Source of the DNA: a candidate division WOR-3 bacterium
GTDB taxonomy: Bacteria; Hydrothermota; Hydrothermia; UBA1063
Reading direction: 5' to 3'
DNA length: 64,000 nt
Assembly: GCA_039803545.1 (NCBI GenBank)
Contig: JBDRYS010000002.1
Coordinates: 132,385 to 196,384 of the forward strand
Shown here: piece by piece, positions 1-64,000 of the stretch
How positions within the stretch are numbered: the stretch's first letter is position 1
How the letters are laid out: every line of letters starts with the position of its first letter
Notes under the pieces: generated by a model
Databases searched by the model: none
Seen by the model: only the letters and a program-made list of their open reading frames with translations
Told to the model about the DNA's origin: nothing
Program-made: the position numbers and the translations under genes

Positions 1-173
1 ATCCACTAAATCTTAAAACACCATATTTCGAAAAAATTTGATAATATTGAGAAGAGCTATGGAGTTGGATATCAAAAAACTACATTTTCAAAAGACTTAT
101 TATACAAAAATTTATGCTTTATTAAACAAAAATTCTATTCTCCACCCACTCTTACCCCCACCCCTCTAATTTT
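1..173. other. AT-rich left edge, no gene seen
   Basis: Very AT-rich sequence downstream of the first minus-strand gene. I see no open frame, strong hairpin or promoter pair. It may hold the 3' untranslated region of the gene that ends at 174, but no clear intrinsic terminator is visible. Confidence 0.4.
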
Positions 174-710
174 TTACTTCATCAAAAGTACTTTCACAGT
201 CTTGCTATACCTTCCGGCACTGAACTTCAAAAAATATACACCCCTTTCCACTTCCTCCCCATGATCATCAGTTTCATCCCAGTTAATGGAGTGCATTCCG
301 GACTTTTCATAAGAATTAACTAAGGTCCTTATAACCCTCCCACTTACATCGTATACTACCAGATAAACGTGCTCTTCGCCCCCCAGTAAATACCTTATCC
401 ATACCTTACTATAACTTAAACTAACAGGATAAATCTTCGCTCCATTCTCCATTGAATTTGTGTCAATAAAATGATTATTTTCATTCACACCTACAAGAAT
501 TTCAGGATACCAGAAGCCAGCATAGATTAAATTGCTTGCACTGGAAGCAATACCCACCACAGTTTGACCAACGGTGGAGCCACACCAGTAACCACTATTT
601 GCCATCGTGGTTCCTCCTACACCAACGACCCCCCAATCACAACGAAATTGCTGGCCGTGAAGGAGTGAGATGATAAGCAGGGAAAAACTTAAAATTGTGG
701 CCTTTTTCAT
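174..710 (-). CDS. Small secreted protein with T9SS-like C-terminal sorting domain
   Basis: A 178-residue protein with an N-terminal signal peptide (Lys-Lys then a Leu/Ile-rich stretch, ending near Gly19-Gln20). The first half contains a GQTVVGIASSASN...GFWYPE segment, a pattern I associate with cell-surface proteins of FCB-like candidate phyla. Residues about 115-178 form an Ig-like FlgD/Por-type sorting domain (VYDVSGRVIRTL, NWDETDDHG, GVYFLKF, KTVKVLLMK). By analogy such tails direct export and surface attachment through a type IX system, but no T9SS machinery gene is present here. It lies 41 nt behind the next upstream minus-strand gene and has a good AAGGAGAGG ribosome site, so the two are probably co-transcribed. 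The specific function is unknown. Confidence 0.75.
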   Translation of the reverse strand: MKKATILSFSLLIISLLHGQQFRCDWGVVGVGGTTMANSGYWCGSTVGQTVVGIASSASNLIYAGFWYPEILVGVNENNHFIDTNSMENGAKIYPVSLSYSKVWIRYLLGGEEHVYLVVYDVSGRVIRTLVNSYEKSGMHSINWDETDDHGEEVERGVYFLKFSAGRYSKTVKVLLMK

Positions 711-751
711 AAAACCTCTCCTTTATATTTTTCGCAATGCCGATATTCTTT

Positions 752-1576
752 TTACGGATGGCTCTTGATGTAAACACACCCAATATACGCGTCGTTTTCG
801 TTTAAAATTAGATGGGCAATATACTGGTGCCTTGCCAGGGTGAGTTGAAAAGCTTGGTAATGAGGGAAGGTTATAACGGCTGGCGAACCATACTGTGCCT
901 CTCCGTGTATAACCGTATCCCCATACGAGAGTGTATATTCTGCAGTAAGGTCGGTTGTACCTATTAATAAAGTATGGTCTTGATCCATATCACCATCGTC
1001 CACAATATACCACCCTGTAGTCTCCATCTTGAAAAGGGTATCTTGTGTTATACTTGCCTCATACGCCCACGAGTAGCTTATAAGAAAAGCAGGAGCGAAA
1101 TTTGTTGCATCTCTACCTTGTAAAAGGTCAGCATTTGCGGAACGTTCGGAAAAAAAGCTATAGGCTGCAGATACTATCCGAAGTCTTGGTGAGAGTTCCA
1201 ACGAATCTCCTACTTGAAGAGAAAGATATAAGCTCCCATCCTCAGGCAGAGCAGGAATAGGTGTTAAAGAGCCAAGCAAAACCGAAAAAAGCCCATTCTT
1301 AACTTGCACCGTCTGGGTTTCTGTCCAAATAGGTGAGCCTCCTGTTTCTTCGGTGTAAAGTCTGAAAGTTAACTGGTAGTTCCCGTCAGGGACCGGATTT
1401 CCTGTAGAGTCAGTAAGCCTGCCCTGGTAAGAGAGGAGTCTGGGTATGGATATTGATTTAGTGGGGTTCCCCTTTATTTCACCTTCTTGGGCCCCATAAG
1501 AGGGTACTTTACTTTTAGGATCTTGTGCCCAGATCAAAGTCCAGGCAAGGAGCATCACCAGAGCACTTTTATACAT
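752..1576 (-). CDS. Secreted beta-rich surface protein (tail-fibre-like domain)
   Basis: A 274-residue protein with a signal peptide (cleavage probably after Ala17). Residues about 46-145 carry the pattern LLSYQGRLTDSTGNPVPDG, FRLYTEETGG, LFSVLLGS and LRIVSAAYSFFSERSANAD. This domain recurs in bacterial surface and tail-fibre-like proteins, where it precedes variable adhesive regions. The last 100 residues are beta-rich and not recognised. The ribosome site is AAGGAGG, and the transcript should start at a near-consensus promoter about 70 nt upstream, with a strong hairpin at its 5' end. An extracellular structural or adhesive role is inferred. Confidence 0.7.
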   Translation of the reverse strand: MYKSALVMLLAWTLIWAQDPKSKVPSYGAQEGEIKGNPTKSISIPRLLSYQGRLTDSTGNPVPDGNYQLTFRLYTEETGGSPIWTETQTVQVKNGLFSVLLGSLTPIPALPEDGSLYLSLQVGDSLELSPRLRIVSAAYSFFSERSANADLLQGRDATNFAPAFLISYSWAYEASITQDTLFKMETTGWYIVDDGDMDQDHTLLIGTTDLTAEYTLSYGDTVIHGEAQYGSPAVITFPHYQAFQLTLARHQYIAHLILNENDAYIGCVYIKSHP

Positions 1577-1601
1577 AATGCAACCTCCTTTTAAGTTTCC
1601 C

Positions 1602-1638
1602 TTAAACTTAAACCTGGGAAAGCAGGATTAAGTTTAAG
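1602..1638 (-). promoter_or_regulatory. 5'-UTR stem-loop of the secreted-protein transcript
   Basis: Two 16-nt arms (1602-1617 and 1623-1638) pair with one mismatch around a 5-nt loop. On the minus strand the hairpin begins within a few nucleotides of the transcription start predicted from the promoter at 1649-1677, and it ends upstream of the AAGGAGG site. There is no following T-run, so it is not a terminator. A 5' cap-like stem that stabilises mRNA, or a protein-binding site, is plausible. Confidence 0.55.
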
Positions 1639-1648
1639 ATCCTTTTAA

Positions 1649-1677
1649 AGTATAAAACGAATTTCCCTTGCAGTCAA
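1649..1677 (-). promoter_or_regulatory. Sigma-70 type promoter for the two secreted proteins
   Basis: Read on the minus strand: -35 TTGACT (1672-1677), a 17-nt spacer, and -10 TATACT (1649-1654). The predicted start is near 1642, about 66 nt before the ATG at 1576. Confidence 0.75.
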
Positions 1678-2176
1678 GATTTCGGCGTTCCTCAAAATTA
1701 ATCTACTCGAAATGGGATTGTTTCATCAAAAAAGATAATAAGACGGCAACTATACTGCATTTTTGTTCGACAAGTCAGAAGAAAAACAGTTTGGTCGTGG
1801 CAAATGAAGGCGGGGAAAAACAAAGAACAAACGGAGGAAGGTAAAGAGGCATAGGATTGAGACGCCGTTAAACGGGTGTTATGAGCAGAAGACATATGTG
1901 AAGAAGTAAAAAGGAAGCTCGTGAGTTTGAGGGGTAACATAAAAATAAAAAATTCACAAAGCCAACAATCAAATTGCAAAGGTGTCTTGAAAGGGTATAC
2001 AACAAGAAGGAGAGCCTCAAATGGGCACCAGAACTACAATACAAGATTGCCCAATCAAATTTAGTTCGATAAAGCGGGGATTTATTCGACATCTTTGGAC
2101 TTGTAAAAAAGCTTTAAGCGTAAGCTCCAAACTACAGCTCTATTGCAACGACTTCATGAACTTAAATGCCTCTTGG
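1678..2176. other. About 500-bp intergenic stretch, nothing recognised
   Basis: The space between the divergent promoters at 1649-1677 and 2177-2205. Short open frames exist on the minus strand, but they have Cys/Phe/Ser-rich compositions unlike real proteins here and no ribosome sites. I found no RNA family signature or tandem repeat. It could be a decayed gene or a long regulatory spacer. Confidence 0.5.
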
Positions 2177-2205
2177 TTGACAATTCAAGGTTTTTCTACT
2201 ATACA
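2177..2205 (+). promoter_or_regulatory. Promoter of the ParB-like gene
   Basis: TTGACA (2177-2182), a 17-nt spacer and TATACA (2200-2205). The transcription start is expected near 2212, only about 13 nt before the ATG at 2225. This promoter lies inside the longer open frame that begins at 2021, which argues that the first 68 codons of that frame are not translated. Confidence 0.75.
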
Positions 2206-2224
2206 AATAATAAAAGGCAATACT

Positions 2225-3019
2225 ATGGAAGGGTTCAAATTTAAGGATCCAAGACATCAGCAAGAATTGGAATTTAGGATTGTGCCGATTGAGTCTCTGG
2301 AAATTGTGGAGCACCAGAGAAAACCCAGTAACTATCATGTGACTCATCTCATCTATTCCATAGAAAGGGTTGGCTTTATAGTTCCCCTCGTCGTTGTAGA
2401 AAAAAACGGAAAATACGTTATTCTCGACGGACAGCATAGGTTTTTAGCCGCCCAGAAACTGGACCTCAAGGAACTTCCTGTCATCGTAGTGCCTGAAAAG
2501 CTCGCATACCTTATGATGAACTTCAACATAGAAAAAGAGTTAAACATCCGTGAAAAATCCTATGTAGCCTTAAACATTTACAGGCAATATCTAAGGACTA
2601 ATCCTCAGATGCCTGAGAGCGAGCCTGTTTTAACGGATTCCTTAGAGCAGGCCTACTATGTAACCTTGGGCATTGCTTACGAAGAAGAGGAGAAGCTTCG
2701 CGGCAGTATGTTCGAAACAATCCTCAAGAAGTGTGATTACTTTTTGGATATTCCACTGGCAGAGGCCATAGAAGAAAGGGAAAGAAGGGCGAAAAGGGTT
2801 AGGGAGGTTAACACTCTTATAACAGAAATCGCTCAAAAACTAAAAGAAATGGAAAAATGGCATCCCTTCGTCTATCAGCAGATCCTATCCTATGCAAATC
2901 CTTACAAAAGGAAGAGAGAAGCCATCGATTTTGATGACATGTTTGACGCCCTGACCAATAATTTAGAGAAAGTTAAAGAAGACCCCGAGGTTATTCTGAA
3001 AGAAGAATTTGAAGAGTAG
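2225..3019 (+). CDS. Orphan ParB/Srx-fold domain protein
   Basis: 264 residues from the ATG at 2225. The N-terminal third has the ParB-N pattern: RIVPIESLEIVEHQRKPSN, then GFIVPLVVVEKNGKYVILDGQ and HRFLAAQKL. In chromosome-partitioning ParB and its relatives this fold binds nucleotide (CTP) or acts as a nuclease-like module. The C-terminal half is helical and charged, and I see no clear ParB helix-turn-helix. No parA or parS-like site is adjacent, so a regulatory or sulfiredoxin-like nucleotide-binding role is as likely as partitioning. The start is set by the promoter at 2177-2205, which excludes the upstream extension. Confidence 0.75.
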   Translation: MEGFKFKDPRHQQELEFRIVPIESLEIVEHQRKPSNYHVTHLIYSIERVGFIVPLVVVEKNGKYVILDGQHRFLAAQKLDLKELPVIVVPEKLAYLMMNFNIEKELNIREKSYVALNIYRQYLRTNPQMPESEPVLTDSLEQAYYVTLGIAYEEEEKLRGSMFETILKKCDYFLDIPLAEAIEERERRAKRVREVNTLITEIAQKLKEMEKWHPFVYQQILSYANPYKRKREAIDFDDMFDALTNNLEKVKEDPEVILKEEFEE

Positions 3020-3112
3020 ATAGTCACCCGAGACAAAACCAAATAACGAAGTCTATCAAAGCTTAAACTATTCTGTATACTTTGCCACGTCGGTAAGCAG
3101 AGACTGAAGGTT

Positions 3113-3140
3113 TTTAAATTCACATAATTTTTCTTAAAAT
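3113..3140 (+). promoter_or_regulatory. Possible promoter of thyX (near-leaderless)
   Basis: TAAAAT (3135-3140) lies 6 nt before the thyX ATG. A weak TTTAAA (3113-3118) lies 16 nt upstream of it. No Shine-Dalgarno sequence precedes the ATG, so a leaderless transcript would fit. Confidence 0.4.
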
Positions 3141-3146
3141 TCACCT

Positions 3147-3860
3147 ATGCCAGTCTTTGATCCGCCGATAAAAGAGGAGATCCTCGGTGGAGGATATGTA
3201 CTTCTCGAGGAGATGCTGGGGGACGACCTCACGCCCGCAAGGGTTGCCCGAATATCCTACCTATCCGAAGGTGACGAAGAGGCAAACAGAAAACTCCTCA
3301 TCAAACTCCTTGAAATGAAACACTTTTCCCCCTTTGAGCAACAGGTTTTCCGTTTCAAAATTGAGGGCATACCAATGTATATAGGGGAGCAACTCTTAAG
3401 GCATAGAATCGCGAGTCCTCTTAAACGTTCCTTCAGGTATACCAGCCCCGATAAGGGCACCATCATTGAATATACCCCTGAAGGTATAAACAGAATTGTG
3501 CACATACCACCGGAATTTTTTGAACTCAGAGAATCACACATTGAAAACAAAGAAAAGCTCCTAAAAGAGGTCATAAGCCACATCAAAAATTCCATTGAAT
3601 TGTATCAAAAACTGGTTGAAGCAGGCTTAAGAAAAGAGGCAGCAAGAACGGTGCTTCCCGCAGGGCTAAGAACCTCCCTTTACTGGACTATCAATATGAG
3701 AAGCCTTATGAACTTTCTCGAACAGAGACTCTCTCCAAAGGCCCAGTGGGAAATGAGGCAGTTGGCAAAGGCTGTTGTTCGAATTCTTTACAGGGTTGTG
3801 CCACTCACCATAGATAATTTTTTAAAGATCAGCGGACTGGAAGAATATTATAGAGATTAA
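3147..3860 (+). CDS. thyX: Flavin-dependent thymidylate synthase ThyX
   Basis: 237 residues. It converts dUMP to dTMP using FAD, NADPH and methylene-tetrahydrofolate. Visible family blocks are KHFSPFEQ (58-65), the ThyX signature RHRIASPLKRSFRY (85-98), ARTVLPAGLRT (166-176) and TINMRSLMNFL (181-191). The usual signature reads RHRxxSxNExSxRY; here the Asn-Glu pair is replaced by Leu-Lys, an uncommon variation. The gene has no ribosome site and a -10-like box 6 nt upstream. It converges on the next gene, with the two stop codons sharing bases at 3857-3860. Assignment is confident despite the signature change. Confidence 0.93.
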   Translation: MPVFDPPIKEEILGGGYVLLEEMLGDDLTPARVARISYLSEGDEEANRKLLIKLLEMKHFSPFEQQVFRFKIEGIPMYIGEQLLRHRIASPLKRSFRYTSPDKGTIIEYTPEGINRIVHIPPEFFELRESHIENKEKLLKEVISHIKNSIELYQKLVEAGLRKEAARTVLPAGLRTSLYWTINMRSLMNFLEQRLSPKAQWEMRQLAKAVVRILYRVVPLTIDNFLKISGLEEYYRD

Positions 3861-4312
3861 AAATCCGGCACTTTCACCTTTTCCCATTCTTCAATTTCAC
3901 CATCAACTACATAAAACAAAGGATGGGGCTCAATTTGCTTAATTTCCAGCACCCTGCAGTTTTTATCAAACCAATCCTCATCTCTACCCTTAAGTTTATT
4001 GCACAAATGTTTAAACTCAAACTCTAATTGCCCCTTTGTGACAGGAATTACGCCCTGTAAGAAATACACCTTCTTGACCTTCTCCTCGCAAAAATTATAT
4101 CCCCGTCTTTTTGCTTCTATCAGGATGTAGTGAAGATAAGAATTTATTGCTATCAGTGGTTCCTTATAATTTTTAAACCTAATAAGCTGCGGATGATTTT
4201 TATAACCTTTCGTCTTTCCCTCCAGAACGCTCTTAGCCAGGAGGGCTTCTCTCCAAAGGGCCACAAGACCTTGCGGGTCAAGATAAGAGGGATGAATAGA
4301 CCACAAGCGCAC
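3857..4312 (-). CDS. Pyrimidine-dimer DNA glycosylase/endonuclease V family
   Basis: 151 residues from a GTG at 4312. The start VRLWSIHPSYLDPQGLVALW, followed by KGYKNHPQLIRF, matches the bacterial Pyr_excise family (PF03013), named after T4 endonuclease V, which cuts at UV-induced pyrimidine dimers. Many bacterial members are annotated this way from similarity alone. The open frame extends 14 codons further upstream, but those encode an improbable Phe-rich stretch. A TACAAT box 6 nt before the GTG supports the shorter start and suggests a leaderless message. The gene is convergent with thyX. Confidence 0.75.
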   Translation of the reverse strand: MRLWSIHPSYLDPQGLVALWREALLAKSVLEGKTKGYKNHPQLIRFKNYKEPLIAINSYLHYILIEAKRRGYNFCEEKVKKVYFLQGVIPVTKGQLEFEFKHLCNKLKGRDEDWFDKNCRVLEIKQIEPHPLFYVVDGEIEEWEKVKVPDF

Positions 4313-4354
4313 AGGATTATTGTAAAAGAAGAAGCAGAAACTCAAAAATAGCAT

Positions 4355-4653
4355 GCATTAACCATTAACTCTTTTTTTTAAACCAAGCTAAAAAGCAAAT
4401 AGTTTCACCTTAGACATCAGAGGCTGAGAGAAATATGCTATTTGAGTGATTTTCTAAATATTTTCAAGCAGCAAAAGATTCAAACTCATTTCAAATGGAA
4501 AATTTTTCGATCACCTCAAGGTTTACAAATTTCTGGCGATAGGGGTCCAAGGAAAGGCTCTCTAAGGATTTATGGCCCGGTCATTTTGTGGCATTTCTTC
4601 AAAGTTTCCGATATAATAGACACATCGACAATAGAAAAAAGGGGAAAGAAAAA
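4355..4653. other. About 300-bp intergenic region upstream of maf
   Basis: AT-rich spacer between the divergent DNA-glycosylase and maf genes. A 71-codon plus-strand frame (4442-4657) has no ribosome site and no recognisable domain, so I do not call it. The only signal is a TATAAT box at 4612-4617. Confidence 0.5.
4589..4617 (+). promoter_or_regulatory. Weak promoter candidate for maf
   Basis: A perfect TATAAT (4612-4617) about 37 nt before the GTG at 4654. The -35 is poor: TGGCAT (4589-4594) at 17 nt, or TTGTGG (4586-4591) at 20 nt. Confidence 0.35.
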
Positions 4654-5259
4654 GTGAATAAAAAACTTATACTTGCCTCAGGGTCGCCGAGGAGGATCGC
4701 AGTCCTTAGAAAATTTGGGTATGAATTCGACGTAATTAAACCAGAAATTGATGAAAAAATTGAGAAAATCGATGATTGTCTCAAAGCTGCTGAAGAAAAG
4801 GCTAAAAGCATCAATGTGAATGGTATAATCCTTGCCTGTGATACTATCGTTGTCTTAGAGGGAAAAATCCTTGGAAAGCCTAAAAACATTGACGAGGCAA
4901 GAGAATTTTTACAAAAGCTTTCAGGAAAATGGCATGAGGTCTATACAGGTTATTACATTAAGGGTGAAACAGAAACCAGAAAGAACATTATAAAAACCGA
5001 AGTGAAATTTGCCCAACTTAGCGGCTTTGAAATCGAACTTCTTCTCAAATACGGCAACCCTCTCGATAAGGCGGGTGCCTATGGAATCCAGGATATAGCA
5101 GGACTCTACATATTGGAAATTCGCGGCTCCTATTACAACGTAGTTGGCATCCCTATCGAATACATTTATTGGGATTTAAAGGAACTGGGAATCCTTCCGG
5201 AAAAACAGTTTTTGGCAGCAATGTTGGCTTTTTATAAAAACGAACCTTTTAAGGTATAA
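4654..5259 (+). CDS. maf: Maf-family nucleoside triphosphate pyrophosphatase
   Basis: 201 residues from a GTG at 4654, preceded by GGGGAAAG. Maf proteins hydrolyse modified or canonical nucleoside triphosphates (dTTP, UTP, m5UTP and similar) to monophosphates. The N-terminal block KKLILASGSPRR is the family hallmark. It is followed by ACDTIVVLEGKILGKP with the catalytic-site Asp, WHEVYTGY, and DKAGAYGIQDIAG, all in the expected order and spacing. Length is normal. The longer frame from 4588 is rejected because Maf proteins begin just before LILASxSPRR. It is followed closely by the malic enzyme gene, which has its own promoter. Confidence 0.9.
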   Translation: MNKKLILASGSPRRIAVLRKFGYEFDVIKPEIDEKIEKIDDCLKAAEEKAKSINVNGIILACDTIVVLEGKILGKPKNIDEAREFLQKLSGKWHEVYTGYYIKGETETRKNIIKTEVKFAQLSGFEIELLLKYGNPLDKAGAYGIQDIAGLYILEIRGSYYNVVGIPIEYIYWDLKELGILPEKQFLAAMLAFYKNEPFKV

Positions 5260-5260
5260 T
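5232..5260 (+). promoter_or_regulatory. Promoter of the malic enzyme operon (leaderless geometry)
   Basis: TATAAT (5255-5260) with a weak TTATAA (5232-5237) 17 nt upstream. The ATG at 5269 lies only 8 nt after the -10 and has no Shine-Dalgarno, so the transcript would begin at or next to the start codon. The promoter overlaps the end of maf. Confidence 0.55.
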
Positions 5261-5268
5261 AATTCACA

Positions 5269-6612
5269 ATGCAAGATGATAACATATTGCGTCAAAAGGC
5301 GTCAGAGCCTTTAAGAAAGGCGGAAAAACTTCATCCCCTTTACAGGGGCAAAATTGAAATCATCCCCAAAGTACCGGTTTCCAACTTAGATTACTTTGCC
5401 GTTTGGTACACGCCTGGCGTCTCTTCAGCCTGTAAAAAGATCGTGGAGAATATCGACAACTCCTTCGAATACACATCCCGATGGAACACGGTGGCGGTAG
5501 TTTCCGACGGCACCCGAGTTCTCGGGCTTGGAGATATAGGACCTGAAGCAGCGCTACCTGTTATGGAAGGAAAGGCTTTACTCTTCAAATATCTCGGAGG
5601 TGTTGATGCTTTCCCCCTTTGCCTTAGAGAAAAAGACCCTAATAAAATTGTAGAAATTGTGAAAAAGCTTGAACCTTCCTTTGGTGGGATAAACCTCGAA
5701 GACATTGAAAAGCCCAAGTGTTTTTATATTCTTGAAACTCTCAGAAAAGAAATGGAAATACCTGTATGGCACGACGACCAACAGGGAACAGCAACCATAA
5801 CCCTCTCGGCCCTTTACAATGCATCAAAAATTGTGGGGAAGAATTTTACTGACCTAAAGATCTTCATTCTTGGTGCGGGTTCTGCAGGCATTGCGACTCT
5901 AAAACTGTTAATAAGGGCTGGCATTGACCCCGGAAAGGTATTGATGGCTGATAGAAAAGGGATTATTAACAAAGATCGCCCAGACTTAGAGGAGAAATTT
6001 GGGGTTTACACCGAGCTTATTCTTAAGACAAACAGTGAAAACAAGAACGGAGATTACCATAAAGGGTTTGAAGGTGCCGATGTTTTCATAGGTTTTTCTA
6101 CACCTGGACCTGGAGTGGTTTCAAAGGATGATATAAAGAAAATGGCAAAGGATGCCATCGTTTTCGCCTGTGCTAACCCCACACCCGAAATCTGGCCCTG
6201 GGAGGCAAGGGAAGCGGGGGCAAGAATAGTGGCAACAGGAAGGTCAGACTTTCCTAATCAGGTTAACAATTCCCTCGTATTTCCTGGTATGTTTAGAGGT
6301 GTTCTCGATGTGGCTGCAAGAACCATAACCGACTCCATGTGCATCGAGGTGGCTAAGGAAATCGCTAAATACGCAGAAGAAAAAGGGATAAATGAAGAAT
6401 ACATTGTCCCAAGAATGGATGAATGGGACCTATTTCCAAGGATTGCCGCCGCTGCCGCATCATCAGCAGTAAAGGAGGGAATTGCAAGAAAACCAAAAAC
6501 TTACGAAGAAGAGCTGGAAAACGCTACCTCTATTATTTCGAGAACCAGGACTTTGCTTGAGAATCTTGAAAAAAGCGGTTTTATTAAAAACCTCTTCCAT
6601 GAGGATCATTAA
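5269..6612 (+). CDS. NAD(P)-dependent malic enzyme
   Basis: 447 residues, the length of single-domain bacterial malic enzymes. It oxidatively decarboxylates malate to pyruvate. Seen: YTPGVSSAC (47-55), GLGDIGPEAALPVMEGKA with catalytic Lys102, the metal pair Glu144-Asp145, HDDQQGTA (168-175), a Rossmann motif LGAGSAGIAT (201-210), and the C-terminal ANPTPEIWPWEA and DFPNQVNNSLVFPGMFRG. No phosphotransacetylase-like domain is fused. It heads a run of five plus-strand genes and overlaps the fumarase alpha gene by 14 nt, so malate/fumarate interconversion and pyruvate supply are transcriptionally linked. Confidence 0.93.
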   Translation: MQDDNILRQKASEPLRKAEKLHPLYRGKIEIIPKVPVSNLDYFAVWYTPGVSSACKKIVENIDNSFEYTSRWNTVAVVSDGTRVLGLGDIGPEAALPVMEGKALLFKYLGGVDAFPLCLREKDPNKIVEIVKKLEPSFGGINLEDIEKPKCFYILETLRKEMEIPVWHDDQQGTATITLSALYNASKIVGKNFTDLKIFILGAGSAGIATLKLLIRAGIDPGKVLMADRKGIINKDRPDLEEKFGVYTELILKTNSENKNGDYHKGFEGADVFIGFSTPGPGVVSKDDIKKMAKDAIVFACANPTPEIWPWEAREAGARIVATGRSDFPNQVNNSLVFPGMFRGVLDVAARTITDSMCIEVAKEIAKYAEEKGINEEYIVPRMDEWDLFPRIAAAAASSAVKEGIARKPKTYEEELENATSIISRTRTLLENLEKSGFIKNLFHEDH

Positions 6613-7441
6613 CACAAAGGAAATCAAGGAAAAAATCAAAGAGGCCTTGACCAGGGCTAATTTTGAACTGGAACCGGAGTTTAGCAAACTCTTAGAAAAG
6701 GCCTACGAAGAAGAGCCTTCTCCCACCGGTAAAGGTGTTCTAAAAGATCTCATAGAAAACATGAGGGTCGCAAAAAGGGAACGAATTCCCCTTTGCCAGG
6801 ATACGGGAATGGTAAACTTTTACATTGAATTAGGGCAAGAGGTGAAACTCGAAGGTGACTATCTGTACGATGTTTTAAACGAGGCGGTAAGGGATGTTTA
6901 CAAGGAGAACTACCTCAGGGCCTCTGTTGTGGAAGATCCCCTGAAAAGAAAGAATACTGGCGATAACACACCTGCCATAATCCACTTAGAACTGGTTTCA
7001 GGCGATCGATTAACCATCTATGTAATGCCCAAAGGCGGTGGCAGTGAGCAGATGTGCCAATCGGCAATGCTTGCACCCCATGAGGGCGTCGAAGGGGTGA
7101 AAAAATTTGTACTCTCATCAATCATTAAAGCGGGACCAAACCCATGTCCTCCAGTGGTCATTGGGGTTGGTATTGGGGGTAATTTTGACTTTGTAAGCCT
7201 TCTCGCTAAAAAGGCCTTATTGAGAGAATTTGGAAAGCGCAATAAGGATCCGTTTTATGCGAATTTAGAGCTCGAATTGTTAGAAGAAATAAATAAATTG
7301 GGGTTCGGACCTGGTGGGCTGGGTGGGAAATTCTACGCCCTTGATGTAAGAATTGAAACCTATCCCACCCACATTGCCCAGTTGCCAGTAGCCGTAGCCT
7401 TCAACTGTAACAGTTTTAGAATGGCAAAAATTGAATTTTAG
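6599..7441 (+). CDS. Class I fumarate hydratase, alpha subunit
   Basis: 280 residues from the ATG at 6599, inside the end of the malic enzyme gene. The family carries an oxygen-sensitive 4Fe-4S cluster and interconverts fumarate and malate (or tartrate and oxaloacetate in paralogues). Cluster Cys candidates are visible at PLCQDTG (Cys66), NPCPPVV (Cys183) and FNCNSFR (Cys270). KGGGSEQMCQ and GVGIGGNFDF are also typical. Two-gene class I fumarases need a beta subunit of about 180 residues. None follows here, where a branched-chain aminotransferase comes next, so the partner must lie elsewhere. A tartrate dehydratase alpha subunit is possible, but the malic enzyme neighbour favours fumarase. 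Confidence 0.87.
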   Translation: MRIINTKEIKEKIKEALTRANFELEPEFSKLLEKAYEEEPSPTGKGVLKDLIENMRVAKRERIPLCQDTGMVNFYIELGQEVKLEGDYLYDVLNEAVRDVYKENYLRASVVEDPLKRKNTGDNTPAIIHLELVSGDRLTIYVMPKGGGSEQMCQSAMLAPHEGVEGVKKFVLSSIIKAGPNPCPPVVIGVGIGGNFDFVSLLAKKALLREFGKRNKDPFYANLELELLEEINKLGFGPGGLGGKFYALDVRIETYPTHIAQLPVAVAFNCNSFRMAKIEF

Positions 7442-7450
7442 GAGGGTGCC

Positions 7451-8377
7451 ATGGCAAAAATTAACGAGGCAAAATACATATGGATGTCTGGTAAGATGGT
7501 CCCCTGGAATGAGGCGAAGGTCCATGTTTTAACCCATGCTCTACACTACGGTTCCGCAGTTTTTGAAGGAATAAGAGCCTACAAGACTAAAAGAGGAACT
7601 GCCGTTTTCAGATTGAGAGAACATATGAAACGCCTCCTTGATTCTGCCAAGATCTACAGGATGGAATCACCTTTCACCCTCGAAGAACTCATGGATGCAA
7701 CGGTAGAGTTAATAAAGATCAACGAACTTGACGAATGCTATATCCGCCCTTTACTTTACAGAGGTTACTACAATCTTGGCGTCAACCCTATGGAATGCCC
7801 CGTTGAAGTTTCCATCGCTGCCTGGAAATGGGGAAAATATTTGGGACCAGAGGCGTTAGAACAGGGCGTAGATGTCATGATCTCCAGCTGGAATCGTATG
7901 GCCCCTAATACCTTCCCTGCAATGGCTAAGACCACTGCTAACTACGCCAATGCTCAATTAATAAAGATGGAAGCGGTTGTATATGGATTCTCTGAGGGCA
8001 TCGCCCTAAATTCTTACGGAACCATTTCCGAAGGCTCAGGTGAAAATATCTTTGTAGTAAAAGATGGTGTCATATACACTCCAAACCTGGAGTCTTCCAT
8101 ATTGCCTGGAATCACACGCCTTACGGTAATTGAGATTGCAAGAAAACTCGGTTTTGAAGTGAAAGAATGCTTCATCCCAAGAGAAATGCTCTACATTGCC
8201 GATGAACTCTTCTTCACCGGAACCGCTGCCGAGGTTACACCTATTAGGTCCGTTGACAAAATCGTCATCGGTTCAGGGAAGATTGGGCCTATCACCAAGA
8301 AAATTCAGCAAGAGTTCTTCAGAATAATAGAAGAAGCCGACGAAAACTATGAACATTATTTCACCTGGGTAAAGTGA
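7451..8377 (+). CDS. ilvE: Branched-chain amino acid aminotransferase IlvE
   Basis: 308 residues, class IV PLP aminotransferase. It transfers the amino group between glutamate and the 2-oxo acids of Val, Leu and Ile in the cytoplasm. Seen: [13 protein letters not shown] (32-44), [13 protein letters not shown] (99-111), the Schiff-base Lys160 in [25 protein letters not shown], and [13 protein letters not shown] near residue 220. Length and order are canonical. The start has AGGAGGG 5 nt upstream and lies 9 nt after the fumarase stop, so it belongs to the same operon. Confidence 0.93.
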
Positions 8378-8378
8378 G

Positions 8379-8822
8379 ATGAAGATAGCCATTGGTTCTG
8401 ACCATAGGGGTTACAAACTAAAGGAATTTTTAAAGGAAAAACTTTCCATCTCCCATACGGTAAAGGATTTTGGAACCTTTAGCGAAGAGTCCTGTGATTA
8501 CCCAGATGTTGCGATCCCCCTCGCTGAGAGTGTAGCTAAGGGCGAGTTTGATTTCGGAATACTCATTTGTTATACCGGCATCGGGATGTCCATAGCGGCA
8601 AACAAGGTAAAGGGAATAAGGGCTGCCCATGTTACCAATGAACGTTTCGCCATTATGTCGAGGAAACACAATAATGCAAATGTCATCTGTTTGCCGGGAG
8701 GATTTATAAAAGAAGAAGAGGCGCTAAATGCCGTAGTATCTTTCTTAGAGACAGAATTTGAAGGGGGACGACACCAGCGGAGGATCGAGAAGATTAGGCA
8801 GTACGAAGAAAAAGCTAAATGA
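8379..8822 (+). CDS. rpiB: Ribose-5-phosphate isomerase B
   Basis: 147 residues of the RpiB/LacAB family, which isomerises ribose-5-P and ribulose-5-P in the pentose phosphate pathway. Seen: KIAIGSDHRGY (with His9), catalytic Cys64 in ICYTGIGMSIAANK, GIRAAHV, and SRKHNNANV, which binds the phosphate and sugar. It starts 1 nt after the ilvE stop and overlaps the next gene by 4 nt, so translation is likely coupled. A second pentose-phosphate gene, rpe, lies 1.6 kb downstream. Confidence 0.93.
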   Translation: MKIAIGSDHRGYKLKEFLKEKLSISHTVKDFGTFSEESCDYPDVAIPLAESVAKGEFDFGILICYTGIGMSIAANKVKGIRAAHVTNERFAIMSRKHNNANVICLPGGFIKEEEALNAVVSFLETEFEGGRHQRRIEKIRQYEEKAK

Positions 8823-9826
8823 GATTCCTTTTCCCCCTGCTTTCTTTTAAAAAACACGGTGGAGTGAGGGCTCTCTCTCTTTTGATGAATGGTCTTGCTG
8901 AGAGGGGGCATGAGGTATACTTAGTAGTCCCAGAAGATACCTATGAGGAATTTTACGAACTCAATCCAGAGGTCAAAAAAATTTTCACGCCACCCCGCCG
9001 ACGAAACCCCATAAGTGTTCTCCGTACCCTTCTCCATCTTTTTACCAAAGCACCGCCAGCAGATTTCGTCGTCGTAAGTTTCTTTCCTACCTATTTTCCA
9101 GCCCTTCTGCACAAGTCTCTCAAAAAATCAAAGCTGGTTTATTATATCCAGGATGCTGAGCAACTCTTTTACCCTTTCCCTTTCTCCCTAATTGCTTCCA
9201 TCACCTATCTGTTACCCGCCAACCTAATCCTCTGCGCATCCACCTGGGTAAAGAATAAAACCGTCCGTAGGGGTAAGATTCTCAACCCACCTGTTGATGA
9301 AGCCTTTCTCTCGATGCCTTCCCAATGCTCAAAAAACCTGAGTCACATTGCGCTCACCTTCCGCTGGGATAAGAGAAAGGGGCCGGAGCTCGCCCGGAGA
9401 ATTCTCCTGAACCCCAAATTTACGGAATTTGAGTTTTTCGTCGCTGGGCAAGACCCTGAAGTTGAAAAACCAAACGTCCATTACCTTGGGAACTTAAAAA
9501 CCGAGGAGCTTATCAAAGTTTATGATCACTCCACCTTCTTCATACTTACATCAAAATTCGAAGGTTTCGGCCTCCCGCCCTTAGAGGCCATGGCAAGGGG
9601 GTGTATTCCTATATCCTTCACAAAAACAGGCCCGTTGGATTATATAGCTCATGGAAAAAACGGCTTTTTCGTGGAAACGGAAGATAAACTCTATGAAGTT
9701 TTTAAAGCCCTTTCACAAAACCCAGAAAAAGTCAGCGAACTATCGAGAAATTGTATCACAACAGCAAAACAATTCACAGCAGAAAGATTTCTTAGAGAGT
9801 TCGAATCCTCCTTAAATTTATCTTAA
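8819..9826 (+). CDS. GT4-type glycosyltransferase
   Basis: 335 residues with the GT-B fold of family 4 retaining glycosyltransferases. The N-terminal half has HGGVRALSLLMNGLAERGHE, typical of the acceptor domain. The C-terminal half has HYLGNLKTEELIKVYDHS and the donor-binding block FEGFGLPPLEAMARGCIP near residue 246 with its conserved Glu pair. The donor sugar and acceptor cannot be read from sequence. The 4-nt ATGA overlap with rpiB puts it last in the malic enzyme operon. It probably acts in surface polysaccharide synthesis. Confidence 0.85.
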   Translation: MRFLFPLLSFKKHGGVRALSLLMNGLAERGHEVYLVVPEDTYEEFYELNPEVKKIFTPPRRRNPISVLRTLLHLFTKAPPADFVVVSFFPTYFPALLHKSLKKSKLVYYIQDAEQLFYPFPFSLIASITYLLPANLILCASTWVKNKTVRRGKILNPPVDEAFLSMPSQCSKNLSHIALTFRWDKRKGPELARRILLNPKFTEFEFFVAGQDPEVEKPNVHYLGNLKTEELIKVYDHSTFFILTSKFEGFGLPPLEAMARGCIPISFTKTGPLDYIAHGKNGFFVETEDKLYEVFKALSQNPEKVSELSRNCITTAKQFTAERFLREFESSLNLS

Positions 9827-9830
9827 GTCT

Positions 9831-9858
9831 TTGAAGCAACTGCAATTTTTCTTTAAAC
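9831..9858 (+). promoter_or_regulatory. Promoter of the HD-hydrolase/rpe genes (leaderless geometry)
   Basis: TTGAAG (9831-9836), a 16-nt spacer and TTAAAC (9853-9858). The ATG at 9866 lies 7 nt after the -10, with no ribosome site between them. Confidence 0.5.
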
Positions 9859-9865
9859 TTAAATT

Positions 9866-10435
9866 ATGTCCGATTTTCTCGACTTTTTTGAAAATGCCTA
9901 TAGGCTTAAGAGAACGCCGCGCTCAGGGTTCTGGTATTATGGAATTAAAGAACCTGAAACCGTTGCGGAGCACATCTTTGGAGTCTCGCTATTAGCCTAT
10001 ATTTTTGGCTACTACCTCAACAAGTATCACCAGTTGAACCTAAATATGGAAAAAATTCTAAAAATGGCAATTGTGCATGAGCTTGGGGAGGCCCTGATAG
10101 GGGACCTCCACTTAGAATCACGGCAGTTCTTGGGGGAATGTGTCGTAGAGGCTGAAAAAAAGGCCTTCAAAGAGATGACCGAAAAGCTGCCAGAGGGGCT
10201 GAGAGAGGAGGTTTTAAGCCTTTTCGAAGAATTTGAAGAAGGGAAAACTCCCGAGGCTATTTTTGTCCGATCAATGGATAAGGTAGACCTCTTAATTCAG
10301 GCCTTTATTTATGAAAAAACGGGCTACAAAAACCTGCAGAACTTTTTTGGAGAAAAGAAAAACTTCGAATACATCGAGAAAATTCCGGAGATTAAGGAAT
10401 TTATTGAAAGCCTGAAAGCAAGGAGACCAAAATGA
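9866..10435 (+). CDS. HD-domain hydrolase, YfbR/HDDC2-like 5'-nucleotidase
   Basis: 189 residues of the HD phosphohydrolase superfamily. The closest characterised relatives (YfbR, HDDC2) are divalent-metal 5'-deoxynucleotidases. Seen: VAEHIFGVSLLA (metal His36), VHELGEALIGD (71-80), and RSMDKVDLLIQ with Asp138. The diagnostic His-Asp pair is His71-Glu72 here. Glu can still bind metal, so activity is plausible but not certain. The gene overlaps rpe by 4 nt (ATGA). Confidence 0.75.
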   Translation: MSDFLDFFENAYRLKRTPRSGFWYYGIKEPETVAEHIFGVSLLAYIFGYYLNKYHQLNLNMEKILKMAIVHELGEALIGDLHLESRQFLGECVVEAEKKAFKEMTEKLPEGLREEVLSLFEEFEEGKTPEAIFVRSMDKVDLLIQAFIYEKTGYKNLQNFFGEKKNFEYIEKIPEIKEFIESLKARRPK

Positions 10436-11073
10436 AGGTTTCACCATCTATTCTTGCTTGCGACTTTTCAAACTTAAAGGAAGAAATAAAGAGCGTCGAG
10501 AACGCCGACCTCCTGCACCTCGACATAATGGACGGTGTCTTCGTGCCCAACATTACCTTTGGACCCTTTATGGTTGAAACAATTAACAAACTCACTGAAC
10601 TCCCCTTAGAGAGTCACTTGATGATCATCGACCCTTTAAAATACATAGAAGCATTCGCCAAAGCGGGCTCAGATATTGTCATTTTCCATGTGGAAGCTAA
10701 AACCGATGTTCTTAAGGCCTTGAAAAAGATCAAAAGCTTAGGAATCAAAGCTGGTCTCTCTTTAAATCCAGAGACCCCTCTAAGAACCCTTCTCCCCTAC
10801 TTTGAACTCTTGGATGTTGTTTTAGTAATGTCGGTAAACCCTGGTTTTTATGGTCAGAAATTTATGCCACAGGTGCTCCCAAAACTTGAAAAACTTAAAG
10901 AGATAAAAGATTCGAAAAAGTACAATTTTACAATCGAGGTTGATGGCGGAATTAACGAGGAAACGGCAAAACTTGTTGCACCTTATGTCGATGTAATAGT
11001 TTCGGGGGCTTATATTTTTGAATCAAAAAATCGAAAGGAAAAAATTGACTACTTGAAAAAACTTTTACCTTAA
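10432..11073 (+). CDS. rpe: Ribulose-phosphate 3-epimerase
   Basis: 213 residues, TIM-barrel epimerase interconverting ribulose-5-P and xylulose-5-P. Seen: SPSILACDF at the start, HLDIMDGVFVPN with a metal His and Asp, LESHLMI, VMSVNPGFYGQKF and IEVDGGINEETA near residue 176, all in canonical order. It overlaps the HD hydrolase gene by 4 nt. The promoter of the ribosomal protein operon lies within its last codons. Confidence 0.94.
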   Translation: MKVSPSILACDFSNLKEEIKSVENADLLHLDIMDGVFVPNITFGPFMVETINKLTELPLESHLMIIDPLKYIEAFAKAGSDIVIFHVEAKTDVLKALKKIKSLGIKAGLSLNPETPLRTLLPYFELLDVVLVMSVNPGFYGQKFMPQVLPKLEKLKEIKDSKKYNFTIEVDGGINEETAKLVAPYVDVIVSGAYIFESKNRKEKIDYLKKLLP

Positions 11074-11081
11074 CTTATAAT
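11053..11081 (+). promoter_or_regulatory. Promoter of the rpsP operon
   Basis: TTGAAA (11053-11058), a 17-nt spacer and TATAAT (11076-11081). The start is expected near 11088, leaving about 22 nt of leader containing AGAGGAGG before the GTG at 11110. The -35 lies inside the end of rpe. Confidence 0.75.
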
Positions 11082-11109
11082 TAAGCACAACGAAAGAGAG
11101 GAGGCTGCA

Positions 11110-11361
11110 GTGGTCAAAATCAGATTACAGCGAGTCGGAAGAAGTGGATTACCACTTTACAGAATTGTTGTTCAAGATGCCCGTGTTGCAAGGAATGGAA
11201 AAGTTATAGAGGTTCTCGGTCATTACAATCCCGTTAAAGACGTTACTGAGTTAAATACCGAACTCCTTGAAAAGTGGCTTTCACAGGGGGCGCAGATGAC
11301 CCCCAGGGTCGCTAAACTCTACAAATTTTACAAAAAAATAAATCAGCAGCAAGCACAATAA
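11110..11361 (+). CDS. rpsP: 30S ribosomal protein S16
   Basis: 83 residues starting with GTG, preceded by GAGGAGG. VKIRLQRVGR, PLYRIVVQDAR, KVIEVLGHYNP and the C-terminal MTPRVAKLYKFY match the S16 family throughout. S16 binds 16S rRNA and is needed for 30S assembly. It heads the conserved bacterial order rpsP-khpA-rimM-trmD-rplS. Confidence 0.96.
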   Translation: MVKIRLQRVGRSGLPLYRIVVQDARVARNGKVIEVLGHYNPVKDVTELNTELLEKWLSQGAQMTPRVAKLYKFYKKINQQQAQ

Positions 11362-11373
11362 GGAGGTATAAAG

Positions 11374-11613
11374 ATGGCGGAGCTCAAAGAATTGCTCGAG
11401 TACATAGTAAAAGAATTAGTGGACTCACCTGAACAGGTATCTGTGAAAGAGATACCCGGCGAAAAGACCGTGATCTTCGAACTCAGAGTAGGTGCTGGTG
11501 ATCTCGGAAAGGTAATCGGCCGTGAAGGTAGAACAGCAAAAGCCATAAGGCAGATCATCCAGGCTGCCGCAATGAGGAAGGGTAAGAGGGCACACATAGA
11601 GATCCTTGAATAA
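11374..11613 (+). CDS. khpA: KH-domain RNA-binding protein KhpA
   Basis: 79 residues. A single KH domain with the GxxG loop in KVIGREGRTAKAIRQI, the KhpA (formerly YlqC) family that pairs with KhpB in other bacteria. It has an AAGGAGG ribosome site, and its stop overlaps the rimM start by 8 nt. The position between rpsP and rimM is the usual one. Confidence 0.92.
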   Translation: MAELKELLEYIVKELVDSPEQVSVKEIPGEKTVIFELRVGAGDLGKVIGREGRTAKAIRQIIQAAAMRKGKRAHIEILE

Positions 11614-12127
11614 AGATCTCGTTACAGTAGGAAAGATAGAAAAAGCCTTTGGACTTCGGGGTGAACTTCGGGTTCACCCCGAAGTTTTTTATGAAGACTT
11701 TGTAAAATTCCAGAAATTTATTGTGATCAGCCCAAAGGGCGGAAAAAAAGTTTTACAGGTTGAAAGGGTTCGAAGCGGTGCCGGAAACACAATTATAATA
11801 AAATTTAAAGGGATTGACTCCCGTGAGGTAGCCGAAAAACTTGCCGGCTTGAACCTATTAGTACCTGAAGAAGAATTACCGGGTACAGATGTGGACGAAT
11901 TTTACGTAAAGGATTTAATAGGATGCAAAATTTTCCATTTGAGCCAGGAAGTAGGTTTAGTAACTGATTATTTAGCACAGGGTAAAATCGGGAGCCTCGT
12001 TGTAATAACAAAAGAAGGTGTTGAAATCCTCATACCTTTCGTGAAGAGGTTCATAGAAAAGATTGACCTCGAAAAAAAGGAAATCGAGGTAAAAGACCTG
12101 GACGACCTTAAAGAATTAAATCAATGA
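11606..12127 (+). CDS. rimM: Ribosome maturation factor RimM
   Basis: 173 residues from a TTG at 11606 that overlaps khpA. RimM binds S19 and assists 16S processing and 30S head assembly. The N-terminal block VGKIEKAFGLRGELRVHP is diagnostic. DEFYVKDLIGCKIF starts the C-terminal PRC-barrel domain. Codons 17-28 form a perfect terminator-like hairpin followed by six T (separate entry). Arg18 and Arg22 both use CGG there, whereas AGA/AGG dominate nearby genes, suggesting the structure itself is kept. It overlaps trmD by 4 nt. Confidence 0.93.
   Translation: MNKDLVTVGKIEKAFGLRGELRVHPEVFYEDFVKFQKFIVISPKGGKKVLQVERVRSGAGNTIIIKFKGIDSREVAEKLAGLNLLVPEEELPGTDVDEFYVKDLIGCKIFHLSQEVGLVTDYLAQGKIGSLVVITKEGVEILIPFVKRFIEKIDLEKKEIEVKDLDDLKELNQ
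11654..11690 (+). terminator. Terminator-like hairpin inside the rimM coding region
   Basis: A 13-bp perfect stem (arms 11654-11666 and 11672-11684) with a TTCGG loop, followed immediately by TTTTTT (11685-11690). This is textbook intrinsic-terminator structure on the coding strand, but it lies 16 codons into rimM. It could attenuate transcription between rpsP-khpA and rimM-trmD-rplS. Translating ribosomes covering the site would prevent folding. Confidence 0.7.
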
Positions 12128-12852
12128 AGATCCACATAATTACTCTCTTCCCAGAGATTTTTACGCCCTACCTTAGAGTAGGCCCTGTCAGAAAAGCTAT
12201 CGAAACCAATCAAATTGAAGTCAACCTTTATAACCCGAGGGATTATGCGCCTTCACCTAAGGAGGTGGATGATTACCCCTTCGGTGGCTTCAGCGGAATG
12301 GTCCTCAAAATTGAACCCATATATAGCATCCTTATGAGAATTGAATACAGGGGGAAAGTGATCCTTCCAACACCTCAGGGGAAACTTCTTAATCAAAAAA
12401 TGGTTGAGGAACTGGAAAAAGAAGATGCGCTAACTATTATTTGCGGTAGGTACAAAGGCGTTGATGAAAGGATTTCAAAATTCGTGGATCTTGAAATTTC
12501 CATCGGCGATTATGTGCTATCCGGTGGAGAGATACCTGCTCTAATATTACTGGATGCCATTTCGAGGCTAAAGGAAGGGACACTGGGAAATAAGGACTCT
12601 TGTTTGACTGATTCTATAATATCCAGTATACTTGATGCACCTTATTACACCCGCCCTCAAGAGTTTGAGGGTGAGAAGGTCCCTGATGTTTTGACATCAG
12701 GAGACCATGAGAAGGTTTTAAGCTGGGCAAGAAAAGAGGCTTTAAAGAGAACTATACTTAGACGTCCTGAGCTTCTTTACAAAGCGAAGCTCACAAAGGA
12801 AGATATAAAGTTAATTAAGGAAATCGAGGAGGAGCTGAAATGGAGGACATAA
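12124..12852 (+). CDS. trmD: tRNA (guanine-N1)-methyltransferase TrmD
   Basis: 242 residues, a SPOUT-class enzyme that methylates G37 of tRNAs using AdoMet. Seen: [12 protein letters not shown] at the start, [13 protein letters not shown], the knotted AdoMet site in [11 protein letters not shown] and [13 protein letters not shown], and [10 protein letters not shown]. The usual DDRPYGGGPGMV loop reads [12 protein letters not shown] here, a modest divergence. It overlaps rimM by 4 nt and rplS by 13 nt. Confidence 0.94.
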
Positions 12853-13214
12853 TTAGGGAAATTGAAAAAGAGTTTTACAGAACCGATATTCCCGATTTTG
12901 GGCCTGGTGATACCGTTAGGGTCTATGTGAAAATTAAGGAACTCAAAGAGGATCCCAAAACGAAGCAACTCGTTGAAAGAGTCAGAACTCAGCCCTTCGA
13001 AGGTGTTGTTATTCGTAGAAGGGGTAGTGGGCTCGGCGAAACCTTCACAGTGAGAAAGGTTACCCAGGGAGTTGGTATTGAAAAGATCTTTCCCGTCCAC
13101 TCTCCTATAATTGAGAAGATCGAAGTTTTAAGGAGAGGAAAGGTTAGAAGGGCAAGGCTCTACTACCTCAGGGAGAAGAAGGGTAAAGAAGCCAGAATTC
13201 GTGAGAAAATTTAG
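12840..13214 (+). CDS. rplS: 50S ribosomal protein L19
   Basis: 124 residues. [43 protein letters not shown] and [10 protein letters not shown] match L19, which lies at the 30S-50S interface. The loop after the first strands is slightly longer than in E. coli. It starts inside trmD with GGAGGAGCTG upstream, and overlaps the DUF192 gene by 14 nt. Confidence 0.95.
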
Positions 13215-13629
13215 TTTTGCGTTTTTAATTTTACTGAGCTTCTGTACCAGAAAATCAAAGGAAATTCAAAGCTATAAGCTTATTTACATTAAAGGCAAAC
13301 CTTTATACGTTGAACTCGCAACCAATCCCGAGGAATGGGAAAAGGGCTTAATGGGGAGGGATTCTCTACCCGACTCCTGTGGAATGCTCTTTATCTTCCA
13401 TTACCCCGATGTGCGTTCCTTCTGGATGAAAAACACCACCCTACCCCTCTCCTTAGCCTATATTGATAGTACCTTTGTAATAAGAGAAATCTATGAACTT
13501 AAGCCCCTCGACGAAACCCCCGTGTTCTCAAAGTCGAGGGTTCAATACGTAATAGAAGTCAATAGAGGCTGGTTTGAAAGGAATGGGGTTAAGGAAGGGG
13601 ATACCGTATTTATCCCTTTTATAAAGTAA
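13201..13629 (+). CDS. DUF192 protein, probably membrane-anchored or exported
   Basis: 142 residues from a GTG. The N-terminus is Arg-Lys followed by a hydrophobic segment ending LLSFC (Cys15), a signal or imperfect lipoprotein sequence. The DUF192 core follows: [47 protein letters not shown] and [18 protein letters not shown]. The biochemical role of the family is unknown. Overlap with rplS suggests the same transcript. Confidence 0.82.
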
Positions 13630-14619
13630 GGCATACAAAGGGCCAATCTGTAAAGCGCAAATAGACTCCCCTTTCAAGATTATAAACTAGAATTAAGCGC
13701 TAACCTAAATAGGTCCAAAATCTATTAAGTAGCTGAAAAAAGAGAAGTGAAAAAGCTTATTCAATTTTTGTCAGGAATTTGCATTTCGGCACCTATGTTC
13801 CTTTTGAGAAACCTTCTCCTGAAAGAAGACTGCTCAAGTGCTCTTTGTTGCTTACGGTCGTTCGTATTAATGGCTTTCATGCTATTTCAAAAATCTCACA
13901 ACATTAAATCTTTTTCAATCCTCCGTTCAATTGTAAGTTCTATAACAATGCTTTGCCTTTCTCAGGGAACCCAAAGACTTCGTGTAACGGCTCGCAAGCA
14001 AAACACAGAATCCGCCATTATTAGATACTTCCGCCCCATTAAAAATGTCGCAATCCTTGTAAAATGTAGACTTTTGAGAAAGTTAGGTTTACTCGGGTAT
14101 TTGCCTGTTCACAATAATTTACAAAGTTTTATGATTCTGAGGTTTCATAAGGGCTTTTTACAAATTTTTTCACAACAAGTCGCATTGTAACATAATCAAT
14201 AAACCGAGGGCATACGCGCGGCAAGTAAATAGGCAAGGAGCTAAAGGACGCCAGAACTCTTTTATGTCTATCATGCTTTCAAAGATTGCGTGAATTGGCA
14301 TTGACTAAACGGCTTACTACCTTTGCACACTTCCTCGGGAACCTTGCTATTTCAAAAGTTAATTGAAAAAACTACTTCATGCGTTATGGTGACAATGAAT
14401 TTAGGTTGGTCACAAGAATAACAGCAAGTGTTACGGCACCTTCTCGGCGAATATTACAGAAACTGCTACAGGGCGAATGCAAATGGCCAGTTAATTGGAC
14501 CTATTCATCAAATATTAAAAAATTTTGCAGCCCTTGAAGATAGAAAACCCTTTTCCTAAAAATTTTAAGCGAGGCTGTTATTCTCACGATAATAAGCAAG
14601 GAAAAATTAAACTTCAAAC
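13630..14619. other. About 990-bp stretch without a convincing gene
   Basis: The largest gap in the window, between convergent transcription units. A 147-codon frame at 13747-14190 has a Cys/Ser/Leu-rich composition unlike neighbours, no ribosome site and no recognisable motif. I looked for RNase P, tmRNA, SRP RNA and tRNA signatures and saw none. It may be a decayed gene or an unrecognised RNA. No clear terminator follows the DUF192 gene. Confidence 0.55.
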
Positions 14620-14652
14620 AAAACGGCGCCCCCACCTTCGGTGGGGGCGCCG
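14620..14652 (-). terminator. Intrinsic terminator of the pilus/LemA operon
   Basis: A GC-rich 13-bp stem (arms 14624-14636 and 14640-14652) with a 3-nt loop. On the minus strand it is followed by GTTTTGTTTG. It lies 22 nt beyond the lemA stop. Confidence 0.85.
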
Positions 14653-14674
14653 AGAATGTCTCCACTCTCCTTCC

Positions 14675-15229
14675 TTAGAACTGTACCTTCGGTACCTCCC
14701 TCTCTTCAGGCAACCCGATCTCGAAGAAGGGTTCCTCCTTAAATCCAAACATACTGGCAACAATATTGGAAGGGAAAACCCTTATCCTCGTATTATAGTC
14801 CCTCACCACTGCATTGTAATACCTGCGGGCATTTTGAATGGCTTCTTCAATGTTTGCGAGTTCCCTTTGAAGCATCATGAAATTCTCGTTAGCTTTAAGA
14901 TTGGGGTAATTTTCCACCACTGCAAAGAGTTGTCGGAGCGCCTGAGTAAGCATATTTTCCGATTTCATCTTATCTTCCGGAGTCTTCGAATCGAGAGCCA
15001 TTTGTCTCGCCTTGACCACATTCTCAAGGGTCGTTCTCTCATGTGCTGCATAGCCTTTTACCGTTTCAACTAAGTTGGGAATAAGATCGTGTCTCTTTTT
15101 CAATTGAACATCAATATCTGCAAAGGCATTCCTTACCGCAAACCTCATTCTCACAAGGCCATTATAAATGGAGATGAATATTACCAGGAGGAGGGCAACA
15201 ACAATAAGTAGTATCAAAAATCCGCTCAT
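14675..15229 (-). CDS. lemA: LemA family protein
   Basis: 184 residues. One N-terminal transmembrane helix (about 4-24) is followed by the LemA helical domain: IYNGLVRMRFAVRNAFADID, QLKKRHDLIPNLVETVKGYA, ENYPNLKANENFMMLQREL and EEAIQNARRYYNAVVRDYN. LemA proteins are widespread inner-membrane proteins of unclear molecular function. It is the last gene before the terminator at 14620-14652, and its start overlaps the preceding gene by 4 nt. Confidence 0.92.
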   Translation of the reverse strand: MSGFLILLIVVALLLVIFISIYNGLVRMRFAVRNAFADIDVQLKKRHDLIPNLVETVKGYAAHERTTLENVVKARQMALDSKTPEDKMKSENMLTQALRQLFAVVENYPNLKANENFMMLQRELANIEEAIQNARRYYNAVVRDYNTRIRVFPSNIVASMFGFKEEPFFEIGLPEEREVPKVQF

Positions 15230-15582
15230 TTAAATAACCCCTTCTGGTAGTAAACAGCCTCGTCGAGGGTCTTCCCTGCAAAAATTCCCACCTTTTCTTT
15301 ACCCCTTGCCTCTAAGCGAATGAAAACATCTTCGCCCTCTTGGGGGAGGTTTCTAAAATTGAAAACCCTTTTATCAATCTTAATCGGCTTTTCGGACACG
15401 AAAATATAATTTGAATCTTCAGAGACACCCATAAAGATGCCGCCAATTGTATTTTCTAACGCTTTCATCTCTTCATCCGTAAGTTCTGCTTTTTGAAGCA
15501 CCTTCGGGACAATAACCCCCTGGGTAACCTGAATACCCCCCGATTGGGATATTACAAAAAGGGATAAAATTAAGTTTAACAT
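15226..15582 (-). CDS. Small exported protein of unknown function
   Basis: 118 residues. A short hydrophobic N-terminus resembles a signal peptide (cleavage perhaps after Ser13). The rest is mixed alpha/beta with two motifs I can only describe: AELTDEEMKALENTIGG and NFRNLPQEGEDVFIRLEARG. No family recognised. It lies between pilY1 and lemA with a 12-nt gap and a 4-nt overlap, and has a ribosome site (AGGAGGTGAG), so it is certainly part of the operon. Confidence 0.65.
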   Translation of the reverse strand: MLNLILSLFVISQSGGIQVTQGVIVPKVLQKAELTDEEMKALENTIGGIFMGVSEDSNYIFVSEKPIKIDKRVFNFRNLPQEGEDVFIRLEARGKEKVGIFAGKTLDEAVYYQKGLFK

Positions 15583-15594
15583 ACTCTCACCTCC

Positions 15595-18500
15595 TTAAAA
15601 GTTTGCTGGTCTCCATATCCTTGCACCACTCTTAGGACTGAAGGGAAGTTCCGTTTGAATCTGTCTCACTTCGCCTGTAGATGTCTGTACAAAGGCTGTT
15701 GCCTCTTCCCTTGACCCAATCTGAACGGCAGGAGATGCAGGCATACCCTCCATTTGCACCTTTGTAACAGCATATCTCTGTGTGTTAAGTCCGAGAGGCG
15801 CATTGGAAGAAGCAGTTCCCGTCTTGTAGAATAGCACATAAAGCCATCCCTCACCACCAAATCCACAGGGATCAGGATTAACCCTGTAAGTGGTGAAAAG
15901 CACAGCACCACCAAGAACGAGAGGGAAATTAAGTGACTTCTCACCATTTAAGAGTTTCACGTACCAGCCCTTATATTTTAAGTTAACAGAATCCACAAAT
16001 GCCTGGAAGGAGAGATTACCCATTCCTGGAATATTTTCAACGGTGGCAGCACCTGAAGTGTCAATCTTTACCTTAATGTTTGTTGCATCCAACAAATTCG
16101 ATAATGTATAACTGGGTGAAGTTTGTGAATTCCAGCCTCCATTCCAGTAATTGTCTTTAAAACCAACAAAATAATTCGTTCTCGTGTCAGTTTCATCGGC
16201 ATCCGTAAAGTACTTACCAGATCCAAAGAATACCCAGAGATTGCCATATTCGTCCATGGAAGCTGCCGCGCCTGAAGTGAGTGGTGCATCGAGCTGGAAA
16301 GCCATAGAAAGCTGCCAATCAAGAGGATCTATACTGTTATTGATCACAATCCTATACAAGGCTCCCTTGTCAATGGTTGTATTGCCCGATTTTTCAATGT
16401 ATGTAACAGGAAGGTAAACGACATCAACGCTGTAATCTAATTTAACGTCTACTGAAATAGGATTTCCACAAAAAGCACCTAAAGTCTGGTTATTAGGATA
16501 AGGTATCTCTATCTTTCTCAGCATTTGACCACTCTTAAGATCGAGAACATAAAAATAGGCATGTTTTGTCGATGTATGACCTGTTGGGGTAGTATTGGTG
16601 CCTGAGCCAAAAACTACAAACCACTTCTCCTCTTCACCTTCAACCACCTTTAGCACCGAAGGGTAAGAAATAGTGTACCCGAGGTCTGGATCTGTAAATT
16701 CCCACAAAACAGCAGGGTTATCTGGATTTGAGATATCAAGGGCAAAGTACGAAGAGGTAAAAGTACCACTTGAAATAGTGATTGGTGTTCCACCAAATCT
16801 CATACCAACAATGGCCACTGTACCCCAACCCTCTGGATGGTCTTGGTCATTGCTGAAAATCCTTACATCGGTGACCTTGGGTTTTAAATCCACATAGTAA
16901 ACATGGCAGTATTGTGGATCTCTCAACCATTTAAGGTGAGGAAGAAGATTCATTGGTATAACAGCCCACAACTCATCTCCCAGTGGCTTTCCAAGGCCAT
17001 CAACTTTTCTGTTTAGTGTGTCAAAAATTCCTGCATTGAAGGCGTGGAGCATGCCGTCATTGGCACCAACAAGGAGTATGTTCCTCCTATCCTTCTTTTG
17101 ACTGTAAAACTCGCGGTAGGAGAGGTCATCATAAATTAAATCATATCGCTCCGTAGGTTTACCCACATAGGTTGGAGTTGAGTAAACGATGTCGCCGAGC
17201 TTCCAGACCTTACCCGGTTCAAAGGTTCTATACCTCCAATAAGGATTCTGGTAATCAACTCCCCTTACGTAGTTTATCAAGGAGTCTATAAAATTAACAG
17301 TTCCGCTCACACCCAAATAAGACTGAAACTTGGATCTCTGGGAAGTTGTAAAATCAACGAGACTATATCCAGAACCTGAAGGTATTATGGCCTTTATGTT
17401 TCTATAACCGGCTTGCTTATCCAGTAACCCCTTTCCAGCTCTCCACAGGAAGTTTACATCCCAGATGTCCACCTCATCAACTCTATAAGACATATCGTTG
17501 GAAACCGCATACCTTTCAGCTTTCGTCTCATTTCCTTCCACTTTAAATTTAATTATATAATCAGTGCTATCAAGCTTTCCATCCTGATCCGTATCTTCCC
17601 TCAAGTTACCATTTTTATCAACAAAATAGGCACCAACTTCACCGATCCAGGTTAATTCCCCACCAGAAGTGAAGTAAGATGGTTGGAAGAAAGCCTGATA
17701 CATTGTTCCTTCGCCCCTCTGGGTCTGCGAAATAACACTCGCTGCGGTAGCGGAACTAACTCTCCTCATAATATCCAGAATGGCAGCTTCTATAGCCCTT
17801 TCAATATCTTCACCATTTTCAGCCTCATAGTAGGTGTCCGGAACGCCATCATTGTTCGCATCCCACTCTTTTTGAAGGTCAGGCCTATTATTTCCGTTGT
17901 AATCTATGAAACCACCATCTTTGCTGGCTTCAGCGAGAAGTGAGTGGCCTCTCCCAAAGACAAAAACGCTGTAAAGGGTTAGATTCTGAGTTCCTGGAAT
18001 ATTAGGCCGCAAATCATTCACGTGCATGTACAACGCAGCATCGTCAAGATAATGACCACTATATGGATCTATTTGCGAATCGGTAAAGTTCGGTTCAAGT
18101 CCATCACGGTCATAATCTCCAATAACTTGTTGAAGAACTGGGTCTTTATCCCTCGTGGCCTCACCATCGGTCAAAAGGAGAACGAAACTCTTTCTGCACC
18201 AATAGCGCGGGTCACCCATAGGGTCCCATTGGGTTCCAGTCTTATAATCGTTGTTATAAAAATAAGGTTGCGGATTTTGCTGAAAATATGCAACCGTTTC
18301 AAGCAAACACTCTGCTAAGGGAGTCCATGTTTCAGGATCAGTATTTTGAACTGCATTAACGAAGCCACTCATAGATGAATTATCCTGATAATAACTGGAT
18401 ACAAATCCACCGTCGTTATCCGATCTAGTGTAAACAATCCTTCCCAGACTGTTCAATTCTCTACCGTTTCCTTTGGCATTGAAATTAATTAACCAGAATC

Positions 18501-19137
18501 TCGGAGCATCATCGTCCCACCTGCCATCCATATCTTTGTCACCAAGTTTCTGAATCACCCCACGAGAAAAAGTAGAGTCAATTTCTACCCTGTTTTGTGC
18601 GGAGAGAATTCGATCCCAATACCACACCTTTAACCAATAGATCTCTAAACTACTGGGAGATCCCCCTACAACATAAAATGCGTACGTCCTACCGTTGAGC
18701 GTCGCGTACCTAGTCCACGAATATCTCGACTCACATAAAAGAGTATGGGCAAACCCTCTTGGACTTCTTGCTTCTGCCTTTCCGCCAACGAGCACTTTTT
18801 TAAGAACGCTCATCCTTGACATCACGGCCCAGTTGAGAACATTCCCAGGCCAATAAGTGTAGTAGTCCGCCGAGTTATTTACAGGAACCCAAGCGTTTCC
18901 ATCATACTCGTACACTTTGTCGGGGTCAAAATACCCATAATACCTCCTATTGGGGTTATAATCTTCCCAATATGCAGGATCACCCATCGAACCTGAATTA
19001 TCCATGATAATCAATATATTAGGGGTAACCTTCTGGGCAAGGAAGGGGGGGACATTACATGGTTCCCCTTCCATCTGTGCCAGAAGGCTACCTGCCGTAA
19101 ACAACATTATCAATAGCAAAAACTTTTTATTTAACAT
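15595..19137 (-). CDS. pilY1: PilY1-like type IV pilus tip/assembly protein
   Basis: 1180 residues with a signal peptide ending near Ala20. A von Willebrand A-like domain starts with ILIIMDNSGSMGD (MIDAS, 41-53) and contains LLLTDGEATRD. The C-terminal part is the PilY1 beta-propeller, including NILLVGANDGMLHAFNAG near residue 690, VWKLGDIVYSTP and WAVIPMNLLPHL. Several Asp-rich loops such as DRDGLEPN, DANNDGVPDT and DTDQDGKLDS look like calcium sites. In Pseudomonas and Neisseria relatives (PilY1/PilC) the protein sits at the pilus tip, controls extension and retraction, and mediates adhesion. Location directly after prepilin genes fits this role. Confidence 0.9.
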   Translation of the reverse strand: MLNKKFLLLIMLFTAGSLLAQMEGEPCNVPPFLAQKVTPNILIIMDNSGSMGDPAYWEDYNPNRRYYGYFDPDKVYEYDGNAWVPVNNSADYYTYWPGNVLNWAVMSRMSVLKKVLVGGKAEARSPRGFAHTLLCESRYSWTRYATLNGRTYAFYVVGGSPSSLEIYWLKVWYWDRILSAQNRVEIDSTFSRGVIQKLGDKDMDGRWDDDAPRFWLINFNAKGNGRELNSLGRIVYTRSDNDGGFVSSYYQDNSSMSGFVNAVQNTDPETWTPLAECLLETVAYFQQNPQPYFYNNDYKTGTQWDPMGDPRYWCRKSFVLLLTDGEATRDKDPVLQQVIGDYDRDGLEPNFTDSQIDPYSGHYLDDAALYMHVNDLRPNIPGTQNLTLYSVFVFGRGHSLLAEASKDGGFIDYNGNNRPDLQKEWDANNDGVPDTYYEAENGEDIERAIEAAILDIMRRVSSATAASVISQTQRGEGTMYQAFFQPSYFTSGGELTWIGEVGAYFVDKNGNLREDTDQDGKLDSTDYIIKFKVEGNETKAERYAVSNDMSYRVDEVDIWDVNFLWRAGKGLLDKQAGYRNIKAIIPSGSGYSLVDFTTSQRSKFQSYLGVSGTVNFIDSLINYVRGVDYQNPYWRYRTFEPGKVWKLGDIVYSTPTYVGKPTERYDLIYDDLSYREFYSQKKDRRNILLVGANDGMLHAFNAGIFDTLNRKVDGLGKPLGDELWAVIPMNLLPHLKWLRDPQYCHVYYVDLKPKVTDVRIFSNDQDHPEGWGTVAIVGMRFGGTPITISSGTFTSSYFALDISNPDNPAVLWEFTDPDLGYTISYPSVLKVVEGEEEKWFVVFGSGTNTTPTGHTSTKHAYFYVLDLKSGQMLRKIEIPYPNNQTLGAFCGNPISVDVKLDYSVDVVYLPVTYIEKSGNTTIDKGALYRIVINNSIDPLDWQLSMAFQLDAPLTSGAAASMDEYGNLWVFFGSGKYFTDADETDTRTNYFVGFKDNYWNGGWNSQTSPSYTLSNLLDATNIKVKIDTSGAATVENIPGMGNLSFQAFVDSVNLKYKGWYVKLLNGEKSLNFPLVLGGAVLFTTYRVNPDPCGFGGEGWLYVLFYKTGTASSNAPLGLNTQRYAVTKVQMEGMPASPAVQIGSREEATAFVQTSTGEVRQIQTELPFSPKSGARIWRPANF

Positions 19138-19157
19138 AATCTCACCTCTCTTTCCAC

Positions 19158-19610
19158 TTATTGAGCAATAACACCAATTACCCTTCTATAAACAACTTCA
19201 AGTTCAATCCGGTCATCTGGACCGCCAGTGGCTTGGGATAGTATATTGTAGAAAATGGCGGCACCACCTCCGCCCACTCCCCTTCCAACGCCCTCGTATG
19301 CTGCAGCAAATTCGAGAGAGCCACCCTTTTCTGTAACTACAAAAAGCCTTTGAGGATTTACGGTAACTTCCCTTCCACCTATGCTTGTTCGAAGATTCTG
19401 GTTAATGGGCCTGCCCTCGTTTTCAGCCCTCCAGATCTCATTCACCCCCAGTTCTACTCCACCCTCAGCCGCTTCGAAGGTCGTAAGGGCTCTGCGCGTA
19501 ATTCCCGTAATTCTCAAACCCCTCTGAACAAGATAGGCAGTGATCCCACCAATAACTACAAGGAAAGCCACTACCAATATTACCGTTACCAAAGCAATTC
19601 CTCTTTTCAT
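19158..19610 (-). CDS. PilX-like minor pilus protein
   Basis: 150 residues. The N-terminus KRGIALVTVILVVAFLVV is the PilX-type helix: a short basic leader, Gly4, then a hydrophobic stretch without the usual Glu at +5. TTFEAAEGGVELGVNEIW follows, typical of PilX_N proteins. The rest is an unassigned globular region with Gly-rich GVGRGVGGGG. It overlaps the PilW-like gene by 4 nt and precedes pilY1 by 20 nt. Confidence 0.78.
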   Translation of the reverse strand: MKRGIALVTVILVVAFLVVIGGITAYLVQRGLRITGITRRALTTFEAAEGGVELGVNEIWRAENEGRPINQNLRTSIGGREVTVNPQRLFVVTEKGGSLEFAAAYEGVGRGVGGGGAAIFYNILSQATGGPDDRIELEVVYRRVIGVIAQ

Positions 19611-20521
19611 CTTACATTCCTCACTTTTACATCGATGGTATAAAACCTTCTCCTCCTGTGGAGCTGGTCACCAGTGATGTTATAGGTATGGTCTTCGACA
19701 GTAATGCGATTCTGAGGGAAGGTATATTCCCTATCCAGAGTTCCGAGAAGAACGAGATTTAATCTGACTGACCTTAGTAATTGGTTAAATTCACTTATCC
19801 CCTGGGGATTATGTACCCTTTCACCCGCATCTTCTATCCCGTTTTTGTTTCCATCTACCCAGTAGGAAACCTGAAAGTCCTCAACACCTGTGAGGAAAGG
19901 CACCCCACCCCGTAGTAAGGTGTCATTTCTCAAGGTATATTGCACCCTTTGAAACTGCCCGCCAGGTACCACGTAAACAAAATTACCCGCTGCTGTTTGG
20001 ACGTTACCATTTAAAGTAATGCGATAGGCAGGCTGGTTGTTATAGGTCAATTGCTCCGTCCCAGTCACGATTAAAGGCTGGGTGACAATCAACTTTTTCT
20101 TATCATCCATAATGATTATAGCATCCCCGATCTGCAAATCGACCCTTTCATCCCCCCAGCGCCTTACGATAATCTGATTAGCGCTGAAAATATCCATTGT
20201 ATAACTCCATCTCGTCGTGCCACCTACAATAAAACCGGTACTGATAAGGTTTAGAGCATCAGGGCCGCTTGAACTGTTAGTACCTGTTATGGGAACCTGT
20301 GTAGCAGGAACTCCATACCCAGCCATTAGTACATCAAATTTCATAATGTTAAACGCCTGCTGAACATCTGTCTGGAGTATAGAGATGTTTCTTTGAGTTG
20401 TGGCCGTTCTTATCTGAGAGCGATACACCACAAAAACGGCTGCAAGAAGAAGGCTTAAAATACCAAGGGAAACCAAGAGTTCAATTAAAGTAATACCCTT
20501 TCTCTTTACATTAAAGCTCAT
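19607..20521 (-). CDS. PilW-like minor prepilin
   Basis: 304 residues. A prepilin leader cleaved after Gly9 (KRKG/ITLIELLVSLGIL, Glu at +5) and a following hydrophobic helix define a type IV pilin-like protein. Length and position between PilV-like and PilX-like genes match PilW, a large minor pilin forming the initiation complex. The C-terminal globular region is beta-rich. It overlaps its upstream neighbour by 11 nt. Confidence 0.82.
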   Translation of the reverse strand: MSFNVKRKGITLIELLVSLGILSLLLAAVFVVYRSQIRTATTQRNISILQTDVQQAFNIMKFDVLMAGYGVPATQVPITGTNSSSGPDALNLISTGFIVGGTTRWSYTMDIFSANQIIVRRWGDERVDLQIGDAIIIMDDKKKLIVTQPLIVTGTEQLTYNNQPAYRITLNGNVQTAAGNFVYVVPGGQFQRVQYTLRNDTLLRGGVPFLTGVEDFQVSYWVDGNKNGIEDAGERVHNPQGISEFNQLLRSVRLNLVLLGTLDREYTFPQNRITVEDHTYNITGDQLHRRRRFYTIDVKVRNVR

Positions 20522-20933
20522 AAGAGCTCCTCACTGTTTCCACAAAATAACTTTTTTGCCTACGGCTCCTTGCATCGTACCATCGGACTATAATCCTTAT
20601 AGTCTTTGTTCCGTCAGCATTGTTAGCTACATTCCACATAATAGTATACTGGATATTATCTAAGGTCTGAACTTCCCTATGGTCCGGATTTAAAGTATCC
20701 GCAAGGTCGTTGTTGTCTTCATCATTTGCAAGGTCAGGGGCATCAAAGGACAAACTCTTAAACCTTTCAGAATAGCGCTCCGCTAAATACTTGGCATTAA
20801 GCATTTGATTTTGGACATTGTTTAATTTTATCGTGGCAATGGCAAGAGGTATGACACCCAAAAGCCCAATAGTCAATATCGATAGAGCCACAACCAACTC
20901 TATGAGTGAAAACCCTTTTCTTTTATTCTTCAT
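20511..20933 (-). CDS. PilV-like minor prepilin
   Basis: 140 residues. Leader cleavage after Gly7 (KRKG/FSLIELVVALSILTIG) with Glu at +5 and a long hydrophobic helix. The globular part includes KYLAERYSERFKSL and ends with a basic strand-rich tail. It is the first gene after an internal consensus promoter at 20955-20983 and has TTGGAGGCA upstream, so minor pilins and PilY1 can be made independently of the upstream assembly genes. Confidence 0.82.
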   Translation of the reverse strand: MKNKRKGFSLIELVVALSILTIGLLGVIPLAIATIKLNNVQNQMLNAKYLAERYSERFKSLSFDAPDLANDEDNNDLADTLNPDHREVQTLDNIQYTIMWNVANNADGTKTIRIIVRWYDARSRRQKSYFVETVRSSYEL

Positions 20934-20954
20934 TTACCTATGCCTCCAATGCAA

Positions 20955-20983
20955 ATTATACCGCAAAATTAAAAAATTGTCAA
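20955..20983 (-). promoter_or_regulatory. Internal promoter for minor pilin/pilY1 genes
   Basis: Read on the minus strand: TTGACA (20978-20983), a 17-nt spacer and TATAAT (20955-20960), a perfect consensus match. It lies in the only sizeable gap inside the pilus cluster, right after the FimT-like gene stop. Confidence 0.85.
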
Positions 20984-20987
20984 TACC

Positions 20988-21545
20988 CTATTTTTCTTCG
21001 ATCCACTGCCCTCTCCAGGAGTAAGTCTTTACCTGTCCGAAAGAGTTCACCTCCACACACATTAAATTTCTGCCGTCATTTAAGTATATTTCACCAGGAG
21101 TTTCGCATAACCCAAAGGGAGTAAATTTAACGGTGTCGTTTTGGGCCCCGTTACCTACGCCAAACATCACTCCATCGGAATCGATGGCTCCACCATGGAG
21201 CGCACTTGCTCCCTGCAAGCCTCCTAAGTTGACCTTCGGGCTAATATAATTGGCATAATCAGCAACAATGGAATCTATATTAGGAAGTGGATGTGATAGA
21301 GCTTCCCTCCTAATTTGAACATTTCTACCAGTGAATACAACGGCCCGTCTTGCATTAGTGGCCATAGCCGTAGTTCTTTCGTTCTCAAGAAGGGCCCTTA
21401 ATTTCACAGCTTCGTTTCTGAGCCTGTTTCTCTGAATCCACTTTGTACCTCCCCAGAAGGGTATGGCAAACAGTATGCCAATGATGAAGATTACCAGCAA
21501 GACTTCAATAAGGGTCATGCCCTTCTTGAGAGGCCGATTTATCAT
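20988..21545 (-). CDS. FimT/GspH-like minor prepilin
   Basis: 185 residues. Leader cleavage after Gly9 (LKKG/MTLIEVLLVIFIIGIL), then RNEAVKLRALLENERTTAMATN, the typical GspH/FimT helix extension. The globular part is beta-rich, as in pseudopilins that start pilus assembly. It begins 2 nt after the secretin gene. Confidence 0.83.
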   Translation of the reverse strand: MINRPLKKGMTLIEVLLVIFIIGILFAIPFWGGTKWIQRNRLRNEAVKLRALLENERTTAMATNARRAVVFTGRNVQIRREALSHPLPNIDSIVADYANYISPKVNLGGLQGASALHGGAIDSDGVMFGVGNGAQNDTVKFTPFGLCETPGEIYLNDGRNLMCVEVNSFGQVKTYSWRGQWIEEK

Positions 21546-21547
21546 AA

Positions 21548-22741
21548 CTACTCCTTAACAATGTTCGGCGTCAGGAAAATCAAAATCTCTGACTTTCCCT
21601 TTTCTACCTGATCCCTTCCAAAGAGGTATCTTATAACGGGGATTCTCAAAATAAGAGGCATTCCCTGCTTTGCCCTTTTGTCTTTTTCAATAATTACACC
21701 ACCTATCATCACCGTTTCACCATCGGAAACCGTTATCTTTGTCTCCGCCCCTCTCTTGGAAGTGATGGGTTGTCCAGTAGCGGAATAACCCGTTAAATCA
21801 CCTGTTTCCGTTTTGATATTCATAACGACCTTACCATCGGGAATAATGTGAGGGGTAACCTCGAGCTGAATACCAGTCTCTTCAAACTGAACTATCGTAT
21901 TGCCTGCCATATCTCTTGAAGTCACCGGCACCCTGATCTTTGAGTATATAGAAGCCTTTTCATTGTCAAGGACCATTATCTTCGGCTCTGAGATGGTGTT
22001 CGCCTTGCTCTGCCCCTCAAGAGCATCGATAGCTGCCTCAACTTGAAGGGCTTTGGACCCCAAGTAGTGAACTGTCAGGTAGGTTGGATTTTCGGCCATC
22101 GGTTCACTATGCTGGGGTAAATCATAGGTCGCACCTTCAAAAGCGGGATTTCCGAATCTCATAGCCCTAAGTTCGGTACCGAGCTTGCGGGATTCATTAT
22201 AATCTACTTCTACAATTCTTCCAGTAATCAAAACCTGAGGATAGGGTTTATCAATCTGACTTAAAAGATCCTCAACTTTGTAGAGATTTACTCTTAAATC
22301 TGTCACTATTAAAGCATTAGAAGACTCATCGATCTTTATATCACCCCTTGGAGATAGCTGGGATTTCAAAACTTCCGCCACTTTGCGCGCATCAGCATAC
22401 CTCACCTTCAACACCTTTAAATCAAGGTCCGCCGCTGTCTTAAGCTGTGAGAACTCTTGCTGGGTCATAATAGTTATCATACCTTCACTTTCAATCATCG
22501 CAAGTCCATAGGCATCAAGGAGTGACTTAAGGGCCAATCTCCATGGAACATCCTTGATATTGAAACTCACCTTCTGGGTCACAGAGGGTGTCGTAATTAT
22601 GTTAACCTTACCTACCTCAGCAAAGGCTCTAAGGACAGTCCTTATATCGGCCTGTTCGACGCTCATCGTTATCGTGGCTTCTTGAGCAGAGACTAATGCA
22701 GAGGCAAGGAGCAAAAGGCCAAGCTTTTTAAACAATTTCAT
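21548..22741 (-). CDS. pilQ: Type IV pilus secretin PilQ (short form)
   Basis: 397 residues with a signal peptide ending near Ala19. Seen: an STN-like domain (VEQADIRTVLRAFAEVGKVN, PWRLALKSLLDAYGLAM), a secretin N1 domain (VLKVRYADARKVAEVL, SSNALIVTDL), and the secretin beta-barrel (VLITGRIVEVDYNESRKLG, SEPKIMVLDNEKASI, VTPHIIPDGKVVMNI, MIGGVIIEKDKR, LIFLTPNIVKE). It forms the outer-membrane pore for the pilus. It is short because the AMIN domains that open many PilQ proteins are on a separate protein encoded next to it. Confidence 0.92.
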   Translation of the reverse strand: MKLFKKLGLLLLASALVSAQEATITMSVEQADIRTVLRAFAEVGKVNIITTPSVTQKVSFNIKDVPWRLALKSLLDAYGLAMIESEGMITIMTQQEFSQLKTAADLDLKVLKVRYADARKVAEVLKSQLSPRGDIKIDESSNALIVTDLRVNLYKVEDLLSQIDKPYPQVLITGRIVEVDYNESRKLGTELRAMRFGNPAFEGATYDLPQHSEPMAENPTYLTVHYLGSKALQVEAAIDALEGQSKANTISEPKIMVLDNEKASIYSKIRVPVTSRDMAGNTIVQFEETGIQLEVTPHIIPDGKVVMNIKTETGDLTGYSATGQPITSKRGAETKITVSDGETVMIGGVIIEKDKRAKQGMPLILRIPVIRYLFGRDQVEKGKSEILIFLTPNIVKE

Positions 22742-22757
22742 TTATAAAACCTCCTTT

Positions 22758-23537
22758 TTATTTCTGTTCTTCCTCTAATTTTAGTTCAATTCTTCTTGTA
22801 AAGCCAAAATCAACGGTTGCAAAAATTACCCGGTCGGATTCAATTCTAACGACCCGACCGTTCCTTACCCTATCCCCCTCTTTTAAAACATAACCCACCC
22901 CTCTCCTGTCCTGAAGAAGGGCAATATTCCCCTCGTCAGTCTTAATTATGCCGAGAAGTTTTGCTTCACTCACATTTAGAAGTTCTTCCCCACCTGGTAA
23001 AGATTCTGGCTGGAAGGGGTCCTTTTTCCCACGGGAAGAGTAAAAATACTTTTCACCAAACTCCACTTTGTATGAAGGCTTCTTAGGTTGTTCAGCTGTT
23101 TTAGCTTGTTCTACATTCGTAGACTGTTCTGGAGCTTCACTTTTATAAGGTACTTCAGAAAGCCCGCCAACAAGGATTACAAGTTTTCCTTCCGCCTGTG
23201 AAACAGTGTAAGTCCTAAAACTATCCACATCAAGAACTATTCTTGCAATGGGTACAGGGTCCTTCCGGTATTGGGCACCCCTCATCCTTTGGATTCCGTT
23301 TTTTCCTACCACGAGAATCTTTTCACCAAGACCGTAAGCAACATTCTGGAGATCAACCACAATCCTTGGGGGATTAGCGAGGGTAAAATGTCTGAACTCT
23401 GGCACGCCCTCAGAAAATTCTAACTCTATTGCAACTCCTTCAGGTACATCTTTAATAGCGTAAGCCTTTAACAAATTCTGAGCAAAGGCACCACCCGTTA
23501 AAAATAAGGTAATTGCAAATAAAATTAGTTTTCTCAT
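22758..23537 (-). CDS. AMIN-domain/PilP-like fusion protein
   Basis: 259 residues with a signal peptide ending near Ala19. Residues about 23-125 form an AMIN domain (VAIELEFSEGVPEFRHFTL, PPRIVVDLQNV, RMRGAQYRKDPVPIARIVLD), which in PilQ and amidases binds peptidoglycan. After a Gln/Lys/Pro linker, residues about 167-259 look like PilP (YSSRGKKDPFQPE, EAKLLGIIKTDEGNIALLQD, GYVLKEGDRVRNGRVVRIE). PilP normally links PilN/PilO to PilQ, so this protein combines secretin docking and wall binding. It overlaps pilO by 4 nt. Confidence 0.83.
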   Translation of the reverse strand: MRKLILFAITLFLTGGAFAQNLLKAYAIKDVPEGVAIELEFSEGVPEFRHFTLANPPRIVVDLQNVAYGLGEKILVVGKNGIQRMRGAQYRKDPVPIARIVLDVDSFRTYTVSQAEGKLVILVGGLSEVPYKSEAPEQSTNVEQAKTAEQPKKPSYKVEFGEKYFYSSRGKKDPFQPESLPGGEELLNVSEAKLLGIIKTDEGNIALLQDRRGVGYVLKEGDRVRNGRVVRIESDRVIFATVDFGFTRRIELKLEEEQK

Positions 23538-24118
23538 CGCGTACCTCCTGTGGTTACTGAGGCCTGAGGATTATACACATAGCAGATGATTTGAAGCTTT
23601 GCTCGTACTGTCTGTCCACTTTCCCTTTCAGAACCTGTCATTCTCTCTACCTGCAGGTTATCTACTGTCATTATTCTCTCAGAGTTTGCAATAAAACTAA
23701 TAAAGGTTCCAAGTTCGTGAAAGCCCCCTGTAACCTCAAGGGATATGGGGTACTCTATGTAGAGTTCCTTAACAGTCGGGCTTTGAGGCTTAAAACTTAT
23801 AATCTTGATCCCAGATGTAATTGCCATTCCCGTAATCTGGGAAAGCCATTCCTCCATTCTCGCTTCCTGAGGCAGATACTTCTGGGTTTCTTCCCAAAGT
23901 GCAAGTAAAGAATCTTTCTCCCTTATAATCCTATCGTAATCCTTAACATATTCCCTTAGATTCTGAACCCTTGAGTACTCTTCTTTGTAAGCGCTCTCAA
24001 CCTTCCTCAATTCTCTGGCCTTCGATGCATAGACCGAATTCCAGAGAAAGATGAAGGTGAGAACATATACTATGACCGCTATTAGCCAGATCGCTGCCGG
24101 TGATTTTAGTCTCTCCAT
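23534..24118 (-). CDS. pilO: PilO-like inner-membrane pilus assembly protein
   Basis: 194 residues. One N-terminal transmembrane helix (about 10-30), a coiled coil (about 35-80), then a ferredoxin-like PilO domain with WLSQITGMAITSGIKIISFKPQ and LEVTGGFHELGTFISFIANSER. PilO pairs with PilN across the periplasm. Between it and the PilM-PilN gene lies a small lipoprotein gene, an unusual insertion. Confidence 0.87.
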   Translation of the reverse strand: MERLKSPAAIWLIAVIVYVLTFIFLWNSVYASKARELRKVESAYKEEYSRVQNLREYVKDYDRIIREKDSLLALWEETQKYLPQEARMEEWLSQITGMAITSGIKIISFKPQSPTVKELYIEYPISLEVTGGFHELGTFISFIANSERIMTVDNLQVERMTGSERESGQTVRAKLQIICYVYNPQASVTTGGTR

Positions 24119-24126
24119 AGGACCCT

Positions 24127-24573
24127 CTATTGAGTTTGCCGTTTAAGGTATATCGTAGGCAAAGTTGCATCCTTTCCTGGTGTAATACTAAAGCCGGTAA
24201 GCTCACCATAGGCAGGACCAATCAAGCTATCATGGTAGAAAGCCTGGATCTTTATGCCAATATTGGAGCAGGGAATCAATCCCTCATATTGTGTCACTGG
24301 TTCTACAACAAAAGTATAGTTGCCTGAGGTGTCACTTATAGTCTCAAGCATACTCCCCGAATAGGGATACTCTGCCCCTGGATCACCCATTAAATACAAT
24401 TTTGCGCCCTGTGCAGGTACAAAGACAAAAGTAGTTTCATTGTGGACTGTGTCAATTAGAGCAACCTCATAGCCCACCTTCCCGGTAACGGTTACAGTGT
24501 TATCAGAGATACTACTGCAAGATGAGAAGAGAAACGCTGCAACCAAAGCAATGCCAAGATACAAATACCTCAT
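24127..24573 (-). CDS. Small lipoprotein inserted in the pilMNOPQ cluster
   Basis: 148 residues. The signal peptide ends in a lipobox-like FSSC with lipidated Cys19. The mature part looks like a single carboxypeptidase-regulatory/transthyretin-like beta sandwich (VTVTGKVGYEVALID, ISDTSGNYTFVVEP, GKDATLPTIYLKRQ). The place between pilN and pilO suggests a pilus-associated periplasmic or outer-membrane lipoprotein, perhaps replacing the lipoprotein role of PilP or PilF. No named family recognised. Confidence 0.65.
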   Translation of the reverse strand: MRYLYLGIALVAAFLFSSCSSISDNTVTVTGKVGYEVALIDTVHNETTFVFVPAQGAKLYLMGDPGAEYPYSGSMLETISDTSGNYTFVVEPVTQYEGLIPCSNIGIKIQAFYHDSLIGPAYGELTGFSITPGKDATLPTIYLKRQTQ

Positions 24574-24588
24574 TTGTAAAACCTCCTT

Positions 24589-26199
24589 TTACTTCAATTT
24601 AACACTTAATTGAAAACTGGCATATTTTTCCTCCTGACCACCTGCAACTTCAATGGACAGGAGGTTCACCGAATCTACAATCGGCGAATTTCTTAAATTA
24701 CTCATAAATTGAGAAATACGAATGTTTGAAAGAGCTCCACCTGTTATGTTTAGATAGTCTCCATTTCTTCCTAAGGCCTCAAGCCAGCACCCTGAGGGGA
24801 TAACTCTGTTAATCTCATCCAGAAGCTGTACATATTTTGTTCTACCCTGCTGCAATTGAGCAATCAAGTCAAGCTTCCTCCTGGCATCTTCGATCTGCTG
24901 TTTAAAACCTTTGATCTCATCAGCCTTTCTTTGAAGTTCAACTTCTTCGGCCTGGAGTTGTGTAATTTGTTTCTTGAGGCCCGAGATTCTTCTTGTTGTG
25001 CCAACCGACAATGCAAGAATTCCTATTACAAGAAGGAGCCACACAAAGAGGGCACCCACTAAGTGAGGTAGTAAAGAAACCTCCTCAACCACTGGTACAG
25101 CCTCCATACCCGCTTCCGTTGGAAGAAGGTTTACCTTGTGGTCTTTTTTATAGAAGTGTAAAGCATTTCCTATGACAATGGTTAATAACGGTGCATTGTC
25201 CTTCAAACCTTTAACGCCTTCTTCAATAGCAAAGAGTCCTGTTATATCAAGGTATTTAATGTCAACACCGTACTTAGTTTTTATGAAATTTGCAAGTCCA
25301 TAGAGCTTGCTTCCACCGCCCGAAACGTAAATGTTAAATTTCTTTGAGCCTTCTGCAAGCGCTGGTACATATTTTTCCGGAGAAAGGAATCTATCGTGGA
25401 GAGAATCCATTGTATCATCAAAGGCAGATTTTTCAATGGCGGCAGTAGGGCCATTCAATGCGGTCTCCTCTGCTTCTTCTACCCTGAGATCAAAGAACCT
25501 GGAAAGGTTATCAACGTAGGATTTAATGCCCGTCGGTATTTCAACCATTTGCTGAATCTGACCATCCTTGATATGAATTAATAGGGTCACTTCATATCCT
25601 ACGTGCAGGAAGAGATTGTCTCCAGAAAGATTCTTAAGATCAAGGGCTTCAATTACCCTAAAGAGTGAAATAAGGTCTGTTGTTACCAGTGTAGGTTCAA
25701 GGCCAGCAGCCCTAACGATATCGAGGATATCGTATATGAAACTCAATTTTGCAGTTCCAACCAAGATATCCACAGACTCTGCAATTTGACTCACCCCAAG
25801 GATCTCATAATCCCTTACAATCTCCGTCGGGTCGACATGCAACTCTTCCTTGATTTTCCAATCCACAGCTTCTGCAAGTTTCTCTTTCTTCTTATAGTAA
25901 GGTATAACCATCGCCTTTGATTTGACTTCGCCACCGGCTATACTTACGACCACATTAGTAGAATCGGTTCCAAGTTTCGCATAGGCATCCCTGATTTTAT
26001 CAATCAGAACCTGTCTGTCTATTATGTCCTTACCCAAAATCACATCTGGAGGCACCTTTTCAAGAGCATAGGCCTTCAGCACTATATCCTTTTTTACCCT
26101 ATCGAACAGTGCAGCCTTAACATAGCGGGACCCAATGTCAAGAACGACAATTGGGCCCTTTACCTTACCTTTCCCGATTTTTCCTAATAAGGCCATCAT
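24589..26199 (-). CDS. pilMN: PilM-PilN fusion protein
   Basis: 536 residues. Residues 1-350 are the actin-like PilM ATPase: VVLDIGSRYVKAALF, VVVSIAGGEVKSKAMVIPY, EIVRDYEILG, YVSGGGSKLYGLANFI, and APLLTIVIGNAL. Residues about 352-536 are PilN. They start with the KVNLLP motif (355-360) that normally docks PilN's cytoplasmic tail into PilM. They continue with a transmembrane helix (about 379-400), a coiled coil, and a periplasmic domain (INRVIPSGCWLEALGRNGD). The two are usually separate proteins, so fusion makes the contact permanent. It follows the DnaA-like fusion gene by 10 nt. Confidence 0.88.
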   Translation of the reverse strand: MMALLGKIGKGKVKGPIVVLDIGSRYVKAALFDRVKKDIVLKAYALEKVPPDVILGKDIIDRQVLIDKIRDAYAKLGTDSTNVVVSIAGGEVKSKAMVIPYYKKKEKLAEAVDWKIKEELHVDPTEIVRDYEILGVSQIAESVDILVGTAKLSFIYDILDIVRAAGLEPTLVTTDLISLFRVIEALDLKNLSGDNLFLHVGYEVTLLIHIKDGQIQQMVEIPTGIKSYVDNLSRFFDLRVEEAEETALNGPTAAIEKSAFDDTMDSLHDRFLSPEKYVPALAEGSKKFNIYVSGGGSKLYGLANFIKTKYGVDIKYLDITGLFAIEEGVKGLKDNAPLLTIVIGNALHFYKKDHKVNLLPTEAGMEAVPVVEEVSLLPHLVGALFVWLLLVIGILALSVGTTRRISGLKKQITQLQAEEVELQRKADEIKGFKQQIEDARRKLDLIAQLQQGRTKYVQLLDEINRVIPSGCWLEALGRNGDYLNITGGALSNIRISQFMSNLRNSPIVDSVNLLSIEVAGGQEEKYASFQLSVKLK

Positions 26200-26209
26200 T
26201 AACCCCCTT

Positions 26210-27457
26210 TTATTTACCTACTTCGATAAAGGCACTAACCACTTTGTTTAAAAGATTTTCATCAATTCTTTCACCCAATCTCTTGTAGGTCAAAAGTTCA
26301 TTAACTATGGTTTCAATCTTTTTGAGATTTAAACCGGGCTTGCTGGCAATTTGGTCAATTACACTGGAAGGAAGTCCCTCTTCCCCAACGAACATCCTTG
26401 CAACCTTTCTTTTCAAATCTATCGAAGGCTCTTCAATACCTATAGTCATAAATTCGGTTAATAGTTGCCTGAGTTTACGATTTAAAGTAGGCATATTCTT
26501 TAAGGGCAAAGAGCAACTCACAACCGCCTGTTTGTCCCTTGAGACGAGATCAGATAGAACAGTAAGTAACGCATCCTGAGCAAAATCCTTGCCCACAAGG
26601 AAATCAAGGTCATCAAAAAGAAGAATGTCTACATCACGCAGAATTTCTAAATATCTATCGATATCCCTTTCCGTCTTAAGTTCTTTTAGAGTCGAGTAGA
26701 ACTTGTATGCGTCGATATAAATGAATCTCCTTAAGGCTTCGTTCTCGAGTATATAATTTGCTATTGCCTGAAGCAAATGAGATTTTCCACTGCCCTCTGG
26801 CCCAAATAGGAATACTTTCTTTGCTCCGACGCCTCTGGTCTCAGCAATATCTTTGCACAAAAGGAAAGCGTGCTTGTTGGTTTCATCTACCACAAAACTA
26901 TCAAAGGTCTTATCTTTTGCTATAAGTACGCCTATTTCGCCCCTAACTGTACTACCCGTAAAGGGTTCACTAATCTTTTCTGCAGACTCCGTTTCCGCAT
27001 AATATTTCTCAATGGCTTCCTTAATCTCGCTTACCTTCGAAATGAACGGTCTGATTTTCAAATCTGTAACGTTTTTCAACTCAGCGAGCATCTCCCTGTT
27101 AATGGGATTTGCCATTGCCACAGCCAGAGACTTACCCTTTTTTCGTATAGGTATCACAAGATACTTCCTCGCAATTCTTGCCGGAATGTGCTCTACCGCC
27201 TCAGGGTCGATATCGATATTTTTAAGATTCACATAATGAAGCATTGGGAAATTATCAAGAATGAATTTTACCAGTTGTTCTTCATTTAGGAATCCCTTTT
27301 CTACCAGTATCTCTTCAAGAGTCCCACCTCTTTCCCACTGTTCAGCGAGAGCGTTTTTGATAGCCTCTCTTGTGATAACACCACTTTTTTCCAGAAGCTC
27401 GACAAATGTTACTTTGACACCTGTTTTCTCATCTACCTTCGCATCTTTCTTCATCAT
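26210..27457 (-). CDS. Secretion-ATPase N-domain (MshEN/T2SSE_N) fused to DnaA-like AAA+ domain
   Basis: 415 residues. Residues about 15-155 resemble the N-terminal domain of GspE/PilB/MshE ATPases: two helical repeats (FVELLEKSGVITREAI; LEEILVEKGFLNEEQLVKFI), then ARKYLVIPIRKKGKSLAVAMA. The RLG residues associated with c-di-GMP binding are not kept. Residues about 183-395 follow DnaA domain III: TFDSFVVDETNKHAF, Walker A GPEGSGKSHLLQAIANYIL (219-237), Walker B DILLFDDLDFL (277-287), and SCSLPLKNMPTLNRKLRQLL. The DnaA arginine finger is replaced (Leu-Leu-Thr near 332-334), sensor II Arg appears as Lys, and the DNA-binding domain IV is absent. It lies where a pilus ATPase or regulator would be expected. 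A regulatory NTPase of pilus assembly is inferred. Confidence 0.8.
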   Translation of the reverse strand: MMKKDAKVDEKTGVKVTFVELLEKSGVITREAIKNALAEQWERGGTLEEILVEKGFLNEEQLVKFILDNFPMLHYVNLKNIDIDPEAVEHIPARIARKYLVIPIRKKGKSLAVAMANPINREMLAELKNVTDLKIRPFISKVSEIKEAIEKYYAETESAEKISEPFTGSTVRGEIGVLIAKDKTFDSFVVDETNKHAFLLCKDIAETRGVGAKKVFLFGPEGSGKSHLLQAIANYILENEALRRFIYIDAYKFYSTLKELKTERDIDRYLEILRDVDILLFDDLDFLVGKDFAQDALLTVLSDLVSRDKQAVVSCSLPLKNMPTLNRKLRQLLTEFMTIGIEEPSIDLKRKVARMFVGEEGLPSSVIDQIASKPGLNLKKIETIVNELLTYKRLGERIDENLLNKVVSAFIEVGK

Positions 27458-29358
27458 ATGCCCATACTCCTAAACAATTTAATTTTATCTTCCACATCTT
27501 TGAACCTGGAATCAAACACATAAACATTGGTGTAAAGTTCTTTTGCCTCGTGGTACCTTTTCATGTTCTCAAGCGTTAATGCAAGATAATAGTATGCCTC
27601 AATGTAATCCTTATCTACGGTTCCCGCCTCCTCGATAGCCTTTCTCAAGATTACCTCTGCGAACTCAAGGTCACCCCTTTCATAGAATATTTTACCTAAG
27701 TAAATCATAGACTGCAGCCTGTACCTTGGATCGCTCAGTAACTTCTGAAATTCTTCGATTGCAGGTTGATATAGTTTCATCTCATAATATTCCTTAGCCA
27801 CTTCAAACGGAGGGTCCGATGGATAAGGCCATTCCTCTAAGGATAGAATATCTTCTTTTATCTCTCTCAAAATTCTTAACAAACTCTCATACTTCTCTTT
27901 TTCTACTGTACTCTCAACCTTTTCCCCAACTCCAAATTCTTCCTTTACCTTCGTTGCAGGCTTCTCGGTAGGTCTTTTTTCTACTCCTTTCTCTGTCAAC
28001 GACCTTTCCGAGGTTGGAACCCCTTTCAAACCTGTCGTATCCTCTAACTTAGAAGACCTCTTCTCAGTCAGTGAGACCATCTCCTCATATTTCTTTTTTG
28101 AAGCTTCTACCTCTTCTTCTTTTAAAGGCCTTTTCAGTTCTTCAACCCTTTCCTCTTCCGTTCTCTTTTTCTCAACCTTAGGAGCAGTATAAGCAAAAGG
28201 TTCTGATGCAGCTTTCTCTTTTTCTACCTCTACTTTTTCTTTGAAGAATTTTTCACTTTTTTTCTCGGTTACTTTCTTCAAAGTGGATTCCCACTCTTTC
28301 TGGATCTCCTCAACCTCCTCAGGTGCTTCTTCAACGACCGTCTTGTATTCCTCTACAGGCGGCTCAGTGATTTTTCTATCAATTTTTTCAGATGGTTTAC
28401 TACTTATTTTCTCACTTTCCTCCGGCAACTCCACAACAGTAGCTTTTTCCCCGGTAATAGGTGGCTCTTCAAGGACAACAGTCTTTTCAGAAATTTGGTC
28501 CACTGGGATCTCTTCCTCCTCTTTAAATACAAATTTTTCCGAAGACTTTAATCCTTCAGAAGGCGCTTTTTGGGACTCCGAAGGCGGAACCCCTAAAAAA
28601 TCAGCAAAAGCAGAGGATGTTATAAAAGTTTTGGGCTCTTCTTCCACTTCTTCTTTTTCGATAAATTCTATTTTTTCCACCTCTTCCTTTTTTTCTTCTT
28701 CCTTCTTTGGTTTCTCTGAAACTGCAGCCCCTTGATCTGTTGGCTCGCTAAAAAATCCTCCTAATCCACCGATGTCTCCTCGTTCATAAAACTCTTGTGG
28801 TTGCGCAAACTCAATGCCGCTTTCAAGACTCAGCATAGCAAGAGATTCCGCAAGTTCTTGAACCCTCGTAAATAGTCGTTCGAATTTTGAAGCTTGCTCC
28901 GTGTGCTCCTGAATTACACTGGCAAATTCATTAATAAGATTAAACAATTTCCCAAGATGTACCGGGTCTATCTTAGGAAGTTTAACATATTCAAGGGCCC
29001 AATCCAAAGCCCTGTCAACATTGCCGCTCTCCAGCTCCATTTGAATGAGGTCTAAATAGACGTCATGCCTTTCCTTGTCAAGTCTCAGAATTTTCTTTGC
29101 GACAGATATTGCAATTTCTCGGAAATCTTGTTCCTTATACATCTTATAAGCTTTTTCCAGATATTCAAGAGCTTTTTCATGATTTTGCTTCCGGATATAA
29201 AGGTCACCGATAGAATTGAAAACTTCGGGGTCTGAGGTCACTTTAGCAAGTTCTTGAAGAACTAAGAGAGCTTCATCATATTTACCCTGCCCTATCAATT
29301 TTTGCGCCTGAAGCTTTAACTTCTTTACATCCACTCCACTACTTCCCTTGAATATCAT
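27454..29358 (-). CDS. TPR protein with long Glu/Lys-rich linker
   Basis: 634 residues, no signal peptide, so probably cytoplasmic. N-terminal TPR-like helical repeats cover about 8-180 (GKYDEALLVLQELAKV, PEVFNSIGDLYIRKQNHEKA, ALEYLEKAYKMYKEQ). A highly charged Glu/Lys/Ser/Pro-rich disordered segment spans about 215-490. A second TPR block covers about 510-634 (YEMKLYQPAIEEFQKLLSD, AYYYLALTLENMKRYHEAKEL). It overlaps the DnaA-like fusion gene by 4 nt. The architecture recalls scaffold proteins such as FimV or Tgl/PilF-type TPR partners of pilus machines, but no specific family is claimed. Confidence 0.75.
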   Translation of the reverse strand: MIFKGSSGVDVKKLKLQAQKLIGQGKYDEALLVLQELAKVTSDPEVFNSIGDLYIRKQNHEKALEYLEKAYKMYKEQDFREIAISVAKKILRLDKERHDVYLDLIQMELESGNVDRALDWALEYVKLPKIDPVHLGKLFNLINEFASVIQEHTEQASKFERLFTRVQELAESLAMLSLESGIEFAQPQEFYERGDIGGLGGFFSEPTDQGAAVSEKPKKEEEKKEEVEKIEFIEKEEVEEEPKTFITSSAFADFLGVPPSESQKAPSEGLKSSEKFVFKEEEEIPVDQISEKTVVLEEPPITGEKATVVELPEESEKISSKPSEKIDRKITEPPVEEYKTVVEEAPEEVEEIQKEWESTLKKVTEKKSEKFFKEKVEVEKEKAASEPFAYTAPKVEKKRTEEERVEELKRPLKEEEVEASKKKYEEMVSLTEKRSSKLEDTTGLKGVPTSERSLTEKGVEKRPTEKPATKVKEEFGVGEKVESTVEKEKYESLLRILREIKEDILSLEEWPYPSDPPFEVAKEYYEMKLYQPAIEEFQKLLSDPRYRLQSMIYLGKIFYERGDLEFAEVILRKAIEEAGTVDKDYIEAYYYLALTLENMKRYHEAKELYTNVYVFDSRFKDVEDKIKLFRSMGI

Positions 29359-31214
29359 AATAGATAATTATACTCATCAGTGCTCTTATTGTCAAGAAGT
29401 TGTTTAAATATCTCATTAACAAGGGCTTTTAAGCCAAGCAAATCTACAGGTGAGTCTTCTAAGTCTTCAATCAACAGCCTCAGACCATCCATAATGTACT
29501 TTTCAAAATATTTTTTTCCTTTAACCCTCGAAAGGTAACCATAGGCGCCCAGTGCTTGCATGTGTCTCTGAAGCTTAGTGAATTTAATCTCAAACTCAAG
29601 ATCGGAGCGTGAAACGACATTTTTCGAAAGGGAATTAAATTCATCAATGTAAACCTTTAAAAGTTCATCACGATAACCTTTCATAAAAGGCATATAAGGG
29701 TCGAAAATTAGAGAAGCAAGATCATAGCTTTTTGGACCCCATCTCAAGCCTGTAAAATCAACAATGGCAAGGGAACCATTAGGTTTAACCATGATATTCT
29801 GACTCTGATAATCTCGATGGAGTATGACTTTTTCAAATTTACTGCAAATATTAGCAAGTTTGTCAAGTTCTTTTTCTACCTCTTCAGAAACTTCCAAATT
29901 GGAAAACCTTTTCACAAAATTGTTAATGAAATGCATCTGCTCCCATCGAAAATATTCATAATCAAAGACAAACTCTTCAAAGTAATCAGCACCTTCCTGA
30001 AGAGGCCCGAGGGCGTGGAGCCTCGCTATAATTTTCACGGCATCACTATAATACTTAAGGTAATCTCTGTTGCCTGGGTACTTGAAAAAAGAATAGAGGG
30101 TTGTATCACCTAAGTCTTCCATATAGATATGATTTTTTGCTTCATCAACATCAACAATTTTTGGAACGGGAAGGCCGCATTTCACCAGAAATTCTGTGGC
30201 CTTTAGGTGCTTCTCAAATTCTTTTTTGTTTTCTCCATAGTCGCAAATCACAAAGCTTTTGTTTCCCTCGTAAACTCTCCAGAATTTCCGGTCAGAACCA
30301 CCAAGACCTACAAGGTATTTGTTTGACTCGCCGCCCATCGCCGATATTTCATCAAAAGAGATAATCCCAGCAGGTGAGAGAATACAATTCTTATATTCAC
30401 CCTGTTTTAATTGCACATTATCCAAAATTATAACATTTCTGAGAAGGGTGCCTCTTTCAACTTCTGGCTCTCCTTCAATCACGAGAAATCCGTCAAAGTA
30501 CAGAGGAGGTAAGGAGCTCTTCGCTTCCCTGATATAAACCCTTTCACCCCTTTTACTTAGAAGCTCAAAAATAGCCTTTGCATAGCTTACGGATGTACCG
30601 ATGTCATACCAGAATCCTTCCTTAGGCTCAAAAACCACTACCTTATAACCCTCTCTAAGCGCTTTAAGCCAGATTTCTTTTGCATCAAAAGGTCTCACTT
30701 CGAAATTCTCAAGTAATCTTTTCCTATAAACGGCGATTCCAGTAAAACCTACCCTTCCTTCCCCAATATCTTTAAGATACCCACCTTCAACGACCAAATT
30801 CTTCCTGCAAACCTTCTCAGAGACTACTAAAGTTATATCCGCCCCACTTTTTAAATGAAAGTTAACGACTGATGAGAGGTCAATATCGGAAAGCACATCT
30901 CCATTGTGAGCAAGAATGATGTCACTTTTGGCTCTTCTTGCCACATTGACAATGGCTCCTCCTGTTCCAAGGATCTTGGGCTCCTTTACAATCTCTACCC
31001 CCCTCAAATTTCTTGCAGCCCTTTCTACAACTTCGGCCAAATAATGGGTATTAATAAAAATCTTTACAGGATTTAAACTCTGAAGCCTTTCATAGACTCT
31101 TATAAGGATAGGTTTTCCGAGAACAGGTAAAAGTACCCTGGGCGTTACATTGGTTATGGGTCTCAACCTTTCACCGAAACCTGCCGAGAGAATAACAGCA
31201 TCAAGATTACTCAT
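29355..31214 (-). CDS. MurU-like nucleotidyltransferase fused to AmgK-like sugar kinase
   Basis: 619 residues from the ATG at 31214, which overlaps the namZ stop (ATGAGTAA). Residues 1-230 are a sugar-1-P nucleotidyltransferase: AVILSAGFGERLRP (6-19), GTGGAIVNVARRA, LAHNGDVLSDIDL. The usual Pro-Lys of the loop is Pro-Arg (25-26). Residues about 320-619 are an aminoglycoside-phosphotransferase-fold kinase with HRDYQSQN (466-473) and IVDFTGLRWGPKSYDLASL, the AmgK pattern. AmgK phosphorylates MurNAc/GlcNAc at C1, and MurU makes UDP-MurNAc. Beside an exo-muramidase gene this reads as a self-contained peptidoglycan salvage enzyme. A GlcNAc or other hexose substrate is the alternative. Confidence 0.82.
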   Translation of the reverse strand: MSNLDAVILSAGFGERLRPITNVTPRVLLPVLGKPILIRVYERLQSLNPVKIFINTHYLAEVVERAARNLRGVEIVKEPKILGTGGAIVNVARRAKSDIILAHNGDVLSDIDLSSVVNFHLKSGADITLVVSEKVCRKNLVVEGGYLKDIGEGRVGFTGIAVYRKRLLENFEVRPFDAKEIWLKALREGYKVVVFEPKEGFWYDIGTSVSYAKAIFELLSKRGERVYIREAKSSLPPLYFDGFLVIEGEPEVERGTLLRNVIILDNVQLKQGEYKNCILSPAGIISFDEISAMGGESNKYLVGLGGSDRKFWRVYEGNKSFVICDYGENKKEFEKHLKATEFLVKCGLPVPKIVDVDEAKNHIYMEDLGDTTLYSFFKYPGNRDYLKYYSDAVKIIARLHALGPLQEGADYFEEFVFDYEYFRWEQMHFINNFVKRFSNLEVSEEVEKELDKLANICSKFEKVILHRDYQSQNIMVKPNGSLAIVDFTGLRWGPKSYDLASLIFDPYMPFMKGYRDELLKVYIDEFNSLSKNVVSRSDLEFEIKFTKLQRHMQALGAYGYLSRVKGKKYFEKYIMDGLRLLIEDLEDSPVDLLGLKALVNEIFKQLLDNKSTDEYNYLL

Positions 31215-32382
31215 AAATAAGGTACTTTGATCTAACCTCTTTGTCAAAAACCTCCCCTTCCAATTTCCACCAGGTTTCTATTTCCTCAATGGAATCTCCT
31301 CTATCTAAGGCTTCACGAAGGTGATTTGAGCCTGCAAGAATATCGATAGGCAATTTTTTAAATTCATATTCGTATGGAGGTTCGCGCCACCGGAAATGAT
31401 CTGGATAAAGTTCTTTGATGACTTTTATTATAACAACGCCTATTTTAAAGGGCTTTAAAGCCTTCTTATCCCTGATATGAATTTGGAGACCTCCGCACCT
31501 TTCACCCGCAAACTTGTTAAAAGTTGGGATAAAATAGAGAGGCCTAAAATAAACTCCTTCAAGGCTGTAATTTTCAAGGGCATCAACGAGTTCATAGGGA
31601 TTAATAAAAGGGGCCCCTAAAATTTCAAAGGGCCTTGTAGTACCCCTTCCCTCGCTTATGTTGGTGGCCTCAAGGAGACACATACCCGGATAGAGTAAGG
31701 CGGTTTTTTCTGAAGGCATATTGGGAGATGGGTTTACCCATTCAAGCCCTGTGTCCTCCCAAAAATAGTTCCTACTCCAGTTCTCCATTTTAAGGACGGA
31801 AAGATTAATATCTCTTAAATATTCCCCCTTAAAGAGCAAAGCGATTTCTCCTATGGTCATTCCATGTCTCACAGGCAATGGTTTGAGCCCGACAAAGGAA
31901 GAATACGTCTCTTCTAAAACAGGACCTTCTACTTCAAGACCACCGATGGGATTAGGTCTATCTAAGACAACCACAAACTTACCATTCTCCAATGCGCTTT
32001 CCATAACAAGGTATAGCGTCCAAATATAGGTATAGTAACGCGATCCCACATCCTGTAGGTCTACCACAATGCCATCAATACCTTCTAACATATAGGGCAA
32101 AGGTTTTCTACTCTTACCGTATAAGCTGTAGACAGGGAGTCCCGTTGAAGGGTCTCTAAAATCTTCCCACTCAATCATATTATCCTGGGTTTCACCGAAA
32201 AGGCCATGTTGAGGAGCGAGAAGTGCCTTGACTTTGACCTTATCAAAATGGGAAAAGACATCCCACGTGTATCTCAAATTGCTATTTACCGAGGCTTGAT
32301 GCACAAGAAGGGCAACCTTAGCGCCCTTTAACTCCTTAGGCCATTCCTCTTCCATCCTATCGATCCCCAGTCTAATACGCAC
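31207..32382 (-). CDS. namZ: NamZ-type exo-beta-N-acetylmuramidase (DUF1343)
   Basis: 391 residues from a GTG at 32382 with GGAAGGAGAG 6 nt upstream; longer starts would lie deeper in the preceding gene. DUF1343 blocks seen: LLAPQHGLFGETQDN, VDLQDVGSRYYTYIWTL, VVLDRPNPIGGLEVEGP, LPVRHGMTIGEIA, VNPSPNMPS, and EGRGTTRPFEILGAP. Characterised NamZ (Bacillus subtilis YbbC) removes terminal MurNAc from peptidoglycan fragments. No signal peptide is visible, so the enzyme may act in the cytoplasm on imported fragments. Its overlap with the MurU/AmgK gene makes a recycling role very likely. Confidence 0.85.
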   Translation of the reverse strand: MRIRLGIDRMEEEWPKELKGAKVALLVHQASVNSNLRYTWDVFSHFDKVKVKALLAPQHGLFGETQDNMIEWEDFRDPSTGLPVYSLYGKSRKPLPYMLEGIDGIVVDLQDVGSRYYTYIWTLYLVMESALENGKFVVVLDRPNPIGGLEVEGPVLEETYSSFVGLKPLPVRHGMTIGEIALLFKGEYLRDINLSVLKMENWSRNYFWEDTGLEWVNPSPNMPSEKTALLYPGMCLLEATNISEGRGTTRPFEILGAPFINPYELVDALENYSLEGVYFRPLYFIPTFNKFAGERCGGLQIHIRDKKALKPFKIGVVIIKVIKELYPDHFRWREPPYEYEFKKLPIDILAGSNHLREALDRGDSIEEIETWWKLEGEVFDKEVRSKYLIYE

Positions 32383-33040
32383 GAAGTCTCTCCTTCCCAT
32401 AGTTACAAATTTCAAGTACAGGACAGCTTCCACAATTTGGATTTCTCTTGGTGCAGTAAGTCTTTCCTAATTTAACAAACAGAGCATGATACTCGTTGTA
32501 CATATTGACATCGAGCGGAAGGTTTTCCATGAACAACCGCTGAACTTCATCATAAGGAATTCGTTCCTGTTCAATCAAACCAATTCTTTTTAATATCCTG
32601 CGGGTATACGCATCGACAACAAAAACAGGCTTCTCAAGGGCATAAAGGATAATGGAATCCGCCGTCTCAGGGCCTATTCCAGGAATTTTCAATAACTCTT
32701 CTCGAAGGCTTTTCAATTGCCTTTTCTTAAGGGCTTCTATGCCTCCATTTTCATAAAGGTAATTAATCAAATTCTTTAGTCTCTTAGACTTCAACCTAAA
32801 GAACCCGCTGGGCCTTATAAGCTGAGCAATCTCATCTTCACTTGCTGAGTGAAGAGAATTGAGGTCCATCTTCCCTGCGCTCTTTAAATTATCAATTGCC
32901 TTCTCTACGTTTTTCCAGGCAGTATTCTGCGTTAACACTGCACCAATTATTATTTCCAGTTCGGATTCACCAGGCCACCAGTGTTGAGGTCCGAAATGAG
33001 AGTATAAAAGTTGGAAAAGCCTTTTAAGAGTTCCCTTCAT
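32372..33040 (-). CDS. Endonuclease III-superfamily DNA glycosylase, MagIII-like
   Basis: 222 residues. HhH-GPD fold with WWPGESELEIIIGAVLTQNT at the start, IRPSGFFRLKSKRL, the helix-hairpin-helix KIPGIGPETADSI (118-130), and catalytic Asp143 in VVDAYTRRI. A 4Fe-4S site C-x6-C-x2-C-x5-C occupies 196-212. The lyase Lys of endonuclease III is Glu125 here. The N-terminal block resembles Helicobacter MagIII, a monofunctional 3-methyladenine glycosylase. I infer a glycosylase without lyase activity for alkylated or deaminated bases. It overlaps both operon neighbours. Confidence 0.82.
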   Translation of the reverse strand: MKGTLKRLFQLLYSHFGPQHWWPGESELEIIIGAVLTQNTAWKNVEKAIDNLKSAGKMDLNSLHSASEDEIAQLIRPSGFFRLKSKRLKNLINYLYENGGIEALKKRQLKSLREELLKIPGIGPETADSIILYALEKPVFVVDAYTRRILKRIGLIEQERIPYDEVQRLFMENLPLDVNMYNEYHALFVKLGKTYCTKRNPNCGSCPVLEICNYGKERLRAY

Positions 33041-33953
33041 CCTCTTCGTATTTCAAAAGAGACTCGCCTTCGATGGTGTCGTAAAGCCCCGAGATCAACT
33101 CCCCAAGAAAGCCCATTAAAAAGAGGATCAAACCTGAGAGGAGCAAAAACATTACAAGGTAAACCAGGGGTCTATATCCAAAATGTCTGAAAATCCTAAG
33201 ATACAATGCTATAATTCCAGTCAGAATGCCCAGAACTGTGCTTACAAGCCCTAATCCCCCAAAGAAAAACATGGGCTTTCGCCTGAAAGTTATAAGAAAC
33301 TTCACCGAAAGAAGGTCAAAGAAACCCACAAGTATTCTTCCAAATCCTCTATACTTACTCACGCCGTATATCCGTGGTCTCAGAATAACTCTTTCCTCAA
33401 CGATCTTAAAGCCATATTCCTTTGCCCAGGGAATTATATATCGGTGCCAATCTTTGCGAAGGGGCAGTAGCTCCAGTATTTCCCTTCTCATAACTTTTAT
33501 GCTGTTCATATCGTGAATTTTAATGCCAAAGAGGACCCTCACAAGAAAATTGTATATCCTTGACACAAATTGCTTTTCATATTTCCCCATCTTCCAACCA
33601 GCGACGAGATCAATTCCTTCCTTCTCTATCCTCTCACTCATCTTCAAAACATCTTCTAAAGTAAACTGAAGGTCCGCAGGGAAAAAAGCAACTACCTCAT
33701 ACTTAGCATGCCTTAAGGCCGTCTTCAATGCATGGGTAACGCCAAGGTTCCTACGGTGCCTGTAGAATTTAATATTAGGATATCCAGAAGCTACCCTCTT
33801 AAGCTCTTCGTAGGTACCGTCAACCGAGCCGTCATCAACAATAATCATTTCCCAGTTTAGATTGTGTTTTTGGGTAAACTCTAAGAAATACTTTACCAGC
33901 GGGGCTATATTATCCTTTTCATCCTTCGCTGGAACAAGAAGTGAGACTTCCAT
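33024..33953 (-). CDS. GT2 glycosyltransferase with C-terminal membrane helices
   Basis: 309 residues. A GT-A domain opens with VSLLVPAKDEKDNI, then IIVDDGSVDGTYEEL with the nucleotide-binding Asp pair, RNLGVTHALKTAL, and FFPADLQFTLEDV. Two transmembrane helices near 230-290 resemble polyprenyl-phosphate mannose/glucose synthases (DPM1/GtrB type) that charge undecaprenyl phosphate with sugar. It is the first gene of the long minus-strand operon. Its ATG has no ribosome site but lies 6 nt from a consensus -10, so the mRNA is probably leaderless. Confidence 0.85.
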   Translation of the reverse strand: MEVSLLVPAKDEKDNIAPLVKYFLEFTQKHNLNWEMIIVDDGSVDGTYEELKRVASGYPNIKFYRHRRNLGVTHALKTALRHAKYEVVAFFPADLQFTLEDVLKMSERIEKEGIDLVAGWKMGKYEKQFVSRIYNFLVRVLFGIKIHDMNSIKVMRREILELLPLRKDWHRYIIPWAKEYGFKIVEERVILRPRIYGVSKYRGFGRILVGFFDLLSVKFLITFRRKPMFFFGGLGLVSTVLGILTGIIALYLRIFRHFGYRPLVYLVMFLLLSGLILFLMGFLGELISGLYDTIEGESLLKYEEDEGNS

Positions 33954-33959
33954 ATGAGA

Positions 33960-33988
33960 ATTATACCATAACCTTCATAACTATTCAA
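33960..33988 (-). promoter_or_regulatory. Promoter of the GT2-namZ-pilus operon (leaderless geometry)
   Basis: Read on the minus strand: TTGAAT (33983-33988), a 17-nt spacer and TATAAT (33960-33965). The ATG at 33953 begins 6 nt after the -10, with no Shine-Dalgarno. No other promoter as good is seen until 20955. Confidence 0.75.
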
Positions 33989-34012
33989 AAAACGGAAAAG
34001 GCACAGGAAGTG

Positions 34013-34942
34013 TTAATTACTATTCCCACCTTTCTTAGCGATCAAGGGGTTCCCCAGGGTTATTAAAGTTATGAAAAAGAGCAAAAAATCGGAAAAGATT
34101 AACGCCATTCTGGTAAGTAACGAAAAAGCTGAAGCCACTTCTGCTGGATAGGAACCCCTTAAAAGGGTCATCAATATTGATTCCCTTACTCCAAAACCCG
34201 CAGGTGCAATGAGCATTAAATAACCGAGAATCCAGGAAATAGGATAGGTTGTAATAGAGTCAAGGAGCGAAACCTTTATGTTCGAACCCTGAACCATTAT
34301 CCAGAAACTAACACCTGTTGCTATCCAAAGAAGGAAATACCAAACAAACACCAAGAGGTTCCTCTTAAAAGGTATGTTGATTTTCGTAAAATCGTAATCT
34401 TGCTTCCTTACCTTTGCAAAAAGCTTAAGAAAAAACTTAACAAAACGCGGATGCTGTAAGACAATAAGGACAGCAAAAAGCAATAGTGCATAAATTGCCC
34501 ATAGCTGGGGAATGCCCCCCTTGAGGAAGAACCGTGCGAAGAAAACCATTACCGCTGATGAGCTTGATATAATGACCTCAAGAAAAACCGTTGCTAAGGT
34601 AATCTCGGGCGCTACATCCCTTGTAAGGGCAACCCTTCCAACAAATTGCCAGATTTTTCCCGGCACATACTTTCCTACATTGGAGTATATCCACGAGATT
34701 ATAGCCAATTTGGGCGGAATCTCTATTCCGAATCCCTTTAAAATATACCTCCAGACGAAGGGGTAGCAAAAAATAATAAGGGAAAGAAAGATTACGCCTC
34801 CCGACAAAAACCAGGGGTTTAAGGTTAAAAAAGTCTCTTTAAAGGCCTTCGCATTTCTTACAAGGGGTGATACGACATAATAAAAAAGGGCAACAACAAG
34901 TACTATCTGGAGGATACTCCAAAAAATCTTTTTGACTCTCAT
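34013..34942 (-). CDS. Flippase-like integral membrane protein (AglD/LPG-synthase TM family)
   Basis: 309 residues with about eight hydrophobic helices. WIYSNVGKYVPGKIWQFVGR and, near the C-terminus, PAGFGVRESILMTLL are the two hallmark blocks of the LPG_synthase_TM/UPF0104 family (MprF flippase domain, AglD). Members are thought to move or modify lipid-linked substrates. Its ATG shares a base with the stop of the upstream YfhO-like gene, so they form a two-gene unit. A role in glycolipid or glycan export is inferred. Confidence 0.82.
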   Translation of the reverse strand: MRVKKIFWSILQIVLVVALFYYVVSPLVRNAKAFKETFLTLNPWFLSGGVIFLSLIIFCYPFVWRYILKGFGIEIPPKLAIISWIYSNVGKYVPGKIWQFVGRVALTRDVAPEITLATVFLEVIISSSSAVMVFFARFFLKGGIPQLWAIYALLLFAVLIVLQHPRFVKFFLKLFAKVRKQDYDFTKINIPFKRNLLVFVWYFLLWIATGVSFWIMVQGSNIKVSLLDSITTYPISWILGYLMLIAPAGFGVRESILMTLLRGSYPAEVASAFSLLTRMALIFSDFLLFFITLITLGNPLIAKKGGNSN

Positions 34943-37344
34943 TATGGTTTCTTAATAGCGATAATCAGCGCAATTAGAGAAATAGCAAAACCGAGGGAGC
35001 ATAGAATAAATCCCAACCTATGGTAATTTGATTCGAATTTTGCCACTATCTTGTGTTCACCCGCCGGGCAGTAGATAGCCATAAAGGCGTAGTTTGCGAT
35101 ATAAGATTGGACCTTCTTGCCATCAACATAAAACTTCCAGGCAGGATGGTAATTCTCAGAAATCACAACAAAACCCGGGTGCGGAAGCTGTGCAGAAATT
35201 TCGAAGCTATTTCCCTGGTGAGAGACCATCCTGAGATTTATCGCACCATTGTATGAAGAGCTCTCTGCCTCAACTTCCGGCTCTTTTTCCAATAAAACGT
35301 ACTTTTTGAAAGAATCAGAAGGCCAGGTCTTTATTAAGGAAAGTATAGAATCACTTTTCAAAACTTTGTAGTTTTCAGAGAAATAGACCCTCCCGAAGTT
35401 GTTATCGTTTCTATAAAGGGCAAGCTGGCCAGTACTCTTATAAAGGGAAAAGTGGCTAAGATAGTTAATCCAATTCCTGATGGCACTTCTTGTGTTCTCA
35501 TCATACCTCGTGGTGTCGAGCTTTGAAAAGTCATAGGCTATAACATACCTAACATCCAAAAAATTCAGCATATTTGGGTACAAAAGAAGATTCTGGGGAT
35601 TAAACATTACACTCTGACCAGCTCCAATGAACTCCTGGTACCGCTTGGGCGGAGAACTGGTGTAACCCCCGATGGAGTGAATACGTTGAATCATAAGGGT
35701 CCCGTCCATAGCCCGCTGGTACATCAGGGGGAATACCCTGTAGATATCCTGATCCTGTTTTAGAAGGCTTATAACTTCATCCTCACCATACATCTCTTCA
35801 AGAGTTCTTCCGGCATCCACAATGAAGTTCTTGTCAACTAAGAAAAGGTCGAAATAGGCAATTGCAGAAATGATGAACAGTAAAGATGGGATTTGGACTC
35901 TTTTTGAATGGGCAGCGAAGAGCGCACCAAGGCCCACACCGGCGAAAAGTAAGGACAAGATAAAGAAAGCAGGAAACTTCGACAAAGTCTCATCCAGGAG
36001 AAAAGTCTTTGTCTTAACGTCGCCCGCATCCTTTGCCCTTTCAAGCATCTTTGCAAAAAGACTCACAAAACCATTTTTGAAGATAAGAAACACAAGGAAA
36101 ACCAAAAAGAGCCCCCCAAGTACGTAAACAGAAACCTTCCTCATCCTCTGGCCTTCTTTATCCTCTGATAGTAAGGCCTTAACGGAAATAGAAGCTAAGA
36201 AAACTCCGATAAAATTAAAGATGAAAAACATGAGGTTAGGAGCACGGAATTTTTTCACTAAGGGTATGACGTAATAAAAAACTCTAAAAACAGGGGTATA
36301 ACCGCCCCAAACATAAAAGAGTACAAATATTCCGTAGATTGTAAGAAAACGCACAAGCCTATCCTTCCTAAATTTCCCGAAGATGGCCACAAGGGCAACA
36401 AATAGCGTAAGTATCCCCATGTATTCGGTATGGAGTTTAAAGTAGCTTCGCCCCCAATACTCATCGAGAATCCCCGAAAACTTGGGAGTTATCAAATTCA
36501 AAATCTCCTCAGGAGGCATTGACCAGCTCACTGCATATTCATAACCTCTCTCTGCACCCCTCGCTGTATAAGGCAGGTTCTCCATAACTGGAAAGAAGTA
36601 GAAACTATAAATCAATGCAGCCACAATACCACCGAGAATGGAATAAAATACATAAATATAAAACTTTTTGCTTCTCAAATTGTTGCCAACATTAAAATTG
36701 TAAAAGAGGAAAAAGGCAACAAGGAAGAGAATACCAAAGTAAGTCATTTGAAGGTGCCCATTGAGGAAGGAATATCCGACAACAAATCCCATCAAAAGAA
36801 AGTACACTAACTTCCCTCTATCGATTCCCCTTTTCAGAAGGAAAAGATAAAGGGGAAACAGGGCCATGCTGGTTAAACGCCCAAGGTGTCCTGCGTAAGT
36901 AGTAGAAACTAAAACACCTGAAAACCCATACAAAATTCCTGCCAAGAAAGCGACGAGGTCATCACCAAGGTAATCTCTGATAAACCAGAAGGTTGAAAAA
37001 GCCGCGATAGTAAGTAAAAACACAAAACCAAGCACATGCGAAACATGAATAGGAAGGACAAAAGTGCTCAAAAATCTAAGGGTTAAGATTTCTGGGAAAA
37101 AGGCACCCAGAGTTGGCATTCCACTAAAAATATAGGGATTCCACAACGCTATTGTTTTATGTTCTCTTATGTAATCTCTCATGAAAACCCAGTTGGCGTA
37201 TCCCCCATTTAACCAGTCCGTTCCCATAAGGGTTTTTGAAGGGGATAAAAAGGCTGCATACATCAAAAAGGCCAACAAAAAATAAATCAAGAAAACTGCG
37301 TAGCTTGGGAGTGAAAAATTTTTCTTCCTCAATTCATCCTTCAT
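34942..37344 (-). CDS. YfhO-family membrane protein
   Basis: 800 residues with at least ten transmembrane helices. The N-terminal region has TLMGTDWLNGGYANWVF and TIALWNPYIFSGMPTLG, with an acidic loop like those of GT-C glycosyltransferases. The C-terminal soluble domain has SENYHPAWKFYVDGKKVQ and PAGEHKIVAKF, standard in YfhO proteins. Bacillus YfhO is needed to glycosylate lipoteichoic acid, and other members remain uncharacterised. The start follows AAGGAGG and a divergent promoter (37363-37391). Confidence 0.85.
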   Translation of the reverse strand: MKDELRKKNFSLPSYAVFLIYFLLAFLMYAAFLSPSKTLMGTDWLNGGYANWVFMRDYIREHKTIALWNPYIFSGMPTLGAFFPEILTLRFLSTFVLPIHVSHVLGFVFLLTIAAFSTFWFIRDYLGDDLVAFLAGILYGFSGVLVSTTYAGHLGRLTSMALFPLYLFLLKRGIDRGKLVYFLLMGFVVGYSFLNGHLQMTYFGILFLVAFFLFYNFNVGNNLRSKKFYIYVFYSILGGIVAALIYSFYFFPVMENLPYTARGAERGYEYAVSWSMPPEEILNLITPKFSGILDEYWGRSYFKLHTEYMGILTLFVALVAIFGKFRKDRLVRFLTIYGIFVLFYVWGGYTPVFRVFYYVIPLVKKFRAPNLMFFIFNFIGVFLASISVKALLSEDKEGQRMRKVSVYVLGGLFLVFLVFLIFKNGFVSLFAKMLERAKDAGDVKTKTFLLDETLSKFPAFFILSLLFAGVGLGALFAAHSKRVQIPSLLFIISAIAYFDLFLVDKNFIVDAGRTLEEMYGEDEVISLLKQDQDIYRVFPLMYQRAMDGTLMIQRIHSIGGYTSSPPKRYQEFIGAGQSVMFNPQNLLLYPNMLNFLDVRYVIAYDFSKLDTTRYDENTRSAIRNWINYLSHFSLYKSTGQLALYRNDNNFGRVYFSENYKVLKSDSILSLIKTWPSDSFKKYVLLEKEPEVEAESSSYNGAINLRMVSHQGNSFEISAQLPHPGFVVISENYHPAWKFYVDGKKVQSYIANYAFMAIYCPAGEHKIVAKFESNYHRLGFILCSLGFAISLIALIIAIKKP

Positions 37345-37362
37345 ATTGCCTCCTTCGCTTTA

Positions 37363-37391
37363 ATGATAAAGACAATCCTTTGACTATTCAA
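37363..37391 (-). promoter_or_regulatory. Promoter of the YfhO-like gene, back-to-back with 37380-37408
   Basis: Read on the minus strand: TTGAAT (37386-37391), a 17-nt spacer and TATCAT (37363-37368). Its -35 directly abuts the -35 of the divergent plus-strand promoter, so polymerase could hardly occupy both at once. Confidence 0.6.
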
Positions 37392-37408
37392 ACCCTCTGA
37401 ATTATAAT
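37380..37408 (+). promoter_or_regulatory. Promoter of the class III aminotransferase operon
   Basis: TTGACT (37380-37385), a 17-nt spacer and TATAAT (37403-37408). It is followed by AAAAGGAGG and the ATG at 37433. Confidence 0.8.
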
Positions 37409-37432
37409 CACTTAAACCAAAAAGGAGGTAAA

Positions 37433-38755
37433 ATGCCTTTAAAACCGGAAATTAAAACCCCATTACCGGGTCCAAAAGCCAAAGAACTACTCAAAAGAGA
37501 CGAAGAGTACATTTCTCCATCCTATACACGCACTTATCCCGCTGTAATAGAACGAGGAGAGGGAGTGTGGGTATATGACGTTGACGGAAACAGATTTTTA
37601 GACATGGCAGCGGGGATTGCAGTACTTACAACGGGCCATTGCCATCCAGAAATTGTTAAAGCGGTACAGGAACAGGTTGGTAAACTTATACATATGTCAG
37701 GGACAGACTTTTACTACCCTTACCAGATTGAACTGGCGGAAAAACTTGCAGAAATCGCCCCAGGATCTAAAAATAAAAGGGTGTTCTTCTCCAACTCGGG
37801 AACTGAGGCTAATGAAGCTGCACTAAAACTTGCAAGGTATAAAACAAGAAGGCCTATTTTTATAGCCTTTCTTGGCGCCTTCCATGGAAGAACTTTCGGT
37901 TCCATGAGCATCTCTGCCTCAAAAGCAATCCACAGAAGGTACTTTAGTCCCCTTCTTCCTCAGGTTGTCCACGTACCTTATCCCAACCCATACCGTCCCA
38001 TCTTCGGGGTCCCAGAGGAAAAATTATCTGATACCATAATAGATTACATAGAAAACTTTGTTTTTACAACTATTGCACCACCAGAAGAGGTGGCTGCCTT
38101 TGTTTTCGAACCAATTCAAGGAGAAGGCGGCTATGTAGTTCCACCTTCGGACTTCTTTAAAAAACTCAAAGCCCTTGCTGACAAATACGATATTCTTCTC
38201 ATCGATGATGAAGTACAGGCTGGTATGGGAAGAACCGGTAGGATGTTCGCCATTGAACACTTCGATGTAATACCAGACATCGTTACAGTAGCAAAAGGTA
38301 TTGCCTCTGGATTCCCCTTAGGAGCAACCATTGCAAGGAAATCCCTGATGGATTGGGAATCCGGAACCCATGCCAGCACCTTTGGAGGTAACCCTGTATC
38401 CTGCGTCGCAGCTCTGAAAACCATTGAGCTTCTTGAAAATGGGCTTATAGAGAACGCCAGAAGGGTCGGCGAATACTTAAAATCAGAGCTACTCAAACTG
38501 AAAGACGAATTCGAATTCATCGGCGACGTCCGGGGGCTCGGTCTCATGATCGGGGTTGAAATCGTAAAAGATAAAACCTCAAAGACACCAGATGCCAAAT
38601 TGAGAAACAAAATAGTTGATGAATGTTTTTACAAAGGGCTTCTTCTCTTAGGCGCAGGGCCTAACACTGTTAGGTGGTGTCCCGCCCTTATAGTTACGAA
38701 GGAAGAAATAGATACAGCCCTCGAGATATTTAGAGAAGTCCTGAAAAAAATTTAA
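37433..38755 (+). CDS. Class III PLP aminotransferase (acetylornithine/4-aminobutyrate type)
   Basis: 440 residues. VYDVDGNRFLDMAAGIAV, SNSGTEANEAALKLAR (PLP phosphate loop), FHGRTFGSMS, LIDDEVQAGMGRTG and the Schiff-base Lys in TVAKGIASGFPLGA are all present. The opening PLPGPKAKELLKRDEEY resembles the archaeal-type subgroup that includes 4-aminobutyrate and ornithine aminotransferases and some amino acid racemases, so the substrate is uncertain. It lies 11 nt upstream of the cyclic-diphosphoglycerate-synthetase-like gene. Given the polyamine genes in this genome, a diamine or 4-aminobutyrate substrate is possible. Confidence 0.88.
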   Translation: MPLKPEIKTPLPGPKAKELLKRDEEYISPSYTRTYPAVIERGEGVWVYDVDGNRFLDMAAGIAVLTTGHCHPEIVKAVQEQVGKLIHMSGTDFYYPYQIELAEKLAEIAPGSKNKRVFFSNSGTEANEAALKLARYKTRRPIFIAFLGAFHGRTFGSMSISASKAIHRRYFSPLLPQVVHVPYPNPYRPIFGVPEEKLSDTIIDYIENFVFTTIAPPEEVAAFVFEPIQGEGGYVVPPSDFFKKLKALADKYDILLIDDEVQAGMGRTGRMFAIEHFDVIPDIVTVAKGIASGFPLGATIARKSLMDWESGTHASTFGGNPVSCVAALKTIELLENGLIENARRVGEYLKSELLKLKDEFEFIGDVRGLGLMIGVEIVKDKTSKTPDAKLRNKIVDECFYKGLLLLGAGPNTVRWCPALIVTKEEIDTALEIFREVLKKI

Positions 38756-38766
38756 AGGAGGTCAAA

Positions 38767-40095
38767 ATGAGAAAAAAGGTCATCATAATGGGCGCTGCAG
38801 GTAGAGATTTCCATAACTTTAATGTTTTTTTCAGAGACAACGAGGAATACGAAGTAGTTGCCTTCACGGCGACACAGATTCCTGACATTGAAGGGAGGAA
38901 GTATCCTCCTGAATTGGCCGGAAAGCTTTACCCCAATGGAATACCGATATACTCGGAGGATGAGCTTGAAGATTTGATTAAGAAATTTAAAGTTGACTTT
39001 GTGGTTTTTGCATATTCTGATGTTTCGCACGAATATGTTATGAATAGGGCGTCAAGGGCAATGGCCGCTGGCGCCAGTTTCATGCTCCTTGGTCCTTCGC
39101 ACACAATGTTAACATCGACGAAACCCGTGATTTCTGTTTGTGCTGTCCGAACAGGCTCAGGGAAGAGCCAAACCACCCGCAGGGTTGCAGAAATACTCAA
39201 AAAGTTGGGCAAAAAGACCGTTGTAATAAGGCACCCGATGCCCTACGGAGACCTGACAAAACAAGTGGTCCAGAGATTTGGCAGTTTCGAAGATTTAGAC
39301 AAACACAACTGCACTATAGAGGAGAGAGAAGAGTACGAACCTCATATCGATCGCGGTAATGTCGTATATGCAGGTGTTGATTACGAAAAGATTTTAAGAC
39401 AGGCAGAGCAAGAGGCTGACGTTGTTCTCTGGGATGGAGGGAACAACGACTTCCCATTCTTCAAACCTGATTTACATATTGTAGTTGTCGACCCACACAG
39501 ACCGGGCCATGAAGTAACATATCATCCTGGAGAAACAAATCTCAGATTGGCAGATGTTATCGTAATTAACAAAATAGACACTGCTTATCCGGAAGATATT
39601 CAGATTGTACGTGAAAATTCAAGATCAGCAAATCCAAGGGCAGTGATAATAGAAGCCGCTTCCCCTATTTTCGTAGAAAACTACGAGGCTATAAAAGGTA
39701 AGAAGGTTTTGGTAATTGAAGATGGTCCAACTTTGACCCATGGTGAAATGTCCTACGGTGCTGGATACGTTGCTGCAGAGAAATATGGAGCCGCCGAAAT
39801 TGTAGATCCAAGACCATATGCAGTGGGTTCGATAAAAGAAACCTACGAAAAGTATACCCAGTTAGAAGTCATTCTGCCCGCTATGGGTTACTCTCCTAAA
39901 CAGCTAAAGGAACTGGAAGAAACAATTAATGCAGTGCCCGCAGATCTTGTAATCGTTGCGACACCGATAAACCTTGGTAAAATTTTGAAAATTAACAAAC
40001 CCTATGTGAGGGTAAAATATGAACTCCAGGAAATAGGCAAGCCTGATTTAGAAGACATAATTAAAGAGTTTTTTGAGAAGAGGAGAACAAACTGA
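38767..40095 (+). CDS. Cyclic 2,3-diphosphoglycerate synthetase-like P-loop GTPase
   Basis: 442 residues. An N-terminal Rossmann-like domain (KKVIIMGAAGRDFHNFN) is followed by a P-loop AVRTGSGKSQTTRRVAEIL near 125-143, a DGGNNDFPF motif, and an NKID specificity motif (VIVINKIDTA). The architecture matches proteins annotated as cyclic 2,3-diphosphoglycerate synthetase, known from Methanothermus, where the product is a thermoprotectant. Bacterial members are not well characterised. Unlike its downstream partner it keeps all nucleotide-binding motifs. It has AAAGGAGG upstream, and its stop shares a base with the next gene's start. Confidence 0.82.
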   Translation: MRKKVIIMGAAGRDFHNFNVFFRDNEEYEVVAFTATQIPDIEGRKYPPELAGKLYPNGIPIYSEDELEDLIKKFKVDFVVFAYSDVSHEYVMNRASRAMAAGASFMLLGPSHTMLTSTKPVISVCAVRTGSGKSQTTRRVAEILKKLGKKTVVIRHPMPYGDLTKQVVQRFGSFEDLDKHNCTIEEREEYEPHIDRGNVVYAGVDYEKILRQAEQEADVVLWDGGNNDFPFFKPDLHIVVVDPHRPGHEVTYHPGETNLRLADVIVINKIDTAYPEDIQIVRENSRSANPRAVIIEAASPIFVENYEAIKGKKVLVIEDGPTLTHGEMSYGAGYVAAEKYGAAEIVDPRPYAVGSIKETYEKYTQLEVILPAMGYSPKQLKELEETINAVPADLVIVATPINLGKILKINKPYVRVKYELQEIGKPDLEDIIKEFFEKRRTN

Positions 40096-41807
40096 TGGAA
40101 AATAACTGGAGTGAAACCATTGAAAAGGTGCGTAGAGATCTGGATGAGGCTATAAACGGCCTCATCCAGAAAACACTGTTAGAGATCGAGGAACTCCTGA
40201 GTGCCACAAAGAACAAGGCTCAGGAGCTGGCTACTAAACTTGCAGAAGAAAACTTAACATCAGAAAAGCTCAGCGAAGCTATCCAAAATGTGCTAAAAGA
40301 AACTCTCGAGAATAAGAAACTTGAGCTCGAAGAAGCGCTTAAAGCAGAGGAGGAAAATCTCCGTAAAGAAATTCAAGGAATGACTGAAAAAATCAAACAG
40401 ACCGTCGAAAATAGGATAAAGGAAGTAGAATCGGAAATCGACTCGCAGGTAAAATCGGTATTTGAACCGGAAAAGGTAAAAGCTCTTTTGGAAGAGAAGA
40501 TCAAAAGGTTTATAGAAGAAGAAACCCATATATTTGAGGACGAACTAAAAGCCCTCGGTAAAGAGGTAGTAGATAAAAACCAGAAAGACATTAGGAAGAA
40601 TTTCGAGAAAAATCTTAAAACCTTTTACGAAGCCGAGGATGGCCTAACGAAAATCATTGAAGACATTGTAAAAAATCAGAGCGATTACATCACCTCTCAA
40701 CTACAGGAGAAAATTTCAGAAATAATCAGCACTAAAGCAAAGGACCTACTCCTTGAATCCCCCCTCTCCGAGAGAATAGCAGAATATGTGGGCTTCGAGA
40801 TGAAAAAGTACATGCAGGAAATAGAAAACCTAAAGGCATCCCTTGATGTTCTTGAAATGCGCATCAAGATTCTCTCTGAAGCACCGGGATCATCAGAAGA
40901 ACAAGCCACTTCACAGAAGGAAGAAATCGTAATTCCAGAGGCGACTCTTTTCCCTGAGGATGAAGGTGTAAAAGAAGCTGTAATGGAGAAAGAGACAGAA
41001 ACAGCGATTGAAAAAGCCCAAGAAGAAACACCTGAAACACAAGCCGAGGTAGCTGAAGAAACATCAGTACCCATTGAAATTGTTGAAGAGGTTGCAAAAG
41101 AGAAAGAAGAAAAGGTTGCTCGCCCCTTCAAGCTTCAAATGCCTTTTGAGATTACATACATGGGACATGCCGCATTCTTGATAACTGCCGGCAACGTTAA
41201 AATTATAACCGATCCTTACAAATACATGGCGCTAAACGGTTCAATCAAGTATAAACCTATCGATGTTGAGGCTAACTTTGTTACAGTGAGTCATATGCAC
41301 ATGGACCAGGGTGCATGGAAAGAGATCCCAGGAGAACCAAGACTTGTGGAAGTAGCCGGTGAAAAAACCTTTAGCGATTATCCGTTTCTCAAGTTTAAGG
41401 GTATACAGACCTATCACGATAACGCCGAAGGCAATGTGAGGGGAACCAACATGGTGTTCAACATTGAGATAGCAGGTGTCAGGATAACACACTTGGGTGC
41501 ACTGGGACATGTCTTAACTAAGGAGCAGCTTAGAGAAATCGGTAGACCAGTTGATATTCTCATGATACCTGTAGGAGGTTATGATACAATACCTGTAAGA
41601 GATGCGTGGGAAGTCGTAAATCAACTGGATCCTCTTGTCGTCATACCAATGAGGTTTAAAACCGATGCCTGTGATCTCCCATTAGCAGAAGTCGATGCCT
41701 TTCTCAGCTTAGCCAAATGTCCCGTAAAGGAGATGGAATCCACCGTTTTAGTAGATTCCCTACCCACTTCAATGGAGGTTTGGGTCCTAAAACCACTCAA
41801 AATTTAG
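40095..41807 (+). CDS. Coiled-coil protein fused to degenerate metallo-beta-lactamase domain
   Basis: 570 residues. Residues about 1-265 are heptad-rich, highly charged helices (coiled coil). Residues 265-345 are a Glu/Thr/Ala-rich linker, and residues about 350-570 are a Lactamase_B_3/UlaG-like metallo-hydrolase domain (EITYMGHAAFLI, KIITDPYKY, DILMIPVGGYDTIPVRDA). The metal ligands are eroded: HMHMDQ (400-405) in place of HxHxDH, HLGALGH (466-472) in place of HLGDLGH, and IPMRF (517-521) in place of IPMHY. It is probably a pseudoenzyme or scaffold, and no signal peptide is seen. The start overlaps the cDPGS-like gene by 1 nt, so the two likely work together. Confidence 0.78.
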   Translation: MENNWSETIEKVRRDLDEAINGLIQKTLLEIEELLSATKNKAQELATKLAEENLTSEKLSEAIQNVLKETLENKKLELEEALKAEEENLRKEIQGMTEKIKQTVENRIKEVESEIDSQVKSVFEPEKVKALLEEKIKRFIEEETHIFEDELKALGKEVVDKNQKDIRKNFEKNLKTFYEAEDGLTKIIEDIVKNQSDYITSQLQEKISEIISTKAKDLLLESPLSERIAEYVGFEMKKYMQEIENLKASLDVLEMRIKILSEAPGSSEEQATSQKEEIVIPEATLFPEDEGVKEAVMEKETETAIEKAQEETPETQAEVAEETSVPIEIVEEVAKEKEEKVARPFKLQMPFEITYMGHAAFLITAGNVKIITDPYKYMALNGSIKYKPIDVEANFVTVSHMHMDQGAWKEIPGEPRLVEVAGEKTFSDYPFLKFKGIQTYHDNAEGNVRGTNMVFNIEIAGVRITHLGALGHVLTKEQLREIGRPVDILMIPVGGYDTIPVRDAWEVVNQLDPLVVIPMRFKTDACDLPLAEVDAFLSLAKCPVKEMESTVLVDSLPTSMEVWVLKPLKI

Positions 41808-41823
41808 AATAAAAGCAAAGTAA

Positions 41824-42855
41824 ATGCAAAACCTTCTTTCCCTGAAACATCGTGAATTAGAATCTCTTCTTAACTCAATAAATGAAAAGCCATATAGAAT
41901 AAGGCAAATCTTTAAATGGATTTGGGGCAAAAGCAAAGACAACATCGAAGAATTTTCTGATCTTCCAAAGGATTTTAGAATTTTCCTTTCCCAAAACTAC
42001 TACATAAAAAGGGCAGAACCCATATCCATACTTACTTCCCAAGATGGCTCCATAAAATTTCTAATACAGCTGGAAAACGGTGATAAGGTTGAATCCGTCT
42101 TCATTCCTGATGCTGACAGAAATACCGTTTGTGTATCATCACAAGTTGGATGCCCTTTAAAATGTGCCTTTTGCGCAACGGGTAAACTCGGGTATACGAG
42201 AAATCTAAAATTCTACGAAATCCTTGAGCAGGTAAGAATCGTCCGGGATTACGTAAAGACAAGGATAACTAATGTAGTATTCATGGGTATGGGTGAACCT
42301 CTCCTAAATTATGAGGAAGTATTAGAAAGTGCTCGAATCTTGAATGATTCAAATACTTTTTCCATCGGCGCTCGAAAAATTACCATTTCAACGGCAGGAA
42401 TCATACCAGGAATAAGAAAGCTGGCAAGTGAGCCAGAGCAGTTTAAACTGGCAGTCTCTCTTAATTCTGCAATTCAAGAAAAACGTGAAAAATTGATGCC
42501 AATTGCAAAGAAATACCCCCTCAATGAATTGAGAGAAGCTTTACTTGAGTTTTATGAAGCAAAAAAGCGCTGGATTACCTTCGAATACATTCTCATTCCC
42601 GAAGTGAACAACACGAGGGAAGATATCGAAGCCTTAACCGATTACGTTAATTCCATACCTTCAAAGTTAAATCTTATCCCTTATAACCCGCATCCTTATT
42701 CAGAGTTTCGTGCTCCCACCGACGAAGAGGTGGAAGAATTTCTAAAAATTTTGAGGAAAAATCTTAAACGTGTAGTAACTTTAAGAAAATCAAAGGGTAA
42801 AGATATTAAAGGGGCCTGTGGCCAACTGGCCTACTTCTCAAAATTAAACGAATAG
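41824..42855 (+). CDS. rlmN: Dual-specificity rRNA/tRNA methyltransferase RlmN
   Basis: 343 residues, a radical SAM enzyme that makes 2-methyladenosine in 23S rRNA (A2503) and tRNA (A37). The 4Fe-4S motif is CPLKCAFC in VSSQVGCPLKCAFCATG. NVVFMGMGEPLLNYEEV, ITISTAGIIPGI, LIPYNPHP and the C-terminal catalytic Cys in KGACGQL are all present. The ATG has no clear ribosome site and lies 16 nt behind the coiled-coil gene. Its 3' end overlaps the convergent cdd gene by 25 nt. Confidence 0.94.
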   Translation: MQNLLSLKHRELESLLNSINEKPYRIRQIFKWIWGKSKDNIEEFSDLPKDFRIFLSQNYYIKRAEPISILTSQDGSIKFLIQLENGDKVESVFIPDADRNTVCVSSQVGCPLKCAFCATGKLGYTRNLKFYEILEQVRIVRDYVKTRITNVVFMGMGEPLLNYEEVLESARILNDSNTFSIGARKITISTAGIIPGIRKLASEPEQFKLAVSLNSAIQEKREKLMPIAKKYPLNELREALLEFYEAKKRWITFEYILIPEVNNTREDIEALTDYVNSIPSKLNLIPYNPHPYSEFRAPTDEEVEEFLKILRKNLKRVVTLRKSKGKDIKGACGQLAYFSKLNE

Positions 42856-43226
42856 GGCAAAAGTTCATCAAGTCTGTGGGTAACTATCCCCTTTTTAGTT
42901 TTAACAGCAACAATCATGTCTTTCGAAAACTCAGCCATTACCTGCCTACAGGCGCCACAAGGATAGGGAGGTCTTTCGGGGTCGTTAGAAACTATTGCAA
43001 TAGCTACAAATTCCCTTTTACCTTCTGAAACAGCCTTAAAGATAGCGACCCGCTCAGCGCATATGGTCAAGCCGTAAGAGGCATTTTCCACATTTACGCC
43101 TGTATATAGGCTGCCATCTTTACAGAGTAAAGCGGCAGCAACCGAATAACCTGAGTAGGGCGCATAGGCCTTATTTAGTTCTCCTTCAGCCTTTTTTACC
43201 AGTTCTTCAATTTCTCCACGTAACAT
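42831..43226 (-). CDS. cdd: Cytidine deaminase
   Basis: 131 residues, the short tetrameric type. It deaminates cytidine and deoxycytidine for pyrimidine salvage. Zinc and catalytic residues are visible in VNVENASYGLTICAERVA (Cys and catalytic Glu) and PYPCGACRQVM (two Cys). It is the last gene of the holA operon and overlaps the preceding small gene by 31 nt. Its stop region overlaps rlmN on the other strand. Confidence 0.93.
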   Translation of the reverse strand: MLRGEIEELVKKAEGELNKAYAPYSGYSVAAALLCKDGSLYTGVNVENASYGLTICAERVAIFKAVSEGKREFVAIAIVSNDPERPPYPCGACRQVMAEFSKDMIVAVKTKKGIVTHRLDELLPYSFNFEK

Positions 43227-43441
43227 TGATCCTGACTCCTGAAATATTCGATTTTAAAAGCGCTCCCATCCTCAAGGATGACCTTATGTACCTCCCTTTC
43301 ATTGCCTATAAAATCCCTCACTACTCCGACGGGAAACCATTTCTGGATCATCAACTTCTTACCGCCAATCACCAGAGCTTGTGGCCTTTCGCACTTCTTC
43401 TCCCCTTCATACCACAAAACCTCAATTCCATTCATTTTCAT
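43196..43441 (-). CDS. Small hypothetical protein
   Basis: 81 residues, beta-rich, no signal peptide. I do not recognise a family. The pattern is IEVLWYEGEKKCERPQALVI followed by LEDGSAFKIEYFRSQDQCYV, like a small domain that binds nucleic acid or acts as an adaptor. It lies 2 nt after cvpA and overlaps cdd, so it is translated with the operon. The real cdd start may be slightly downstream, which would shorten the overlap. Confidence 0.6.
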   Translation of the reverse strand: MKMNGIEVLWYEGEKKCERPQALVIGGKKLMIQKWFPVGVVRDFIGNEREVHKVILEDGSAFKIEYFRSQDQCYVEKLKNW

Positions 43442-43443
43442 TC

Positions 43444-43935
43444 TCAGTCTTTAAGATTTTCAAAAAATTCCTTTACGTCTTTGAAATTCCTGATTACGAC
43501 ACTCTCATAAATCTTCGATATCTTCGCTGAATAGGCACTCTTCTCTATATAAGCATTCGCAAATTCGAATCTACCGGCAAAGTAAAGGAGAGTCCCCGCT
43601 ACGACAAATCCTTCGAAAACCCCGAGTAAAAATCCAAGAAGCCTGTCGACTACACTTATGAAGGTAGGCTTTAATGCCTTTCTTATAAGAAAAATGACCA
43701 GCTGAGTTAGAAATATCACAAGAATAAAGAGGATAAGGATGCTTGCCACCTTCAAAATAAGAGGGTCTTGAATGCCTTTGAGATAAAAGCTCATGAGGTC
43801 GTTGAATTTAAGGGAGATAAAAACAGCAAGAATTAGCCCAACAATGGAAAGCACCTCTTTTATAAGGCCAACCAAAAGGCCCCTTAATGCAAAGAACAGA
43901 AGTATAACAAGGACAATCACATCCACACCATTCAT
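43444..43935 (-). CDS. cvpA: CvpA family membrane protein
   Basis: 163 residues with four predicted transmembrane helices. VIVLVILLFFALRGLLVGLI, a glycine-rich first helix pair, and VVDRLLGFLLGVFEGFVVAG are diagnostic of the CvpA (colicin V production) family. In other bacteria it is linked to envelope integrity. It lies between phosphoesterase and hypothetical genes with 1-2 nt gaps. Confidence 0.88.
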   Translation of the reverse strand: MNGVDVIVLVILLFFALRGLLVGLIKEVLSIVGLILAVFISLKFNDLMSFYLKGIQDPLILKVASILILFILVIFLTQLVIFLIRKALKPTFISVVDRLLGFLLGVFEGFVVAGTLLYFAGRFEFANAYIEKSAYSAKISKIYESVVIRNFKDVKEFFENLKD

Positions 43936-43936
43936 A

Positions 43937-44428
43937 CTAAAACTCCCTTACTTCGCATATATCCCTTTCAGCATCAAAGACTACAAAAGTTTTCTTACCT
44001 GTCAAATATCCACAAGCTTCTCCGGGATTAATAATGTGAGTTTCACCTACCTTCTCAATATGGAGCTTGTGGGTGTGACCATAGGCGACAATCTTGAACT
44101 TTTGGGTCTCAGCAAGTTCCTTTACTACAAAGGGCTCATGCATAATGATAATCTTGATACCGTTTATATCGATTACTTGGGGCAACTTAAAAGTTGCCAC
44201 CTGGAACTCCTTCGCCTGCTCGATGAGAAAAAGCCTTTCACCATCATTGTTTCCGAAAACATAATAGAGGTTCCCAGTGTAAACTTCCCTTATAAATCTA
44301 AAGTTGAAAGGAGAAATCAGGTCACCAAGGTGAATGACGTTTCTTATACCCTCTTTTTCAAAGTAGGAGAAGGCAGACTGGATAGCCTCTTTGTGATCGT
44401 GAGTGTCTGAAATAAAACCAATTTTCAT
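43937..44428 (-). CDS. YfcE/MJ0936-type metallophosphoesterase
   Basis: 163 residues. All calcineurin-fold metal motifs are present: GFISDTHDH (Asp6, His8), HLGDLISP, FGNNDGE, a His in IIMHEP, and YGHTHKLH. The family hydrolyses phosphodiesters with Mn2+ or Ni2+, physiological substrate unknown. It overlaps the UbiA-family gene by 4 nt. Confidence 0.9.
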   Translation of the reverse strand: MKIGFISDTHDHKEAIQSAFSYFEKEGIRNVIHLGDLISPFNFRFIREVYTGNLYYVFGNNDGERLFLIEQAKEFQVATFKLPQVIDINGIKIIIMHEPFVVKELAETQKFKIVAYGHTHKLHIEKVGETHIINPGEACGYLTGKKTFVVFDAERDICEVREF

Positions 44429-45252
44429 AAAGCACCTCCCAGCAGAAAACCTGAAAGTATAAGTATCATACAGTATTTGAAATCTTCACTCAATTTGGAA
44501 AAGGATTTCTCTTTCCACGTTATAATTCCAAGGTAAAGCCATAAAAAGCACATAAAGATAAGGAAGATAGGTCTATGAAAGACTCTCAAGTAGGCAATTA
44601 CCGTAAAAATCAAAAGTAGAAAAAGCAAAAAACTTACGTAAATTTTGATTCCCTTCTCCCCCAAAAAAGCCGGTAGCGTCTTGTACCCAAATTCCCTATC
44701 GGCTCCCAGGTCTTCCATGTCCTTTATGGCCTCCCGAGCAAGATTGTAAAGAATGGCGCAAAGTATGGGATACCACAAAAGGTGAAAATTTCTGATCTCC
44801 AAAGCCAGAATTAGGAAAGGAAAAGAAGTGACGAAACTTACGATCAAATTCCCAACAAAGGCAACTTTCTTTAGATAAATATCGTAGAGAATTACCAGAA
44901 CCAGACCGAGGAGAAAAACAATTCGAGTCGTTAAAATTTCATTTCCATAAAGAAAAGAGCTCAAAAAAGTGAGAAGGCCAAGAATTACAGTAAAAACAGT
45001 AGCTTCCTTCACACTCAAAAGCTTCGAAGGAATTGGCCTTTCTGGATGGGCCTTCTCGTCCAATCTGGCGTCCATAATATCGTTCAAAGCATTGGAAAAG
45101 CCCGCTAATAGAAGAATGGGTATCAAAAACTTAAAAAAGGGGGCTGGATGTCCACAGAGGCCAGAAATCAAAAAGGCGACAAAGGAGGCATAAATAACAA
45201 TTAAAAGATTTAAAGGTCTCATCAATTTCAAAAATCCTCTAATCTTTCTCAT
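44425..45252 (-). CDS. UbiA-family prenyltransferase
   Basis: 275 residues with about eight transmembrane helices. The first Asp-rich motif is NALNDIMDARLDEKAHPERP. The second lies near EAIKDMEDLGADREFGYKT. The order resembles geranylgeranylglycerol-phosphate or homogentisate/quinone prenyltransferases. Substrate cannot be set from sequence: quinone, heme O or an ether lipid are all possible. It overlaps coaE by 14 nt. Confidence 0.85.
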   Translation of the reverse strand: MRKIRGFLKLMRPLNLLIVIYASFVAFLISGLCGHPAPFFKFLIPILLLAGFSNALNDIMDARLDEKAHPERPIPSKLLSVKEATVFTVILGLLTFLSSFLYGNEILTTRIVFLLGLVLVILYDIYLKKVAFVGNLIVSFVTSFPFLILALEIRNFHLLWYPILCAILYNLAREAIKDMEDLGADREFGYKTLPAFLGEKGIKIYVSFLLFLLLIFTVIAYLRVFHRPIFLIFMCFLWLYLGIITWKEKSFSKLSEDFKYCMILILSGFLLGGAL

Positions 45253-45820
45253 TCCAAAGTCCCTCCATTTTCAAAATCGAAAATACCTTCCTTTCTAAAT
45301 CCTCAAGAGTGCCAATATTAGGAACAAGATAATATTTTCCCTCCGGGATCTCCTCCGTTTGCCAGTTAGTGATCGCCTTGATTTTCTCCTCTGACCAGCC
45401 CTTCTTTTTGAGCCTTTCTACCACCACTTCTGGAGGTGCAGTTACGACAATGGTAAAATCTGCGAAAGGATAAAGAGAAAGCTTCTTGGGAATGGCGACA
45501 TCAATAAAAATATCGCCTTCTCTTTTCTTTACTATCTCCTTAATGCGCTCTTTGAGAATGGGATGTAAAATTTGCTCCAGTTTAGTAATCTTCTGAGGGT
45601 CTTTGAAGACAATTTCGCCCAGTTTCTTTCTGTTAACCTCGCCTTCCCCATCAAGTACCTCAGCTCCGAATTCCTTTAAAATTTCTTCCTTAACTTCCTG
45701 TAAAAGACTATGAGCAAGAGAATCTACATCTATCACGTTATATCCGTAGTTCCGCAGTATATTTGCCACTGTGGACTTTCCCGTTCCAGCCTTTCCCGTA
45801 ATAATCACCACCTTACTCAT
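45239..45820 (-). CDS. coaE: Dephospho-CoA kinase
   Basis: 193 residues, catalysing the last step of CoA synthesis. P-loop ITGKAGTGKSTVANIL at the N-terminus, YNVIDVDSLAHSLL, LEQILHPILKERI and FIDVAIPKKLSLYPFAD match CoaE. The usual first Gly-Leu-Thr-Gly is slightly changed (IITGKAG). The start overlaps the TPR gene by 8 nt. Confidence 0.92.
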   Translation of the reverse strand: MSKVVIITGKAGTGKSTVANILRNYGYNVIDVDSLAHSLLQEVKEEILKEFGAEVLDGEGEVNRKKLGEIVFKDPQKITKLEQILHPILKERIKEIVKKREGDIFIDVAIPKKLSLYPFADFTIVVTAPPEVVVERLKKKGWSEEKIKAITNWQTEEIPEGKYYLVPNIGTLEDLERKVFSILKMEGLWNEKD

Positions 45821-47429
45821 CCTTCAAACCTTTGGCTTCTTTTATTAGCTTGTAGTGGATCTTAACCTCGGTATCTTCAGCACCACCCTTCTGGACAGCC
45901 CTCTCAATTACATCTAAGGATTCATCGATTTTACCCATCTTGAACAAAATCCAGGCTTTAGTATCGATAAAATGATAATCATCGGGCTGAATTTGAAGGG
46001 CGTGTTCAACTAATCTTAAGGCCCTCTCTAAATCCTTACCAAGTTCGCAAAGGGCATAGGCGAGGTTATTGTAAAGCACAGGATCATCGTAGCCTGTCTT
46101 CAACATTTTCTCCATGATGTCTGTGGCAAATCCATATTCCTCCACTTCCATCGCCAGATAAGCAACATTTAGGGAATCAGCTCTATTCTTCGCCACTGCA
46201 AGAGACTTCTCTAAAAAGCCTTTATAATCGACTTCAATCTTCGCTAAATGTGCATACTCGAGAAGGTCCAAATACCTCTTTAAATTCAGGCTATCAAGCT
46301 CCAAAGCCTTCAGATAATTCTTAAAAGCATTTCTTTTATCATCTTTAATTCTAAAGGCTTCAGCCTTTAGGTAGTATAAGTAGCCTTCTGCCCCCAAATT
46401 TCTTTCAGCTAAATATATCTTTTTTAACGCCTCATCAACCCTACTCACAGAAAGCAGAAGAAATATCTGGTAATAGGCATATTCCTTAGAGTAGGGATTT
46501 AATTTTATGGCCTTTTTGATCTCCTCAAGGGCATCCTGAGGAGCGCCCAGAGCGTACAAGGTCCTTGAAAGGTAATAGTGAACCTCAGGGTCACCCTCCT
46601 GAAGACCCGAAGCCACGAGAAATTCGCTTAAAGCAGTTGAATAATCGCCCTTGGTAAGGTAGTGAATCCCAACAAGTTTTCTGATCTCCCAGGAAAAAGA
46701 CATTCGCTTCACAAGTTCCAGTGCGACTGAATCAGCTCTTTCATAAAGGCCAGCGGCGTCAAGACTTTGCAAATAAACTTTCAAAAAACCAATATCATCG
46801 AATTCTTCACGGTAAAGACCATCAAAAATGGTCAGAGCAGCGTCATCGTCTCCGAGCAGCTTGTAGTAAAGCCCCTTCAAAAACTGTAGCTGAGGTAAAT
46901 CGGTCTTAAGGCTATCGAGATAGATTTTAACTAAATCAGTCTTCCCCAGCTTCCACAACAGATCTAAATAGGAAGAGACGAAAACGGGCATCTTTTGAAA
47001 ATAGGGACTGGACCTTTGAAAGCAAGGAAAGGCCCTTTCATAATCGCCACTGAGATAATAAAGATATCCTTCGTAAAAACAAAGGGAATCGCTTTGATTT
47101 GAGTATTTTCCAACTATTTCCTTGAGTTTTGATAAGTCTTGTGAATTTTTTAGCTTCCTAACAATAGCAAAGAAGACATCATGATCAAACCCCTTTTGCA
47201 GGTACTCAAATCCCCATTTTAGGCCCTCCGATAATTTTCCCAGTTGCATCGAATAGAGGACCATTTTCCGTAGGTAGAATAAATCCTCTGTATTCTGGTA
47301 AAGGGCTGATGCTTCTTGCAGAGCCTTTTCAAAATCGCCGGTACTTTCGTAATAATTCATCATCATTTCAGAAGATGTAGAATCAAAGGCGCTGACTGTT
47401 AGGATAAAAATTAAGGTATTAACCCACAT
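45813..47429 (-). CDS. Exported TPR-repeat protein
   Basis: 538 residues with a short signal peptide (VNTLIFILTVSAF). About a dozen tetratricopeptide repeats follow, for example GDYERAFPCFQRSSPYF, GDYSTALSEFLVASGLQEGD, GAPQDALEEIKKAIKLNPYS and KDLERALRLVEHALQIQPDD. A scaffold in the periplasm or outer membrane is inferred; no enzyme domain is seen. It overlaps holA by 11 nt and coaE by 8 nt. Confidence 0.82.
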   Translation of the reverse strand: MWVNTLIFILTVSAFDSTSSEMMMNYYESTGDFEKALQEASALYQNTEDLFYLRKMVLYSMQLGKLSEGLKWGFEYLQKGFDHDVFFAIVRKLKNSQDLSKLKEIVGKYSNQSDSLCFYEGYLYYLSGDYERAFPCFQRSSPYFQKMPVFVSSYLDLLWKLGKTDLVKIYLDSLKTDLPQLQFLKGLYYKLLGDDDAALTIFDGLYREEFDDIGFLKVYLQSLDAAGLYERADSVALELVKRMSFSWEIRKLVGIHYLTKGDYSTALSEFLVASGLQEGDPEVHYYLSRTLYALGAPQDALEEIKKAIKLNPYSKEYAYYQIFLLLSVSRVDEALKKIYLAERNLGAEGYLYYLKAEAFRIKDDKRNAFKNYLKALELDSLNLKRYLDLLEYAHLAKIEVDYKGFLEKSLAVAKNRADSLNVAYLAMEVEEYGFATDIMEKMLKTGYDDPVLYNNLAYALCELGKDLERALRLVEHALQIQPDDYHFIDTKAWILFKMGKIDESLDVIERAVQKGGAEDTEVKIHYKLIKEAKGLKDE

Positions 47430-48324
47430 TTACTTTGAAACTCTCAAAAAGTTCAAGTAAAAGCAGCCTTTTGTCAACTGGCAAACTCTTCAGTTGTGCA
47501 TCAACCTTTGTTATTTTAAGAAGCATCCTTAAATAATCGCCTTTAGAAAACCTGCTTTTTTTCCCTTCGCTCTCCAACCCTCTCAAAATAAAATTGATGA
47601 ACCCCGATGTAATGTAAGTGGGTTCTTCTACATCATCTAAAAGTTTCAAAGCCTTGTTTAAAGCGTCAGAGTCTGATTTCAATAAACTACTCAATACCTC
47701 CGATGCAATGTAGTCTTCATAATCGCTTAACACATCTAAGTCTCCATTTTTAATCTCTACTTGGCCATAGGTTCGTAGCTTCAGCTTCTCCAGCTCATTT
47801 AAGGCCGTTCTTAGGTCTCTTGGCATTCTTTTTGCCAAGTACTCAAGCCTTTGATCAGAAATTTTCCTTTCAACTAAATTCTTAAACTTATCTTTCAGCC
47901 ATTCCTTGAAAGATTCATCGTCAAGGGAATCGAAGTGTATGACCTCAACCTTCTTAGGCAGAGGCTGGGATTTCCAATCTCGAAGGATTATGACGAAATG
48001 GCCCTCGGCCTTCAGAAAAAGCTCAAGAAACTTGAGAACTCTCTCAGGCTTATCAACATACTTTATTACCAGAACCTTTTCAACCTGAAACAATCCGCCC
48101 TGAAGGTTTGAAGCGATCTCACTGGCAAGGTCCTTAGAAGAACCATCTACAATTATCCTTTGAACTAAAGGGGCATTTGGAGGCGTAAGGGTCTTGCAAA
48201 TCCATTCCAGAGCCTTATCCATCATGTATTCTTCCTTTCCCCAAAAAATGTAGACCTTTTTAAGATTCTCCCTCGAACTTAATTTTTTATGAAGGGATGT
48301 GTAATAGTCTAATGTAACTGGCAT
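47419..48324 (-). CDS. holA: DNA polymerase III delta subunit
   Basis: 301 residues, the clamp-loader subunit that opens the beta clamp. YIFWGKEEYMMDKALEWI near the start, RIIVDGSSKDLASEI, LAKRMPRDLRTALNELEKL and the collar-domain tail KVDAQLKSLPVDKRLLLLEL match HolA. The ATG lies 7 nt after a -10 box with no Shine-Dalgarno, so it is probably the leaderless head gene of an eight-gene minus-strand operon ending with cdd. Confidence 0.88.
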   Translation of the reverse strand: MPVTLDYYTSLHKKLSSRENLKKVYIFWGKEEYMMDKALEWICKTLTPPNAPLVQRIIVDGSSKDLASEIASNLQGGLFQVEKVLVIKYVDKPERVLKFLELFLKAEGHFVIILRDWKSQPLPKKVEVIHFDSLDDESFKEWLKDKFKNLVERKISDQRLEYLAKRMPRDLRTALNELEKLKLRTYGQVEIKNGDLDVLSDYEDYIASEVLSSLLKSDSDALNKALKLLDDVEEPTYITSGFINFILRGLESEGKKSRFSKGDYLRMLLKITKVDAQLKSLPVDKRLLLLELFESFKVNVG

Positions 48325-48331
48325 CTTTGAA

Positions 48332-48359
48332 ATTTTAAAGTCGGCCCATCATTTTTCAA
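48332..48359 (-). promoter_or_regulatory. Promoter of the holA operon (leaderless geometry)
   Basis: Read on the minus strand: TTGAAA (48354-48359), a 16-nt spacer and TAAAAT (48332-48337), then 7 nt to the ATG at 48324. Its -35 overlaps the -35 of the divergent plus-strand promoter almost completely. Confidence 0.6.
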
Positions 48360-48383
48360 AATTCAAAAATTGCACAATATAAT
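48355..48383 (+). promoter_or_regulatory. Promoter of the MIP18-mtaD-mrp operon
   Basis: TTCAAA (48355-48360), a 17-nt spacer and TATAAT (48378-48383). TTAAGGAGG and the ATG at 48405 follow. The -35 box is shared with the divergent holA promoter. Confidence 0.6.
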
Positions 48384-48404
48384 TTAAAACTTAAGGAGGA
48401 TTAA

Positions 48405-48716
48405 ATGGACTTAAAAGAAGAGGTAATCAAAAAACTAAAGGAAGTGTATGATCCGGAAATCCCCATCGATATTTACAACTTAGGCCTTGTTTACGGCATC
48501 GAGATAAATGGCAACGACGTCCACATTCTAATGACGCTCACGGCGCCTGGGTGCCCGCTGGCAAACGTACTCCCACAGGAGGTAAAGGAAAAACTTTCTG
48601 AAATTCCAGGAATTGGGAACGTGGAAGTAGAAATTACCTGGGAACCCGCCTGGACTCCTGAAATGATTACAGAAGAGGGAAAGGAAAAATTAAGAAGCTT
48701 CGGTTACAATGTCTAA
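48405..48716 (+). CDS. MIP18/SufT-like Fe-S assembly protein (DUF59)
   Basis: 103 residues. KEVYDPEIPIDIYNLGLVYG and MTLTAPGCPLANVLPQEV are the DUF59 hallmarks, the latter with the conserved Cys. Proteins of this family (SufT, PaaD, MIP18) help mature Fe-S proteins. The same operon encodes Mrp, an Fe-S carrier, supporting that role. It overlaps the deaminase gene by 8 nt. Confidence 0.9.
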   Translation: MDLKEEVIKKLKEVYDPEIPIDIYNLGLVYGIEINGNDVHILMTLTAPGCPLANVLPQEVKEKLSEIPGIGNVEVEITWEPAWTPEMITEEGKEKLRSFGYNV

Positions 48717-50028
48717 AAAGATCATCATTAAAGGCCGCTACATCCTTTTAGATTCGCAAAGTTTTATAGAAGATGGCTTTGTAGCCATCAGTGGAAATCT
48801 CATCGAAAAGACGGGGAAAGTCCAGGAAATCCCACAGGATCCCGAATACAGAATTTACGACTTTGGAGATTCCATCATCTGTCCTGGATTCATAAATACA
48901 CATACCCACGCAGCTATGGTTGGCATGCGAGGAATGGCCGACGACCTGCCTCTTAAAACCTGGTTGGAAAAATACATCTGGCCAACGGAACTAAAGCTGG
49001 TAAATAGAGATTTTATAGAAAAAACTATTCCCCTTGCCATCGCCGAGATGGTCGCTTCAGGAATCACAACCTTTGTAGATATGTACTTCTTCCAGGATAA
49101 AACAGCCAGAATTGTCATTGACGCAGGTATCCGAGCAGTTCTTGGTGAGGGTCTCATTGACGGCCCAACTCCCGCCTTTGAATCTCCCCAGAAAGTATTG
49201 GAATTCACCGAATCCTTCATAAAAGATTTTCTAGGAAATGAATATATCTATCCCGCTGTCGCTCCCCACGCACCTTACTCCACGAGTAAAGAAAACCTTT
49301 TAAAATCAAAGGAAATCGCCGATAAATACGGTGTGCCAATTCTCATTCATGTGGCCGAAACCCAGTGGGAGTTCAATGAAATCCTAAATCGATACGGGGC
49401 TCATCCCTTTGAATACTTGAATAGAATCGGCTTCCTTTCAGAAAGGGTAATTGCCGCCCATTCGGTTTGGGTTGATGAAAAAGAATTCGAAATTATCAAG
49501 AAAAACAAAGTAAGCATATCCCACAACCCCGAAAGTAACGCTAAACTCGCCTCAGGGATCGCACCAGTTCAGGAATTCTTGGATTACGGGATAAATGTAG
49601 CCCTCGGAACCGATGGGGCCTGTTCCAACAACAACTTAGACATTATAGAGGAGATGCGAACGGCCTCATTCCTTCAAAAAATAAAATACATGAACCCTGA
49701 AAGCCTCTCAGCAAGAGACGTCTTCAAAATGGCAACAGAAAACGGTGCAATTGCTATAGGCCTCGGCGAAAAACTGGGAACTCTAAAACCGGGAAAATGG
49801 GCAGATCTTGTGGTAATATCACTAAACACTCCCCACATGAACCCGGTTTTCGATCCCTACTCACACCTTGTCTACGTCGCAAAAGCTTCGGATGTCAAAA
49901 CTACAATGGTAAACGGAAAATTTATCTATGAAAATGGGGAATACAAAACCCTTGATATCGAGAAAGTTAGAAAAGATATAAAAGATATTGAGGACCTCGT
50001 TAAAAAGGTGATTTTCAATGGAGATTAG
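48709..50028 (+). CDS. mtaD: 5-methylthioadenosine/S-adenosylhomocysteine deaminase-like amidohydrolase
   Basis: 439 residues, cytoplasmic TIM-barrel amidohydrolase. Metal and catalytic motifs: PGFINTHTHAAM, LIHVAETQWEF, VIAAHSVWV, and ALGTDGACSNNN. EKYIWPTELKL near 85-95 fits the MtaD/TrzN/SsnA branch. MtaD deaminates 5'-methylthioadenosine, the by-product of aminopropyl transfer, or S-adenosylhomocysteine. The polyamine operon 4.6 kb downstream would produce methylthioadenosine, so the substrate assignment is sensible but not proven; other 5'-modified adenosines are possible. Confidence 0.83.
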   Translation: MSKKIIIKGRYILLDSQSFIEDGFVAISGNLIEKTGKVQEIPQDPEYRIYDFGDSIICPGFINTHTHAAMVGMRGMADDLPLKTWLEKYIWPTELKLVNRDFIEKTIPLAIAEMVASGITTFVDMYFFQDKTARIVIDAGIRAVLGEGLIDGPTPAFESPQKVLEFTESFIKDFLGNEYIYPAVAPHAPYSTSKENLLKSKEIADKYGVPILIHVAETQWEFNEILNRYGAHPFEYLNRIGFLSERVIAAHSVWVDEKEFEIIKKNKVSISHNPESNAKLASGIAPVQEFLDYGINVALGTDGACSNNNLDIIEEMRTASFLQKIKYMNPESLSARDVFKMATENGAIAIGLGEKLGTLKPGKWADLVVISLNTPHMNPVFDPYSHLVYVAKASDVKTTMVNGKFIYENGEYKTLDIEKVRKDIKDIEDLVKKVIFNGD

Positions 50029-51400
50029 TTTCCTGGGGGCCTGTGGAACTGTCACAGGCTCAATGTATCTTATCACTACGGATAAAAAGAGGAAAATCCT
50101 CGTTGACAGCGGGATTTTCCAAGGCGAGTGGGAGGATTTGAACCATTCCTCCTTTCCCTTTGATCCCTATGAGATTGACTATGTAATTTTAACCCATGCT
50201 CACTTAGATCACATCGGTAGACTTCCCAAACTGGTTAAAGAGGGGTTCGAAGGGAAGATCCTTGGAACTCCGGCCACATTGGACCTTGCACGAATCATTT
50301 TAATGGATGCAGCCAAACTCCAGTCTGAAGAATTTGAAACCCAGAAAAAGAGAAACGACAGAAAAGGTATTGAAACACCGGAACCCCTTTATACGCTCGA
50401 AGATGCCATCGCCACCATGTCTTACTTCAAACCTATAAGTGGCTACGACAAGGAAATTGAAATTTTAGAGGGTGTAACCATTACCTGGCGAGATGCAGGT
50501 CATATTCTCGGTTCTGCCTTCCTCGAAATGACTATCGATGGCCATAAGGTCGTCTTCTCAGGTGACCTCGGTAACAGGAACAAGCCAATTATACGGGATC
50601 CCGAATCTATAAAAATGAAGGACGCAGAACTTATCGTGGTTGAATCAACCTACGGTTCAAGACTTCATAAAAGTATTGAAGAGTCAAAAGAGGAATTCCT
50701 CAACGCCCTAAAAGAAACGCTGCCTAAGGGCAATGTCGTGATACCATCCTTTGCCATTGAAAGAGCACAGGACCTTTTGTACTATATAAGAGAATTCAAA
50801 GAGGAAGGATTATTGAGCAAAGATGTTAAGGTTTTCTTAGACAGCCCACTGGCTATCTCCGCCACCAACATTTTCCGCGCCCATAAGGAATGCTTCGATG
50901 ACGAAGCACGGGAACTGCTGAAACAGAAAAGGGACTTATTCAGTTTCCCCAATCTCTTTTTTACCCGATCAAAAGAGGCTTCAATGGAGATAAATAATAT
51001 AAAAAGCGGAGCAATCATAATCGCCGGCTCCGGAATGTGCACTGGAGGAAGAATAAAACACCACCTGAAACACAATCTGTGGCGAGAAGAGTGCGCCGTC
51101 ATTTTCGTAGGCTATCAAGCGGCAGGAACCCTTGGAAGAAGGATAGTTGACGGTGAAAAGGAAGTCGAGATTTACGGTGAAACTGTAAAAGTTAACTCCA
51201 AAATTTACACAATCAATGGGTTCTCCGCCCATGCAGACCAGCAAGAAATTTTAGACTGGGTCTCCCCTGTAGACAAAAATACGAAGGTGGTAATAACTCA
51301 CGGGGAAGAAGTAGAAAGGGATGCACTGGCAGAAAAATTGAAAGAGTTGGGATTTAATGAGATTTTAAAACCAAAACTAAAGGACATTATAACACTTTAA
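50018..51400 (+). CDS. Beta-CASP metallo-beta-lactamase nuclease
   Basis: 460 residues of the RNase J/CPSF73-like superfamily, the single-MBL YsmA/TTHA0252 type. Motif 2 is ILTHAHLDHIGRLP, then DAGHILGSAF, SGDLGNRN, a beta-CASP insert with VESTYGSRLH, MCTGGRIKHHL, and the C-terminal FSAHADQQEIL. All metal ligands are kept. The best-known bacterial relative, Thermus TTHA0252, is an exo/endoribonuclease, so an RNA processing role is likely. It overlaps mtaD by 11 nt. Confidence 0.9.
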   Translation: MEISFLGACGTVTGSMYLITTDKKRKILVDSGIFQGEWEDLNHSSFPFDPYEIDYVILTHAHLDHIGRLPKLVKEGFEGKILGTPATLDLARIILMDAAKLQSEEFETQKKRNDRKGIETPEPLYTLEDAIATMSYFKPISGYDKEIEILEGVTITWRDAGHILGSAFLEMTIDGHKVVFSGDLGNRNKPIIRDPESIKMKDAELIVVESTYGSRLHKSIEESKEEFLNALKETLPKGNVVIPSFAIERAQDLLYYIREFKEEGLLSKDVKVFLDSPLAISATNIFRAHKECFDDEARELLKQKRDLFSFPNLFFTRSKEASMEINNIKSGAIIIAGSGMCTGGRIKHHLKHNLWREECAVIFVGYQAAGTLGRRIVDGEKEVEIYGETVKVNSKIYTINGFSAHADQQEILDWVSPVDKNTKVVITHGEEVERDALAEKLKELGFNEILKPKLKDIITL

Positions 51401-51409
51401 GGAGGAAAA

Positions 51410-52453
51410 ATGGCAAATTTTAAGGATATATATGCAAAACTTGCCGAATTAAAAGACCCTGTCACCGGAGAAACCCTCTTTAAACTCGGCATTCTCAAAG
51501 ACATTTCCCTTTCGGGTGGCACTTTATCCCTGACCCTTATAGCATCGGAATCAGAAATGCAAGAGTTCGAAAAAATGATAAGAGAAGCCATCAAGGAATT
51601 CGACCTACAAGAAGTAAAGATCAACAAAATTTTCAAGCAAGTGGTAAGACCAAACCTCGAAAGGCGTGAAAAGGCAAAAAGTAAAAAAATTGAGGGTGTT
51701 AAGAAAGTCATAGCGGTAGGGAGTGGAAAGGGTGGAGTCGGAAAATCTACCGTTGCCGCCAACCTTGCCGCTGCCCTTATGAAAAAAGGATTGAAAGTCG
51801 GACTCTTTGATGGTGATATCTACGGACCTTCCATCTCCAGGATGTTTGGCATTGACGGATTGGCTCCATTAGTTGAAGAGAATAAGATGTTGCCAGTGGA
51901 AAGATTTGGACTCAAGATAATGTCCATGGGGCAATTAGTTGAAGAAGAAACACCCATTCTCTGGAGAGGTCCACTCATCCATAAAGCCTACGAACAATTC
52001 TTTTACGATACCCTCTGGGCCCCCCTCGATATCCTTGTAGTTGACCTTCCACCTGGTACCGGCGATGCCCAGTTAAGTGCAATTCAACTGGTGAATCTCG
52101 ATGGTGCAATAATTGTCACCACTCCACAAGATGTTTCCCTCATTGAAGTCAAAAAAGCAATCAACATGTTCCGGAAATCTAACATAGAAGTCTTAGGGGT
52201 TGTCGAAAATATGAGCTACTTTATATGCCCTCACTGCTCTAACATTACTTACATTTTTGGTCAAGGAGGAGCAAAAAAACTCAGGGAAACGATGAATGTG
52301 GAAATAATCGGTCAGATACCATTATACCCCGCAATCAGCACCAGCGGGGATGAGGGGATACCCATAGTTTTACAAGAAGATAAAAGTACCGCAAAAATCG
52401 CCGAAGCCTTTTTAGAACTTGCATCCAAAGTGATAGAAAAGCTCGAACTATGA
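51410..52453 (+). CDS. mrp: Mrp/ApbC/NBP35-type Fe-S carrier ATPase
   Basis: 347 residues. An N-terminal DUF59-like domain (1-85) precedes the deviant Walker A AVGSGKGGVGKSTVAANLAA and VGLFDGDIYGPSISRMFG. VVDLPPGTGDAQLS and a CxxC (ICPHCSNIT) that bridges an Fe-S cluster between subunits are present. It transfers Fe-S clusters to apoproteins. AAGGAGG precedes the ATG. It overlaps the Tdh-like gene by 4 nt. Confidence 0.93.
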   Translation: MANFKDIYAKLAELKDPVTGETLFKLGILKDISLSGGTLSLTLIASESEMQEFEKMIREAIKEFDLQEVKINKIFKQVVRPNLERREKAKSKKIEGVKKVIAVGSGKGGVGKSTVAANLAAALMKKGLKVGLFDGDIYGPSISRMFGIDGLAPLVEENKMLPVERFGLKIMSMGQLVEEETPILWRGPLIHKAYEQFFYDTLWAPLDILVVDLPPGTGDAQLSAIQLVNLDGAIIVTTPQDVSLIEVKKAINMFRKSNIEVLGVVENMSYFICPHCSNITYIFGQGGAKKLRETMNVEIIGQIPLYPAISTSGDEGIPIVLQEDKSTAKIAEAFLELASKVIEKLEL

Positions 52454-53442
52454 GGGTCATAGTCTTCTCCAAGGAGAAGCACCAGCTCTTAGAAAGGGAA
52501 CTTCCCACTCCAACCCTTCAAGGTCGAGAAGTTCTTATAAAAGTCAGTCATTTGATTCTGACACGAAAGGACCTTAGCGAAACAATATCAGGTAGCGAAA
52601 TAATCCCCGGCCGGTTTTTCATAGGTGAGGTAATAGCCACAGGCAGCGAAGTTAAAAATTACGCCCCAGGTGATGTAGTCTCCAGTATAACAACTTTTTA
52701 TTGTGAATCCTGTGAGTCCTGTGAAGTTTCAGAATATCACCTCTGTGAGAAACCCTCAATCCCGGGGAGAGATATTAATGGCTTCTTTGCTGAATTTGCT
52801 ATAATAAAAGAGAGTTTCCTTTTTAAAATTCCTCCGGAAATCCCAGGAGAAAAAGCGGCCTTTTTGCCATTAATCGTAGAACTTCTTGACTACATCCCGG
52901 AAGAAATTCAACCGGGGGCAACGGGAATCGTAATAGCCTCAAGTATAGAAGATGTAATCTTTAACAGCCTTTTACATACCTTAGGATTTATAGAAACCGC
53001 AATTCTTTCAGCCTCAGCGCGTCTCAGAACCTTTTTAAAACCGGATTTACGAAGCCTCTACATCGAAGAACCATCTGGCCTTTTTCAATTCTTTGAAGGA
53101 AATGGTGTAAAACCCAACTTTGCCTTCGATTTTACAGGCAACTGGGCATTCCTGAAGGCAGTTTTACAAGTCTTAAAACCAGGAGCAATGCTCTTTCTCG
53201 CTGAACCCCTCAGAAATGAAGATGTTCAAAATCTTTTAGAATTTGCAAAACCCAAAAAACTGAACATTAGAATGAGAAATCTTCTTCCTATCAAAGATAA
53301 AGTTTCTTACGCCATAAAAGTATTACAGACCCACTCAATTAACCCTGAAGAGTTCTTAACTCACATCTTTAACCTTAATGATTTGGAAAAAATTACCAAA
53401 ATCTTATCGCAGGAGCCTTCCCTGATAATGGTGAACTTTTAA
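52450..53442 (+). CDS. Degenerate zinc-dehydrogenase-fold protein (Tdh-like pseudoenzyme)
   Basis: 330 residues resembling medium-chain dehydrogenases, particularly threonine 3-dehydrogenase. GREVLIKVSHLIL and IPGRFFIGEVIATGSEVKNY align with the N-terminal domain. The structural-zinc loop C-x2-C-x2-C-x7-C (85, 88, 91, 99) is intact. The catalytic site is not: no Cys occurs in residues 34-42, the usual Gly-His-Glu is GRF (54-56), and the Rossmann Gly-x-Gly-x-x-Gly region reads IVIASSIEDV (160-169). So neither catalytic zinc nor normal NAD binding is expected. The frame is intact, begins at ATG inside mrp and sits 2 nt before a similarly degenerate Kbl homologue. Binding or regulation is inferred. 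Confidence 0.78.
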   Translation: MRVIVFSKEKHQLLERELPTPTLQGREVLIKVSHLILTRKDLSETISGSEIIPGRFFIGEVIATGSEVKNYAPGDVVSSITTFYCESCESCEVSEYHLCEKPSIPGRDINGFFAEFAIIKESFLFKIPPEIPGEKAAFLPLIVELLDYIPEEIQPGATGIVIASSIEDVIFNSLLHTLGFIETAILSASARLRTFLKPDLRSLYIEEPSGLFQFFEGNGVKPNFAFDFTGNWAFLKAVLQVLKPGAMLFLAEPLRNEDVQNLLEFAKPKKLNIRMRNLLPIKDKVSYAIKVLQTHSINPEEFLTHIFNLNDLEKITKILSQEPSLIMVNF

Positions 53443-53444
53443 AA

Positions 53445-54554
53445 ATGAACGGCGAACCAACAATTTGTGGCGGAAGAGGTCCCTGGATTGCAAAGGGAAA
53501 ACGCCTTTTTCTCAATCTTTCAGGTGGTGACATTCTTGGATTAACATCGAACAAGGAATTTGTTACAGCCTTTCTCCAAAACTTAGAAAGTGCAGACCTT
53601 TACAATTGTCCCTTCTTTTCCTACGAAAGCCAATCAACCAGAATTCCCCCAAACAAACTCAACGAAATTAAAGGACAAAGAAAGGCGCTCCTTTTTAAAG
53701 ACTTAACCACTCTTTTTAATCTTCTTGCGAGCCATCTACTAAAAAGAGGCTATGTTCTACTCGTTGACGAACAATTTGAAATGACTAACATCCCATTAAT
53801 CAGGAACATTAACAATCAAGTTCAGATTTTTCCTCACAACTCCTTTAGCACCATCAAAAAGCACATAGAAGCACAATCCGATTCAAATTTTGCCATTTTA
53901 GTTCAGACTGTTTACCCACTATCATCAGAACTATTACCTGTAAACGAATTACTGGAAATCTCACAGAGCGATCATGTTCTCCTCATAATATACGAGTCTT
54001 GGGCCGATGGCCTCTTAGGTGAAGGGGGTGAAGGACTAAAAAGTCTTATAAGCACAATACCACAAAACTCAATAATAGTCGGTTCATACACTCATATCCT
54101 TCCCCTTTCATTCTCCTACATAGCTTCTCCTGAAACTTTTATCGATGCCTTAGAATCTGACCTTAAAGATCAACCCTTTAATCCTGAGGCTACGGAGTTT
54201 CAAGTCGGCATCACCCTATGGTTTATAAACTTCCTGAATTCCCAGAAGAGTCCTTTGAGAAAGTTAAGCGACAATGCGAACTACCTAAGATATGAATTGG
54301 CCACAAAAGGTTTTAGGGTTTTAGGAGATTTCGCTCCCCTAATCCCAGTTCTCGTAGGAGAAAGAGAAAAAGCGTTAGAGTTTTACAATGGCCTTCTGGA
54401 AAACAAAATTCTTGCTAATCTTTTAAATTATCCCCTCGTGCCCCTTGGAAAATCAAGAATTTTACTAATCCCCTCCGTTTTACACTCCAAGGAAGACCTT
54501 GACTTTGCTTTAAACAAGCTCGAAAAAGTCGCTAAAACCCTTGGCATTATATAG
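53445..54554 (+). CDS. Degenerate PLP-fold protein (Kbl-like pseudoenzyme)
   Basis: 369 residues similar overall to glycine C-acetyltransferase (Kbl) and alpha-oxoamine synthases. LLNYPLVPLGKSRILLIPS and a LDFALNKLEKVAKTLGII tail match the C-terminal domain well, and DGLLGEGGEGL matches the loop after the PLP-binding Asp. The Schiff-base Lys is His217 (GSYTHI for GTxxKA), the ring-binding Asp is Tyr183, and its partner His is Trp186. The protein should not bind PLP covalently. Open frame, length and codon use look normal, so this is not a decayed pseudogene. It is translated 2 nt after the Tdh-like gene. Confidence 0.78.
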   Translation: MNGEPTICGGRGPWIAKGKRLFLNLSGGDILGLTSNKEFVTAFLQNLESADLYNCPFFSYESQSTRIPPNKLNEIKGQRKALLFKDLTTLFNLLASHLLKRGYVLLVDEQFEMTNIPLIRNINNQVQIFPHNSFSTIKKHIEAQSDSNFAILVQTVYPLSSELLPVNELLEISQSDHVLLIIYESWADGLLGEGGEGLKSLISTIPQNSIIVGSYTHILPLSFSYIASPETFIDALESDLKDQPFNPEATEFQVGITLWFINFLNSQKSPLRKLSDNANYLRYELATKGFRVLGDFAPLIPVLVGEREKALEFYNGLLENKILANLLNYPLVPLGKSRILLIPSVLHSKEDLDFALNKLEKVAKTLGII

Positions 54555-54556
54555 TG

Positions 54557-54585
54557 TTGACAATACGAGATAGAGTTCCTATAAT
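54557..54585 (+). promoter_or_regulatory. Consensus promoter of the polyamine operon
   Basis: TTGACA (54557-54562), a 17-nt spacer and TATAAT (54580-54585): a perfect sigma-70 type match, starting 2 nt after the preceding stop codon. The transcript should begin near 54592. Confidence 0.9.
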
Positions 54586-54608
54586 TTAACACTACCTGAG
54601 GTGAGTTT

Positions 54609-54662
54609 ATGGAGAGTGAAAGTGAAAGAATTGTGGGGATTTTATACGTTGATAATTGGTGA
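54609..54662 (+). CDS. 17-residue leader peptide upstream of speD (putative)
   Basis: An ATG at 54609 with a good GAGGTGA ribosome site (54598-54604) opens a 17-codon frame ending TGA at 54660-54662. The peptide is MESESERIVGILYVDNW. It lies wholly in the leader of the polyamine operon, 10 nt before the speD ribosome site. Eukaryotic AdoMet decarboxylase mRNAs carry a polyamine-sensing upstream ORF; a comparable leader in bacteria would be notable. It could also be a chance frame. Confidence 0.5.
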   Translation: MESESERIVGILYVDNW

Positions 54663-54689
54663 ATTTAACAAAAAAGGAGGCAGGAAGAA

Positions 54690-55091
54690 TTGAAAAAATC
54701 CCTGGGTGTGCATATCATACTTGAGTTCTTTGGTTGTGATCCCAATACCCTCACCAGAAGAGAGTATGTAGAAAGAGTAATGTTAGAAGCCGCTCAAAAG
54801 GCCAACACTCATTCCATTGGAACCTTCTTCCATCAGTTCAAACCCTATGGAGTGTCCGGCGTGATTATAATCGAAGAATCCCATATCTCCATTCATACAT
54901 GGCCTGAACATGGTTTTGCAGCTATAGACTTCTTCTACTGCTCTGATGAAGTAGACCCTGAAAAAGCCATCGAGGTTCTGATAGAGGGCTTCAAACCTAC
55001 AAGGATCTCAAGAGTTGAATTTGAGAGAGGCAGTTTTAAGGAACTCAACGCCCAGGAGACAAAGCCTGAGCAGGTTCTCAGCATAGCTTGA
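54690..55091 (+). CDS. speD: S-adenosylmethionine decarboxylase proenzyme (prokaryotic class)
   Basis: 133 residues from a TTG at 54690 with AAAGGAGG 9 nt upstream. It makes decarboxylated AdoMet, the aminopropyl donor. Self-cleavage occurs before Ser64 in IIEESHISIHTWPE, giving the pyruvoyl group. His69 and Cys84 (IDFFYC) are the processing and proton-donor residues. Length fits the small bacterial/archaeal SpeH class. It begins the polyamine operon, behind a consensus promoter and a possible leader peptide. Confidence 0.94.
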   Translation: MKKSLGVHIILEFFGCDPNTLTRREYVERVMLEAAQKANTHSIGTFFHQFKPYGVSGVIIIEESHISIHTWPEHGFAAIDFFYCSDEVDPEKAIEVLIEGFKPTRISRVEFERGSFKELNAQETKPEQVLSIA

Positions 55092-55108
55092 GTTTAGAAG
55101 GACTATGC

Positions 55109-55987
55109 ATGAAGATAGTTATCAACAATACGATCTTAGAGGAGTTCGCCCCGGGGATAAAGGTTCAATACACATTAAAGAACAAAATTTATGAAGGGCA
55201 ATCGGAGTTTCAACATATTTTGATCGCGGAAATAGAAGGTTTCGGAAAATCGATTTTTTTAAATGGTGTGCTTCAATCAGCACAAATTGACGAATACGTC
55301 TATCATGAACTTCTTGTACACCCCGCCTTTTACCTCCACAGAAATCCTGAAAAGGTACTAATCTTTGGTGGAGGTGAGGGGGCGACTCTAAGGGAAGTTC
55401 TAAAGCACCCTGTAAAAAAGGCGGTGATGGTAGATATCGACAAACAGGTGGTTGAAACCTCAAAACGATACTTACCTGAATGGTCAGACGGTAGTTTCAA
55501 CGATAAACGGGCCGAACTGGTTTTTGATGACGCACGCAAATTTGTTGAACATTGCAACGAAAAGTTTGATATTATCATTTCAGACCTTACAGACCCCTTC
55601 CAGGATGACCTATCTGTGGATTCTTTCACCAAAGAATTTTACAAACTTTGCAAAAAAATTTTAAAAGAAGATGGTATCCTCGTGGTACAAGGAGGCTCTC
55701 TCGACCCTCATTACCTTAAATACTATCTCAAAGTCGTGGACAATCTCAAGGAATCCTTTAAATTCATAACCTCTTACGGGTATTTTATCTTTTCTTTTAT
55801 GAGCGTTTGGGGGTTCATAATTGCATCAGACACAGACTACTCAAAAATTCAACCCGACGAAGAAAAATTTAAGAGGGTAAAGTTAAGATTCTTTGAGCCT
55901 TTTTTATTCCCTTTAATGGAAACTCAGACGAACCATTATATCCGAAAGGAGATTGATAATGGAAAAGCCCCAGTATGGCAAACTTGA
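55109..55987 (+). CDS. Aminopropyltransferase, thermospermine-synthase-like
   Basis: 292 residues from the ATG at 55109 (AGAAGGA upstream); an earlier TTG at 55088 is less likely. AdoMet-like binding core IFGGGEGATLREVLKHPVKK and VMVDIDKQVVETSKRYL, then SDLTDPFQDD and GSFNDKRAEL. This spacing, and the TDP segment rather than SDPxGP, resembles plant ACL5 thermospermine synthase and its bacterial homologues. It probably adds an aminopropyl group to spermidine or another longer amine. Its 3' end overlaps the arginine decarboxylase start by 29 nt. Confidence 0.83.
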   Translation: MKIVINNTILEEFAPGIKVQYTLKNKIYEGQSEFQHILIAEIEGFGKSIFLNGVLQSAQIDEYVYHELLVHPAFYLHRNPEKVLIFGGGEGATLREVLKHPVKKAVMVDIDKQVVETSKRYLPEWSDGSFNDKRAELVFDDARKFVEHCNEKFDIIISDLTDPFQDDLSVDSFTKEFYKLCKKILKEDGILVVQGGSLDPHYLKYYLKVVDNLKESFKFITSYGYFIFSFMSVWGFIIASDTDYSKIQPDEEKFKRVKLRFFEPFLFPLMETQTNHYIRKEIDNGKAPVWQT

Positions 55988-56435
55988 ACATTTCACTTTA
56001 GTTGGTGGCGTCGGGGAGGGTTCAACCTTCCTTAATGCCTTCGATGCGGCGCTTATGTCTGCGCAAGTCGGACATTATAACTTAGTAAGGGTATCCAGTA
56101 TACTCCCTCCTAAGGCAATCCAAACCGACAAAGTAGGCCTTCCACCTGGCTCGATTCTCCCCATAGCTTACGGCTACATCTACTCAGCCGAAAAGGGGCA
56201 AAGAATCACTGCAGCAGTTTCTATAGGCATACCAGAAGATCCAAACAGCATAGGCGTAATCATGGAATATTCGGGTGACCTTGACGAAAACGACGCCAGG
56301 GAATTCGTAATCAATATGGCGCGCGAAGCCATGGAAAAGAGGGGAATCAAAATTAAGGAAATCCTTTACAAGGTAGTTTCCACAAAAGTTAACGAACAAA
56401 AGGCCTGCGTCTTCGCAGGTGTAGCTCTGTGGTAA
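55959..56435 (+). CDS. pdaD: Pyruvoyl-dependent arginine decarboxylase
   Basis: 158 residues from the ATG at 55959 with GAAAGGAGA upstream. It decarboxylates arginine to agmatine, the entry to polyamine synthesis. The proenzyme cleavage site is the Ser-Ser pair 46-47 in LVRVSSILPP. LPPGSILPIAYG and MEYSGDLDENDAREFV are also family-typical. This archaeal-type enzyme occurs in some thermophilic bacteria and is about a quarter the length of PLP-dependent SpeA. It is flanked on both sides by aminopropyltransferase genes. Confidence 0.93.
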   Translation: MEKPQYGKLEHFTLVGGVGEGSTFLNAFDAALMSAQVGHYNLVRVSSILPPKAIQTDKVGLPPGSILPIAYGYIYSAEKGQRITAAVSIGIPEDPNSIGVIMEYSGDLDENDAREFVINMAREAMEKRGIKIKEILYKVVSTKVNEQKACVFAGVALW

Positions 56436-56440
56436 GCTCT

Positions 56441-57271
56441 ATGGACCTATGGTTTAAAGAGCTCCACGATGCAAGTAGTGGGATAACCTTCAAGGTCAAA
56501 AATTATCTCTACTCTGGGAGATCCCCTTTCCAGAGGATTGATATCTTTGAAGTTGAAACCTACGGTAAAGTCCTGACCCTCGATGGTATGGTGATGGTAA
56601 CAGAAAGAGATGAATTCATCTACCACGAGATGATAACCCATCCCGCCCTCCGGATCCATCCAGATCCTAAAAAGGTTCTCATTATCGGCGGTGGCGATGG
56701 TGGCACTGCAAGAGAAGTCTTAAAGTATAAAGAAGTCGAAAAAGTTGTAATGGTGGAGATAGACAAAGATGTAGTTGAACTTTCAAAGAAATACTTCCCA
56801 ACCATTTCCTGTGCCCTCGAGGATCCCCGCCTTGAGATTAAATACGAAGATGGAGTCAATTTTGTAAGGGAAACGGAGGAAAAATTCGATGTGATGCTAC
56901 TCGATACCTCAGACCCTGTAGGTCCCGCCGAAGTTCTTTATAGAAGAGAATTTTATGAAAATTGCAAAAGAAGCCTTAACAAAAATGGTATTCTGGTGAC
57001 ACAAGCCGAGTCTCCTTGGTCCCAGCTGGAAACCATTAAAAACCTTCTCAAAGAGATAAAAGGTGTCTTCAGTCAAAGCTTGCTTTATCTCGCCCACATC
57101 CCCACTTACCCAGGAGGTCTTTGGTCTTTCCTTATGCTTGGAGAAAATTTTGACATAAACAAAATTCAAAGGCAGACTCCTGAAGGCCTAAAATACTACA
57201 ACGAGGAAATCCACAGGGGCATGACCGCACTTCCGCAATATTTAAAAGAGGTCCTAAATGAGATCCGTTAA
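56441..57271 (+). CDS. speE: Spermidine synthase (polyamine aminopropyltransferase)
   Basis: 276 residues from the ATG at 56441; a GTG at 56429 is an alternative. Classical SpeE motifs: VETYGKVLTLDGMVMVTERD, YHEMITHPAL, IIGGGDGGTAREVLKY, MVEIDKDVVELSKKYFP, and catalytic-site LDTSDPVGPAE. It transfers an aminopropyl group from decarboxylated AdoMet to putrescine, or to agmatine as in Thermus. No ribosome site is evident, so translation is likely coupled to pdaD. Confidence 0.93.
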   Translation: MDLWFKELHDASSGITFKVKNYLYSGRSPFQRIDIFEVETYGKVLTLDGMVMVTERDEFIYHEMITHPALRIHPDPKKVLIIGGGDGGTAREVLKYKEVEKVVMVEIDKDVVELSKKYFPTISCALEDPRLEIKYEDGVNFVRETEEKFDVMLLDTSDPVGPAEVLYRREFYENCKRSLNKNGILVTQAESPWSQLETIKNLLKEIKGVFSQSLLYLAHIPTYPGGLWSFLMLGENFDINKIQRQTPEGLKYYNEEIHRGMTALPQYLKEVLNEIR

Positions 57272-58034
57272 AATTTTAGGATTACCTTACGAAGGTCCGG
57301 AAAATTTCCAGCCCGGTGTTCAACTGGCCCCTGCCCACATTAGGTGGGCTTATGACTCCATAGAGTGGTACAGCATTCACCAAAAGGAGCCCGTTCCAGA
57401 ATTCGAGGACCTTGGTGACTTTTACTTTTATTCCAAAGAAAATCCCGAGGAGTTTGTCAGAAAAGCCTTAAGCTTACTTAACAGGCTAAAACTGGAACCA
57501 CCTTTCATCGCCCTTGGAGGCGATCACTTTGTTACTTATCCCATTATCAAATACCTACATGAGAAAGGAATGGAATTCACGGTTATACACCTTGACGCCC
57601 ACTTAGACAGAAGAGATTCCTTCATGGGTAATAAGCTCTCCCACGCCACCGTTATCAAAAGGGTAGAAGAGATCGTGGGAGAAGATAGGGTCATTACCTT
57701 CGGCTATCGCTCCTTTTTTCCCGAAGAAGATTTAAAAAGAGGAGAACCTTTTAAGGTTTTAGAACCGCTTAAGAAACTTTTAGAAGAAGAAAAGGGTCCT
57801 TTTTACCTCACCCTCGATATTGACGTCCTCGATCCCTCGATTATGCCCGCCGTCTCAAATCCAGAGCCCCTGGGCATTACGTTTAAAGAACTCTTAGAAT
57901 CATTGAAACTCCTCAAGGGAAAACTTTTAGCGATGGACCTTGTGGAACTGGATCCACTCCTTGACCCCACACACAGCAGTGCCATCCTCTGTGCAGAAAT
58001 CCTCAGAGAATCCGTCATAATTCTATCACAATAA
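57258..58034 (+). CDS. speB: Agmatinase-family ureohydrolase
   Basis: 258 residues of the arginase/agmatinase family. The binuclear Mn site is complete: LGGDHFV, VIHLDAHLDRRD, and LTLDIDVLDPS with the final Glu in DLVELDP. It releases urea from agmatine to give putrescine. In Thermus the equivalent acts on N1-aminopropylagmatine to give spermidine directly. Two aminopropyltransferases next door leave both routes open. It overlaps speE by 14 nt. Confidence 0.92.
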   Translation: MRSVKILGLPYEGPENFQPGVQLAPAHIRWAYDSIEWYSIHQKEPVPEFEDLGDFYFYSKENPEEFVRKALSLLNRLKLEPPFIALGGDHFVTYPIIKYLHEKGMEFTVIHLDAHLDRRDSFMGNKLSHATVIKRVEEIVGEDRVITFGYRSFFPEEDLKRGEPFKVLEPLKKLLEEEKGPFYLTLDIDVLDPSIMPAVSNPEPLGITFKELLESLKLLKGKLLAMDLVELDPLLDPTHSSAILCAEILRESVIILSQ

Positions 58035-58035
58035 A

Positions 58036-58494
58036 ATGAACTTCCTCTGTGATTCGATGTTGGGGAAGCTGGCAAGGCTTCTCCGGATGTGTGGATTTGA
58101 CACAATCTATATAAAAAGTGGCCTAAACCTCGAAAATATAAAGGAATTCGAAAATTTTGATAGAATTGTTCTTACGCGAAACACAAAATTTAAAAAGTAC
58201 AAAGGCAAGCTCACCATCTTCTTCCCTGACCACGACAACCCATTGATCCAGCTAAAAACGGTGCTAAACCAATTTAACCTCGTCGATAAAATAAACTTCC
58301 TTTCCCTATGTATGGAATGTAATGTCCCCCTTGTTAAAATCGACAAAGAGCTGGTTAGAGGAAAAGTTCCCTTCTTCGTCTTTGACACCCACAATGAATT
58401 CTACTATTGCCCTTCCTGCCACAGGTATTACTGGGAAGGAAGTCATGTTTCAAAGATGAAGGAGAAATTAAAAGGAGTTATTGGATGGCAATAA
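58036..58494 (+). CDS. Mut7-C domain (PIN-like) protein with zinc ribbon
   Basis: 152 residues. The Mut7-C fold begins with FLCDSMLGKLARLLRMCGFD and VLTRNTKFKKYKG, which supply acidic residues of a PIN-like nuclease. Two Cys pairs, CMEC and CPSCHRYYW, form a zinc ribbon. The family (PF01927) is predicted to act on RNA, but targets are unknown. Its start is 1 nt after speB, and it overlaps the nnr gene by 10 nt. Confidence 0.87.
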   Translation: MNFLCDSMLGKLARLLRMCGFDTIYIKSGLNLENIKEFENFDRIVLTRNTKFKKYKGKLTIFFPDHDNPLIQLKTVLNQFNLVDKINFLSLCMECNVPLVKIDKELVRGKVPFFVFDTHNEFYYCPSCHRYYWEGSHVSKMKEKLKGVIGWQ

Positions 58495-59978
58495 AAGTCC
58501 TTACTCCAGAGGAGACGAGGAAGGCAGATAAAAGGGCCATCGAAGAACTGGGCATTCCCTCTCTTGAATTGATGGAGCAGGCAGGAAAAGGCTTGGCGGA
58601 TTTCATTGAAAGCCTTTTCGGAGAAAGATTAAAAGACATAAAAGTCGCGGTATTCTGCGGTAAAGGAAATAACGGCGGCGATGGATTGGTTTCAGCAGTT
58701 CATCTTCACAAAAAAGTAAGGGAACTTACAGTTTTCCTCTCAAGCGATAAGGCAGAAATTTCAGGAGATGCCCAATATCAACTGGAAAGAGCCACAAAGG
58801 AAGGCGTTTCAATTAAAGATTACACTCAATTTTTAGAAGAAAACCTTGACTTTGACCTTTATATAGATGCCCTTTTCGGAACGGGTTTTAGAGGGAAACT
58901 CCAAAGTCCTCACCTTGAGATCATTGAGAAAATAAATTCAAAAAAGGGTCTTAAGATTGCCTGTGACATCCCTTCGGGAGTTAACGGAGAAACAGGGGAA
59001 GTAGAAAACATCGCCTTCAGGGCAGACTACACCATCACCTTCGCCTTTCCAAAAACGGGACTTTTACTCCATCCAGGTAAATACTACTCCGGAGATATTA
59101 AAATTGTAGATATTGGTATTCCCGAGAATTTAGTAGATTCTCAAAAATTTTGGATTCAACTGGAGGACATAAAAAATATTTTACCTTCTTACCGCGGAGA
59201 TGAGCATAAGGGTCAATGTGGAAAGGTTCTTGTCGTTGCCGGTTCCAAAGAATACACCGGGGCTGCCTATTTCGCTGCCGAGTCTGCTATAAATGCAGGT
59301 GCTGGACTTGTATATCTCGCAGTTCCCGAGGAAATTCGCCCTATAATGCAAACAAAATGTAGTGAAGTAATAGTAAGATCCTACAGCAAATTAGAAGATT
59401 TCAGGGAAATTTTGAAAGGGGATTACGATGTGATCGCCTTAGGACCCGGTCTTGGGAGAAACAAGACCACAATCCAATTACTTCAAGAAACTCTAAAACT
59501 TCCAATACCAAAAATCATAGATGCAGACGGAATTTGGGCATTAGCTGAATTAAAGGCCGTCTTAACCACAAAGGACATTATAACTCCCCATCCCGGTGAA
59601 GCATCCTTTTTACTAAGTGGAGTTTCTGCCTCTGAAATTAATAAAAACCGCGTAAACTTTGCAAAGGAACTCTCTTCGAAGTTAAATGCCACGGTAGTTT
59701 TAAAGGGAGCACCTACGATTATCTCTGATGGAAACTCAATTTTCTTCAACCCTACAGGTAATCCTGGGATGGCTGTTGGAGGAATGGGTGACCTTTTAAC
59801 GGGCATTATCGCCGGCCTTTACCCCCGCATTAAAGATCCATTAAAAACTGCACTTGCTGGAGTTTTCATCCACGGGCTAAGTGCTGACCTTTTGCTGGAA
59901 ACGGAAACCTTTGAAACGGTTACCCCAACAAAAGTACTCAAGAATTTAAATCGTGCCTTTAAAAAGGTAAGAAGTTGA
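58485..59978 (+). CDS. nnr: Bifunctional NAD(P)H-hydrate repair enzyme Nnr
   Basis: 497 residues from the ATG at 58485 with AAAGGAG upstream; the longer frame from 58407 lies over the Mut7-C gene. N-terminal epimerase (YjeF_N) with MEQAGKGLADFI and VFCGKGNNGGDGL. C-terminal ADP/ATP-dependent dehydratase with GQCGKVLVVAGSKEYTGAA, ALGPGLGRNK, ITPHPGEASFLL, VLKGAPTIISDG and NPGMAVGGMGDLLTGIIAGL. It repairs heat- or enzyme-damaged NAD(P)H hydrates, useful at high temperature. Confidence 0.94.
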   Translation: MAIKVLTPEETRKADKRAIEELGIPSLELMEQAGKGLADFIESLFGERLKDIKVAVFCGKGNNGGDGLVSAVHLHKKVRELTVFLSSDKAEISGDAQYQLERATKEGVSIKDYTQFLEENLDFDLYIDALFGTGFRGKLQSPHLEIIEKINSKKGLKIACDIPSGVNGETGEVENIAFRADYTITFAFPKTGLLLHPGKYYSGDIKIVDIGIPENLVDSQKFWIQLEDIKNILPSYRGDEHKGQCGKVLVVAGSKEYTGAAYFAAESAINAGAGLVYLAVPEEIRPIMQTKCSEVIVRSYSKLEDFREILKGDYDVIALGPGLGRNKTTIQLLQETLKLPIPKIIDADGIWALAELKAVLTTKDIITPHPGEASFLLSGVSASEINKNRVNFAKELSSKLNATVVLKGAPTIISDGNSIFFNPTGNPGMAVGGMGDLLTGIIAGLYPRIKDPLKTALAGVFIHGLSADLLLETETFETVTPTKVLKNLNRAFKKVRS

Positions 59979-61360
59979 AATTTTTCTTTTCAATTTTATT
60001 TTCACAATGCCTTGCCGTTCCTGATCTTTCAAATGTTATCAGTTTATCTAAAACCTTCAATTCCCTTGTAATTACATCCACAAGTGGCATTGGAGTTTAC
60101 GACCTAAATAGCAAAACAGTTTCCACCTTTTTTAGCACCGTAAACCCTAAATATGGGGTTTTATCCCCCGATGGAACAAGAATCTTTTACCTCAAAAACA
60201 ACAAAGACCTTTGCTATTACAACATCCCCTCCCATGAAGAGTTTTACCTTACTACCCTGGATTTTACCCCTGAAAAGCTTGGCGCAGGCCAAAGAAGTCT
60301 TATGATTAAAGGTTCTGGAAAGCAAATATTACTTGACTATTCGGGCTTTCCCATTCCCGATTCTCTAAAAGAAAGATATTACAACTTCGCCAGTGAGGAG
60401 GTGAAGAAACCCATTAATTTACCGCCGATTCTTAATCCCAACGGCAATCTCGTTCCATTTTCCACAGTACTTTTTGATTCCCTCTCCAACTTAATTTTTG
60501 TCGGTACTCGCGGATGCGGAATTTTTCTCTATTCAAGGCTGAGAGGAATCTACGTAGATTCAGTAATCTTAGGGCTCCCAAAAGTAAAGGAGATAATCAC
60601 CTGTGGATTTAAAAAGGACACCCTTTACCTCTTAACCCAGAACTCGCTGACAAAATTGAGTATCAACTTAAAATCCCAAATATACTACCCTACCAATCTT
60701 GAACCTGCGGAATACTTTCTGGCGATGGATGCGAAGGATTCCACTCTTTTTTTGATCAGTAGCAAAGGGAGAATTTATACACTCTGGAAAGAACGAATGG
60801 TTTTTGAAAATAAACTGGACATTAATCCTTCTAAGGTGTTCGAATTTAAAGATGGCAAAATTTTGTTTCAAGAAGGAAATTCAATAAAACTAATGACCAT
60901 TGATGGCGAGTCTTTAATGACACTCAAATTACCTTCAAACTATGAAAATCTGAAAGCCTCGATCACAAAGAGTGGAATTCCAATTTTATTCGACGGTAGA
61001 ATTTTCCTCTACCAGAAAGACTCACTGTTTGCCCTCTCTGAAAAACCAAATCCTAATGAAAGGATCATCGATTTTATAGCAAAGGATGATACCCTCTGGG
61101 CCATCACCTTTGATAAACTTCTAAAAATAACAGCAAAGGAAACAATCGCTTACCCTTTGCCTTTCCAGGAACCTGAACAGATAATTTTTTCAAAGGAAGG
61201 GAACTTGTATGTAATAAAAGGGCAGTTCTTTGCAACCTTTACTGGCGAAGATTTTAACCCTCAAAACCTTCCCCTTTTAGAGGGAAAAATTTTAAGCATT
61301 CTACCTTTGGAAAACCAAAGATTCTTTATTACAACAAATTTTGTTTACCTCTGCCAGTAA
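59975..61360 (+). CDS. Secreted beta-propeller-like protein of unknown function
   Basis: 461 residues from a TTG that overlaps the nnr stop (TTGA). A short signal peptide is followed by repeated four-stranded units, for example GIGVYDLNSKTV, LICYYNIPS-like strands, FVGTRGCGIFLYS, LYLLTQNSLTKLSI, LFLISSKGRIYTL and LWAITFDKLLKITA, typical of a beta-propeller. The Gly-Cys-Gly motif near 184 resembles two-component-sensor propellers. No T9SS-type tail is present. The function is unknown; it is the last gene of the polyamine operon. Confidence 0.7.
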   Translation: MKFFFSILFSQCLAVPDLSNVISLSKTFNSLVITSTSGIGVYDLNSKTVSTFFSTVNPKYGVLSPDGTRIFYLKNNKDLCYYNIPSHEEFYLTTLDFTPEKLGAGQRSLMIKGSGKQILLDYSGFPIPDSLKERYYNFASEEVKKPINLPPILNPNGNLVPFSTVLFDSLSNLIFVGTRGCGIFLYSRLRGIYVDSVILGLPKVKEIITCGFKKDTLYLLTQNSLTKLSINLKSQIYYPTNLEPAEYFLAMDAKDSTLFLISSKGRIYTLWKERMVFENKLDINPSKVFEFKDGKILFQEGNSIKLMTIDGESLMTLKLPSNYENLKASITKSGIPILFDGRIFLYQKDSLFALSEKPNPNERIIDFIAKDDTLWAITFDKLLKITAKETIAYPLPFQEPEQIIFSKEGNLYVIKGQFFATFTGEDFNPQNLPLLEGKILSILPLENQRFFITTNFVYLCQ

Positions 61361-61674
61361 ACTTTTAAAGGCGGATCACAAAGTCTACCCGTAATTAAAA
61401 GGAAGGCAATACCTTACCCTTTTGACGCAAAAATTAGTTAAAAAGGAAAATATCTTCCCTTCAAGGAGATTCAAATTCCAAGCATATTTTGTGTGTCCTA
61501 TTAAGTCCCCAGAACTCGGTTGGAATGCCCATGACTAATGCGAATATCAATTTTTTTGTTTACAATCAGTCCTCGGAACCTACTGAAAATAGGTTTTAGT
61601 CCAGAACATGTTTTTTTTAGCCTTTAAATTTTAAGACGGCCTTTCAAAAATAATTTTCAAGAATTAAATTTCTT
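61361..61674. other. Intergenic region between convergent genes, nothing recognised
   Basis: About 310 nt of AT-rich sequence with stop codons in all frames. No ORF, promoter or RNA signature seen. It separates the end of the polyamine operon from the terminator of the Asp-box protein gene. Confidence 0.5.
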
Positions 61675-61710
61675 CTCTAAAAAAATTGGGGGACCCCTGC
61701 GGGGTCCCCC
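61675..61710 (-). terminator. Intrinsic terminator of the Asp-box protein gene
   Basis: A 10-bp GC stem (arms 61688-61697 and 61701-61710) with a TGC loop. On the minus strand it is followed by AATTTTTTTAG. On the plus strand GAGTTTT follows, so it may also slow plus-strand readthrough. Confidence 0.88.
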
Positions 61711-61736
61711 GAGTTTTCCGTCAGCCTGCGGTAATC

Positions 61737-63305
61737 TTACTTCACCACTATCTTTCTAGCTGTGGACTTGCCATCCACGGTGACCGTGACAAAGTAGATC
61801 CCCTTACCGAAGTCAGAGTTGAAGCTCATTCTGTGGCTGCCTGCATTCAGGCTTCCACTGTAGAGGGTCTTCACCTTCTGACCAGAAGCATTGTAAACGG
61901 TAATGTCCACAGTAGCGGTCTTAGGAAGCGCAAATTCCACATTCATATTCCCCGTGACGATGGTTGGCCTTACGTTGAGCGCGAAGGTGGGCCTTGTTTC
62001 ATTGACCGATGGAATAACAACCTGTGAAGTAGCATAGTAAATATTTACATAGTTAACTGATCCGCTGGAGCAGACAAAGAAGAGGTTCAAGTTATTGCCA
62101 TCGTCATAAACCGTCGGGCAGAAGTCACCTCTACCCTCATCGAAGGTATCCTGCACTGCAAAGACAGGGGCCTCCGGTGACCATGTATTTCCATCAAAGA
62201 CCTTAAAGTACAGATCGTTGTATGTGGCAGTTGTATCATAATCCATAAACATGGCGACAAGTTTAGAACCATCCTGGGTCACACCCACGCTCGGAGTTCT
62301 TGCCTGAGGAATGCCAGTGTGATATACACCGGCGGTATCCTGATAGACATATCCATGTACAAATTCTTCCGTTATAGAATTTGTAGCAGGGTCAAATACA
62401 TAGTGGTAGAGAATACCGTTTTCGACCCCACTTTCGCTCATAACTGCAAGTACATGGGCCTTACCCTGGTAGACTGCACCAGCGTAAGAGTACCACCAGG
62501 ATGCAAAGCCATATTGGATAGCGGAAGATGCATATTTGTAAGGTCCCTGCCAGGTCTGACCCCAGTCGGTAGATTTCCAGAAAATGATGGTATCAATAGC
62601 GTTACCATCAAAGCCGTAAAATACAAGGGTATTTCCAACAAGAAGTAGATTAGGGTTATCGATTGCAACGGTGTCAATTATCACCTCATTCCCCCATGTG
62701 GCGCCACCATCAAAGGATGTCTTGCAAGCGCCATAACCAAGGTCATATTTCACATAGGAGACAACAACGGTGTCACCCTTGGCTACAACAGTGGGTATCC
62801 ATTCGCCATAAGTTCCCTCACCAATGGTAACCTGGGATTCTATGAAGAGTCCAGGTGCACCAATAGAAAGTCCATCATCCCTGGCAACGTATATCTTTGA
62901 TGCTGCTGTTCCAGGACGTATCTGATAAGCATACCAGGGTGTACCTGTTGTTGTATCGTAATAGGCATCGGGGTATACTCTACTAATGACTGTTGAGTTT
63001 ATATTATATTTGGTCCAGGTGGCACCGTTATCCGTGGTATACCACACTGAAGCGCCTTCCCAGCTTGTTCCAGAACTATCTGAACCGAGGAAAGCGAGGT
63101 TATTGGGACCGAACCAGAGCAGGTTGTTGTGGGCCTCACCAGACATAATTACTGGTCTCCATCCACCACCAGCAGGCTGGCCGCATATAATCACTGACGG
63201 GGGTTGGCCGGGTTCAATCTTGCCCGGGTTCCCATTGTAATCATCAGCGGGCCTTGGCAGGACAGGTATCCCTGCCAGTAGCACTGACAGTATTATATTG
63301 AGCAT
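61737..63305 (-). CDS. Secreted sialidase-like (Asp-box) propeller protein with T9SS-like sorting domain
   Basis: 522 residues with a signal peptide. Three Asp-box motifs (YTTDNGATW, SFDGGATW, STDWGQTW) mark a sialidase/BNR-type beta-propeller of about residues 30-430. A linker leads to a C-terminal Por/T9SS type A-like domain (VDITVYNASGQKVKTL, SGSLNAGSHRMSF, GIYFVTVTVDGKSTARK). Catalytic sialidase Arg residues cannot be placed, so a structural or binding protein is as likely as an enzyme. A perfect promoter, strong ribosome site and strong terminator suggest a monocistronic, abundant exported protein. Confidence 0.85.
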   Translation of the reverse strand: MLNIILSVLLAGIPVLPRPADDYNGNPGKIEPGQPPSVIICGQPAGGGWRPVIMSGEAHNNLLWFGPNNLAFLGSDSSGTSWEGASVWYTTDNGATWTKYNINSTVISRVYPDAYYDTTTGTPWYAYQIRPGTAASKIYVARDDGLSIGAPGLFIESQVTIGEGTYGEWIPTVVAKGDTVVVSYVKYDLGYGACKTSFDGGATWGNEVIIDTVAIDNPNLLLVGNTLVFYGFDGNAIDTIIFWKSTDWGQTWQGPYKYASSAIQYGFASWWYSYAGAVYQGKAHVLAVMSESGVENGILYHYVFDPATNSITEEFVHGYVYQDTAGVYHTGIPQARTPSVGVTQDGSKLVAMFMDYDTTATYNDLYFKVFDGNTWSPEAPVFAVQDTFDEGRGDFCPTVYDDGNNLNLFFVCSSGSVNYVNIYYATSQVVIPSVNETRPTFALNVRPTIVTGNMNVEFALPKTATVDITVYNASGQKVKTLYSGSLNAGSHRMSFNSDFGKGIYFVTVTVDGKSTARKIVVK

Positions 63306-63332
63306 TTAGCACCTCCTTTTAAAGGTGTTTAA

Positions 63333-63361
63333 ATTATAACTTTCCCCTTTAGTTTTGTCAA
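63333..63361 (-). promoter_or_regulatory. Consensus promoter of the Asp-box protein gene
   Basis: Read on the minus strand: TTGACA (63356-63361), a 17-nt spacer and TATAAT (63333-63338), a perfect consensus match. AAAAGGAGGTG and the ATG at 63305 follow. Confidence 0.88.
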
Positions 63362-63413
63362 GTTTTGTGTAATCCATTGAATTTGAACGACTTATAAAAA
63401 CACAAAACAATCC

Positions 63414-64000
63414 TTAGTAAACAAGGTATTTCTTAGCATTTTTAAAAAGAATTCCCTTTTCTCTCTCAGTTTTCCTTCCTAAGATGTCCCGTCCGCCATC
63501 AATCGTATCCACAATAGAGTTGTAATAAGGTGTATCCCTTTCATCTACCCTTAAACTATCCGGTAACAAAGAGAGTGAATAACGATAGGTCCCATTTCCA
63601 GGAATCACATCCAGATAGAATTTGTAATTTCCTGGTGTCAACCTCAAAAGAAATTTTCCAGAAGTGGAGAAAAGCCTCTGCCTGAGGATCCCATCTTTTT
63701 CTATCTTCAATTCACATTGCCATTGACTCGCCTTTATAAGGTTTTGCAGAGTTAAAACAATACCACTTTTTTCCTTACTAAAATAGGCGTAAACGGTGTC
63801 ACCTCGAGCGATAGAATCTTTCAATGTATTAAAAAGAAGATCCAAAAATTTTACCCTTCTCTCGAAGCGCAAATTTTCGTACCTTAAAAAATCCCTCTTT
63901 AAAACGGAGTAACTTAAAGGGAAATAGGCCGACAAAAAGCTGGAATTTCTAAAGTGGGAATTCCCCTTTGCGTAAAAAATAAGGGGCAAAGTCTTTATTC
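63414..64000 (-). CDS. Partial secreted or surface protein, 5' end beyond the window
   Basis: The frame stays open to the right edge, so only the C-terminal portion (about 195 residues) is seen. It contains beta-rich segments (GKFLLRLTPGNYKFYLDVIPG, GTYRYSLSLLPDSLRV), like a PPC or Ig-type domain of exported proteins. It ends GRKTEREKGILFKNAKKYLVY, which is not a T9SS tail. Family not recognised. Confidence 0.6.
   Translation of the reverse strand, partial: IKTLPLIFYAKGNSHFRNSSFLSAYFPLSYSVLKRDFLRYENLRFERRVKFLDLLFNTLKDSIARGDTVYAYFSKEKSGIVLTLQNLIKASQWQCELKIEKDGILRQRLFSTSGKFLLRLTPGNYKFYLDVIPGNGTYRYSLSLLPDSLRVDERDTPYYNSIVDTIDGGRDILGRKTEREKGILFKNAKKYLVY

Follow-up and report, generated by a model that had tools for sequence, protein, structure and literature searches.

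A DnaA-type AAA+ domain joined to a PilB-type docking domain in the type IV pilus operon of candidate division WOR-3 bacteria

Pilus motor ATPases have RecA-like folds, and those of the DnaA clade (DnaA, Hda, DnaC, IstB) have their known roles in DNA transactions. The window analysed here, a stretch of 64,000 nucleotides from a candidate division WOR-3 bacterium (contig JBDRYS010000002.1, positions 132,385 to 196,384), contains within a type IV pilus operon one ORF of 415 aa (26210..27457, minus strand) that joins parts of both worlds. An earlier note, made from the sequence alone, had read the protein as the N-terminal domain of a secretion ATPase followed by domain III of DnaA, and had proposed that such an ATPase was recruited to the pilus system.

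Domain architecture of the fusion protein

Both halves of this reading were borne out by profile and structure comparisons. The N-terminal MshEN domain (aa 17–156; 26990..27409, minus strand) consists of a four-helix bundle plus an alpha/beta subdomain, as in the N-domain of PilB/MshE, and is followed by a fast-evolving linker modelled with low confidence (aa 157–180; 26918..26989, minus strand) and by a DnaA-type AAA+ domain (aa 181–414; 26216..26917, minus strand), with Walker A (GPEGSGKS) at residues 219–226 and Walker B at 277–283, as had been claimed. In the Pfam search, which the earlier note had suggested, this single ORF matched MshEN (PF05157; 71 bits, E = 9e-20, cut-off 23.1) over aa 74–158 and Bac_DnaA (PF00308; 107.8 bits, E = 8e-31, cut-off 23) over aa 181–334, the wider extent of about 17–156 given for MshEN being that aligned to relatives. 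The two families were matched by all 19 members of one fusion alignment. Among NCBIfam models, PilB (TIGR02538) ranked best for the N half, and DnaA (TIGR00362, 1e-41) stood far ahead of Hda (2e-14), IstB (6e-12) and the also much weaker DnaC for the C half, with a TIGR00362 score (143.4 bits) below the DnaA equivalog score (343.9 bits).

An AlphaFold2 model built from 19 orthologues (pLDDT 82, with low values confined to the termini and to linker residues 156–174) matched DnaA domain III structures first (2z4r, TM 0.89 by target length), and its N-domain matched MshE (5htl, TM 0.66 by target length); the closest relatives in the PDB were the N-domain of T. thermophilus PilF and the DnaA proteins of B. 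subtilis and T. maritima. Neither Pfam nor the model showed a match to DnaA domain IV; the protein stops after domain III. The RecA-like T2SSE ATPase (PF00437), which the PilB and MshE of this genome do contain, had no Pfam match in the fusion. The possibility that the C half is a RecA-like PilB/GspE domain or belongs to another AAA+ family was rejected, since Pfam, NCBIfam and structure all favour DnaA. No NCBIfam family among the fusion's matches joins MshEN and DnaA, and in the open-access literature, to which our search was directed, no paper was found on a combination of MshEN with DnaA or on type IV pili with DnaA-type ATPases. The fusion is thus a new domain architecture within known machinery.

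As some MshEN domains are c-di-GMP receptors, recognised by a tandem 24-residue motif that was used in a relaxed form by Wang et al. (PMC5013675), this motif was looked for too. Even in its relaxed published form, it was found in none of the 23 fusions checked, nor in the genome's own PilB; the genome's own MSHA-type MshE carries both motifs, and 12 GGDEF matches were detected in the genome. The NCBIfam model for the c-di-GMP motif, NF053729, gave the fusion 44.1 bits against a cut-off of 38, a similarity at profile level in which the binding residues are lacking, and automated annotation may therefore wrongly label the protein as a c-di-GMP receptor. Despite this score, a receptor role was rejected on the motif, and a binding test would likely be negative, as the motif is missing from 23/23 fusions.

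The pilus operon and the distribution of the fusion

The operon runs in the order TPR gene, fusion, pilMN, small lipoprotein gene, pilO, AMIN/PilP gene, pilQ, minor pilin genes and a PilY1-like gene. On the minus strand, its first gene encodes a TPR protein (27454..29358) whose stop overlaps the start of the fusion by 4 bp (ATGA), and a perfect sigma70-type promoter (12/12, TTGACA-17-TATAAT; 29367..29395) is found 9 nt ahead of the predicted start of the TPR gene; this short gap points to either a leaderless mRNA or a later true start. Behind the fusion follow a fused pilM-pilN gene (24589..26199), whose product is the proposed docking partner, a lipoprotein-like gene without Pfam match that is found in several relatives (24127–24573), pilO (23534..24118), the AMIN/PilP-like gene (22758..23537) and the gene of the PilQ secretin (21548..22741), all on the same strand. 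A second perfect 12/12 promoter with the same boxes and spacing is located before a pilV-like gene (20955–20983, minus strand).

Of the 147 genomes searched in the WOR-3/Hydrothermota phylum, 33 carried orthologues with both halves in one frame, a count including three with a degraded or partly replaced AAA+ half; those relatives that bear names are MAGs of candidate division WOR-3 and Candidatus Hydrothermota. The presence of orthologues with both halves conserved in more than 30 independent assemblies led us to reject an assembly error as the source of the fusion. The survey of neighbours proposed earlier revealed pilMN directly downstream of the fusion in 33/33 fusion genomes of the phylum, with pilO/P/Q behind it, and a TPR homologue in 20 of the 21 fusion loci examined. 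By this synteny, the fusion gene is a conserved member of the pilMNOPQ operon in the phylum. Some other lineages of the phylum have pilM and pilN as separate genes, and their examined loci did not contain the fusion; nor was it found in the f22 and f13 loci checked, where a pilin-like protein precedes pilMN.

Outside this phylum, the fusion was detected in two of the nine genomes of a second, small phylum (G147 and G148; loci L040 and L041), with no recognised pilMN adjoining it in either locus; there, its neighbours encode a secretin, an ExeA-type AAA_22 ATPase, a TPR protein, MshE and GspF, corresponding to an MSHA/T2SS-type locus. In three other phyla, no fusion appeared in any of 702 genomes (E <= 1e-80, scoring the top candidates per genome, with no positive control). 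A contig labelled Candidatus Hydromicrobium (Actinomycetota; L059, PEXF01000113.1) contains a WOR-3-type pil operon with the fusion and is probably mis-binned WOR-3 DNA, as this was 1 of 35 genomes of its order. Phage records gave distant helicase-loader-like matches only, covering at most 73% of the protein.

Searches with the fusion/DnaA profile (E <= 1e-25) returned no match in eight genomes of families f3 and f9 (G009, G019, G028, G030, G032, G034, G036 and G038), in which DnaA is very divergent or missing and PilM is not present; DnaA was matched in nearly all the others. Two other DnaA-like proteins, one of 642 aa in family f16 (L147:8125-10053) and one of 885 aa in family f15 (L148:3102-5759), each contain two tandem DnaA domains; their neighbours showed no match to the pilus genes of the window.

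Regarding its origin, the MshEN halves of the fusions lie on one side of a branch with 100/99 support, apart from the MshEN domains of PilB/GspE, and are joined there by three standalone MshEN proteins from f17 pilus operons. These small proteins (L142:4243-4746, L143:8542-9033 and L144:5642-6076; 144–167 aa) have their genes upstream of the fusion, with a TPR gene on either side. The AAA+ halves in turn are separated from 36 DnaA sequences, including the phylum's own, by a 95/88 branch in a tree rebuilt after removal of long-branch rows (four of them fusions), which had disturbed the first tree. A single ancient fusion event followed by divergence would be the simplest reading of both trees. 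Between species, identities of the MshEN and AAA+ halves were 95 vs. 91%, 87 vs. 68% and 74 vs. 53%, so the MshEN half is under stronger constraint, in line with what a fixed docking surface would lead one to expect. Between the closest relatives (95% MshEN and 91% AAA+ identity), synonymous sites have nearly reached or have passed saturation, which points to strong purifying selection on both halves and makes dN/dS ratios unusable for most pairs. A mirror-tree comparison of the fusion halves with PilMN gave no signal beyond background (partial r 0.07).

Catalytic and nucleic-acid-contact residues

The Walker A Lys and the first Asp of Walker B (Asp-Asp/Glu) were invariant in the 33 fusion sequences tabulated. 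The earlier note had also described the arginine finger and the sensor II Arg of DnaA as altered, which is true of the window protein (Leu in the box VII region and Lys, respectively) but restricted to its own branch: most families of the window's class have lost the finger and its genus has the sensor II Lys, whereas the deep lineages (f12, f17, f21, f24, f36 and the second phylum) keep the finger (SRF) and the sensor II Arg intact. In E. coli DnaA, the arginine finger is required for ATP-dependent oligomerisation and intrinsic ATPase activity, and sensor II for ATPase activity (PMC5742627). By analogy, the ancestral fusion probably could oligomerise on ATP, whereas the window protein, for which self-activated hydrolysis is unlikely once the finger is lost, probably binds ATP and hydrolyses it poorly. 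The constraint on ATPase function is not uniform, as in family f7 (L134:7209-8729, L135:9629-11011) Walker A and B are kept and the DnaA lid has been swapped for about 180 aa without Pfam match, and in family f5 the AAA+ domain is strongly degraded.

DnaA domain III also binds ssDNA, through its H/B motifs (PMC5742627). These residues are not retained in most fusions: the hydrophobic residue of the H-motif has become polar or charged in most of them, and the conserved Lys243 of DnaA is Asp in the finger-bearing f12/f21/f24 clade (E. coli numbering, approximate, as mapped by alignment to the genome's own DnaA). Both changes argue against ssDNA as the ligand.

Elsewhere in the genome, another cluster contains the genes of PilB, PilC, a PilT-like ATPase and a pair made up of a histidine kinase and a sigma54 regulator. 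A DnaA protein of 448 aa is encoded separately, and an MSHA/T2SS-type locus includes an MshE gene of its own and one for an ExeA/MshM-type AAA_22 ATPase. Given these separate genes for DnaA, PilB, the PilT-like ATPase and PilC, the fusion is probably neither a replication initiator nor a pilus motor.

Proposed role and relation to known systems

Domain identity, the single fusion group, the pilMN synteny in 33/33 genomes and the separate DnaA, PilB and PilT-like genes give good support to the earlier proposal that a DnaA-clade ATPase was recruited to the pilus system. For the role of loader, also suggested in the earlier note, no evidence emerged. As for what the protein does in this system, PilB/GspE N-domains bind PilM/GspL through ND1 (PMC8389850), which makes contact of the fusion with PilM plausible by analogy. 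PilM serves as a socket for the motor, and the ATPases of extension and retraction compete for it; the role of the PilB N-domain itself is poorly understood (PMC11656802). A PilB-type docking domain, encoded next to pilMN and carrying an ATP switch that is not a motor, would be best explained as a regulator at this socket; we put at about 45% the probability that the fusion serves the type IV pilus stator as an auxiliary ATPase with a regulatory role, controlling motor access or assembly. The MshEN half would dock on the cytoplasmic domain of PilM, like the PilB/GspE N-domain, and the DnaA-type half would act as an ATP-driven assembly switch, forming ATP-dependent head-to-tail oligomers in the deep lineages and remaining, in the finger-less lineage of the window, bound to ATP with no self-activated hydrolysis. 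The fusion and the TPR protein may jointly occupy or bridge PilM sites and so determine whether PilB and PilT can reach the stator, or they may help in its assembly. More tentatively, the family might represent the first DnaA-clade AAA+ ATPase working off DNA: as a DnaA-like, ATP-dependent oligomer docked on PilM, it would gate the exchange of motors and constitute an unrecognised pilus component of a whole lineage.

Other explanations can be ranked below this one, and they are taken here in descending order. A possible, if doubtful, one is that the protein is a scaffold or positioning factor which, with the TPR protein, determines the place and time of PilMN platform assembly (a pole, for instance), its ATPase half mainly oligomerising and turnover being secondary. 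The almost constant TPR neighbour, the loss of the finger in most of the window's class, and the drift or partial replacement of the AAA+ half in f5 and f7 while MshEN persists would all fit; however, the Walker A and B residues, intact in 33/33 tabulated fusions, are hard to explain if the nucleotide were dispensable. It seems unlikely that, in the manner of Hda, the AAA+ half enters into mixed complexes with genuine DnaA and thereby couples DnaA activity to the pilus or surface state: DnaA itself is the closest family and the deep members retain the finger and sensor II used in DnaA–DnaA contacts and hydrolysis (PMC5742627), but the window's lineage has no finger, gene order provides no tie to dnaA, and the fusion group lies well apart from the species' own DnaA.

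Less likely still would be a cytoplasmic factor handling DNA in pilus-mediated uptake, with the DnaA domain binding incoming ssDNA. Type IV pili do take part in DNA uptake. The parent family's domain III is a ssDNA binder (PMC5742627), yet the polar or charged H-motif residue of most members, the Asp at Lys243 in the f12/f21/f24 clade and the absence of domain IV all speak against it. Finally, an additional or replacement motor in place of PilB or PilT appears very improbable. Although the PilB docking domain is shared, the RecA-like motor domain is missing, the genome has PilB, PilT-like and PilC genes, and self-activated hydrolysis is hardly to be expected of the finger-less window protein.

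The conserved swap, in which a pilus docking domain was kept and a replication-type ATPase gained, suggests that proteins other than PilB and PilT can be accepted by the PilM socket, and provides a natural test of whether PilM docking alone can control pilus dynamics. In addition, the DnaA domains of the fusions form a gradient, with finger and sensor II complete at one end and the finger missing at the other, in which function without DNA can be studied.

Among known systems, the PilZ-FimX regulators of PilB resemble the fusion in their proposed stage of action, that of PilB/PilM docking in pilus assembly (PMC8389850), but they have no ATPase, are linked to c-di-GMP and are unrelated in sequence. 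ATPases of the MshM/ExeA/GspA type (AAA_22), one of them in the MSHA-type locus of this genome, are likewise accessory AAA ATPases of pilus/T2SS loci, although from a different ATPase family and without an MshEN domain. PilB, PilF, MshE and GspE share with the fusion the MshEN domain (ND0 plus ND1), the flexible linker leading to an ATPase and the location among pilus genes; their ATPase is a RecA-like T2SSE domain and not a DnaA-type AAA+, and the fusion differs further in its lack of the c-di-GMP motif and in an MshEN half that forms its own group. DnaA domain III, taken together with Hda, DnaC/DnaI and IstB, shares with the fusion the AAA+ core and the DnaA signature motifs, with finger and sensor II intact in the deep fusions, and the Walker A-to-B stretch aligns with the DnaA region that holds the initiator-specific helices. 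Unlike DnaA, the fusion has no domain IV and mostly does not keep the ssDNA-binding residues; it bears MshEN in place of domains I and II, its AAA+ half constitutes a group of its own, and its gene is fixed in the pilus operon.

Follow-up and report, generated by a model that had tools for sequence, protein, structure and literature searches.

In mammals, the mRNA of the S-adenosylmethionine decarboxylase gene AMD1 carries a short upstream open reading frame (uORF), and polyamine causes pausing at the stop codon of its peptide, MAGDIS, blocking the downstream start (PMC4505036, PMC13025110). In bacteria, SpeFL and MdtU are leader peptides of polyamine genes (PMC7815308, PMC8429421). A literature search, with most subscription journals outside its reach, did not turn up any description of a leader peptide preceding a bacterial speD. 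We describe here a candidate for such a peptide, encoded in a 64,000-nt stretch of DNA (the window) from a candidate division WOR-3 bacterium. WOR-3/Hydrothermota organisms are known mainly from metagenomes.

The leader ORF and the polyamine operon

A sequence-only reading of the window had pointed to a perfect promoter, a GAGGTGA site and a 17-codon frame before speD, with a translation signal at 54609. All of these are present, and the features of the locus are as follows.

54557..54585, + strand: sigma-70-type promoter TTGACA-17-TATAAT, 12/12 match
54598..54604, + strand: ribosome-binding site of the leader ORF, GAGGTGA
54609..54662, + strand: leader ORF, MESESERIVGILYVDNW, stop TGA, with protein-level selection in the last 8 codons
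54636..54662, + strand: conserved C-terminal segment and stop, G-[IL]-L-[YF]-x-D-N-W-stop
54663..54680, + strand: A-rich spacer and speD Shine-Dalgarno sequence, ATTTAACAAAAAAGGAGG
54690..55091, + strand: speD, S-adenosylmethionine decarboxylase proenzyme, TTG start (TIGR03330, E = 1.2e-41; PF02675)
55088..55987, + strand: speE1, aminopropyltransferase-like, start at 55088 or 55109 (PF01564; NCBIfam just under cut-off)
55953..56435, + strand: pdaD, pyruvoyl-dependent arginine decarboxylase (TIGR00286, E = 9.3e-39)
56429..57271, + strand: speE2, spermidine synthase/polyamine aminopropyltransferase (NF002010/TIGR00417, over cut-off)
57258..58034, + strand: speB-like agmatinase (PF00491, E = 1.6e-52; TIGR01230, E = 3.9e-44, under its cut-off)

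The −35 box (TTGACA, 54557-54562) lies 3 nt from the end of the upstream gene, and a 17-nt spacer separates it from the −10 box (TATAAT, 54580-54585). The leader begins with ATG at 54609 and comprises 17 codons ending at 54659, followed by TGA at 54660-54662; it is a short ORF with its own ribosome site, placed between the promoter and speD. The speD ribosome site AGGAGG occupies 54675-54680, with 13 nt from the leader stop to GGAGG; the 10 nt given earlier depends on where the site is assumed to start. The leader was rejected as an N-terminal extension or readthrough form of speD because, although its ATG is in frame, two in-frame stops (TGA 54660 and TAA 54666) intervene. In the tabulated leader loci the promoter scores 10 to 12 of 12 in 19 of 20 cases and lies 22–66 nt upstream of the leader ATG. 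The leader ribosome site in relatives is mostly AGGAGGTG or GGGAGGTG.

As annotated from their sequences, the operon genes make up the arginine-agmatine-putrescine-spermidine route. Two aminopropyltransferase genes share this one operon (55088-57271); speE1 does not quite reach the spermidine synthase cut-offs, and its product may synthesise another, longer polyamine. The gene order speD-speE1-pdaD-speE2 behind the leader is mostly kept in relatives where it is readable, including the distant genome G048, while in G029 and G012 no pdaD was found within the sequence available behind the leader.

Conservation and distribution of the leader

Relatives were found by a SpeD search, and their upstream DNA was then read on the correct strand. 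Twenty leaders were tabulated, 18 from WOR-3/Hydrothermota and two from a second phylum. As the genomes are related, these counts do not represent independent events. All 20 end in L-[YF]-x-D-N-W-stop, each of L at −6, [YF] at −5, D at −3, N at −2 and W at −1 being present in 20/20; Gly at −8 is found in 19/20, and position −7 is L, I, R, M or F. The leaders are 17–21 residues long, but only the last 8 residues are kept and nothing is ever added past the Trp. The comparison of speD leaders proposed in the sequence-only reading thus finds the frame and its last residues retained in close and distant relatives, across six families of one phylum plus a second phylum, stop position included.

This conservation is at the level of the peptide. 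Across the 20 leaders the invariant Leu is encoded by five different codons, and Asn and Asp by two each. When codon differences were analysed pairwise among 14 representatives, 240 of the 420 differing codons in the last 8 positions were synonymous (57%, 0.571), against a mean of 17% (0.173) in 2,000 column shuffles, none of which (0/2,000) gave as high a value. Pairwise differences in these codons number 184/99/356 at codon positions 1/2/3. Codons −16 to −9 gave no selection signal, with 461/466/468 differences at the three positions. On this codon evidence, with a synonymous excess in the last 8 codons and none further upstream at −16 to −9, selection acts on the C-terminal octapeptide and on its position next to the stop, and the N-terminal half is nearly free. 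Amino-acid conservation is therefore concentrated near the putative stall site. The stops of the 20 leaders, which are related rows, comprise 17 TGA, three TAA and no TAG, while ORFs of at least 150 aa in the window, the only stop-codon background used, have 15 TGA, 32 TAA and 12 TAG. That all leader stops could be read by RF2 is suggestive only.

The ORF is not a product of chance: 19 WOR-3/Hydrothermota genomes, and two from a different phylum, carry a leader ahead of speD. Wherever the region could be read, it is present throughout the window's genus and family and in the related families f2, f6, f8 and f11, and it also occurs in G048 (f19), within the same phylum. Within the phylum, a pattern search of 147 genomes found a single match linked to speD in each genome that bears the leader. 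When genomes of 84,980 species were scanned, 36 motif matches were obtained, 19 of them ahead of speD (17 in WOR-3/Hydrothermota and two, L071 and L084, in the second phylum, which these two genomes make up by themselves in the genome set used). The other 17 were not followed by speD and in most cases lacked a start with a ribosome site; the scan gave no convincing copy beyond the two phyla. The viral contigs scanned gave a single match, attributable to chance, and no such leader was seen in ∼90 speD upstream regions sampled from Nitrospirota, Bacillota and Chloroflexota.

The SpeD tree unites 18 leader-bearing rows in a clade with support 99/64; the row from the other phylum nests within this clade and G048 lies apart, and the leader label requires two changes, compared with 16.8 when labels are shuffled. 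The tree, which is built on few columns and has G048 on a long branch, is compatible with a single ancestral origin followed by losses, with transfer or with a second gain. No leader stands before speD in some genomes whose SpeD is closely related (G142, the sister of the main leader clade, as well as G059 and G130), and control by it is thus not obligatory. G059 (L018) has a AGGAGGTGAG ribosome site before speD at the usual leader position with no ATG behind it, possibly what is left of a lost leader.

Elsewhere in the phylum, families carry different elements before speD, given here as leads. In f20 (L024, L028, L192 and L223, from G050, G056, G062 and G060) an unrelated leader, MC..L.R..LNPLTSD[YF]GG.KECKP-stop, overlaps the speD ATG by 13 nt, its GGAGGT codons carrying the speD ribosome site, and it shows synonymous changes between genomes. 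In three genomes of f3 (L196, L224, L225) the ORF M[KR]GID[IV][SG]KL[SK]EEELLQTRG[WVN]-stop lies ∼40 nt before speD, possibly a third leader type. On the broader reading given below, such unrelated leaders suggest that this kind of control arose more than once. In f27 (L206:150-250, L209, L210) a compact conserved RNA, GGTCTCTGGG[CT]GGCG ... TATGG[TC]AAACC[CT]TTCAA ... CACTTGGGGTGC, lies just before speD; it looks structured, has no Rfam match at E ≤ 1 and is a candidate riboswitch. A second copy in G073 (L231), at a contig end, resembles a variant of the same locus and gives no new gene link. In f9 (L022-L029 except L024 and L028) a tRNA-like sequence ends ∼100 nt before a divergent speD, and no DNW-type leader ORF was found at these loci.

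Proposed arrest at termination and its alternatives

The reading that we favour, and hold to be reasonably probable, is that the product of the 17-codon ORF is a nascent-chain arrest peptide, acting at termination to control the polyamine operon. A ribosome translating the leader would come to hold Gly-x-Leu-Tyr/Phe-x-Asp-Asn-Trp in the upper exit tunnel, adjacent to the peptidyl transferase centre; once the stop codon had entered the A site, the peptide would slow release-factor action. The paused ribosome would extend ∼10–12 nt beyond the stop, reaching or abutting the speD ribosome site, and would keep a second ribosome off speD. If pausing depends on the pathway's end product (spermidine, or a longer polyamine of thermophiles), the result would be feedback repression of speD, and of the rest of the operon by coupling. 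In all tabulated leaders the stop lies 11–21 nt from GGAGG and 22–35 nt from the speD start, which is TTG or GTG (starts set by homology). Given that the footprint of a ribosome reaches about 12 nt past the codon in its A site or under translation (PMC4833913), a ribosome held at the leader stop would abut or overlap the 30S initiation site.

Stalling at the end of the peptide had been suggested earlier as a means to mask or expose the speD site. The arrest-peptide part of that suggestion agrees with the conserved and selected C-terminal end; the part involving mRNA folding is not supported, as no conserved RNA structure was found. Direct steric blocking of speD initiation is simpler and fits better than masking or exposure by an mRNA fold, there being no conserved fold. 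Since strong promoters are kept in 19/20 loci, control probably acts after transcription initiation. The stalling, together with its ligand and the direction of regulation, is inferred, and polyamine as the signal is plausible, judging from the operon. Going further, G-x-L-[YF]-x-D-N-W-stop could define a new family of bacterial arrest peptides, through which the ribosome senses a polyamine at release and turns S-adenosylmethionine decarboxylase off, as a prokaryotic counterpart of the AMD1 uORF; to this broader proposal we give somewhat less than an even chance.

Several alternatives were weighed against repression by arrest. The conservation of the C-terminus is equally compatible with an activating arrest peptide, in which a precursor (agmatine, arginine, ornithine or SAM) stalls the ribosome and keeps Rho or a nuclease off the transcript; this has been proposed in Escherichia coli for SpeFL (ornithine) and MdtU (spermidine), which are both tied to Rho and a stalled ribosome. 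Here, however, the 22–35 nt between leader stop and speD leave no long stretch for Rho loading, whereas the mdtU stop is 106 nt from mdtJ, and no terminator-like site was found in the leader; we regard activation as unlikely. A leader that simply hands ribosomes to speD by termination and reinitiation, with neither arrest nor ligand, would suit the short distance and the TTG/GTG starts, and expression-raising leader genes of such a type have been proposed (PMC4833913). That model permits about 12 nt, however, and needs no conserved peptide, while in these leaders the codons of the last 8 residues change synonymously, so keeping the residues, and the N-terminal half is free, which makes reinitiation quite unlikely. 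Protein-level conservation and a ribosome site of its own would also be expected of a free micropeptide acting in trans, for example by its C-terminus binding SpeD, but with 17–21 residues, of which the last 8 alone are kept and none is added after the Trp, and with one leader per genome, always in cis to speD, we think this very unlikely.

An RNA switch (riboswitch or attenuator hairpin) to which the ORF is incidental would find support in family f2, whose ORF hairpins exceed their synonymous controls in strength (z −1.1 to −3.0). Outside f2, however, synonymous-codon shuffles of each ORF gave z scattered around 0, RNAalifold found 0 consensus pairs in 14 full leaders, an Rfam search of the window gave no match, and it is codon positions 1 and 2 that are conserved and not the third. 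RNA structure was therefore rejected as a general feature of the leaders, the locus shows neither the Rfam match nor the consensus pairs of a spermidine or SAM riboswitch, and an RNA switch is highly improbable. The invariant Trp as last codon could recall attenuation by a ribosome awaiting charged tRNA-Trp. An amino-acid transcription attenuator is nevertheless hardly credible here, with a single Trp codon, no terminator-like site in the leader, no tie to tryptophan genes, and other invariant residues that would be superfluous.

Arrest at termination remains our preferred reading, and the leader is a compact, clade-wide candidate for nascent-peptide control of bacterial S-adenosylmethionine decarboxylase. 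Should the pause depend on polyamine, the same feedback logic would have been reached independently for the same enzyme in bacteria and in eukaryotes. The short motif lends itself directly to toeprinting and cryo-EM.

Comparison with known leader systems

The parallel with eukaryotic AdoMet decarboxylase drawn in the sequence-only reading is apt, although it passes over the bacterial precedents SpeFL and MdtU. The mammalian AMD1 uORF is likewise a short ORF before an S-adenosylmethionine decarboxylase gene, and both peptides have Asp at −3. The MAGDIS sequence is absent here, however, the WOR-3 peptide being different and longer and lying on a bacterial mRNA with two Shine-Dalgarno sites, and its pause is putative.

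SpeFL of E. coli, which senses ornithine, is also a bacterial polyamine-gene leader that ends at its arrest site (putative in our case). Its target is speF, with Rho involved, whereas the WOR-3 leader precedes speD in every case and was not assigned to the SpeFL family, the downstream gene not being an ornithine decarboxylase; SpeFL also inhibits RF1, while the WOR-3-type leaders all stop with TGA or TAA. MdtU, the spermidine-responsive uORF of E. coli mdtJI, is likewise most conserved at its C-terminus and has a polyamine gene downstream (PMC7815308), but it has 34 codons, with its stop 106 nt from the gene, is Rho-dependent and serves an exporter gene. TnaC resembles the arrest proposed here in stalling at termination by inhibition of RF2 (PMC8429421) and differs in its ligand, free tryptophan, its conserved internal Trp and its tryptophanase operon. 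The spermidine riboswitch, a SAM-I variant, exerts cis feedback control of spe genes (PMC10853860), as proposed here, but is a folded RNA aptamer, and none was found at the speD leader. We infer that the WOR-3 leader works in the manner of the AMD1 uORF and of SpeFL and MdtU, but with a motif and a target of its own.
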